22,753 bases of DNA, taken from the IMG/VR virus record IMGVR_UViG_3300048922_000176, positions 1-22,753 of that record; one strand, 5' to 3'. The translations under genes and the position numbers were made by a program. The notes under the pieces are model-generated. The model saw only the letters and a program-made list of their open reading frames with translations. It was not told the origin of the DNA and did no database searches. Origin of the DNA: a virus. This document shows, piece after piece, positions 1-22,753 of the stretch. Every line of letters starts with the position of its first letter. The stretch's first letter is position 1.

Positions 1-100
1 CGGCGAATGAGTCGACGCAGGGGGCGATGGAGCGAGCCGCGAGGATGATGCGGCGTGCCGCGTTCTCCTCCACCTCGGGGAAGTCCTCGGGTGTGATCAT
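1..100 (-). CDS. Head-tail connector/adaptor protein, N-terminus only (runs off left edge)
   Basis: Only the first 33 codons are in the window. They read MITPEDFPEVEEN and then an alanine/arginine-rich helix, the usual opening of phage head-to-tail adaptor proteins that dock under the portal. The start is the ATG at 100-98, with an AGGGGG ribosome-binding sequence about 8 bases upstream. An in-frame GTG two codons earlier (106-104) is possible. An ATG at 119-117 is in another frame and gives an unconvincing protein. It follows the small head protein gene at once, as expected for a connector after the capsid genes. The C-terminus is not visible, so the assignment rests on position and this short segment. 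Confidence 0.6.
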   Translation of the reverse strand, partial: MITPEDFPEVEENAARRIILAARSIAPCVDSFA

Positions 101-119
101 CTCCACCGCCCCCTGTCAT

Positions 120-308
120 TCACTCGGCGGTCTCGCCGTCGACCTTGACCGCCTCGATGAGTCCGACACCGAGCAGGTGCCGCGCGTTCCCCTCGTCGAG
201 CTGGTCGGCGGAGAACACTCCGCCGCGCGAGACGTAGCGCTCGTGGCCTTCCTTGCGGATGACCGCTGCGGCTCCGATGACCCGGTAGCCCTTCTTCGCC
301 ACCGCCAT
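120..308 (-). CDS. Small head-associated protein (62 aa), function unknown
   Basis: A 62-residue protein between the major capsid gene and the connector gene. It has a basic N-terminus (MAVAKKGYRVIG), a central YVSRGG segment, and the pattern FSADQLDEGNARHLLGVGLIE. Short proteins of this shape often sit just after phage capsid genes and are usually left as hypothetical structural accessories. The ATG shares one base with the stop of the capsid gene (TGATG), so it is probably co-translated with it. I see no membrane segment or catalytic motif. The reading frame is well supported by the overlap and normal composition; the function is inferred only from position. Confidence 0.75.
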   Translation of the reverse strand: MAVAKKGYRVIGAAAVIRKEGHERYVSRGGVFSADQLDEGNARHLLGVGLIEAVKVDGETAE

Positions 309-1225
309 CAGAGGCCCGTGCCCGTCAGTTGGACGCCGGCGAGCGGCTCGTTGACGATCGGGACGGTGACGCGGCGCGCGCGGAGCTCGTACTTGTCGTT
401 CCCCTTGGCTCGGTCGCTGGCGACCTCCACCTTGGATCCTGCGACCGAACGGAACTCCGGCGACTGGATGTTCTCGTCCGCCATGCCGCCGAGCTGGTCT
501 CGGTCGACGAGCATGGGGTTGTCGGACGTGTAGAACGGCGAGGTGGCCCAGGTGAAGCCGAGCGCATCCACGGGAATCTGGCCCGTGATGACGATGTTGC
601 CCTGTTCGCGCGGGAGCGCCTTGTCGTCGATCAGCTTGCCGATGACCTTGGCGAACTTCGCGGGCTTCAGCACGACCGTGTCGAGGTTCAGGCCGGTTCC
701 CATGTCGGCGCGCTCGCCCGAGATCGCCAGAAGCGCCTCGGCCATCGCGCCGGTAGTGGACCAGGTGGCGGACGCGTAGGTCGTGGTGACCTTCGACATG
801 ATGATTGCCATCGCGATCGTGTCGACGTCTCGGATCACGCTGTTGGTGAGGCGACCCAGACCCTTGTTGACGTAGGTGATCCCCTCGCGGGAGATCTTCT
901 CGTCGGTGATGTCGGTGCCGAGTCCGCGCTTGTCGGTCTTGGCGGCCGCGATCTCGCCCGACGTGAGGACGGTCTTCGGGTACGACGCGCCGGGAGCGAT
1001 CGATTCCGGAGCGTCGGCCGTGAAGATCTCCTCGCCGGTCTCGTAGAAAATCCCGCCGCCGCGCGCCTCGTAGTTGCCGGTGAGCAGGAAGTCGGCGATG
1101 AACCGCATCTTCGACAGCTCGGCGACGCGCTTTGCGATGATGTTGGGGTTGGACAGCAGCAGATGGATCTGCGCCGTGGTGAGCGTCCCCTCGGGACGGG
1201 CCACCGGGTAGGTGTAGGAAGGCAT
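308..1225 (-). CDS. Major capsid protein
   Basis: This 305-residue protein sits in the capsid position, after the protease/scaffold and decoration genes. It opens MPSYTYPVARPEGTLTTAQI and continues with the helix-rich LLSNPNIIAKRVAELSKMRF, typical of actinophage major capsid proteins of the HK97 fold. The length fits (about 300 residues). The middle (about residues 95-150) has the acidic and helical pattern expected of the spine helix and P-domain, and the C-terminus is strand-rich (VTVPIVNEPLAGVQL). The ATG has AGGGG about 8 bases upstream. The stop overlaps the next gene by one base. It should assemble into the icosahedral shell on the scaffold encoded inside the protease gene. I recognise the family by context and general sequence, not a signature residue. 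Confidence 0.85.
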   Translation of the reverse strand: MPSYTYPVARPEGTLTTAQIHLLLSNPNIIAKRVAELSKMRFIADFLLTGNYEARGGGIFYETGEEIFTADAPESIAPGASYPKTVLTSGEIAAAKTDKRGLGTDITDEKISREGITYVNKGLGRLTNSVIRDVDTIAMAIIMSKVTTTYASATWSTTGAMAEALLAISGERADMGTGLNLDTVVLKPAKFAKVIGKLIDDKALPREQGNIVITGQIPVDALGFTWATSPFYTSDNPMLVDRDQLGGMADENIQSPEFRSVAGSKVEVASDRAKGNDKYELRARRVTVPIVNEPLAGVQLTGTGL

Positions 1226-1239
1226 TCCTCGATCCCCTC

Positions 1240-1602
1240 TTAGCTGATCGCCGTGATGATGTCGCCGTCGGCTGCTGCCGCGGTGAGTGCGACGGCGAAC
1301 CGGTTGGTTCCCGCGTCGTCGACCTTGCCGCCCGCGAGCGTCCCGATCGTGGCCCCGGCCGCGATCGCGGCGCCCGCCACCAGGCGGTGAACGGCCCCCT
1401 TGAGCGGGTAGATCGTGACTCGCTCGCCGCTCGCCGCGTCGAACCCGGCGACGCCGACCAGCGTCTCGGCGACCGCGTCCGCGCCGGCGTGCGCGACGGT
1501 CCCGGCGCCGGACACGACCAGCACGCGGCCGCCCGTCACGGCTGCCGACGTGGGAAGGGTGAACGGCTGTCCAGCCTCGTGCTTGGGCAGGTAGTCGGAC
1601 AT
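1240..1602 (-). CDS. Capsid decoration protein (DUF2190-like)
   Basis: A 120-residue protein starting MSDYLPKHEAGQPFTLPTSA. The pattern of an N-terminal PGxxFT-like segment, then glycine/alanine-rich beta segments (GGRVLVVSGAG, GVAGFDAASGERV, AAIAAGATIGTLAGGKV), matches DUF2190-type capsid decoration proteins, which are commonly encoded between the protease/scaffold and the major capsid gene. The reading frame is open upstream to 1650, but the ATG at 1602 is preferred: it has GGAGG about 7 bases upstream and lies just after the protease stop (TGAGATG). The protein probably trims and stabilises the outer capsid surface. It could instead be a capsid fibre base, since that family is similar. Confidence 0.75.
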   Translation of the reverse strand: MSDYLPKHEAGQPFTLPTSAAVTGGRVLVVSGAGTVAHAGADAVAETLVGVAGFDAASGERVTIYPLKGAVHRLVAGAAIAAGATIGTLAGGKVDDAGTNRFAVALTAAAADGDIITAIS

Positions 1603-1603
1603 C

Positions 1604-2860
1604 TCAGGCCTCCTCTTCGGTGGAGCCGAACGCGGCGCTGTACAGCGCATGGTCGGCGTCGTCGATCGCGTCGACCTTGCCGATCTCGGTCACGTTGACC
1701 GTGTTCTTCGCCAGGGAGGCGATGAGCGCGGTCGCGTTGGTCTCGTCGGCGTCGAGCATGGCGCGGAAGTGCGCCTGCGACGCCGAGGTGATGCGCCCCT
1801 CGCGGAGCGCGTTGTCGATGATGCCGTCGCGGCGGGTCGCGTCCTGCGCGGCACGCATCTCGGCGACCGCGCGGGCGCTGTTCTGCAGGTCGGCGAGGAC
1901 GGTCGCGTCGATCGCGACGGTCCCCTCCGGCAGCGCGGCCGTCACGGTGGTGTTCTCGGGCTGCTCCGCGAGCACCTCGTCGAGGGCTGCGAGCAGCGTC
2001 TCGTCGGTGGCGTCGGCATCGGTCACACCGAGCCGCTCGCGAAGGCCAGCCGTCAGATCGCTGTAAGCCACAGCGTTCTCCTTTCGGTTGGGGTCACCCG
2101 GCTCGGTCGAGTCCGGGAGCTTGGGGGCGCGCGCGGCGTACCGGATGACCCGGGCGGCGGCGCGATCTTCGGGTTCTTCCTCGTCGGGGATGAGGATGAT
2201 CTGCTGCTCGTCGTCGCCGACGGTGGAGGACTCACCCGCGTCGGGGATGTCTGCGACTCGATCCGCGAGACCCATGTCGACGGCATCCGCGGCCGTCAGC
2301 CACGTCTCGGCCTCGAGCAGCGCGGGCCAGTCCTTCTCTCCCGCCTTCGCGGTGTAGATCTCGGCGAGCGAGCGGTCGAGTCCCTCGAGGACCGCGGCCT
2401 CCTTGCGCATGTCCGCAGCGTTGCCCCACACGATCGTGGAGGTGCAGTGGATCATCATCTGTGTGCCGGGGGACATGACCGTCTCGTCGGCACCGGTCGC
2501 GATGACCGACGCCGCCGAAGCAGCCAGACCGTCGACGACCGCGGTGACCTTGGCCTTGTGGGCGCGGAGCAGGTTCTTAATCGAGATGCCCTCGAAGACG
2601 TGCCCGCCGGGGCTGTTGATGCGCAGGATGATCTGCGTCACCGAGTCCGGCAGCGCGTCGAGCACACCGCCCACGTCCTTGGCGGAGATGCCCCAGAACC
2701 CGCCCCACGAATCGATCGGCCCATACAGGCGGATCGTGGCGATCTCGGGAGCGTCGCCGGAGGGCTTCGGGCCGACGACGGCGTCGAAGAACTCGCGCTT
2801 CGTCTTGGGTACGTCCTGGCTGCCCCAGAATCGGTTCGGCCATGTCTCGGTGCGGGTCAT
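1604..2860 (-). CDS. ClpP-like head maturation protease fused to scaffold (418 aa)
   Basis: Residues about 40-220 form a ClpP/S49-type serine protease: INSPGG (81-86), DGLAASAAS (110-118, probable nucleophile Ser115) and MMIHC with the likely catalytic His138. After an acidic linker (about 205-260) comes an alanine- and glutamate-rich helical region (264-418), the expected scaffold that fills the procapsid and is then cleaved. An in-frame GTG at codon 264 (2071-2069) has AAAGGAG 6 bases upstream, so a separate 155-residue scaffold may be made from the same gene, as lambda makes Nu3 from within C. The start overlaps the portal stop by ATGA. The fused protease-scaffold layout is common in phages with this head module. 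Confidence 0.9.
   Translation of the reverse strand: MTRTETWPNRFWGSQDVPKTKREFFDAVVGPKPSGDAPEIATIRLYGPIDSWGGFWGISAKDVGGVLDALPDSVTQIILRINSPGGHVFEGISIKNLLRAHKAKVTAVVDGLAASAASVIATGADETVMSPGTQMMIHCTSTIVWGNAADMRKEAAVLEGLDRSLAEIYTAKAGEKDWPALLEAETWLTAADAVDMGLADRVADIPDAGESSTVGDDEQQIILIPDEEEPEDRAAARVIRYAARAPKLPDSTEPGDPNRKENAVAYSDLTAGLRERLGVTDADATDETLLAALDEVLAEQPENTTVTAALPEGTVAIDATVLADLQNSARAVAEMRAAQDATRRDGIIDNALREGRITSASQAHFRAMLDADETNATALIASLAKNTVNVTEIGKVDAIDDADHALYSAAFGSTEEEA
2069..2084 (-). promoter_or_regulatory. Internal ribosome-binding site and GTG start for a separate scaffold protein
   Basis: On the minus strand AAAGGAG (2084-2078) is followed after 6 bases by GTG (2071-2069), in frame with the protease gene at codon 264. 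Translation would give VAYSDLTAGLRERLG and so on, 155 residues, exactly the helical part that looks like scaffold. The spacing and strength are as good as any gene start in this window, and the site falls at the border between the acidic linker and the scaffold. Confidence 0.65.
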
Positions 2861-4296
2861 GCCGCCACCCCCTGTTGTGCGTTCGGAAGTCGGTCCACAT
2901 CCGGACCGTCCCCACTGATGTCTGCTCCGGCTCGCCGGATGAGGTCGCGCGCCTCGTCCTGCCGAAGAGGAACCTTGTCGGTCGCGAGGTACACCTTCTG
3001 CGCCGTCTCCGCGGCACGCCGCGCGATCTCGGCGTCACTCAGTCCGCCGTCCAAGGCCGCACCCTCCAGCACGTCTTCCACGGGAAGGCCCCAGCGATCT
3101 CGGACGTAGGCCTTCAGGTGGTCGTCGACCACCAGCGCCTTGCACTCGATCAGCAGCTTCAGCACCTCGGCGGTGACCTGCTGGCGTTCCCCGATCGGAG
3201 CCGGCACGAGTCGCGGCGCCGGTTCCTCCGGCCCCCAGTTGAGGTCGACGAGGTCTTCGATGACGTGCTGGTTGAACACGTCCGCGACGAACTCTGCGAT
3301 CGTGTTCAGCGAGTCCGTGAAGAACCCGCCCAGGACGTCGCTCAGCGCGTACGAGCCCTTCGAGCTGTCGCCGCCGAGGTTGAGGAAGTGCGCGAGCACC
3401 GCGCGGGCGATCTGCTCGTCGTAGTACCGGATGGCCTTATCGAGGTTCGGAAGCTGCCCCTCGACGCCGACGAACTTGAACGCGCCGCCGTGCCCCACGG
3501 AGAGGCCCGCCTCGTCGCCGGCGCGTGCCGCCTTGACGAGCTCTTCGCCGCGCTCGATCTGCGCGTCCATCCACTTGAGAGCCTCTTCGGCGTCCATGTC
3601 CGTGGGCCACTCAGGCGCCTCGAACACCGGGATGCCGAGTCCGTTGCGTTCAGCGGTGAGCGCCTGGATGCGAAGGATGCGGTCCTTCAGCAGCGCCATC
3701 TTGTAGGCCGCCCGCAGCAGGGACTCCCCGACCCAGTTGCCGCCCTCGCGTTCGTTGACGTACGCGACGAGCGCGCTCACCGGGATCGGCTCGCTCACGC
3801 CGAACTGCTCGATCGACTCGAGCCCGCCGTCGCGCGCAACCTGGATCTTCTGGATGGTCCGCGGCGGCCGCCAGGCGAGCTTGCTCAGGTTCGTGCGGCG
3901 GGTCGCATCGACGTCGTACACCTGCTCGAAAAACGAGTGCCCGTAGACGAGGCAGAGCAGCGAGAGCCGTAGGTGCTCCTTGAACGAGAACCGCCCCTTC
4001 ATGCGACGCGGCGACTCGTTCGGCTTGCCCTTCACCGGGACACCGATGTTCCGGCTGACGAAGTCTGTGACCTCGTCACGGCATCCCGCCCCGTCGAGCG
4101 CCCAGTCCGTCCGGATCACCGGCAGCGTCACCGCCCGGATCACCGACTTCACCTGAGGGTCTTCGCGGCGCATCCGGTCGAACACGTTCACCGAATTCGG
4201 CCACATCAGATCCGGGTTCGTCTCGTGAGTCTCCTCGACGATTGACGACCATCCGATGATTCCCCACGCGCCGACCTGATAGCCCTTCTCGGTCAC
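2857..4296 (-). CDS. Phage portal protein
   Basis: A 479-residue protein between the large terminase and the head protease, the invariant place of the portal. The N-terminus (MTEKGYQVGAWG), the early DRMRREDPQVKSVIRAVTLPV segment, the PRRMKGRFSFKEHLRLSL region and the C-terminal helix-rich, proline-interrupted tail (APRLVPAPIGERQQ, then KALVVDDHLKAYVRDRWGLP) fit the actinophage portal family, related to the DUF935/Mu gp29 group. Twelve copies should form the ring at the capsid vertex through which the terminase pumps DNA. The stop overlaps the protease start (ATGA), and the gene begins 9 bases after the terminase stop. Length is normal for the family. I see no frameshift. Confidence 0.9.
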   Translation of the reverse strand: MTEKGYQVGAWGIIGWSSIVEETHETNPDLMWPNSVNVFDRMRREDPQVKSVIRAVTLPVIRTDWALDGAGCRDEVTDFVSRNIGVPVKGKPNESPRRMKGRFSFKEHLRLSLLCLVYGHSFFEQVYDVDATRRTNLSKLAWRPPRTIQKIQVARDGGLESIEQFGVSEPIPVSALVAYVNEREGGNWVGESLLRAAYKMALLKDRILRIQALTAERNGLGIPVFEAPEWPTDMDAEEALKWMDAQIERGEELVKAARAGDEAGLSVGHGGAFKFVGVEGQLPNLDKAIRYYDEQIARAVLAHFLNLGGDSSKGSYALSDVLGGFFTDSLNTIAEFVADVFNQHVIEDLVDLNWGPEEPAPRLVPAPIGERQQVTAEVLKLLIECKALVVDDHLKAYVRDRWGLPVEDVLEGAALDGGLSDAEIARRAAETAQKVYLATDKVPLRQDEARDLIRRAGADISGDGPDVDRLPNAQQGVAA

Positions 4297-4305
4297 GTCG
4301 GCCTC

Positions 4306-5895
4306 CTAGAACTGGATCGTGCGCAGATTCGCTTCGCCGCGCGGGGTTCCCGCCTGGATCACACGCGGTGCCGGCGGTGCCGGCGTGGACTTCTTCGGCG
4401 ACGCCTCGGACTTGAGCACGCCCCACAGCGCCCACGTCACCGCCTGCGCGATCGTGATCGGCTTCGTCGGGTCGGACTGCTCCCATGTCCGACCTCCGCG
4501 AGGGAAGTTGCGGGTGGTGGCGAATTCCAGCGACTTGGTCACTTCGGCCTGATCGCGGTGGGGCACCATTCCGGCGTTCACCCACTCGATGAACAGAGCG
4601 TGCGCAGCGGCAATCTCATCGACCGTCATGGCGATGTACTTGATCTTCGCCTTGTCGAGTGCGGCGACCACGGCGACGGCGTTCTTCGGATCCAGGACGA
4701 CCGTGACGCGGCCGTACTCCGCCTTCAGCTTCTTCAGCATGGGAGCTACCCACATCGTTCCGCTCTGTGACCAGTGGTGCTCCACGGCGATGCGATCGTC
4801 TCCTTGGCGAACAGCCTTGCCGATCGTCGTAGCACCACCGCCAGCGGTAAGCGCCAACGCGAGGATGACCCCTTTGCCCTGCACGGATGCGGTCGAGTCA
4901 ACCTTCTCTTTCCACATATCGAGGTCGAGATCCGACAACGCCTCGACGACTTCAGCGCGCCGGGAGGGCCAGATCGACAGGCGTTGACGAGCGAACGCTT
5001 CCGGGCTCGTCTGGCCCATGCGATTCCAGGCGTCCTGCACGGTCTTCCACGCAAGGCGGATGCCGAGACCCGGGTTCCCCTGACGCCACACCTCGGGGTC
5101 GCCGAGATCGATCTTCGCGGCGGTTTCCGGATCGTCCGACCCCACCGGGGTGTGCTCAATCCAGCCCGTTCGATCGAGCCCCCCGGAGCGTCCGCGATCG
5201 CGGAGGCCCTCGAAATATTCGCCGTCCTGATCCTCTTTCGGGACGGTGCCCGTGAAGAGCACCTGCAGGTTGGGACTGGCATCCGACGCCGGGAGAAGAG
5301 CCTCGAGGATGGTCAGCGGCGAGTGCTGCGCCTCGTCGATGATCAGGACATCGAAGGAGACGCCGACGCCTGCCGCGCCGGTGCGCGTGAAGAACACGAG
5401 GCGGTTGCCGTTCTTCAGCTCGATCGCCATGTTGCCGTTGCCGGTCGAAATTCCGGTGATGCCCTGGGCGGTCTGCTTCCCGCCGCCGACCAGCTCGGCG
5501 CGGAGGATCGGAGAGGCGAGAATGATGCGGCGGGCGCGTCGGAATGCCTCTCGCGCCGTCGGCCCTTCGTGTGCCGTGTGGCCGATGAGCTTCGGCGCGC
5601 CGTCCTCGCGAGGCCACAAGTACAGATGCGCCAACTCGTACGGGAGCAGGATGTTGCCCTTGCCCTGCTGGCGCGAGACGAGGATGCCGAACTCGGTCGC
5701 CGCCCACTGCCCGTCCTCGTCGACGGAAGCGATCGCCTCGAGCGCACCCTCCTGCCACGGATCGCACACGATGTTCGCGAGGTCGCAGATGTCGAGCACG
5801 TCATCGACGAGCGTGTCGGCCCTACTGAGCGGAAGCGCCCTGACCCGAGGTTCTTGCAGCCCGAGCAGCTCGGGCTTGGGCGAGTTGATCGGCAA
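4306..5895 (-). CDS. Terminase large subunit (529 aa), TTG start
   Basis: The ATPase domain has a Walker A-like SRQQGKGN (residues 74-81) and Walker B VLIIDEAQ (183-190), followed by VLFTGTVP (212-219), the coupling motif. The nuclease half follows the linker: the second acidic motif VVLDPKN (399-405) and a late Asp475 before PITIAQAVTWAL are present. The first nuclease strand reads VILALALTA (343-351) and lacks the usual Asp. Start: TTG at 5895 has AAGGAG 7 bases upstream, within the small subunit gene, giving a 74-base overlap; no ATG is better placed. The protein drives DNA into the portal and, with the small subunit and probably the HNH protein, cuts concatemers. Confidence 0.92.
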   Translation of the reverse strand: MPINSPKPELLGLQEPRVRALPLSRADTLVDDVLDICDLANIVCDPWQEGALEAIASVDEDGQWAATEFGILVSRQQGKGNILLPYELAHLYLWPREDGAPKLIGHTAHEGPTAREAFRRARRIILASPILRAELVGGGKQTAQGITGISTGNGNMAIELKNGNRLVFFTRTGAAGVGVSFDVLIIDEAQHSPLTILEALLPASDASPNLQVLFTGTVPKEDQDGEYFEGLRDRGRSGGLDRTGWIEHTPVGSDDPETAAKIDLGDPEVWRQGNPGLGIRLAWKTVQDAWNRMGQTSPEAFARQRLSIWPSRRAEVVEALSDLDLDMWKEKVDSTASVQGKGVILALALTAGGGATTIGKAVRQGDDRIAVEHHWSQSGTMWVAPMLKKLKAEYGRVTVVLDPKNAVAVVAALDKAKIKYIAMTVDEIAAAHALFIEWVNAGMVPHRDQAEVTKSLEFATTRNFPRGGRTWEQSDPTKPITIAQAVTWALWGVLKSEASPKKSTPAPPAPRVIQAGTPRGEANLRTIQF

Positions 5896-6247
5896 GGGTC
5901 AACTCCTTCGGCGCTTCGGCAGGACCGCGCACGGCCGCGACGGCAGCGCGGAACTCCCGGGCGATCGGTGCCAACCGAGTCGGGTCGTCAGCGGCGATCT
6001 TCTTGAATGCCGTGCGCAGCGTGTCCACGATCAACTGCATGTCATCGGTCGGGGCGTCGCTCGGCTTCTCCCCCTCCGGATCCGGCTCGAACGTCGGCCC
6101 CTTCGGCGCGCCCGGCTTCTTCCGGCTCGACGAAGCCCGACCCGCGTCAGTGTGAGCCCGTCGGCACGCCGCATCCGGCTCCACACCCTCGCGAAGATGC
6201 CGACGGTAGGCCGCGTCAGTGCCACAGGGGGCCTTTGGGCGTCCCAT
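5822..6247 (-). CDS. Terminase small subunit (putative)
   Basis: A 141-residue protein directly upstream of, and overlapping, the large terminase gene. It starts MGRPKAPCGTDAAYRRHLREGVEPDAACRRAH, a cysteine-containing HTH-like segment seen in small phage terminase or packaging proteins of actinophages. A proline/lysine-rich linker follows (about 48-75), then a helical region (about residues 78-141, LIVDTLRTAFKKIAADDP to the end) suited to oligomerisation. The ATG at 6247 is chosen over the longer open frame because AGGGGG stands about 6-8 bases upstream and upstream residues look non-coding. It would recognise the packaging site, for which the inverted-repeat-rich segment just upstream is a candidate. 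The identity rests on position and shape. Confidence 0.7.
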   Translation of the reverse strand: MGRPKAPCGTDAAYRRHLREGVEPDAACRRAHTDAGRASSSRKKPGAPKGPTFEPDPEGEKPSDAPTDDMQLIVDTLRTAFKKIAADDPTRLAPIAREFRAAVAAVRGPAEAPKELTLADQLAQARAARAARTSGQGASAQ

Positions 6248-6334
6248 CGCATTCCCCCTCGTCCCCGAAGAATTCCCCCATGCGCGTTTTTCACCTGCGG
6301 AGAGAGCTGCCAGGACCGTGCGGGAGGTGGGCAG

Positions 6335-6373
6335 CACCCAGGGGGCCTGGTATTTTTCCAGGCCCCCTGGGTG
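6335..6373. terminator. Strong 16-bp hairpin, terminator or packaging-site element
   Basis: CACCCAGGGGGCCTGG (6335-6350) pairs perfectly with 6358-6373 across the loop TATTTTT. No T-run follows either arm, so it is not a textbook intrinsic terminator, though the stem is GC-rich enough to pause polymerase in either direction. It lies about 90 bases before the small terminase start. Confidence 0.5.
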
Positions 6374-6529
6374 GCTGTCAGCGTGTCGGGCGGGTGAGGT
6401 CTCGCCAGGCGGTCAGGAGCGCGTCCCATGACGATCGGTTCATGGGTTGGCTCCCCCTCGGCCTAACGTCTTGCCCGGCATGCCGCTATGCGCAGGCGTC
6501 CCCACTCGCGTGCATGCCGGGTTCCTAGG

Positions 6530-6545
6530 TGTCCAGTCGTGGACA
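6530..6545. promoter_or_regulatory. Palindrome TGTCCAGTCGTGGACA (copy 1 of 3)
   Basis: Six-base arms TGTCCA/TGGACA around a 4-base centre, in non-coding DNA between the HNH gene and the terminase genes. Two other copies at 7104 and 18732 share 14 of 16 positions. Probably a protein-binding site (operator or replication/partition-type site); the binder is unknown. Confidence 0.5.
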
Positions 6546-6621
6546 GGTCAGGCCGCGCGCGACGGTCCCTGAGGCGGGCTCGATCATCGGCCCGTCCATG
6601 CAATCTCTCGCGCGCGGTGGT

Positions 6622-6927
6622 CTATGTGGCGGCCCACACCTCTGGGGCCGCGTTGTCCCCCTTCCGGGCGTTGCAGTCTCGGTGCATGGGCACGAGCACC
6701 TGGCCGACGAGCCGGCCACCGTTCGCGAGCGCGTTGTCGTGGTCGGCGGTGAAGCTGCGCTTGTGGGTGGGTGGGAGGGTCGTGTCGATCTGCTCGCCGC
6801 ATCCCCAGCCCGACGTGGAGCCGTATCCGCATGGGAGGTTGTGTGCGTGCGTACGGCGCTTCAGCGCGGCCTGCGCGCGACGGTAGGCACGATGGCCCTT
6901 CCCATCGCGGATGCTGCGACTGCTCAC
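6622..6927 (-). CDS. HNH endonuclease next to the terminase genes
   Basis: A 101-residue protein with CGYGSTSGWGCG (a possible metal-binding cysteine pair) and then FTADHDNALANGG...LVPMHRDCNARKGD, the beta-beta-alpha metal HNH motif with the DH pair, the central Asn and the final HxxCN. In many HK97-like siphoviruses an HNH protein beside the terminase stimulates the specific DNA cut at packaging. The frame is open to 7065, but the GTG at 6927 is preferred because it overlaps the stop of the preceding 43-residue ORF (GTGA), with GAGG about 13 bases upstream. Residues before it translate as arginine/cysteine-rich noise and overlap that ORF. Confidence 0.85.
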   Translation of the reverse strand: MSSRSIRDGKGHRAYRRAQAALKRRTHAHNLPCGYGSTSGWGCGEQIDTTLPPTHKRSFTADHDNALANGGRLVGQVLVPMHRDCNARKGDNAAPEVWAAT

Positions 6928-7055
6928 GACCGCTTCACCTCGGCGATAGCGCCGATGCACCCCAGGGCGCACCCAGCCGCGACGGCAGCAGTCCACGCCC
7001 ACGCAGGGATCGCGGCAACGACGGCGCCAAGGAAGTCGAGCAGGTAGTCGGTCAC
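6924..7055 (-). CDS. Tiny single-span membrane protein (43 aa)
   Basis: The translation is MTDYLLDFLGAVVAAIPAW, then AWTAAVAAGCALGCIGAI and the basic tail AEVKRS: one or two hydrophobic helices with a short charged end. The start is GTG at 7055 with GGGGAG 9 bases upstream, and the stop overlaps the HNH start (GTGA). It is too short for an automatic caller, but the hydrophobic pattern, ribosome-binding site and overlap all support it. Its position in the late operon, just before terminase, would suit a holin-like or membrane-anchored accessory protein; nothing in the sequence proves that. Confidence 0.6.
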   Translation of the reverse strand: MTDYLLDFLGAVVAAIPAWAWTAAVAAGCALGCIGAIAEVKRS

Positions 7056-7057
7056 GG

Positions 7058-7144
7058 TCAGTCACTCCCCCGCACGATCGTCTCGCCGTCGTCTTCCGAC
7101 ACCTGTCCAGTAGTGGACACCTCGGGGCGATCGGGAGTGCTCAC
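7058..7144 (-). CDS. Very small acidic ORF (28 aa) carrying a palindrome copy
   Basis: MSTPDRPEVSTTGQVSEDD followed by GETIVRGSD. GTG start at 7144 overlaps the stop of the preceding ORF (GTGA), and its stop is 2 bases before the next start. It has no recognisable domain. The codons for EVSTTGQ contain palindrome copy 2 (7104-7119), so the DNA may be conserved for the site rather than for the peptide. I keep it because both junctions fit the packing of the operon, but it may be only a translated spacer. Confidence 0.4.
   Translation of the reverse strand: MSTPDRPEVSTTGQVSEDDGETIVRGSD
7104..7119. promoter_or_regulatory. Palindrome TGTCCAGTAGTGGACA (copy 2 of 3)
   Basis: Same 16-bp palindrome as at 6530 and 18732, differing only in the two central bases. 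It lies within the 28-residue ORF and is followed by ACCTCGG, also found after copy 3. Confidence 0.5.
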
Positions 7145-7281
7145 CGTCGACCTCCGCGCTTGGCCTTCCGTCGGCGCGCTACGGCGGCGGTGTGCAGTCG
7201 GTCGCGGCGCTCGGTGTCCTCCTGGAAGATGCGCCGCTCGGCGGCCGCAGTGGCTGCCCAGCGCCAGACTTCCATCGGCAT
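7141..7281 (-). CDS. Small basic hypothetical protein (46 aa)
   Basis: MPMEVWRWAATAAAERRIF followed by a highly basic helix ending ARRRKAKRGGRR. ATG at 7281 lies 8 bases after the stop of the preceding gene. An open frame further upstream overlaps that gene and is arginine-rich noise. The positive charge suggests nucleic-acid binding, but nothing more can be said. Its stop overlaps the next GTG (GTGA). Confidence 0.5.
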   Translation of the reverse strand: MPMEVWRWAATAAAERRIFQEDTERRDRLHTAAVARRRKAKRGGRR

Positions 7282-7289
7282 GGGTGTTC

Positions 7290-7643
7290 TCAGCCGCGCG
7301 TCGGCCAGGCGAAGCGGCGGTGCCCCTCGCCTGCGCTTACAGAGGTCACCCAGAGCGTGTCGTTGCCGTCGAGGAAGACCTGCCCGTTTACCGACGACTC
7401 GGGCGTCGTGCCCCACGTCTTGACGATCAGCATGGGCAGCACGTCACCGGCGTTGGCTGGGTTGCCGGCGTGCACCTGGAAGCCGGTCGGCTTCTTCGCG
7501 ATGCGGGGGTCGTTGTAGGGGTTCGCCTGGTAAGCGAGGCGGTCGGCACGACGACGGTTGATCGCCTCGGCGTCGCTCTCAGAGAGCGTGTACAGCACGA
7601 TGCGTCCGACGGTCGGGATGGGGTTCTGGGTGGTGTTGGACAT
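7290..7643 (-). CDS. Conserved phage protein (117 aa), unknown function
   Basis: It reads PTVGRIVLYTLSESDAEAIN near the N-terminus and DVLPMLIVKTWG, VNGQVFLDGNDTLWVTSV and FAWP near the end. This arrangement is widespread in tailed phages of many hosts (short proteins opening with IGRIVHYV-like segments and ending with a tryptophan-proline motif), always without known function. ATG at 7643 has AAGGAG 8 bases upstream, the strongest Shine-Dalgarno in this area. It is the first gene after the structured gene-free region and the terminator, so it probably opens the leftward operon that leads into the HNH and terminase genes. Confidence 0.85.
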   Translation of the reverse strand: MSNTTQNPIPTVGRIVLYTLSESDAEAINRRRADRLAYQANPYNDPRIAKKPTGFQVHAGNPANAGDVLPMLIVKTWGTTPESSVNGQVFLDGNDTLWVTSVSAGEGHRRFAWPTRG

Positions 7644-8050
7644 GGTACGACTCCTTCGAGAGCTTGATGCGGTCGGTACTCAACCTCGCGATGGCGCGAG
7701 GAAGTCTTTTGCCGCGAGCATCCGGGGTCTCGCCCACACCCGGATGCCCGCGCTTCACGATTGAGTGAGCCGTGGAGTAGGCGTGTGGCGACGCCTCGTT
7801 CTACGTTTGGAATCCCGAGCAGGGGCGCCGGCTATAGGCCTGAGGCCAGGGCCGACGGTGGTTCCGCCGCGACGCGGACCCCTGCTCGGGAAGACAGCGT
7901 CCCGACAGCCCATCACCGCTCCGACATGCACGTCAGCCTGGCGTGTCGACGACGCGGGCGCGGGCGAAGGGATGTGAGCGTGTGGTGTCGGGACGAGCCC
8001 CTCGGCGAAGAGCACCAACTCCGAGGGAAGAGAATGCACCCAGACATGAC
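7644..8050. ncRNA. Candidate structured RNA or structured leader (about 400 nt)
   Basis: No credible ORF exists here, yet the stretch is a chain of strong stems. (1) 7684-7690/7695-7701, 7 bp. (2) 7713-7726/7739-7752, 13 pairs with one mismatch. (3) 7779-7784/7791-7796, 6 bp. (4) 7814-7825/7879-7890, 12 bp, continuing as CGC/GCG and enclosing two smaller hairpins (7829-7854 and 7856-7869), a three-way junction. (5) 7898-7907/7986-7995, 10 bp, continuing inward and enclosing hairpin 7922-7948. (6) 7999-8005/8021-8027, 7 bp. On the plus strand this RNA would end at the 8051-8080 terminator; on the minus strand it would be the leader of the gene at 7643. I cannot assign it to a known RNA family or fix its strand. 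Confidence 0.55.
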
Positions 8051-8080
8051 GAAAGCCCCGCCGGGTGGGGCGGGGCTTTC
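8051..8080. terminator. Intrinsic terminator hairpin (bidirectional)
   Basis: GAAAGCCCCGCC (8051-8062) pairs perfectly with GGCGGGGCTTTC (8069-8080) around a 6-base loop. The A-run and T-run at the stem ends make it work in both directions. It follows the stop of the leftward gene ending at 8157 by about 76 bases and precedes the structured region. Confidence 0.85.
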
Positions 8081-8106
8081 GTAGAGTCAGTGGTTGTGCA
8101 AGGCAC

Positions 8107-8141
8107 AGCCTAGCACGGATGGTGGAAACGCTGGAAACGCT
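8107..8141 (-). promoter_or_regulatory. Possible leftward promoter with a 9-bp tandem repeat
   Basis: On the minus strand TAGGCT (8112-8107) resembles an actinobacterial -10 element, with TTCCAG (8136-8131) 18 bases upstream as a weak -35. The upstream part is a perfect tandem repeat, TGGAAACGC twice on the plus strand (8123-8131, 8132-8140), which could bind an activator or repressor. Transcripts from here would meet the hairpin terminator at once. Confidence 0.35.
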
Positions 8142-8156
8142 TAGATTGCGGCGCGT

Positions 8157-8474
8157 CTAGCGACCACGGGCAAAGAAGACGGGAGGGAGTTCGCGCGTCA
8201 CTTCCACTTCGGTCGAAGGCTCTTCAAGAGAACTAAAGCGAGTTGCCCCCAGGTCGATGTGCTGCCCCCGCACCCGCCCTATGATTCGCCGGGTCTCCTG
8301 GCTGCCAACGCGCTCGTCAGATGGGGACTGGGGCGAGTTAGCCTTGTACGTACCGACCGGCCCAACCCACCACGAGGTGACGGTGGACTCAATGGTGGGG
8401 CCGTCTATCCAAGACAACTGCTCAGGCAGCTCTGGAAAGTCCCGTCGCAGGTCCGACTCATTCACGATGCTCAT
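8157..8474 (-). CDS. Hypothetical protein (105 aa)
   Basis: It begins MSIVNESDLRRDFPELPEQL, continues with a tryptophan-containing segment (VTSWWVGPVGTYKANSPQSP) and ends VEVTRELPPVFFARGR. Composition is ordinary and less GC-rich in feel than its neighbours. ATG at 8474 has AGGAAG 7 bases upstream and overlaps the stop of a 14-codon mini-ORF (ATGA). It ends the long early operon: the terminator lies 76 bases beyond its stop. I recognise no domain; no membrane segment is seen. Confidence 0.65.
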   Translation of the reverse strand: MSIVNESDLRRDFPELPEQLSWIDGPTIESTVTSWWVGPVGTYKANSPQSPSDERVGSQETRRIIGRVRGQHIDLGATRFSSLEEPSTEVEVTRELPPVFFARGR

Positions 8475-8515
8475 ACTCCCACTTCCTCATGCCATCTGGT
8501 CTCCACGGTGGTCAC
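8471..8515 (-). CDS. Bridging mini-ORF (14 codons), possible coupling peptide
   Basis: GTG at 8515 overlaps the stop of the cysteine-rich ORF (GTGA) and its own TGA overlaps the ATG at 8474 (ATGA). The peptide would be MTTVETRWHEEVGV. It may serve only to carry ribosomes across the gap. It could also be chance. Confidence 0.3.
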   Translation of the reverse strand: MTTVETRWHEEVGV

Positions 8516-8670
8516 GACGTACCCCCAGACGACGGAACACTCGGTCGCGGATGGACAGGGCAGTCATGAGGTCGGACGCCGCACACGCAGACGAGAGTGA
8601 CGTGCGCTCCGCATCCGCACCAGGCGTGCGAGCAGTCCCAGACGCAGGCGCAGCGTGTGGCCATCGTCAT
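8512..8670 (-). CDS. Cysteine-rich small protein (52 aa), probable zinc binder
   Basis: MTMATRCACVWDCSHAWCGC is followed by GAHVTLVCVCGVRPHDCP: eight cysteines and three histidines in about 35 residues, suited to one or two zinc sites. The C-terminus PSVPSSGGTS is nearly identical to that of the preceding gene, because a 25-bp stretch (8521-8545) is repeated exactly at 8676-8700. ATG at 8670 overlaps the upstream stop (ATGA). The open frame extends to 8709, but that part overlaps the previous gene. Probably a small DNA- or RNA-binding or protein-contact module; function unknown. Confidence 0.6.
   Translation of the reverse strand: MTMATRCACVWDCSHAWCGCGAHVTLVCVCGVRPHDCPVHPRPSVPSSGGTS
8521..8545. 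repeat. 25-bp direct repeat, copy 1 (gene 3' end)
   Basis: Identical to 8676-8700. It encodes the tail PSVPSSGG of the cysteine-rich ORF. Confidence 0.9.
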
Positions 8671-8978
8671 GATGCACCCCCAGACGACGGAACACTCGGT
8701 TCGTGACACACGCCGTCGTGGTGCACCTCCGCGCGCTTCGACCGCTCCACGAGGTCGCGCGCCTTCTCGTCACTAACGCTCTCGCGAGCCACCACCGAGT
8801 CCGCGTCGCCGAACGACGAACGATCAATCAGGCCGTTGGTACGCTCGGCGTGCATCAGCTTGGCTACGGTCCGGAGGGTGTCGCGCACCCCTTCGCCGTA
8901 GGAGTCGGGCGCGGGATTGGCGTATACGGGCAAAGCCAGCGTCCTTTCGACCCACGCCAACGTGTCGTTCTCAGGCAT
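8667..8978 (-). CDS. Hypothetical phage protein (103 aa)
   Basis: MPENDTLAWVERTLALPVYA, then a helical region (EGVRDTLRTVAKLMHAERTN) and a charged helix (SDEKARDLVERSKRAEV). ATG at 8978 has GGAGG about 6 bases upstream and shares one base with the stop of the preceding gene (TGATG). The C-terminal PSVPSSGGAS comes from the 25-bp repeat (copy 2). Upstream open frame is arginine-rich shadow. No known domain seen; small helical proteins of this kind are common in actinophage accessory regions. Confidence 0.7.
   Translation of the reverse strand: MPENDTLAWVERTLALPVYANPAPDSYGEGVRDTLRTVAKLMHAERTNGLIDRSSFGDADSVVARESVSDEKARDLVERSKRAEVHHDGVCHEPSVPSSGGAS
8676..8700. repeat. 25-bp direct repeat, copy 2 (gene 3' end)
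   Basis: Identical to 8521-8545, at the 3' end of the adjacent gene, in the same codon phase. Confidence 0.9.
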
Positions 8979-9283
8979 CACGACCTCCCTTCCGCGTGCT
9001 CGGGATCCTGCACACTCGAACCGGGACCCGGCCGGTGATCCCATGTCCGATCTCCGGGCCAGAAGGTCCACACGTCCGTGCATCGCGCGCCCTGCCACCT
9101 CTGTACCTCTGTGTGGCGGATGCGCTCCTGGAAGTCGTTGCTCCCGGCGTACTCCCTGGCGCGTCCCTGCCGCGCCCCGACCTTCGCGGCTTCGAGCGAG
9201 CCGTGGACACTCCAGATCACGCTGTCTTCGTCGTAGTCCTGAGCCGGGTCGAGGACAACGAATGCGACGTGTAGCGCGCTCAC
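8978..9283 (-). CDS. Hypothetical protein (101 aa)
   Basis: MSALHVAFVVLDPAQDYDED opens a beta-alpha segment (VIWSVHGSLEAAKVGARQGR), followed by EVQRWQGARCTDVWTFWPGD. The valine-rich first strand and later tryptophan-rich strand recall small phage proteins of unknown role that begin with a YVVVLD-like strand. GTG at 9283 overlaps the stop of the zinc-ribbon ORF (GTGA). The tail after residue 85 (DRTWDHRPGPGSS) is likely disordered. Confidence 0.65.
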   Translation of the reverse strand: MSALHVAFVVLDPAQDYDEDSVIWSVHGSLEAAKVGARQGRAREYAGSNDFQERIRHTEVQRWQGARCTDVWTFWPGDRTWDHRPGPGSSVQDPEHAEGRS

Positions 9284-9417
9284 GATGTGCGCCCATCCAC
9301 GTGGTTCTCGGTCTCGGGCTTTGTCTCGGTTCCCGAGCCCCAGCAGCGCGTGCAGATGCCCGCGAATGCGTGGCGAGGACTCACGCGGCCGGTCCCGCCG
9401 CACCCTCGACAGGTCAT
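9280..9417 (-). CDS. DnaJ-type zinc-ribbon protein (45 aa)
   Basis: Two CxxCxGxG repeats, CRGCGGTG (residues 3-10) and CTRCWGSG (about 25-32), the pattern of the DnaJ cysteine-rich zinc module. Such short stand-alone proteins are frequent in actinophages and could bind nucleic acid or partner proteins. ATG at 9417 overlaps the stop of a 17-codon mini-ORF (ATGA). The tail NHVDGRTS is partly repeated in that mini-ORF (NHVDGGAK) through a 15-bp DNA repeat. Confidence 0.75.
   Translation of the reverse strand: MTCRGCGGTGRVSPRHAFAGICTRCWGSGTETKPETENHVDGRTS
9292..9306. repeat. 15-bp direct repeat CCCATCCACGTGGTT, copy 1
   Basis: Exact match to 9426-9440. Each copy lies just before a downstream gene start and encodes NHVDG. 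Confidence 0.75.
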
Positions 9418-9467
9418 TTCGCGCCCCCATCCACGTGGTTGGTGGGTTGGGTGTTCTCGGCGCTCAC
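9414..9467 (-). CDS. Bridging mini-ORF (17 aa)
   Basis: MSAENTQPTNHVDGGAK. GTG at 9467 overlaps the upstream stop (GTGA), and its TGA overlaps the ATG of the zinc-ribbon gene (ATGA). It fills what would otherwise be a 46-base gap. Its last residues repeat the tail of the next gene. It may be a remnant of a gene whose body was lost, or a coupling device. Confidence 0.35.
   Translation of the reverse strand: MSAENTQPTNHVDGGAK
9426..9440. repeat. 15-bp direct repeat CCCATCCACGTGGTT, copy 2
   Basis: Exact match to 9292-9306; lies in the 17-codon mini-ORF. Confidence 0.75.
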
Positions 9468-9928
9468 GAGCGGGCCTGCCGTGCGGCGTTCCAGAATCCC
9501 GGCAGCGTCTTGTCGAGCGCAGATTCCAGGGCCTCGTGCCAGACACGCGGGTCTGACCGCATGAGGTTGCGAGCTTCGAGCTTCACGCCCTCGATGAGTG
9601 CATCCCGAGTCGCCTCGGCGTCGGTGACCGGCCCGCGCGGGCGAACCTCGCGGATGAAGGCGATCGCCCGCATAACTCGGTCAGCGTCGATGAGGTTCCG
9701 GGTGCGCTTCATCCATCCGACCGTCGCGGTCAGCTCGTCGATCAGCGCTTCGCGTGAGTCGTCGGTGGGCGGGGAAGACAGGGCAGCGAGCACGGCGTCC
9801 GTGAGCCGCTTGCGCAGCGGAGCCATGTCCTGTCCCAGAAGGCGAGCCTGTACCCTCTCCGGGAAGTTCGATGCGTTGCAGACGACCGGGCCGATGGCTC
9901 GGTCGATGGTGTCGCGGATGGTGGTCAT
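9464..9928 (-). CDS. Hypothetical protein (154 aa)
   Basis: A mainly helical protein: MTTIRDTIDRAIGPVVCNAS, then SREALIDELTATVGWMKRTR and EATRDALIEGVKLEARNLMR. ATG at 9928 overlaps the upstream stop (ATGA); the earlier open frame is noise. No catalytic or metal-binding motif stands out. It belongs to the run of small conserved phage proteins between the HTH genes and the accessory block. Function unknown. Confidence 0.7.
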   Translation of the reverse strand: MTTIRDTIDRAIGPVVCNASNFPERVQARLLGQDMAPLRKRLTDAVLAALSSPPTDDSREALIDELTATVGWMKRTRNLIDADRVMRAIAFIREVRPRGPVTDAEATRDALIEGVKLEARNLMRSDPRVWHEALESALDKTLPGFWNAARQARS

Positions 9929-10227
9929 GCGGTCACCGCCTCGTAGGTCGCGGCGAAGATGTCGGGCTTGCAGGGATAGAACTCGCCCTGCACGTCCCGG
10001 ATGATCCAGTCGCCCGGAGAGGCCGTCATGGCTCCCTCGAGGGTGTGAATGACGATGGCCGTCGCGTGCAGGTCGTAGTCGAGATTGCCCTTGCCGAACC
10101 AGAACGCGGAATCGTCTCCGTGGTAGCCGCGAATCCAAGCCGCGATGCTCTGTCCGTCGTCATCGGTGTTGAACTGTCGCGCTTCGATCTCGACGGGCTT
10201 CTTACGGTATTTCCCTGTGGTGGTCAT
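9925..10227 (-). CDS. Conserved phage protein (100 aa), PGDWIIR...FYPCKPDIF family
   Basis: The N-terminus KYRKKPVEIEARQF and the C-terminal PGDWIIRDVQGEFYPCKPDI followed by FAATYEAV are the hallmark ends of a very widespread phage protein found in many hosts. It is small, alpha/beta, with no assigned function. ATG at 10227 has an AAGGAAG ribosome-binding sequence and overlaps the HTH stop (ATGA). The family call is firm; its role is not known. Confidence 0.85.
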   Translation of the reverse strand: MTTTGKYRKKPVEIEARQFNTDDDGQSIAAWIRGYHGDDSAFWFGKGNLDYDLHATAIVIHTLEGAMTASPGDWIIRDVQGEFYPCKPDIFAATYEAVTA

Positions 10228-10415
10228 GCGGTCTTCCTTCCTTCGGTGCTCTTCCTGCGGCCACGGCGTGCCCGCATACGCTTCTCGGTCGCGATCACGT
10301 CCGACTCCCGGAACCGGTCGAGGCGTGGCTTCAGCTCGCCCCACGCGACCCAGTTGCGGATCGTGCGGGTCGTCACCCCGGCGCGAGCCGCTGCCTGCTC
10401 CTGCGTCAGCCACAT
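10224..10415 (-). CDS. MerR/excisionase-like HTH protein (63 aa)
   Basis: MWLTQEQAAARAGVTTRTIR continues NWVAWGELKPRLDRF: a classic winged-helix start, with the first helix at 4-11, the recognition helix at about 15-24, and the wing GELKP. The C-terminal part is strongly basic (EKRMRARRGRRKSTEGRKTA). This is the form of AlpA, Xis and MerR-type small phage regulators. ATG at 10415 is chosen (GGGG 8 bases upstream); an in-frame GTG two codons earlier is possible. It overlaps the zinc-ribbon gene by 10 bases. It may act as a transcription regulator or excision factor; no integrase is in the window. Confidence 0.75.
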   Translation of the reverse strand: MWLTQEQAAARAGVTTRTIRNWVAWGELKPRLDRFRESDVIATEKRMRARRGRRKSTEGRKTA

Positions 10416-11392
10416 ATGCACGCCCCATTCACCGCACGAGCCGTGAAACACTCGGGGCACACCGACGACGGCGGCAGCTCGGACGGGGCCGGCGGGATGA
10501 TCCGCAGGGTCGGACGGTATGCCGTCGCCGCCGCCGGGAGCGGCTCGCGCGCGGGTGCCGGCGCACCGCGACCCACGACCGCGGGCGGCTCCGTGTCGGG
10601 CACGAGCTCGGCGAACACCTCGGCGTAGAAACCGTCGTCCTCGCGGTCGTCGGACTCCCACTCGCACGTCGTGCACCGGTACACCGCGGCGTCACCCTTC
10701 CGTCTCGGCGGGCGGACACGCACGGTCTTGCAGTCGCACTCCGGGCACGGTGACTTCGCCCACCGCGGGTGATCATCCAGCGGCCACTTCCCCAGGGCGT
10801 CCACCACGGACCACCACTCCGGCTCCCCCGAGTGACGGTGCAGCACAGCATCCGCGAGGTCCGTGATCTCCGTGCGGTTCGCGAGGTGGTCGAACTCGGC
10901 GAGGATCGCCTGCAGATACAGATCCGCGTCATCGAACGCCTCCGCTGTCTCCGTCCCCGCAGCCAGGCCGACGCGGCCCGTGAGGCTCGGGTCAACCACG
11001 GCCGCCCAGCCCTGCAGCATCCGCATCAGGTCATCCGACGCGTCGATCAGGTCGGCTGGCACGGGCGCCGGGATGTCCGGGCGTGACGAGGACACCATGA
11101 CCCGGTCGTAGACCGCGGCCTTCAGCGGGTCCGCGAGTGAGCGGAGGTGCGCGATCAGGTCGGCCGACTCCCCAAGTAGGCGGCGGATGCGGCGGTAGCA
11201 GCCCTCACATAGCAGCACACCGTCACGAGCCATGCGCGGTGCGCAGCCCGAGCACCGCGGCGGGGTGTTCGCTAGCTGCGACACGTACTCCACCGCTTCG
11301 TCTGTCATCCCGAACCAGGGGCATGTCGCGAAGTGCACATCTCGGACGGTGCATCCACGGATACACGCTCGACCCGAGCCGCCCGCAGTCAC
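10406..11392 (-). CDS. Multi-zinc-ribbon protein (328 aa)
   Basis: Four cysteine clusters are visible: CIRGCTVRDVHFATC near the N-terminus, CSGCAPRMARDGVLLCEGC (a CxxC...CxxC knuckle), CPECDCK...YRCTTCEWES (zinc ribbon, about residues 220-255), and CPECFTARAVNGACIC at the very end. Between them are helical segments (LMRMLQGWAAVV, ADLYLQAILAEFDHLANRTE). The set recalls phage zinc-ribbon proteins annotated as DNA-binding. The start is uncertain: GTG at 11392 overlaps the upstream stop (GTGA), while ATG at 11401 adds three residues. A ribosome-binding sequence is weak for both. It may recognise DNA in replication or transcription control. Confidence 0.7.
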   Translation of the reverse strand: MTAGGSGRACIRGCTVRDVHFATCPWFGMTDEAVEYVSQLANTPPRCSGCAPRMARDGVLLCEGCYRRIRRLLGESADLIAHLRSLADPLKAAVYDRVMVSSSRPDIPAPVPADLIDASDDLMRMLQGWAAVVDPSLTGRVGLAAGTETAEAFDDADLYLQAILAEFDHLANRTEITDLADAVLHRHSGEPEWWSVVDALGKWPLDDHPRWAKSPCPECDCKTVRVRPPRRKGDAAVYRCTTCEWESDDREDDGFYAEVFAELVPDTEPPAVVGRGAPAPAREPLPAAATAYRPTLRIIPPAPSELPPSSVCPECFTARAVNGACICG

Positions 11393-11751
11393 CGTGACCA
11401 TTCCATCGCGATGAACCGGCCGCGCGGACGGTCCGCGAGCATATCCGGCTCGCCCTCGACCAAACCAGCTTCGAGCTGGCGCTTCGTCCACTCCACGGCC
11501 GATCTGGCATCCCAGTGCCACCCATGCTCACCGCAGTAGCAGGGGCTGATCTTTGCCCACTGCCATTCCGGTTCGTCGTTCACCGCGAAGTTGGTCGGAC
11601 AGTCGCCGCTCTCGAACATGTCGCCGTAGCGGTAGCCGGTCTCGTCGTCGAGGTGCCGCCAGATGTCGAGCATGAGCATGTCGAGGTCGGGCAGGTTGCG
11701 GTATTCGAGCCGCACCACGATCTGCCCCTCGTCCAGCATCTGAACCTTCAT
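11389..11751 (-). CDS. Hypothetical protein (120 aa)
   Basis: MKVQMLDEGQIVVRLEYRNL and an acidic helix (DLDMLMLDIWRHLDDE), then SPCYCGEHGWHWDARSAVEW and a C-terminal LADRPRGRFIAMEWSR. CYCGEHGWHW could hold a metal, but only two cysteines are close. ATG at 11751 overlaps the upstream stop (ATGA), with GGGAG 7 bases upstream. Ordinary composition and tight packing make the gene secure; the function is unknown. Confidence 0.7.
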   Translation of the reverse strand: MKVQMLDEGQIVVRLEYRNLPDLDMLMLDIWRHLDDETGYRYGDMFESGDCPTNFAVNDEPEWQWAKISPCYCGEHGWHWDARSAVEWTKRQLEAGLVEGEPDMLADRPRGRFIAMEWSR

Positions 11752-12179
11752 CGTGCGCTCCCGTTCTCGTCATGGGCTGTCTCTTCGCGCGGCTCCGCGC
11801 GCAGCTTCGTTCGGTAGTTCGCGACGGTGCTCGGGTGGCATCCGATCGCTCCGGCGATGTACTCAGCCGTCTTGCCCGCTTCGGTGAGGCTGCGGATCAC
11901 TTCCTGTCCACGTTCGGTGAGTCGAACAGCGTGACCCGCCTTGCCGTTCGTCATCTGTGCCCGCTCCTCCGCGGTGAACAGTGGTGGCACTGCGGGCATG
12001 TTCGGGTTCGGTGCGCCCACGACGGCATCCGTCACACGGCGCTCGATCAACTCCCGTGCCGTCACCTCGCGGCCCAGCAGATCCGACGCCCGCTTCGCCG
12101 CCGCATGGATCGCCCGCACCGTGTGAACGTGGAGGTGGATCGTGATGGGGATGCGGAAGTCACCGCTACTGGTCGTCAT
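11748..12179 (-). CDS. HTH DNA-binding protein (143 aa)
   Basis: The N-terminal half (PITIHLHVHTVRAIHAAAKR) is helical. The C-terminal residues about 91-126 (GQEVIRSLTEAGKTAEYIAG then AIGCHPSTVANYRTKL) are a clear resolvase/sigma-type helix-turn-helix, with the turn at IGCHPS. It also has a linker NPNMPAVPPLF. ATG at 12179 has AGGGG-like sequence upstream. The open frame from the GIY-YIG gene also stops here by an ATGA overlap, which I regard as chance. Likely a regulator within the early operon. Confidence 0.75.
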   Translation of the reverse strand: MTTSSGDFRIPITIHLHVHTVRAIHAAAKRASDLLGREVTARELIERRVTDAVVGAPNPNMPAVPPLFTAEERAQMTNGKAGHAVRLTERGQEVIRSLTEAGKTAEYIAGAIGCHPSTVANYRTKLRAEPREETAHDENGSAR

Positions 12180-13147
12180 TGCCTTGCCCCTTCCCTGCTC
12201 AGAACGGCAAGTCGTCTGCGCCTGGCACCTGCCACGCGGCGACCGCTTGCTCCCTGGTGATCTCTCCACGCATGAACCCCTCGTGGATCTTCCGCGCCCC
12301 GGCGCACGCCCCGCAGGGGATGAGTCCGGTGTTGTGCGGATGCTTCGGGCAGCCAGCCGGGGGCACCCCATCCGGCGCCTCCCACCACACCCCGCTCCCC
12401 CCTTCCCCTCTCGCCGGAGACGCCCCGGAGACGCCCCGCAGGTCGCCCCAGGTAGTGCTCTGGGCGGACACCGGGCCCGGGTCTGGTTCGGGGTGTCTCG
12501 ACCCGTCGCGGCCGTCGCACGACACGAATGCCGCCCACGGGACCGGGTTGATCTGCATGAAGATGCGCCGTCCCGACGTGTAGAGGACCAGCCATCCCTC
12601 GTCCTCGAGGGCGAGCAGCCACTCGTCGACCTGCTTCACCGTGACGTCCTCGTCGAACTCGAACAGCGTCTCTCGCAGTGTTGATGAGGACGCGATCTCC
12701 CGCCCCAGCTGATCGACGTACATCAGTAGTTGCATCAAGAACAGGCGCAGGTCCCTCGGGAGTGACAGGAACCGCTCGTCGCGGTTCAACGCTTCGAGCT
12801 TGAACTTCCTCGCTGGCGTGAACGGCATGTACGGCCTTCCTGAATTCGGTGATTGCCGCGCCGACCATGTCGGCCGCGACGGTGAAGCACTCCGAGAAGC
12901 CACGGCCGCGAGGCAGCAGCGAGCGGGCATCCGAGTGGTGGGCGAACGTGCGCGGGAAGCGGGCTGCAAACGCCTTGAGCGCCGCTCGCTCCCACCCGAC
13001 GGGCGTGTCCCGGACGAGCACGAGCAGTTCCGCGCCCGAGTCAACGAAGGATCGGACCCGGCGGGAGTGTCGGCATCGGCCGACCTTCATCACGCCACGC
13101 TCGCGCCAGTAGACGACATAGGTCATCGCGAACTCCGGCATGCTCAT
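12176..13147 (-). CDS. GIY-YIG/MUG113-like nuclease; frame runs on over the next gene
   Basis: The first ~105 codons (to about 12835) look like a complete small GIY-YIG-type protein: TYVVYWRERGVMKVGR (residues 9-24, the YVVY and KVGR halves), Arg29-Arg32, and WERAALKAF with Glu53 as the candidate catalytic acid, then RGRGFSECF. After residue 105 the frame meets no stop and continues to 12176 across the replication gene (offset by one base) as arginine-rich sequence that looks like shadow. So either the protein truly has a long extension, or a frameshift or sequence error removed its stop. ATG overlaps the upstream stop (ATGA). A family member of about 100 residues would be normal. Confidence 0.6.
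   Translation of the reverse strand: MSMPEFAMTYVVYWRERGVMKVGRCRHSRRVRSFVDSGAELLVLVRDTPVGWERAALKAFAARFPRTFAHHSDARSLLPRGRGFSECFTVAADMVGAAITEFRKAVHAVHASEEVQARSVEPRRAVPVTPEGPAPVLDATTDVRRSAGAGDRVLINTARDAVRVRRGRHGEAGRRVAARPRGRGMAGPLHVGTAHLHADQPGPVGGIRVVRRPRRVETPRTRPGPGVRPEHYLGRPAGRLRGVSGERGRGERGVVGGAGWGAPGWLPEASAQHRTHPLRGVRRGAEDPRGVHAWRDHQGASGRRVAGARRRRLAVLSREGARQ
12199..12828 (-). CDS. Winged-helix replication-type protein (209 aa), putative
   Basis: Residues about 12-95 (LEALNRDERFLSLPRDLRLF, LLMYVDQLGREIASS, VTVKQVDEWLLALEDEGWLV, RRIFMQI) form a winged-helix of the sort found in phage replication-organiser proteins. A proline/glycine-rich linker follows (about 105-165), then a zinc-binding C-terminus CPKHPHNTGLIPCGACAGAR. 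ATG at 12828 has AGGAAGG about 6 bases upstream. The frame open above it (to 13044) overlaps the GIY-YIG gene and looks non-coding. It may load a helicase or bind an origin, but no origin is evident here. Confidence 0.6.
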   Translation of the reverse strand: MPFTPARKFKLEALNRDERFLSLPRDLRLFLMQLLMYVDQLGREIASSSTLRETLFEFDEDVTVKQVDEWLLALEDEGWLVLYTSGRRIFMQINPVPWAAFVSCDGRDGSRHPEPDPGPVSAQSTTWGDLRGVSGASPARGEGGSGVWWEAPDGVPPAGCPKHPHNTGLIPCGACAGARKIHEGFMRGEITREQAVAAWQVPGADDLPF

Positions 13148-13464
13148 CGCGCACCCGCCTTCTCGTCTCGGCGGGCGTCAGCACGCCACTCCGCGTGCTC
13201 TCCCTTGTCCTTCGAGCACAGCCCGAACCGGTCGAGCTTGAGCACTCGCTGACCGCAGAGAGCACACGTCGGGAACGCGGCGTGCGCCCGGTCGATGCGG
13301 GCTGACTCGCGCGCCCACTCCCGGGTGACGTGCTCACGGCGGCGATCGTCGAGCTTCCAACCCTTGTCGTTCGTCGACCACCCACCGTCACGCAGCGCGG
13401 CGACGTCGGCGGTGCAGCAGCCGAGAGCGCAGACCGCGCCCGGGACTCTCGTCGGGGCGGTCAT
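13144..13464 (-). CDS. Small zinc-binding hypothetical protein (106 aa)
   Basis: Two cysteine sets: CALGCC (residues 12-17) and CALCGQRVLKLDRFGLCSKD (about 72-91), a CxxC...C zinc knuckle. Between them a charged helix (DRRREHVTREWARESARIDR). ATG at 13464 overlaps the methyltransferase stop (ATGA), and its own stop overlaps the GIY-YIG start. Upstream open frame is shadow of the methyltransferase. Probably a nucleic-acid-binding accessory protein; unknown role. Confidence 0.7.
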   Translation of the reverse strand: MTAPTRVPGAVCALGCCTADVAALRDGGWSTNDKGWKLDDRRREHVTREWARESARIDRAHAAFPTCALCGQRVLKLDRFGLCSKDKGEHAEWRADARRDEKAGAR

Positions 13465-15209
13465 GCTGCCAACGCCCATTCGACAGCCGGCACGCCGGGG
13501 CGGGCGAGCATGATCCGCAGTGCCGCGATGGCCTGACGGTGGACGACCCCGTTGCCGCACACCTTGAGCTGCTCGGCGCGGGACAGGCCGATGACGGATG
13601 CCGTCACCCACCCGTAGGGCCAGCCCATCATCCACTCGGTCAGTTCCGGGTTCAGACGAGCCTTCCCACCCTTCCCATCCATCCGCACTGGCGACGGTGC
13701 CGGCCGGCCGAGAACCGTCTCCCATCGTGCGATTGCGCCGGCATAAGGCCCCCAGTCCGCAGCCACGCGATGGACGGCGATCTCGTCCAGCTCTCCCGCG
13801 CGCTTCGAGTTAAGGGCCTTCCTTCGGTCTGGGTCAGATGCGCCCCGTCCATGCTTGTCGCCCAGGCGGGCGGTTGGTGTCGGGAGCACCTTCACCTGAT
13901 CTATCACACGGTCCATCGCAGCGCGGAAGTCGCCACTGATCTGACCGTGCGCGGCCGGCGAAGATGAGCCGACCATCGGCGTCGGGAGGAGTTGGGCGAT
14001 CCCCGGCAGGATCGGCTCGCCCCGTCCGTTCACGTCATTGCCGTGCGCGTTCGACACCGACGGCGTCGGAAGCAGCGAGGCGATACCACCCAGCGTCGGC
14101 GAACCGTCACCGTACGTGCGTCCGGGGCCGCCGTGCTCGCCCTCGCTCGCGGTTGGTGTCGGTAGCAGTTGCACTGCTATCGGCAGCGGCATGCCCATGC
14201 CATTCCCGTTGACACGGGTCGCCTTCACCCGCTCGCGTCGCGCGAGCCAGGACTCGGTGCTCTCGCCGTCGTTCATCACGACCGTCGGCGTCGGGAGCAG
14301 CACTAGGTCGCGTGACGTGGATTCGGCACCGTCCCCAGCTTCGTCCGCACGACTGCATCCGTCAGCGTCACGTCCGAAGGCGTCGAACCGCCCGACTCTT
14401 TGAAGTCCATCACGGTCGGCGTCGGAAGCAGGGGTGCGCTCTTGGGGCCACGCGAGGATGAAGACGCGGAACCTGCCGTGCGGGGCGCCGACGTCGGACG
14501 CCGGTAGACCGCACCACTCCGCATCGAACCCGAGGTCGGCCAGGTCCCGGAGAACTGTGTCGATTGCTCGCCGAACAAGTCCTCGCTCTCGGTCGCGGAC
14601 ACGAACCGCCCGCTTACGGGATCGCGCCAGGCGAACGGCTGCTCTCCTCCACTCGACGACATGAGGTGTCCTTCCTTCGCGACGGCGGGCCGGGTTGCCA
14701 TGAAGGAACCGGTCTGTCATGCGGATGAGTTGGTCGATCCGCTTCACTTCGGCGTCGGCTTCGATGAGGTCGGGGTGCCACGGCTCACCGTCGGCAGAGA
14801 GGAGGCCGCGGACGTTCTCGATGACCACCCAATCGGGGCGGAGAGCGTCTATGGCCTTTACGTACTCGGACCAGAGGCCCGAGCGGGTGCCGTCCTGCAT
14901 GCCGCGCCGAGCTCCGGCGAGAGACACGTCCTGGCAGGGGAATCCGCCGGCGAGTACCTGCACGCGGGGGGCGGCGGTCCAGTCGACCTTCGTGACGTCG
15001 CCGAAGTTCGGGACGTCCGGGAAGTGGTGGGCGAGCACTTTTGACGGTGCCTCGTCGAACTCGCAGAACCATGCAGGCCGCGTGCCGAACACCTCGTCGA
15101 CCGCCATACCAAGGCCGCCCACGCCAGCGAACAACTCGCCCGACATGGGTTGTCCCATCGCCGCGACGATCTCCTCGACCGACATCTCGGCGAGCATCTG
15201 CGCGGTCAT
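13461..15209 (-). CDS. DNA (cytosine-5) methyltransferase with LLPTP repeats (582 aa)
   Basis: Motif I GELFAGVGGLGMA (24-36), motif IV GGFPCQDVSLAG (88-99, catalytic Cys92), motif VI VVIENVRGLL (128-137), motif VIII GAPHGRFRVFILAW (241-254) and motif IX-X LNPELTEWMMGWP (519-531) with CGNGVVHRQA (551-560) make this a C5 DNA methyltransferase. The target-recognition stretch between VIII and IX carries five copies of LLPTP or VLPTP (residues 304, 348, 379, 407, 441), a feature seen in some actinophage enzymes. ATG at 15209 overlaps the HNH stop (ATGA). It probably protects phage DNA from host restriction. A second, well-formed ORF lies inside it in another frame (14303-14662). Confidence 0.93.
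   Translation of the reverse strand: MTAQMLAEMSVEEIVAAMGQPMSGELFAGVGGLGMAVDEVFGTRPAWFCEFDEAPSKVLAHHFPDVPNFGDVTKVDWTAAPRVQVLAGGFPCQDVSLAGARRGMQDGTRSGLWSEYVKAIDALRPDWVVIENVRGLLSADGEPWHPDLIEADAEVKRIDQLIRMTDRFLHGNPARRREGRTPHVVEWRRAAVRLARSRKRAVRVRDRERGLVRRAIDTVLRDLADLGFDAEWCGLPASDVGAPHGRFRVFILAWPQERTPASDADRDGLQRVGRFDAFGRDADGCSRADEAGDGAESTSRDLVLLPTPTVVMNDGESTESWLARRERVKATRVNGNGMGMPLPIAVQLLPTPTASEGEHGGPGRTYGDGSPTLGGIASLLPTPSVSNAHGNDVNGRGEPILPGIAQLLPTPMVGSSSPAAHGQISGDFRAAMDRVIDQVKVLPTPTARLGDKHGRGASDPDRRKALNSKRAGELDEIAVHRVAADWGPYAGAIARWETVLGRPAPSPVRMDGKGGKARLNPELTEWMMGWPYGWVTASVIGLSRAEQLKVCGNGVVHRQAIAALRIMLARPGVPAVEWALAA
14303..14662 (-). CDS. Overprinted ORF in +1 frame inside the C5 methyltransferase (119 aa)
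   Basis: The frame is one base on from the methyltransferase. ATG at 14662 has AAGGAAGG 7 bases upstream. The product starts MSSSGGEQPFAWRDPVSGRF and contains FSGTWPTSGSMRSGAVYRRP (38-56), RTAGSASSSSRG and SAPLLPTPTVMDFKESGG (75-92). Its composition is ordinary, while the methyltransferase frame opposite is arginine-rich over residues 170-210. It stops 3 bases before the first in-frame LLPTP of the methyltransferase, and it has its own LLPTP copy 44 codons earlier. WPTSG...LLPTP proteins resemble stand-alone phage proteins I recall. It could be a real overlapping gene, or a relic of a former frame. Confidence 0.5.
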   Translation of the reverse strand: MSSSGGEQPFAWRDPVSGRFVSATESEDLFGEQSTQFSGTWPTSGSMRSGAVYRRPTSAPRTAGSASSSSRGPKSAPLLPTPTVMDFKESGGSTPSDVTLTDAVVRTKLGTVPNPRHAT

Positions 15210-15604
15210 ACCGCTGCTCCCGTCGGTTCGGGCGCGACGGGCGGCTCGAGCGACCATCCGCCCTCGTCGTCGAGGTACACCAGGCGACCGCCTGCCATGT
15301 ACAGGCGGACGGGTATGAGCGTGGGATCCTCCCACGAGTTGACGGCGAACCCGTCCTCACGAGCGAGGTCGGGGTGATGGTGCGCCCACCCGTGACATCC
15401 CGTCGTCCCGGAGCCGCACATGAGCAGGCCGTTCGATACCTCGTCGCCACCGCCGCGGGACTTGTACTTGCGGTGGTGGCGGGAACCGTTCTCCCAGATG
15501 CCCTTACCGCAGCGGGCGCAGGACTGACCCTCCCGCTTGTCGATCTTGATGTTCCGCTCACGGAGGGCGGAGCCGGAGTAAGCGATGGCGGGACGGTTGA
15601 TCAT
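15206..15604 (-). CDS. HNH endonuclease between two methyltransferases (132 aa)
   Basis: SCARCGKGIW (28-37) and LMCGSGTTGCHGWAHHHP (61-78) give the zinc-stapled cysteines. SRHHRKYKSRGG (41-52) supplies the HH pair, with Asn58 (EVSNGLL) and the final histidines (75-77): a complete HNH fold. ATG at 15604 overlaps the adenine methyltransferase stop (ATGA). The C-terminal third (LIPVRLYMAGGRLVYLDDEG) is a small strand-rich domain. It may be a phage HNH nicking enzyme or homing-type protein. Lying between two DNA methyltransferases it could also be the nuclease of a small modification system; the sequence does not decide. Confidence 0.85.
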   Translation of the reverse strand: MINRPAIAYSGSALRERNIKIDKREGQSCARCGKGIWENGSRHHRKYKSRGGGDEVSNGLLMCGSGTTGCHGWAHHHPDLAREDGFAVNSWEDPTLIPVRLYMAGGRLVYLDDEGGWSLEPPVAPEPTGAAV

Positions 15605-16428
15605 GATGCGTCCTCCCAATCGCCGAACGACAGAGGCTCCCAGTCCGGTTCGACCTTGAGGGATACGACGTCGGGTGTCACGTCGGCGATTCGGCGCGCG
15701 ATCTTCTCGCAGTACTCCTCGGACTGCTCGATGAGGATGGCTCGCCTACCCGCCGCCTTGGCGGCGTGACCCGTCGTCCCCGAGCCCGCCGTTGCGTCCA
15801 GAACGATCTCGCCAGGCTCGGTAAAGTCATCCATGAGGGCGCGCATGAGCGGCAGCGGCTTCTGCGTCGTATGCAGACGCGGATCCCTGCCACTTCGGTT
15901 CAGAACGATCGGCACCTTGTAGACAGGCTCGAACTCCCAGACGCCGTGGCGGCCCCCGCCGTTCCAGCGCTTGCGCCCGCGGGGATGAGCGATCGTGATC
16001 GCTTCGAATCCGGTGGCCGGGCGATCTCCGGAGAACTGGGGAGTCGACCCGACCTTCACCCACGCGCCCGTACGGACGTAGTCCAAGCCCTCAGCGGTCA
16101 GATCCTCGCGCCATAGGTGGTCAGACTCGACATCCGAGAACACCAGCACCCACCGCTGGGCGATTCTTGCGAACTCGGCCGCGAGGAAACGCCTGTCCCC
16201 GTCCGTCAGGTACTCGAACCCCAGGTCCACATTCCGGCGGACATCGGCGCCGTACCGACCACCCCTGTCGTTCGCGGCCACCATTCGACTGCTGCGCGCC
16301 GCTCCATGTACATGCTCGCTGTACGGCGGATCGCACATCACTACGTGCGCCGCTTCGATCGTCGGCAGCACATCCTCGTACTTGCCGTGATGCAACTGAA
16401 CGAACGCGTCCTCGTAGAAGAGGCTCAT
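15601..16428 (-). CDS. DNA N6-adenine/N4-cytosine methyltransferase, beta-type order (275 aa)
   Basis: Catalytic DPPY at residues 33-36 comes before the AdoMet-binding DATAGSGTTG at 211-220, the beta-class order. HTTQKP (186-191) is the usual motif X neighbour, and ILIEQSEEYC (231-240) the motif II acidic loop. The target-recognition part lies at about 105-180. The enzyme methylates an exocyclic amino group of adenine or cytosine; DPPY favours adenine but does not prove it. ATG at 16428 overlaps the upstream stop (ATGA). No cognate restriction enzyme is recognisable except possibly the neighbouring HNH protein, so an orphan, anti-restriction role is likely. Confidence 0.92.
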   Translation of the reverse strand: MSLFYEDAFVQLHHGKYEDVLPTIEAAHVVMCDPPYSEHVHGAARSSRMVAANDRGGRYGADVRRNVDLGFEYLTDGDRRFLAAEFARIAQRWVLVFSDVESDHLWREDLTAEGLDYVRTGAWVKVGSTPQFSGDRPATGFEAITIAHPRGRKRWNGGGRHGVWEFEPVYKVPIVLNRSGRDPRLHTTQKPLPLMRALMDDFTEPGEIVLDATAGSGTTGHAAKAAGRRAILIEQSEEYCEKIARRIADVTPDVVSLKVEPDWEPLSFGDWEDAS

Positions 16429-16850
16429 CGGTGCGCCCCATACTGTGCCGCGATGGCACGGTTGATGTTGAGCATCGAGTAGACCTTCGTGCGGAGTGCC
16501 TGCTCCGTCTTCTCGGCGTAGTGGTACTCCGCCTTGGTGTTGTGCCACGTCTGCAGCTCGGCGAGAGCGTCCACCTCGGCTTGGGCGCGGGCGAACGTCG
16601 CAGGGACGCCCGCCTTGCCGTAGCCGGCGAGGTGCTCGTTCTTCTTCCGCGAGTAGGCGCGCTCGGCGGCGTACCGGCGGTCGTTGATCTCGAGCATCAC
16701 GTCGGGCATCTCTTCGAGGAGGCCGACGGCCTCGCGGATGAACCGCTCCATCTCGCCGGGGTTCGTCGGTTCGAACGTGAGCAACTCGGCGCCGCGCTTG
16801 ATCGCGAAGCCCTTCTCCTGCACCTCTCCGGTGTCCTGGTCGACGGTCAC
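16425..16850 (-). CDS. Hypothetical phage protein (141 aa), helical
   Basis: MTVDQDTGEVQEKGFAIKRG then FEPTNPGEMERFIREAVGLL and long charged helices (INDRRYAAERAYSRKKNEHL, EVDALAELQTWHNTKAEYHY). An opening with a D-TGE motif and an NPGE segment is typical of a conserved actinophage protein of unknown role found near replication genes. GTG at 16850 overlaps the upstream stop (GTGA). The coiled-coil character suggests oligomerisation or protein contact. The open frame above it is shadow. Confidence 0.7.
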   Translation of the reverse strand: MTVDQDTGEVQEKGFAIKRGAELLTFEPTNPGEMERFIREAVGLLEEMPDVMLEINDRRYAAERAYSRKKNEHLAGYGKAGVPATFARAQAEVDALAELQTWHNTKAEYHYAEKTEQALRTKVYSMLNINRAIAAQYGAHR

Positions 16851-17668
16851 GGCTGAGCCTGCTTCCGGGTGGCCCGGCGGGCCGCGCGCGGGACGGGGCG
16901 GCCGTGGCTCTCCGCGTCCGCCACGGCGGCGGCGAGTGCTGCGGAGATCTCCGGGTTGCGGGGACGGAGGTGACCGGGGATGCGGGGGGGCTTCGGTGCG
17001 GTCGCGGGGCGCAGGTCCACGGTGGGCGGGTGCGGCGTCGGGACAGGTGCCGCCACCGGCTCCGGCGTCCACGCGTACTCCGCGCTCCGGACCGGCTCGG
17101 CCGCGCGCAACTCCGCGAGCCGTGCGTTGTACGCCACCTCGCGCGCAGCCGTGCGGGCACGCGCAGCACGGGCGTCCGACCAGACACCCTTCAGCTCGTC
17201 CACCGTCTGCGCGGTGGCGATCTCGAGGTCCCAGTCCCGCGGCTCGGGCTGCGGTGTCGGGGCGACGTCGCGCGCGTCGGGCAGGTCGTCCGGTTCGCGG
17301 CGGTCGCGCAGTAGCTCGCGGAACGCGGCCTTGATCGCTCGGCGTGCGGTGAAGGCGCCGAACAGGACACGGGGGCGGTCGGTCCACACCTTCTGCCAGC
17401 CCGGGTCCTCGGCGGGGAATGCCTCGTCCCACAGGACGACTTCCTCCGCGGGGTACTGCACGCCGACGCGGTGCACGCGGGAGCGAGCGGCGACGGGGTG
17501 CGGGTGCGCTTCGGTCTTCAGCCAGAAGGGCGACCAGATGACGCCGTCGTTCGTGAACTCGGTAGCCTCGCGGCCGTTCCACTCCCCCGACTCCTGGGCG
17601 ATGCGCTCGTACTCGGCGAGGGTCTTCGCGACGTCCTCGTCGGATCCGATGGTCTGCTGCTCGGTCAT
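16847..17668 (-). CDS. Hypothetical protein (273 aa)
   Basis: The first ~130 residues are compact: AEYERIAQESGEWNGREATE, GVIWSPFWLKTEAHPHPVAA, VLWDEAFPAEDPGWQKVWTD, FTARRAIKAAFRELLRDRRE. The rest is alanine/arginine-rich helix (VDELKGVWSDARAARARTAA) and a proline-rich tail (about 195-250) with a basic end. ATG at 17668 overlaps the clamp gene stop (ATGA). I do not recognise the family. Its place between a clamp-like protein and a methyltransferase points to DNA metabolism, but that is only context. Confidence 0.65.
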   Translation of the reverse strand: MTEQQTIGSDEDVAKTLAEYERIAQESGEWNGREATEFTNDGVIWSPFWLKTEAHPHPVAARSRVHRVGVQYPAEEVVLWDEAFPAEDPGWQKVWTDRPRVLFGAFTARRAIKAAFRELLRDRREPDDLPDARDVAPTPQPEPRDWDLEIATAQTVDELKGVWSDARAARARTAAREVAYNARLAELRAAEPVRSAEYAWTPEPVAAPVPTPHPPTVDLRPATAPKPPRIPGHLRPRNPEISAALAAAVADAESHGRPVPRAARRATRKQAQP

Positions 17669-18387
17669 GCCGCGCTCGCCTTCGCAACGGGAGCCTTCTC
17701 CGATACCTCGCCACCGAGCCATTCCGGCTCGCCTCGGACCAGCAGGTTCGGCTGCAGCAGCGCTCGCGCCGTGCCGGCGGTGTTGCGGACCAGCATGGGC
17801 GAGTACTTCTTCTCGCCCGGCTTCGGCACAGAGAAGACGAGCGGCTCGCCGCGGTGTCCGACGAGGTGCCGCATGTCGGCGAGGAACCGCGGGTCGAGCC
17901 CGACGATGTTGACCGGCTCGAACTCCTCCGCTGTCGACGGCTCCGAGGTGAACAGGCGATGCACCGGGGGGAAGTTGCCGCGGACGGCGTCCGCCTCGTA
18001 CCGCAGCACCGGAGCGTCCTCGGCCTCGGATGCCACAATGTCGACCGCGATGCGGCCCGCCTTGGCGTCCAACCCCTCGCTCCACGTCACCCGGATCTGC
18101 TGCTCAGGGTAGGAGCGCGCGGGTCGATGCGCGTTGGCGAGGATCCATGCCGCCTGTCGGCGATCCATGAGGAACGCCCCATGCCCTGCACCCTTCGGTC
18201 TGGGCACCAGCGTTTCGTGCACGCGATAGCGGTCGGTGGCGACGAGGTGAACGTGCTTGCCGTCGACGATCCAGTGGACCGTGCACAGCGGCGGGTAGAT
18301 GTCGTCGGTCGATGCAGCCGCCAGCGCCCCGCGCAGCGCCCACTTGAGCTGTCCCGCGTCGAGCAGGAGCGCGATCTTCTTCGGCAT
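17665..18387 (-). CDS. Sliding-clamp (DnaN)-like protein (240 aa)
   Basis: LLLDAGQLKWALRGALAAAS (7-26) followed by HLVATDRYRVHE (47-58) matches the start of a beta-clamp domain, in which ATDRYR is the usual signature. Later FPPVHRLF and IVGLDPRFLADMRHLVG correspond to the linker and second-domain start (FPDV-like and the helix after it). At 240 residues it is shorter than bacterial DnaN (about 370), as phage versions often are, so it may have two domains. ATG at 18387 has AAGGAG 7 bases upstream. It could tether a polymerase or compete with the host clamp. No polymerase gene is in the window. Confidence 0.75.
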   Translation of the reverse strand: MPKKIALLLDAGQLKWALRGALAAASTDDIYPPLCTVHWIVDGKHVHLVATDRYRVHETLVPRPKGAGHGAFLMDRRQAAWILANAHRPARSYPEQQIRVTWSEGLDAKAGRIAVDIVASEAEDAPVLRYEADAVRGNFPPVHRLFTSEPSTAEEFEPVNIVGLDPRFLADMRHLVGHRGEPLVFSVPKPGEKKYSPMLVRNTAGTARALLQPNLLVRGEPEWLGGEVSEKAPVAKASAA

Positions 18388-18388
18388 G

Positions 18389-19153
18389 TCAGTTCTCCTT
18401 CGAGGGGTCGGCGAGGAGGTTCTCGACGCCGTAGTCGGTCAGCACGTCACGGGCGTAGCCGAGGTGCTCGGTCATGTCCGCGAGGATCTGTTCGCGGTAT
18501 CCGGGGAAGCGTTCGTCGTTGCGGATGCGGTCGAGACGCTCGATGGCCTTGCGGAGGGCGATGCCGGCGGCGCGGGCGTCGTCGGTGATCGCAGTGGCGG
18601 TGACGACGCGGAGGTTCGGCTTCGGATAGGTCTTCCCGTCAAGTCCGTGCACGACCGGGGTGGACACCTCGGGTGCGCGCGGGGTGACATCCTCGACTTC
18701 GTCCGGCATGCCCGGGAGCGCGGGGTTCTCGTGTCCAGAAGTGGACACCTCGGCGATGTCCTTGGCGACCTGCGACTTCCCGATGCCCACGATCGGCGCG
18801 ATTGCCCGTGCGCTCAGCCCCTCACCGGCGAGGTACTCGACCAGTTCGAGGCGCTCCTCCCGCGACACGCGCATCGGCTCTTCGGAGAGGGTGTCCGACA
18901 GCCACGCGGTCCAGGACGAGAACCCCGTCATCGCCCACACGTTAGAGTTCTTCGCCACATCGATCTGATTCCGTAGCTTGAACAGGTTGTTGCGGATGCC
19001 GGATGCGGTGAGCTTGATCTCCTGCGTCATCCGCTCCGCTTCACGCTGGGAGAGGATGCGGAGGACACCCGTGGGGCGGGTCTCGCTGATCGCTTCGACC
19101 ACTCCCGCGCCGCGTGCCACCTCGGGGGCGGGGACCGTGCGGCGGGCGCTCAC
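18389..19153 (-). CDS. ParB-like HTH DNA-binding protein (254 aa)
   Basis: A central helix-turn-helix, GLSARAIAPIVGIGKSQVAK (112-131), follows EERLELVEYLAGE, and VVHGLDGKTYPKP follows later. This HTH-then-GLDGKTYP layout is common in actinophage ParB-like or KorB-like proteins. The earlier part (SGIRNNLFKLRNQIDVAKNS) is helical, and the end (IALRKAIERLDRIRNDERFP) forms further helices. The start is GTG at 19153, overlapping the upstream stop (GTGA). The codons for EVSTSGHE contain palindrome copy 3 (18732-18747), so the gene may carry a binding site for itself or for another regulator. Function may be partition-like, regulatory or in replication. Confidence 0.75.
   Translation of the reverse strand: MSARRTVPAPEVARGAGVVEAISETRPTGVLRILSQREAERMTQEIKLTASGIRNNLFKLRNQIDVAKNSNVWAMTGFSSWTAWLSDTLSEEPMRVSREERLELVEYLAGEGLSARAIAPIVGIGKSQVAKDIAEVSTSGHENPALPGMPDEVEDVTPRAPEVSTPVVHGLDGKTYPKPNLRVVTATAITDDARAAGIALRKAIERLDRIRNDERFPGYREQILADMTEHLGYARDVLTDYGVENLLADPSKEN
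18732..18747. promoter_or_regulatory. Palindrome TGTCCAGAAGTGGACA (copy 3 of 3)
   Basis: Same 16-bp palindrome as at 6530 and 7104, inside the ParB-like gene just after its HTH codons. A half site, GTGGACACCTCGG, lies about 70 bases away (18660-18672). Confidence 0.5.
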
Positions 19154-19734
19154 GAAGTCACCTCCGGGTAGATGCGGCGAGCGGTCTTGATGACCCGAGC
19201 CGTCAGGCCCGGTCCGCGGTTTCCGCCTGGGATGGACATGAAGCCGATGCCGCCGACGAAGCCCAGCGACTCCGCGACGAAGTGCAGACCGGAGAACGTG
19301 TCTGCGTCAAGCAGCCACACCTCGCCGGGCTTGGCGTCGTGCCACGGCTTCGGCTCCGGGTGAGTATCGAAGTAGGCGTATGCGGTGGAGGCGAATGCGC
19401 TCGGGTGAGCTACCCGAGGCTCAGACCGGAAGTAATCCAGCGACCGCCCGGTGCTCAACCTCAGAACCCGCACCGGCTGACCATCGCGCGGTTCCAGGAC
19501 GACGAAATCCGGGTCCGCGGGATACCGCCACCATCCGAGGCGGGCATCCTCCTCAGCCCGAACAGCCTCCGCGACCGCGTCCCACTGTCGCGGGTCGAAG
19601 TAGGTCTGCACGCGCTCCGGCCTTGTGAAGCCGGGGACCGGCACCGGGTCCCGGTCTTCCACCGAGCGACGCACGCCGATGGCGCCGGGGTGCTCCCGCA
19701 CGATCACTCCGTTGGATGCGGTGAAGTCGTTCAT
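19150..19734 (-). CDS. Hypothetical protein (194 aa)
   Basis: MNDFTASNGVIVREHPGAIG, RVQTYFDPRQWDAVAEAVRA, ARLGWWRYPADPDFVVLEPR, TGRSLDYFRSEP and GEVWLLDADTFSGLHFVAES. The part to about residue 100 recalls small phage proteins built from NGV-type strands; the rest is unfamiliar. ATG at 19734 overlaps the upstream stop (ATGA). It lies between the C2H2-type protein and the HTH protein. No catalytic signature is obvious. Confidence 0.65.
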   Translation of the reverse strand: MNDFTASNGVIVREHPGAIGVRRSVEDRDPVPVPGFTRPERVQTYFDPRQWDAVAEAVRAEEDARLGWWRYPADPDFVVLEPRDGQPVRVLRLSTGRSLDYFRSEPRVAHPSAFASTAYAYFDTHPEPKPWHDAKPGEVWLLDADTFSGLHFVAESLGFVGGIGFMSIPGGNRGPGLTARVIKTARRIYPEVTS

Positions 19735-20129
19735 GATGCATCTCCGTCCGTGGGCGTGGCGAAGTCGGGGTGCTGGCCCTTCATGTGCGCGCGGACGTCC
19801 TGGAACGACCTGTTGCAGCACGGGCACACACCGGCAGCGATCCGGTTACGGAGGCGGGTGACCTGCCCCTTCTGCGCGCGTCGCTGGCGCTCGGTCGCCT
19901 GCAGTTGGTCACTGGTGCTCGTAAGTTGCGCCTCGACGGACCGGAGGCGGGCGCGGAGCTTCTCCGCTTCGCTCTCCTGCGGGTAGTACTGCTTGTGCCC
20001 GTTGGGGCAGTAGAACGTGCGGTGGTCCGCGCGGCGTGCGGCGATGAAGCTCTCCGTTGCCGCGAATGTCACGCCGCATTCGCTGCACTCGATCGACGCG
20101 AGTGTCGCGATGTGGGTTTGGGTGGTCAT
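19731..20129 (-). CDS. Zinc-finger/coiled-coil protein (132 aa)
   Basis: An N-terminal zinc site, CSECGVTFAATESF...TFYCPNGH (residues 15-45), is followed by a coiled coil (EAEKLRARLRSVEAQLTSTS, about 54-95), then a C2H2-like finger CPCCNRSFQDVRAHMKGQHP (102-121). This three-part layout is a recurrent phage protein in which the finger probably contacts nucleic acid. ATG at 20129 overlaps the exonuclease stop (ATGA). Its neighbour suggests a link to recombination or replication, but that is inferred from context. Confidence 0.8.
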   Translation of the reverse strand: MTTQTHIATLASIECSECGVTFAATESFIAARRADHRTFYCPNGHKQYYPQESEAEKLRARLRSVEAQLTSTSDQLQATERQRRAQKGQVTRLRNRIAAGVCPCCNRSFQDVRAHMKGQHPDFATPTDGDAS

Positions 20130-21085
20130 GCTGCATCTCCGTTCGGTGCGATGCGGAACCCGGGCGTCGCCGCCACGGTCTTGGCGTAGATGGATCCGGC
20201 CAGCTCGCGGGTGGCCGCGGCGCGCTGCTCAAGGTCGGTGACCTCGGCGAACGTCTCCGGTTCGGCTTCGGCCCACGCGTCCTCGTCCAGGACGGTCTTC
20301 GACTTCGGGGTGAAGGTGAGGGAGGCGTGCGATCCCTCGCGGCGGAGGACGTCGGTCGGGTTCTGCTCAGCGATCCACGCGTCGATGACGGGGCGGGCGG
20401 TCTTCTTCAGCGCCTCCCCCTCGGCGGCGATGGCGAGGCCGCGGGCGTACCGTGTGAACGCCTCGTCCACCTCGTCGGGGATTCCGTCGATGGCGGGCGC
20501 GCCGGCCGCGCGCCACGCGATGAAGTCGTCCGCCTGCCGGGCGAGCACGGCGATGCGGTCATCGTCCCGCTCGATCCACCGGTGATGGATGCGGTCCTCC
20601 CCCTCAACCATCCAGGCGTACAGCCACCAGTTGAGGCCGGTCACCCACATGCCGAACTGCATCTGGTCGTAGTGGTCGACGGGGACGTCGATGGCGGCGG
20701 TCTTCTCGCGGCGCTTCACCTCGGCACCGAAGTTGCCAAAGATCGCGTGGTGGCCGAGTCCGTCCGGGGTGGCCCGGTGCAGCGGGTGCTCCGGGTGCGC
20801 GAGGAGCGCGTTCGATCCCGCCAGCGCGGTGACGCCGGCAAGCTGCGCCGCGGCGGCGATGATGACCGGTTCGAGCTCGTGGCCACGCTTCGTGTGCTGG
20901 TTGCCGTGGAAGGTGGAGCCGTTGAGCTTGCCGTCGAGGATGGCGCGGCGCGCCTTGATGCTGCCGACGGCGATCGCGTGGATCTCCGATGCGGTGACGC
21001 CCTCGGCGCGGGCCTCGTGCCACACGTCCTCGGGTGCGCCGTCGGCGACGACGACGATGAATTTGGGCTTCGTCGTCTCGGTCAT
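20126..21085 (-). CDS. YqaJ/lambda-exo-like recombination exonuclease (319 aa)
   Basis: STFHGNQHTKRGHELEPVII (57-76) carries the motif I glutamate in a G.ELEP context. TPDGL (106-110, Asp108) and GAEVKRREK (120-128, the ExK with Glu122 and Lys124) complete the PD-(D/E)xK centre, and DHYDQMQFGMWVTG (137-150) is the usual YxxQxQ helix. This is the YqaJ-type 5'-3' exonuclease that prepares ends for single-strand annealing. Length is normal. ATG at 21085 overlaps the upstream stop (ATGA). No RecT/Beta/Erf annealing partner is recognisable in the window. Confidence 0.88.
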   Translation of the reverse strand: MTETTKPKFIVVVADGAPEDVWHEARAEGVTASEIHAIAVGSIKARRAILDGKLNGSTFHGNQHTKRGHELEPVIIAAAAQLAGVTALAGSNALLAHPEHPLHRATPDGLGHHAIFGNFGAEVKRREKTAAIDVPVDHYDQMQFGMWVTGLNWWLYAWMVEGEDRIHHRWIERDDDRIAVLARQADDFIAWRAAGAPAIDGIPDEVDEAFTRYARGLAIAAEGEALKKTARPVIDAWIAEQNPTDVLRREGSHASLTFTPKSKTVLDEDAWAEAEPETFAEVTDLEQRAAATRELAGSIYAKTVAATPGFRIAPNGDAA

Positions 21086-21411
21086 GACCGACCGCCGTTC
21101 CCGCGGCACGCGCAATGCTCGTGCCAGCAGATCATCCCGTGCGGGGCGTGGCTGCACTCAGTGCAGGTGCGGACGACATAGGCGTCCGACTCGGGCGTCG
21201 CAGCGTCCACGGGGCGGCGCCCGCGTCCCTGCTGCTCTTCGCGCAGGTCGCGGCGAAGCTGGTCCCGCTCGTCCGCGATACGGAGCAGCAGGTCCACCTC
21301 GTCCGGAGCGAAGGACAGACGGTTATCTGGCCACCGCTCACGCCAGCTGCGGATGTCGGCGATGAGCCGTGTTTCGTGGGCCGCCTCGGCCTCGCTGCGC
21401 GTGGCGGTCAT
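21082..21411 (-). CDS. Hypothetical protein with C-terminal zinc site (109 aa)
   Basis: MTATRSEAEAAHETRLIADI and a charged helix (DEVDLLLRIADERDQLRRDL) lead to CTECSHAPHGMICWHEHCAC, a cysteine/histidine cluster fit for zinc. The first half is coiled-coil-like. ATG at 21411 overlaps the upstream stop (ATGA). The cluster may bind DNA or the adjacent exonuclease. The frame above it is shadow. Confidence 0.7.
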   Translation of the reverse strand: MTATRSEAEAAHETRLIADIRSWRERWPDNRLSFAPDEVDLLLRIADERDQLRRDLREEQQGRGRRPVDAATPESDAYVVRTCTECSHAPHGMICWHEHCACRGNGGRS

Positions 21412-21869
21412 CGCAGTGACCCGACCATGCGGCCTGGCGTGACGACGCAGTCCGCTACCGCTCGGGTGCCGTCGGAGAGGAGGTGCGGGACGGTGAGGAT
21501 GACCGTGTCGTCCTCCGGCATCCACTGGACCCGGTTGTCGCCGTCGGACGCGTCGAACGGGAAGCCGCCCCACACCTGCCGGGCGAGATCGATGATGGTG
21601 GACTCGTCCATCCACTTCGTCGCCTGGGCGAACACCCCGGCGAGGAGGTTGTCGGGCATGTGCTCGACGCGGCCGCCGTCGCCGTAGAACTCGGCGAAGA
21701 TCGCGTAGGCGCGGTCGTGCCAGTCGGCGCGGGTGATCTGGCGGGAGTGGTTCTCGAGGTTGATGAGGCATGCCCGCGCGACAGACGCGCGAGCCTTCGC
21801 CTCGAAGTCGTCGAGGTGGGCGAGCGCGCGTGCTCGACGCTGCTCTTCGGTGATGGCTGGACCCGGCAT
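21408..21869 (-). CDS. Hypothetical protein (153 aa)
   Basis: MPGPAITEEQRRARALAHLD then helices (EAKARASVARACLINLENHS, ADWHDRAYAIFAEFYGDGGR), WMDESTIIDLARQVWGGFPF and a strand-rich end (DDTVILTVPHLLSDGTRAVA). ATG at 21869 has AGGG about 9 bases upstream. It starts 36 bases after the membrane protein stop, one of the few gaps in this operon. No known domain recognised. Confidence 0.7.
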   Translation of the reverse strand: MPGPAITEEQRRARALAHLDDFEAKARASVARACLINLENHSRQITRADWHDRAYAIFAEFYGDGGRVEHMPDNLLAGVFAQATKWMDESTIIDLARQVWGGFPFDASDGDNRVQWMPEDDTVILTVPHLLSDGTRAVADCVVTPGRMVGSLR

Positions 21870-21905
21870 GATGTGCCCTTCGTTTCGGATCGCTGGCGAG
21901 AAAGG

Positions 21906-22148
21906 TCAGGTGGTCGGTGGGGACAGGTGCTCGACGTCGAGCGACCCGAGCGCGTCGGGGTGGGTCTCCGGGATGTCGGCGATCCACGGACCGCTGCCTC
22001 GCAGGGCGATGACGGCGAGGACTCCGCCGATCACGAGCGCGATCGCGAACGCGAGGCCGGGGTTGATCGCCGTCAGGAGGATGAGGGCGACGAGGGCGGC
22101 GAAGAACGCGGCGACGACCGCCACGGGGTGACGCTGCGCGGCGGTCAT
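21906..22148 (-). CDS. Small two-span membrane protein (80 aa)
   Basis: MTAAQRHPVAVVAAFFAALV, ALILLTAINPGLAFAIALVI and GGVLAVIALRG contain two hydrophobic helices (about residues 9-26 and 30-49). The acidic tail DIPETHPDALGSLDVEHLSP is soluble. ATG at 22148 fits the NNGGCATCATGA start context also seen at other genes. It lies early in the operon. Possible roles (superinfection exclusion, membrane anchoring) are guesses; the topology is what can be seen. Confidence 0.65.
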   Translation of the reverse strand: MTAAQRHPVAVVAAFFAALVALILLTAINPGLAFAIALVIGGVLAVIALRGSGPWIADIPETHPDALGSLDVEHLSPPTT

Positions 22149-22176
22149 GATGCTGCCGCCCAATATCCAGTGGAGA

Positions 22177-22359
22177 TCACTTGGCACCGCCCGTGCGGTA
22201 GTGCGGGGCGCCGTCCTCGGGATAGCCGCGCCCGTAGATCCTGGACGGGCTTTCTGCCAGAATCCGGCGGCTCCGGCGGACCCGGGCCTCGAAGAACAGG
22301 CTGAGCGCGAGGAATCCGAAGTTCAGGACCATCAGGACCGTGTTCACCACGAACAGCAA
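22177..22359 (-). CDS. Small membrane protein at operon start (60 aa), TTG start
   Basis: MLFVVNTVLMVLNFGFLALS is a strong transmembrane helix followed by the basic FFEARVRRSRR, so the chain probably ends inside the cell (a type with N-out, C-in). The rest is polar (GYPEDGAPHYRTGGAK). The start is a TTG at 22359, with no good ribosome-binding site; in-frame GTG codons follow within a few residues, so the exact start is open. A competing frame from ATG 22369 gives an arginine/proline-rich product and was rejected. This is the first minus-strand gene after the divergent junction. Confidence 0.5.
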   Translation of the reverse strand: MLFVVNTVLMVLNFGFLALSLFFEARVRRSRRILAESPSRIYGRGYPEDGAPHYRTGGAK

Positions 22360-22390
22360 AGGTCGTCATGATGCCACCGCCCCAGTGGAT

Positions 22391-22425
22391 GCCCCCGGCG
22401 CGTCGAAGGTTTCCGCGCCGGGGGC
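22391..22425. other. 12-bp perfect inverted repeat between divergent genes
   Basis: GCCCCCGGCGCG (22391-22402) pairs perfectly with 22414-22425 across 11 bases. No T-run follows either arm. It lies between the first minus-strand gene and the plus-strand gene, where an operator or insulating hairpin would sit. TTTCCG (22410-22415) and TACGAT (22432-22437), 16 bases apart, could be a weak plus-strand promoter. Confidence 0.4.
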
Positions 22426-22491
22426 GGCTCCTACGATCGGCTCAGATGCGTCACGGGATTCCGGCCCGGACGCGCCGACCGAAGGAGACTC

Positions 22492-22713
22492 ATGGACGAT
22501 GAGAAGCGTGAGCTTGTTGCCGAAGCCATGAAGGGTGTGGACGAGCTGATCGACGCTCAGCTTTCCGCCCCGAACATCGTCTTGAACGAAAGCGGCGGGA
22601 TCGACTTCGACGAGTGGGTGAAGTACGTCAACGTCATGACCCGGCTGTTGACCACCCAGGTTGCTCGGCTCACCGCACTCTCGGTCGCCCTCGCCGCGGA
22701 CGCCGACGCGTAG
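22492..22713 (+). CDS. Small acidic helical protein (73 aa), plus strand
   Basis: MDDEKRELVAEAMKGVDELI opens a helix-rich protein with few basic residues. It continues NESGGIDFDEWVKYVNVMTR and ends ALSVALAADADA. ATG has AAGGAG 5 bases upstream. It is the only convincing gene on the plus strand and is transcribed away from the long operon. I do not recognise it. Small acidic proteins at such divergent borders may be regulators or host-directed inhibitors, but nothing here proves it. Confidence 0.7.
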   Translation: MDDEKRELVAEAMKGVDELIDAQLSAPNIVLNESGGIDFDEWVKYVNVMTRLLTTQVARLTALSVALAADADA

Positions 22714-22753
22714 CCGAATCAGCGCGGCACGCTCGCGGCGCGTACCGAGGAGC

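Follow-up and report, generated by a model that had tools for sequence, protein, structure and literature searches.

What is encoded at positions 7684-8030 of this viral DNA, a stretch that an initial annotation read as free of genes and as a chain of strong stems, and hence as a candidate large structured RNA? We followed up this reading in the window, i.e., the whole stretch of 22,753 nucleotides analysed (IMG/VR record IMGVR_UViG_3300048922_000176), and in loci of other phages.

Folding and gene context of the locus

The stems named between 7684 and 8030 are present in the sequence. Three mechanical open reading frames, of 94, 107, and 70 aa, cross the stretch, and a Pfam search of the three gave zero matches; for practical purposes, as had been claimed, the stretch does not code for protein. 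Folding of both strands, which had been suggested as a check, showed 7684-8030 to be more stable than 100 dinucleotide shuffles, with a minimum free energy z of -3.57 on the plus strand and -4.10 on the minus strand, and among 20 window tiles compared, 7701-8047 had the most extreme minus-strand value (z -4.9). The bulk of this folding signal comes from the first of the two branched arms originally described, 7814-7890 (z -5.1 minus, -3.9 plus). The second, 7898-7995, is near chance (z -1.7 minus, -2.0 plus); no homologue of it was found, and it is probably a GC-rich palindrome or a competing hairpin.

Two further features of the window were observed along the way. Tile 1-347, downstream of the major head gene, is the second most stable on the minus strand (z -3.6) and contains a palindromic hairpin at 204-227, and a 35-nt direct repeat, 91% identical with a spacing of 155, is found at 8511-8545 and 8666-8700.

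The packaging operon of this actinophage runs on the minus strand in the order major head, scaffold, protease, portal, TerL, HNH, and then phrog_19300 (Table 1). The symmetric hairpin on the other side of the element is likely the terminator of the upstream minus-strand genes. The RNA is not linked to the gene that follows it: relatives of phrog_19300 are encoded in 80 loci, and nhmmer and blastn searches upstream of these found the RNA only in L003, a contig 100% identical to the window over the compared part, and nowhere else, with L004 retaining just the final stretch ahead of the phrog_19300 gene. Finding the RNA through relatives of this gene was rejected as an approach, L003 being the sole carrier.

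Table 1. Coordinates of the features of the window discussed in the text.
Feature	Position	Strand	Details
Major head gene	308-1225	minus	
Terminase large subunit (TerL)	4306-5895	minus	
HNH endonuclease	6622-7065	minus	
phrog_19300	7290-7643	minus	first gene downstream of the RNA element
Terminator-like hairpin with T run	7684-7701	plus	
P1 3' strand	7766-7777	minus	CUCCACGGCUCA; best partner 7901-7912
Conserved core	7774-7802	minus	joining strand AGAACGA, hairpin P3, UA, first half of P1 (CUCC)
Hairpin P3	7779-7796	minus	AGGCGU-CGCCAC-ACGCCU, loop CGNNAC; pair probability 0.89-1.0
Inner arm	7814-7890	minus	12-bp stem CCCGAGCAGGGG/CCCCUGCUCGGG, branched top; z -5.1
Second arm of the initial annotation	7898-7995	minus	
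Candidate P1 5' strand	7901-7912	minus	UGGGCUGUCGGG; 11/12 pairs, one C-C mismatch
Symmetric GC hairpin	8049-8082		

A core shared by unrelated phages

A distant blastn search of phage records gave matches in 34 records of unrelated phages, nearly all of them, among the matches listed, to the same 30-base part, and a shorter query with a looser limit matched 49 phage records. The matched phages include those of Arthrobacter, Microbacterium, Rhodococcus, Stenotrophomonas, Acinetobacter, Aeromonas, Escherichia, Erwinia, and Pseudomonas, and the matches lie mostly outside annotated genes. Non-coding sites with the core occur in phages of Actinobacteria, Proteobacteria, and Gram-positive bacteria. 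Two patterns scanned through IMG/VR found 57 stretches with one and at least 119 with the other. At least 179 sites were collected, of which 142 are distinct and 139 have enough upstream sequence. The working set is a lower bound, consisting of the 116 of these 139 sites that have a genuine-looking joining strand, with the window itself left out; among the 23 sites set aside, L216, L217, L226, and L262 may be real.

A genome scan returned 32 pattern matches, where about 7 are expected by chance on an arithmetic estimate (18 fixed bases, even composition); 16 of the 32 are without the flanking joining sequence, and one match, L153, is too near a contig end for this to be assessed. In E. coli, 937 of the 5426 complete genomes match some part of the element region of phage CUS-3, with 80% or more of the query covered in 115; of the 20 matches listed, 19 have no annotated feature beneath them. 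No match was found in plasmids, and the DLP12 and Qin stretches of K-12 are without the core.

The conserved fold

The core hairpin P3, together with its conserved flanks, sits at a three-way junction. In alignment A1, composed of 46 type-A relatives, the fold has nine pairs in the closing stem P1, five in P2, and five in P4, in addition to P3 and to a three-pair hairpin whose loop pairs downstream to form a small pseudoknot. The relatives were taken from 49 type-A sites already passing the P1/P2 test, so the pairing in P1 and P2 is partly selected and that in P4, the 27-38 hairpin, and the pseudoknot is unselected; read in this way, pairing is kept in 93.7% of 1422 cells versus 77.9% when shuffled, 246 cells versus 80 are changed on both sides, and covariation is 0.476 versus 0.181, with none of 500 shuffles reaching 0.476. 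Slid versions of the pairing give a covariation of at most 0.103. Compensatory changes occur in P1, P2, P4, and the 3-bp hairpin inside the pseudoknot. In a separate count on 54 sequences of types A and B, largely the same as those in A1, no variation was seen in the four inner pairs of P1, whereas up to six standard pair types occur in its six outer pairs. The innermost P3 pair across the 116 sites is U-A in 61, A-G in 34, C-G in 20, and A-U in one. A scan for P1 and P2 in the 139 distinct sites found 77 that beat 20 shuffles each and 62 that do not.

The family has a conserved RNA fold, and the first idea of a structured, non-coding RNA region is borne out by folding and by family homology together. 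Homologues with compensatory changes, proposed at the outset as a search, are abundant for the RNA family; the large arms of the window have no such homologue. The extent first proposed, about 350 nt, does not agree with the relatives, which are only about 130-210 nt in total and mostly 130-170 nt.

The copy in the window

The core of the window, 7774-7802 on the minus strand, matches the family pattern ACGA-GGCGN-CGNNAC-NCGCC-UA, and 29-31 nt of it are identical in L084, L099, L126, L129, L132, L137, and L144. Covariance model R1 matches the window at 7768-7874 on the minus strand with 33 bits (E 1.6e-6; the runner-up has E 0.023), and the alignment shows that this score comes from the core alone. 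Among the window's own stems, the small hairpin 7779-7796 is the only one conserved elsewhere. The CUCCA found in the P1 3' strand is common among relatives. Pairing of this strand with 7901-7912 would yield an RNA of 147 nt (7766-7912), a typical length for the family, with the strong arm 7814-7890 as its inner domain; a rival partner is 7998-8006, GCCGAGGGG. The strong arm occupies the place of the family's exchangeable inner domain, and no homologue of it was found outside the same phage. A pattern built for the joining strand of the window found, in the viral collection, only the near-identical contig L141/L003, and this part thus rests on one sequence.

That the stretch holds a member of the phage RNA family is very probable. 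This copy may be a functional, though divergent, member or else a decayed relic, the latter being considered because its own P1 and P2 do not beat shuffles (joint score 28.1 versus a shuffle maximum of 37.7, not significant).

Strand and tRNA setting

The initial annotation had left the choice between the strands to be made. Within 1.5 kb, tRNA or tmRNA genes are found at 41 of the 116 sites, compared with 11 of 193 tiles taken at random from these loci (p 3e-11). At all 41, the nearest such gene is codirectional with the element; 75 sites have no tRNA within this distance, some of the stretches being short. Extending the distance to 4 kb gives 42 sites, at which none of 181 tRNA/tmRNA genes is antisense. 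In addition, the A1 stems contain 91 G-U cells versus 21 A-C cells. From the tRNA direction and the G-U excess, the functional strand is that corresponding to the minus strand of the window. The plus strand, our first reading of the 30-nt match, is ruled out by the same two observations.

The element precedes all tRNAs at 15 of these 42 sites, lies between them at 13, and follows all of them at 14, a placement more in keeping with an RNA gene than with a leader element. Elsewhere, the copy in E. coli phage CUS-3 is located between Q and S, and that in Aeromonas phage 62AhydR11PP upstream of TerS.

A modular architecture with a tRNA-like outer domain

The two stems of the junction other than P3 carry interchangeable parts, which may be inner domain A or B, another domain, or a tRNA-like RNA, and the module may also occur on its own. 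The 116 sites fall into several classes: 50 have an open P1 and inner domain A, 12 inner domain B, and 3 another inner domain; 17 have a tRNA-like outer domain, 5 are permuted, 7 have a significant P1/P2 with other ends, and 22 are unclassified. The tRNA-like outer domain is composed of a seven-pair acceptor, a D-arm-like segment, a UAAUCA-like linker, and a T-arm, with P1 occupying the position of the anticodon arm. A scan for this domain found it in 19 of the 116 sites versus 6 of 348 shuffles, and 17 of the 19 lie outside the CUCC group; the two CUCC-group matches, L116 and L131, were discounted as chance. In the permuted form, found at 5 of the 116 sites and in none of 580 shuffles, P1 closes 3' of P3 over a loop ending in UAAUCA plus one base. 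By eye, the copies in L225, L240, and L251 enclose a tRNA-like domain inside P2.

The exchange of modules can be seen most directly in Enterococcus phages with nearly identical flanks, in which the anticodon position is taken by the core module (L204), by nothing (phiFL2A, phiFL3A), or by another RNA (VEsP-1), and Enterococcus phage 113 has yet another insert within that tRNA-like frame. In phiFL2A (L267) and phiFL3A (L268), the tRNA-like RNA at ~1640-1710 in the late leader is about 56 nt long, with acceptor, D-arm, and T-arm and with the anticodon arm missing; in phiFL2A this domain without core lies between ArpU and the terminase. The inserts of VEsP-1 (L269, ~1640-1850) and phage 113 (L271, ~1400-1560) sit without the core in the tRNA-like frame, and a search of Rfam at E 0.1 gave no match for either.

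Comparison with known RNAs

No credible match to Rfam 15 was obtained for the window, whether at gathering score or with E values up to 10; at gathering score, the elements of 20 loci had only tRNA matches nearby that were weak or separate, and a search of L108 gave no match. The family fits no known RNA family tested, and we did not find a description of it in the open-access literature, which is weak evidence of absence; it may be new, though perhaps already described in other literature.

Closest in habit are GOLLD and ROOL, structured phage RNAs which, according to PMC12286853, are of unknown function and often near tRNA islands, GOLLD often exceeding 800 nt. The preference for tRNA islands is common to them and the new family; both are, however, much larger than the new element, and neither the window nor any element in the 20 loci gave a gathering-score match to GOLLD (RF02032) or ROOL. 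A separate GOLLD RNA (206 bits) does occur at L225:1814-2183, on the same strand and near the tRNA array of the element there.

tmRNA shares with the family a tRNA-like domain that carries a large RNA at the anticodon position. No tmRNA (RF00023) match was found at the elements themselves, the only matches being at separate places in L084 and L271. The one in L084 (Stenotrophomonas phage Jojan60), at 2370-2452 on the minus strand and just downstream of the element, is an 83-nt mini-tmRNA (61.8 bits) with a tRNA-like domain ending in CCA and no room for a tag region. In the tRNA genes at L084 2644-3158, the record annotates four tRNAs on the strand opposite to the ARAGORN and Rfam calls. Bacterial Y RNAs (YrlA) are an example of tRNA mimicry by non-coding RNAs borne by bacteria or phages, and are similar in this respect; none was matched among the Rfam results for the window and the 20 loci. 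Stable RNAs C and D of phage T4, for which we know of no function, resemble the family as small stable RNAs adjoining a phage tRNA cluster by annotation, but lack the core pattern.

No group I intron was matched in Rfam at the window or the searched loci, and on inspection P1 joins directly to the UAAUCA linker and the T-arm, so that joining of exons would give no anticodon stem. In the leader of Listeria phage B025 (L270:1135-1708), an rliG-like RNA, a tRNA-like/core RNA, and mcrA RNA are found in a row. The B025 core has a variant loop, ACGAGGCG, at L270:1507, and is overlapped by the annotated gp64. The rliG match is below its gathering score; rliG and mcrA flank the tRNA-like/core RNA and differ from it in sequence and place, and the accessible text of the Listeria sRNA paper (PMC3911899) does not name rliG. 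The Pas sRNAs were considered as the identity of the family and rejected, since those described in the available part of PMC13192938 are other, terminator-ended RNAs. No match was recognised among the structured RNAs of the human microbiome in the main text of PMC8040213.

Possible function

What, then, might such an RNA do? In the explanation we prefer, the RNA would be transcribed with the late operon or the tRNA array, excised in the manner of a tRNA, and build up in stable form during the late lytic phase. The core would dock in trans on a universally conserved host machine, and the exchangeable part would serve as its payload. Docking in trans on a universal machine appears most likely because the core is near-constant across host phyla and the rest is exchanged, and the tRNA setting favours translation or tRNA processing as the most plausible partner. 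Taken as a whole, this picture of a processed, tRNA-gene-like, stable lytic-phase RNA docking on a host translation or tRNA factor is tentative and falls somewhat short of being probable.

Of the two roles suggested at the outset, a stand-alone RNA agrees with the RNA-gene-like placement, and an antitermination-like leader may apply to this locus but fits the family poorly. As a cis-acting leader, the nascent RNA would modify RNA polymerase or its factors and permit read-through of the long late operon or an untranslated tRNA array, in the manner of the putRNA of HK022, a structured RNA of a phage transcript that acts in cis on RNA polymerase (PMC9378689). The new family shares with putRNA its being a structured RNA of phages. 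It is leader-like in some of them, since it precedes late or packaging genes in the window, in CUS-3, and in Aeromonas 62AhydR11PP, and RNA polymerase would be a universal target. It differs in lying after or between tRNAs at 27 of the 42 sites (after all of them in 14, between them in 13), and the tRNA-like outer domain has no obvious use in antitermination. We consider this alternative unlikely as an account of the family.

Rather more doubtful is a decoy, in which a tRNA-like RNA with an exchangeable arm would soak up host nucleases that attack the anticodon or the variable loop. The exchange of the arm within a constant tRNA-like frame in the Enterococcus phages agrees with such a role, and a phage tRNA is described as countering Septu in PMC13096335. 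However, the most conserved part is the core, which resembles no recognised tRNA, and many copies are without the tRNA-like domain.

Catalytic processing is a further reading, and to us an improbable one: the element would be a candidate junction ribozyme cutting the transcript of the tRNA array or the leader. The combination of conserved joining strands at a three-way junction with variable arms and circular permutation is a pattern known from the hammerhead, but neither this nor any other known self-cleaving ribozyme had an Rfam match in the window or the searched loci. Most copies are 130-170 nt, longer than the 50-80 nt that would be expected for self-cleaving ribozymes according to PMC10085705; furthermore, only the 22-nt hairpin and its flanks are universal, and a cleavage site is not evident. 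Finally, a site acting at the DNA level (cos, pac, or att) or plain GC palindromes, to which the position of some copies near genome ends or ahead of the terminase might point, is very improbable and already contradicted for the family by the compensatory changes, the G-U excess, the strand bias relative to tRNAs, and the copies within tRNA arrays of large phages.

Returning to the preferred explanation, we regard it as nearly an even matter whether the family is an undescribed class of phage RNA found across several phyla, with a permutable junction core and swappable domains, often set where a tRNA would have its anticodon arm, and with a universal component of host translation or RNA processing as its target in trans. 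The RNA is short, and some of the phages that carry it are named and can be cultured (E. coli CUS-3, Listeria B025, and Arthrobacter Kumotta). Its function is directly testable in the Enterococcus phages, some of which have the core, some lack it, and some carry a different insert in the tRNA-like frame. Few structured phage RNAs are widely conserved, and those that are, such as GOLLD and ROOL, usually mark an unknown process.

What the first reader, a model, noticed from the sequence alone, without database searches (positions are those of the whole stretch)
14303..14662. Well-formed overlapping ORF (+1 frame) inside the cytosine methyltransferase
This 119-codon frame has its own AAGGAAGG site 7 bases before ATG and a normal amino-acid mix. 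It contains WPTSGSMRSGAVYRRP and LLPTPT motifs. The bases that encode methyltransferase motif VIII in one frame encode the WPTSG/RRPTSAPRT segment in the other, so both frames look constrained. It ends just where the methyltransferase's own LLPTP series begins. Either this is a true overprinted gene, or two frames have swapped during evolution of the LLPTP family.
Basis: partly seen in the sequence, partly recalled or inferred. Interest (0 to 1): 0.8.

Follow-up and report, generated by a model that had tools for sequence, protein, structure and literature searches.

The report
Hidden overlapping methyltransferase subunit gene
Inside a phage gene for a DNA-methylating enzyme, a second reading frame of the same DNA encodes what is most likely the enzyme's DNA-recognition subunit, and this double coding recurs in the same register in many phages, bacteria and at least one archaeon, mostly unannotated.

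Summary
The +1 frame (119 codons from ATG 14662; 132 from ATG 14701) matches PHROG 1008, the C-terminal "beta" half of split C5-cytosine methyltransferases, whereas frame 0 (alpha) holds motifs I-VIII, IX and X. The ORF being open is not remarkable by itself (P=0.42). The proof is comparative: in 138 of 139 relative pairs its WPxSG motif lies exactly 53 nt upstream of alpha motif VIII. Four-fold synonymous change drops from 52% upstream to 27-32% in the overlap. Single-chain methyltransferases in the same genomes lack the motif. Low-GC Leptospira, cyanobacterial, rickettsial and archaeal plasmids keep the nested frame. Best reading: the N-terminal/target-recognition subunit gene of a split methyltransferase, akin in layout to M.EcoHK31I and M.AquI. 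After motif VIII, recognition modules (LLPTP units), motif IX and motif X are each read in one of two frames, and the switch point differs between relatives. Cluster O phage authors left this arrangement unexplained in 2015. Not shown: translation, complex formation, specificity.

The parts
13461..15212 (-). alpha: C5-cytosine methyltransferase frame 0 (583 aa from ATG 15212; ORF open from GTG 15335); motifs I-VIII, LLPTP array, IX, X
   Evidence: PF00145 3.1e-32; phrog_363 2.8e-68 and phrog_1008 1.2e-49 on residues 379-570
14303..14662 (-). beta: overlapping +1-frame gene, 119 codons, N-terminal WPxSG domain plus one LLPTP module of the split-methyltransferase beta subunit
   Evidence: phrog_1008 1.2e-14; fixed-register conservation; synonymous constraint
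14663..14701 (-). possible 13-codon upstream extension of beta (alternative ATG 14701); family alignment favours the 14662 start
   Evidence: family starts cluster at -32/-33 (GTG) and -39/-40 (ATG); 14662 is at -40, 14701 at -53
14669..14678 (-). Shine-Dalgarno-like AAGGAAGGA before ATG 14662, inside the alpha gene
   Evidence: sequence; SD match at beta starts mean 4.9 nt vs 2.7 at other +1 start codons in alpha
14507..14542 (-). beta WPTSGSMRSGAV motif in +1 frame, exactly 53 nt before alpha motif VIII
14460..14489 (-). alpha motif VIII (GAPHGRFRVF), frame 0, overlapping beta RRPTSAPRT
14306..14431 (-). beta's single LLPTP module (LLPTPTVMDFKESGGSTPSDVTLTDAVVRTKLGTVPNPRHAT), +1 frame
   Evidence: similar modules occur in L013 and L030 beta and in L076 alpha
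13886..14300 (-). alpha-frame LLPTP array (LPTP at 14297, 14165, 14072, 13988, 13886)
13623..13658 (-). alpha motif IX (RLNPELTEWMMG)
13542..13556 (-). alpha motif X (GNGVV)

Best explanation
The +1 ORF is a real overlapping gene. It encodes the N-terminal part (a WPxSG domain plus one LLPTP recognition module) of the beta subunit of a split C5-cytosine methyltransferase, and it starts from its own ribosome-binding site inside the alpha gene. Shown: fixed-register conservation, dual-frame constraint, family identity, and module exchange between frames. Inferred: beta is translated, docks on alpha through the WPxSG domain, and supplies target-recognition modules, so that alpha plus beta form the active enzyme. 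In this window alpha also carries recognition modules and motifs IX and X, so beta probably adds a further module or is required for assembly. In a phage the likely benefit is protection from host restriction, with modules shuffled to change or widen sequence specificity.
For: phrog_1008 match for the window ORF and for the beta of every layout tested, including a Paenibacillus phage. WPxSG 53 nt before motif VIII in 138 of 139 pairs. Synonymous constraint in 42 disjoint pairs, and window pairs such as 27/49 upstream vs 3/10 overlap with L008. Excess +1 similarity. Same-genome control: motif present in GAPHxRxR-type alpha genes and absent from full-length PF00145 single-chain enzymes. Low-GC loci in Leptospira, Nostoc, Halotia, Methanomethylovorans, Megaera and a Paenibacillus phage keep the frame open, product of P about 1e-14 over 8 loci. 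Better SD sites at beta starts. Separate annotated beta genes in Corndogvirus, Kingsley and Colucci phages. L012, where an inserted gene separates alpha and beta from a third ORF carrying LLPTP-IX-X, fits assembly from separate chains. M.EcoHK31I and M.AquI are two-polypeptide C5 methyltransferases (PMC3404938).
Against: No expression data; mass spectrometry of cluster O phages did not find these products (PMC4351075). Most relatives were found with a WPxSG pattern, so conservation of that motif is partly ascertained (the beta N-terminal stretch and the controls are less affected). Structure prediction was weak (beta pLDDT 67.5, best Foldseek E 0.07 to DRM and then DNMT3 C-terminal parts) and the alpha LLPTP region is predicted with low confidence, so the recognition role of LLPTP modules is unproven. 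In this window alpha alone holds all motifs, so beta may not be strictly needed.
Confidence: 0.8

Rival explanations
1. A chance open frame in GC-rich DNA with no function.
For: P(open)=0.42 for this frame by codon resampling.
Against: Conserved register, synonymous constraint, same-genome controls and low-GC loci.
Confidence: 0.02
2. One protein is made by programmed frameshifting: ribosomes pass from one frame to the other to join the parts (one of the options left open for Corndog genes 6/7).
For: In the window the beta stop lies right at the start of alpha's LLPTP series, and this register is kept in 11 of 16 non-redundant loci of the same layout.
Against: Alpha reaches motif X in its own frame in most loci, so no shift is needed. 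Beta has its own start and SD. No common slippery sequence is evident at the junction (TAG, TGA and TAA in varied contexts). M.EcoHK31I is a precedent for two chains.
Confidence: 0.07
3. Beta's N-terminal part is a relic in this window: modules, IX and X moved into alpha's frame, alpha became self-sufficient, and the +1 stretch is no longer used.
For: Alpha holds all motifs and five LLPTP units here; beta lacks IX and X.
Against: The same layout recurs in at least 16 non-redundant loci with the frame open, and synonymous constraint is seen for the window against its own nearest relatives.
Confidence: 0.09
4. Beta is an overprinted protein with another role (for example an anti-restriction or regulatory protein) that merely rides on the methyltransferase.
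For: The WPxSG domain has no Pfam or NCBIfam model and no solved homologue.
Against: In other layouts the same frame runs into motif IX, or IX and X, of the methyltransferase, so it belongs to the enzyme.
Confidence: 0.02

Closest known systems
M.EcoHK31I (two-polypeptide C5 methyltransferase, YGGCCR)
   Same: Split C5 methyltransferase with motifs I-VIII and X in the large chain and a second small chain; six non-redundant relatives found here have its motif layout (IX in beta, X in alpha). That its small gene overlaps the large one in another frame is my recollection of Lee et al. 1995, not held here.
M.AquI (two-polypeptide C5 methyltransferase)
   Same: Enzyme split near the variable region, downstream of motif VIII.
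   Different: M.AquI's small subunit has IX and X; in the window both are in alpha. Layout-A relatives (Catdawg, L017, L117) match M.AquI better.
Corndog genes 6/7 and relatives (cluster O mycobacteriophages, PMC4351075)
   Same: Same alpha and beta families, beta start inside alpha, dual coding noted by the authors.
   Different: There beta carries LLPTP, IX and X and alpha stops after VIII; in the window alpha runs on to X. The authors could not decide between two products, frameshift, hop or intron.
ShiLan out-of-frame HNH element (PMC11855218)
   Same: Hidden out-of-frame gene in an actinophage methylase.
   Different: That is an inserted homing endonuclease; here the second frame is a methyltransferase part, with no HNH match.
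Multispecific C5 methyltransferases of Bacillus phages
   Same: Several exchangeable recognition units in a phage enzyme (from general knowledge).
   Different: Those units lie in one chain; here they are spread over two reading frames, and their recognition role is not shown.

Membership tests
Split C5 methyltransferase, M.EcoHK31I type | catalytic motifs I-VIII and X in the large chain | tested here: met
   PF00145 and invariant columns in alpha, GNGVV at 13556-13542
Split C5 methyltransferase, M.EcoHK31I type | motif IX only in the small chain | tested here: not met
   In the window IX (RLNPELTEWMMG) is in alpha; met in relatives L084, L096, L132, L162, L168, L184
Split C5 methyltransferase, M.EcoHK31I type | both chains needed for activity | not testable with these tools
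   needs biochemistry
Split C5 methyltransferase, M.EcoHK31I type | sequence homology of beta to M.EcoHK31I beta | not tested
   its sequence is not in the collections by name; Lee et al. 1995 not held
M.AquI type | motifs IX and X in the small chain | tested here: not met
   both in alpha in the window; met in layout-A relatives
PHROG 1008 (methyltransferase beta half) | profile match of the +1 product | tested here: met
   1.2e-14, residues 37-130 to profile 85-169
PF00145 C5 methyltransferase | profile match of frame 0 | tested here: met
   3.1e-32
PF00145 C5 methyltransferase | profile match of the +1 product | tested here: not met
   no Pfam family for the window ORF or for betas of other layouts
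ShiLan-like out-of-frame HNH insertion | HNH endonuclease in the second frame | tested here: not met
   methyltransferase PHROG 1008 and no HNH family matches the +1 product
Multispecific phage C5 methyltransferase | several recognition domains each directing methylation of a different site | tested here: inconclusive
   repeated, shuffled LLPTP modules but low-confidence structure and no specificity data

The most novel reading that the evidence does not exclude
The DNA after motif VIII is a shuffling store of recognition cassettes that work in either of two overlapping frames: phages exchange LLPTP modules between the alpha and beta chains by recombination or small indels, moving the frame-switch point, so that one stretch of DNA builds two-chain methyltransferases with several specificities, and a hidden second subunit accompanies a large unannotated class of C5 methyltransferases in bacteria, archaea and phages.
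Probability: 0.45. Interest if true: 0.85.

Novelty: new variant of a known kind. Interest (0 to 1): 0.72.

Why it matters
Gene callers drop the second frame, so an evidently conserved enzyme subunit is missing from the annotation of most records I looked at, including 'DNA cytosine methyltransferase' genes of Leptospira, cyanobacterial and archaeal plasmids. If alpha needs beta, such enzymes would look inactive when made from a recoded gene for the annotated protein alone, and their specificities could not be predicted. It also turns a question left open in 2015 for cluster O mycobacteriophages into a direct test, and it offers a natural system for studying how long overlapping genes stay under selection in both frames.

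Tried and rejected
Chance ORF: rejected by comparison, though openness alone would not have settled it. Assembly or sequencing indel splitting a single beta gene: rejected, because the same layout with the stop in the same register occurs in many independent contigs. Stop-codon type as evidence of selection for the beta stop: TAG/TAA at 9 of 16 layout-B stops against 40 of 133 other +1 stops is only suggestive and was not used. A start codon at the beta stop for re-initiation (TAGTG in the window, TGATG in L013) is not general. PDB sequence search with the WPxSG profile: no homologue. Structure search of beta: only weak hits to the C-terminal part of DNMT3/DRM, not used as proof. First control scripts with too strict motif patterns or one strand missed the single-chain enzymes and the low-GC loci and were redone. 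Papers: my searches found no article in the library that describes this overlap family beyond PMC4351075; the key M.EcoHK31I paper is not held.

Full report
WHAT IS THERE. The window is an IMG/VR virus contig (portal, terminase, major head protein, RecE/RecT-like genes). On the minus strand a C5-cytosine methyltransferase runs from ATG 15212 to 13461. It could also start at ATG 14701. Frame 0 matches PF00145 (3.1e-32), phrog_363 (motifs I-VIII) and, for its last 200 residues, phrog_1008. The +1 product matches another part of phrog_1008 (1.2e-14, profile 85-169). So the two frames hold pieces of the same two-part enzyme: the 'alpha' half (motifs I-VIII) and the 'beta' half (WPxSG domain, LLPTP modules, and in some phages motifs IX and X).

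RELATIVES. Cluster O mycobacteriophages, Kingsley and Colucci carry alpha and beta as two annotated overlapping genes. A scan with the frame-0 protein, and scans with an alignment of +1 products (327 viral and 119 genome loci found, 80 each kept), gave a set in which the WPxSG motif starts exactly 53 nt before alpha's motif VIII in 138 of 139 pairs. Four layouts occur among 85 non-redundant loci. A: beta holds IX and X (4 by strict motifs). E: IX in beta and X in alpha, the layout reported for M.EcoHK31I (6). C: all LLPTP modules in beta, IX and X in alpha (34). B: some modules in beta, the rest plus IX and X in alpha (16, including the window). The others were not assignable by simple motifs. 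The order on the DNA is VIII, modules, IX, X; what changes is where the reading switches from the +1 frame to frame 0. In layout B the beta stop lies in one register just before alpha's first LLPTP in 11 of 16 loci, using TAG, TGA or TAA. In layout C it often falls on the start of motif IX (13 of 34).

IS IT CODING? Openness alone is weak evidence: resampling synonymous codons keeps the window's frame open 42% of the time, though the motif itself arises in about 0.1% of resamplings. Comparative tests are strong. +1-frame similarity in the overlap exceeds the resampled expectation by 2.1 (beta N-terminus) and 2.5 (WPxSG) BLOSUM units per column, against 0.5 in the non-overlapping upstream part that controls for relatedness. 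In 42 disjoint pairs, four-fold degenerate sites differ at 52% upstream, 27% over the beta N-terminus (p=2e-4) and 32% over the WPxSG stretch (p=6e-7). For the window itself: 27/49 against 3/10 with L008, 23/46 against 1/12 with L092. In ten genomes carrying the system, full-length single-chain PF00145 enzymes lack the motif at this place while the GAPHxRxR-type enzymes have it (L201 has the variant TFATSG). Beta starts have better Shine-Dalgarno matches than other +1 start codons (4.9 vs 2.7 nt; the best start was chosen per locus, so this is somewhat favoured). In low-GC DNA, where a long second frame is costly, the nested frame is still open in Leptospira, Nostoc, Halotia, Candidatus Megaera and Methanomethylovorans plasmids and Paenibacillus phage DevRi, with a joint chance of about 1e-14 over the 8 loci tested. 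The caveat is that much of the set was found through the WPxSG pattern; the beta N-terminal stretch, the frame-0-found loci and the controls do not depend on it in the same way.

MODULES AND FRAMES. Cutting both chains at LLPTP-like motifs gives 328 distinct modules, with 24 families of two or more members by single linkage; 12 families have members in both frames. The window's first alpha-frame module is 78% identical over 45 residues to a beta-frame module of L022. L012 carries an unrelated gene between beta and a third ORF with LLPTP, IX and X.

HOW IT PROBABLY WORKS. Inferred: beta is translated from its internal start, binds alpha through the WPxSG domain, and its LLPTP modules take part in target recognition. 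Natural two-chain C5 enzymes are established (M.AquI, M.EcoHK31I), and artificial splitting of M.SssI works best between motif VIII and the recognition domain (PMC3404938), close to where beta begins here. Alpha's core is predicted with high confidence (much of residues 22-258, and 485-575) while its LLPTP stretch is not. The beta model is weak, its best matches being the C-terminal part of DNMT3/DRM enzymes. Frameshifting is not needed, because alpha reaches motif X in its own frame in most relatives.

WHAT IS KNOWN. The cluster O paper (PMC4351075) reported for Corndog genes 6 and 7 that the best ribosome-binding site of gene 6 lies inside gene 7, that both frames look coding in the overlap, that RT-PCR showed no splicing, and that it was unclear whether two products assemble or a frameshift, hop or intron joins them. 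The present data favour two products and show the arrangement is widespread and so probably old. Beta has no Pfam or NCBIfam model, and in most records seen only the alpha gene is annotated.

VERDICT. It is a new variant of a known kind: a split C5 methyltransferase with an overlapping, mostly hidden beta gene and frame-exchanged recognition modules. Translation and function remain to be tested.

Noticed in passing
L012:2980-4995: In this phage alpha stops after motif VIII, beta carries one module, then an unrelated inserted gene (3862-4359) precedes a separate ORF with LLPTP, motif IX and X: an apparent three-piece methyltransferase.
   Followed up: partly
L220, L222, L224, L226-L229 (Leptospira, cyanobacterial, archaeal, Bacteroides and rickettsial plasmids): Short 'DNA cytosine methyltransferase' genes (225-341 aa where measured) with beta-like sequence in the +1 frame and no beta annotated.
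   Followed up: partly
L147-L164 (Leucobacter, Microbacterium and other actinobacterial chromosomes): A compact, highly similar alpha-beta pair with a single module (LFRTPLASD...) and no LLPTP array; possibly a resident restriction-modification or prophage system.
   Followed up: no
window 15206-15619 and 15601-16383: An HNH endonuclease gene and an N6/N4 DNA methyltransferase lie directly upstream of the C5 methyltransferase, overlapping end to end.
   Followed up: no
L013 and L030 beta, L076 alpha: Modules close to the window's beta module (SGGSTPSDVTLTDAVVRTxLGxxxNPRH) occur in beta of L013 and L030 and in the alpha frame of L076, a candidate set for dating a frame exchange.
   Followed up: no
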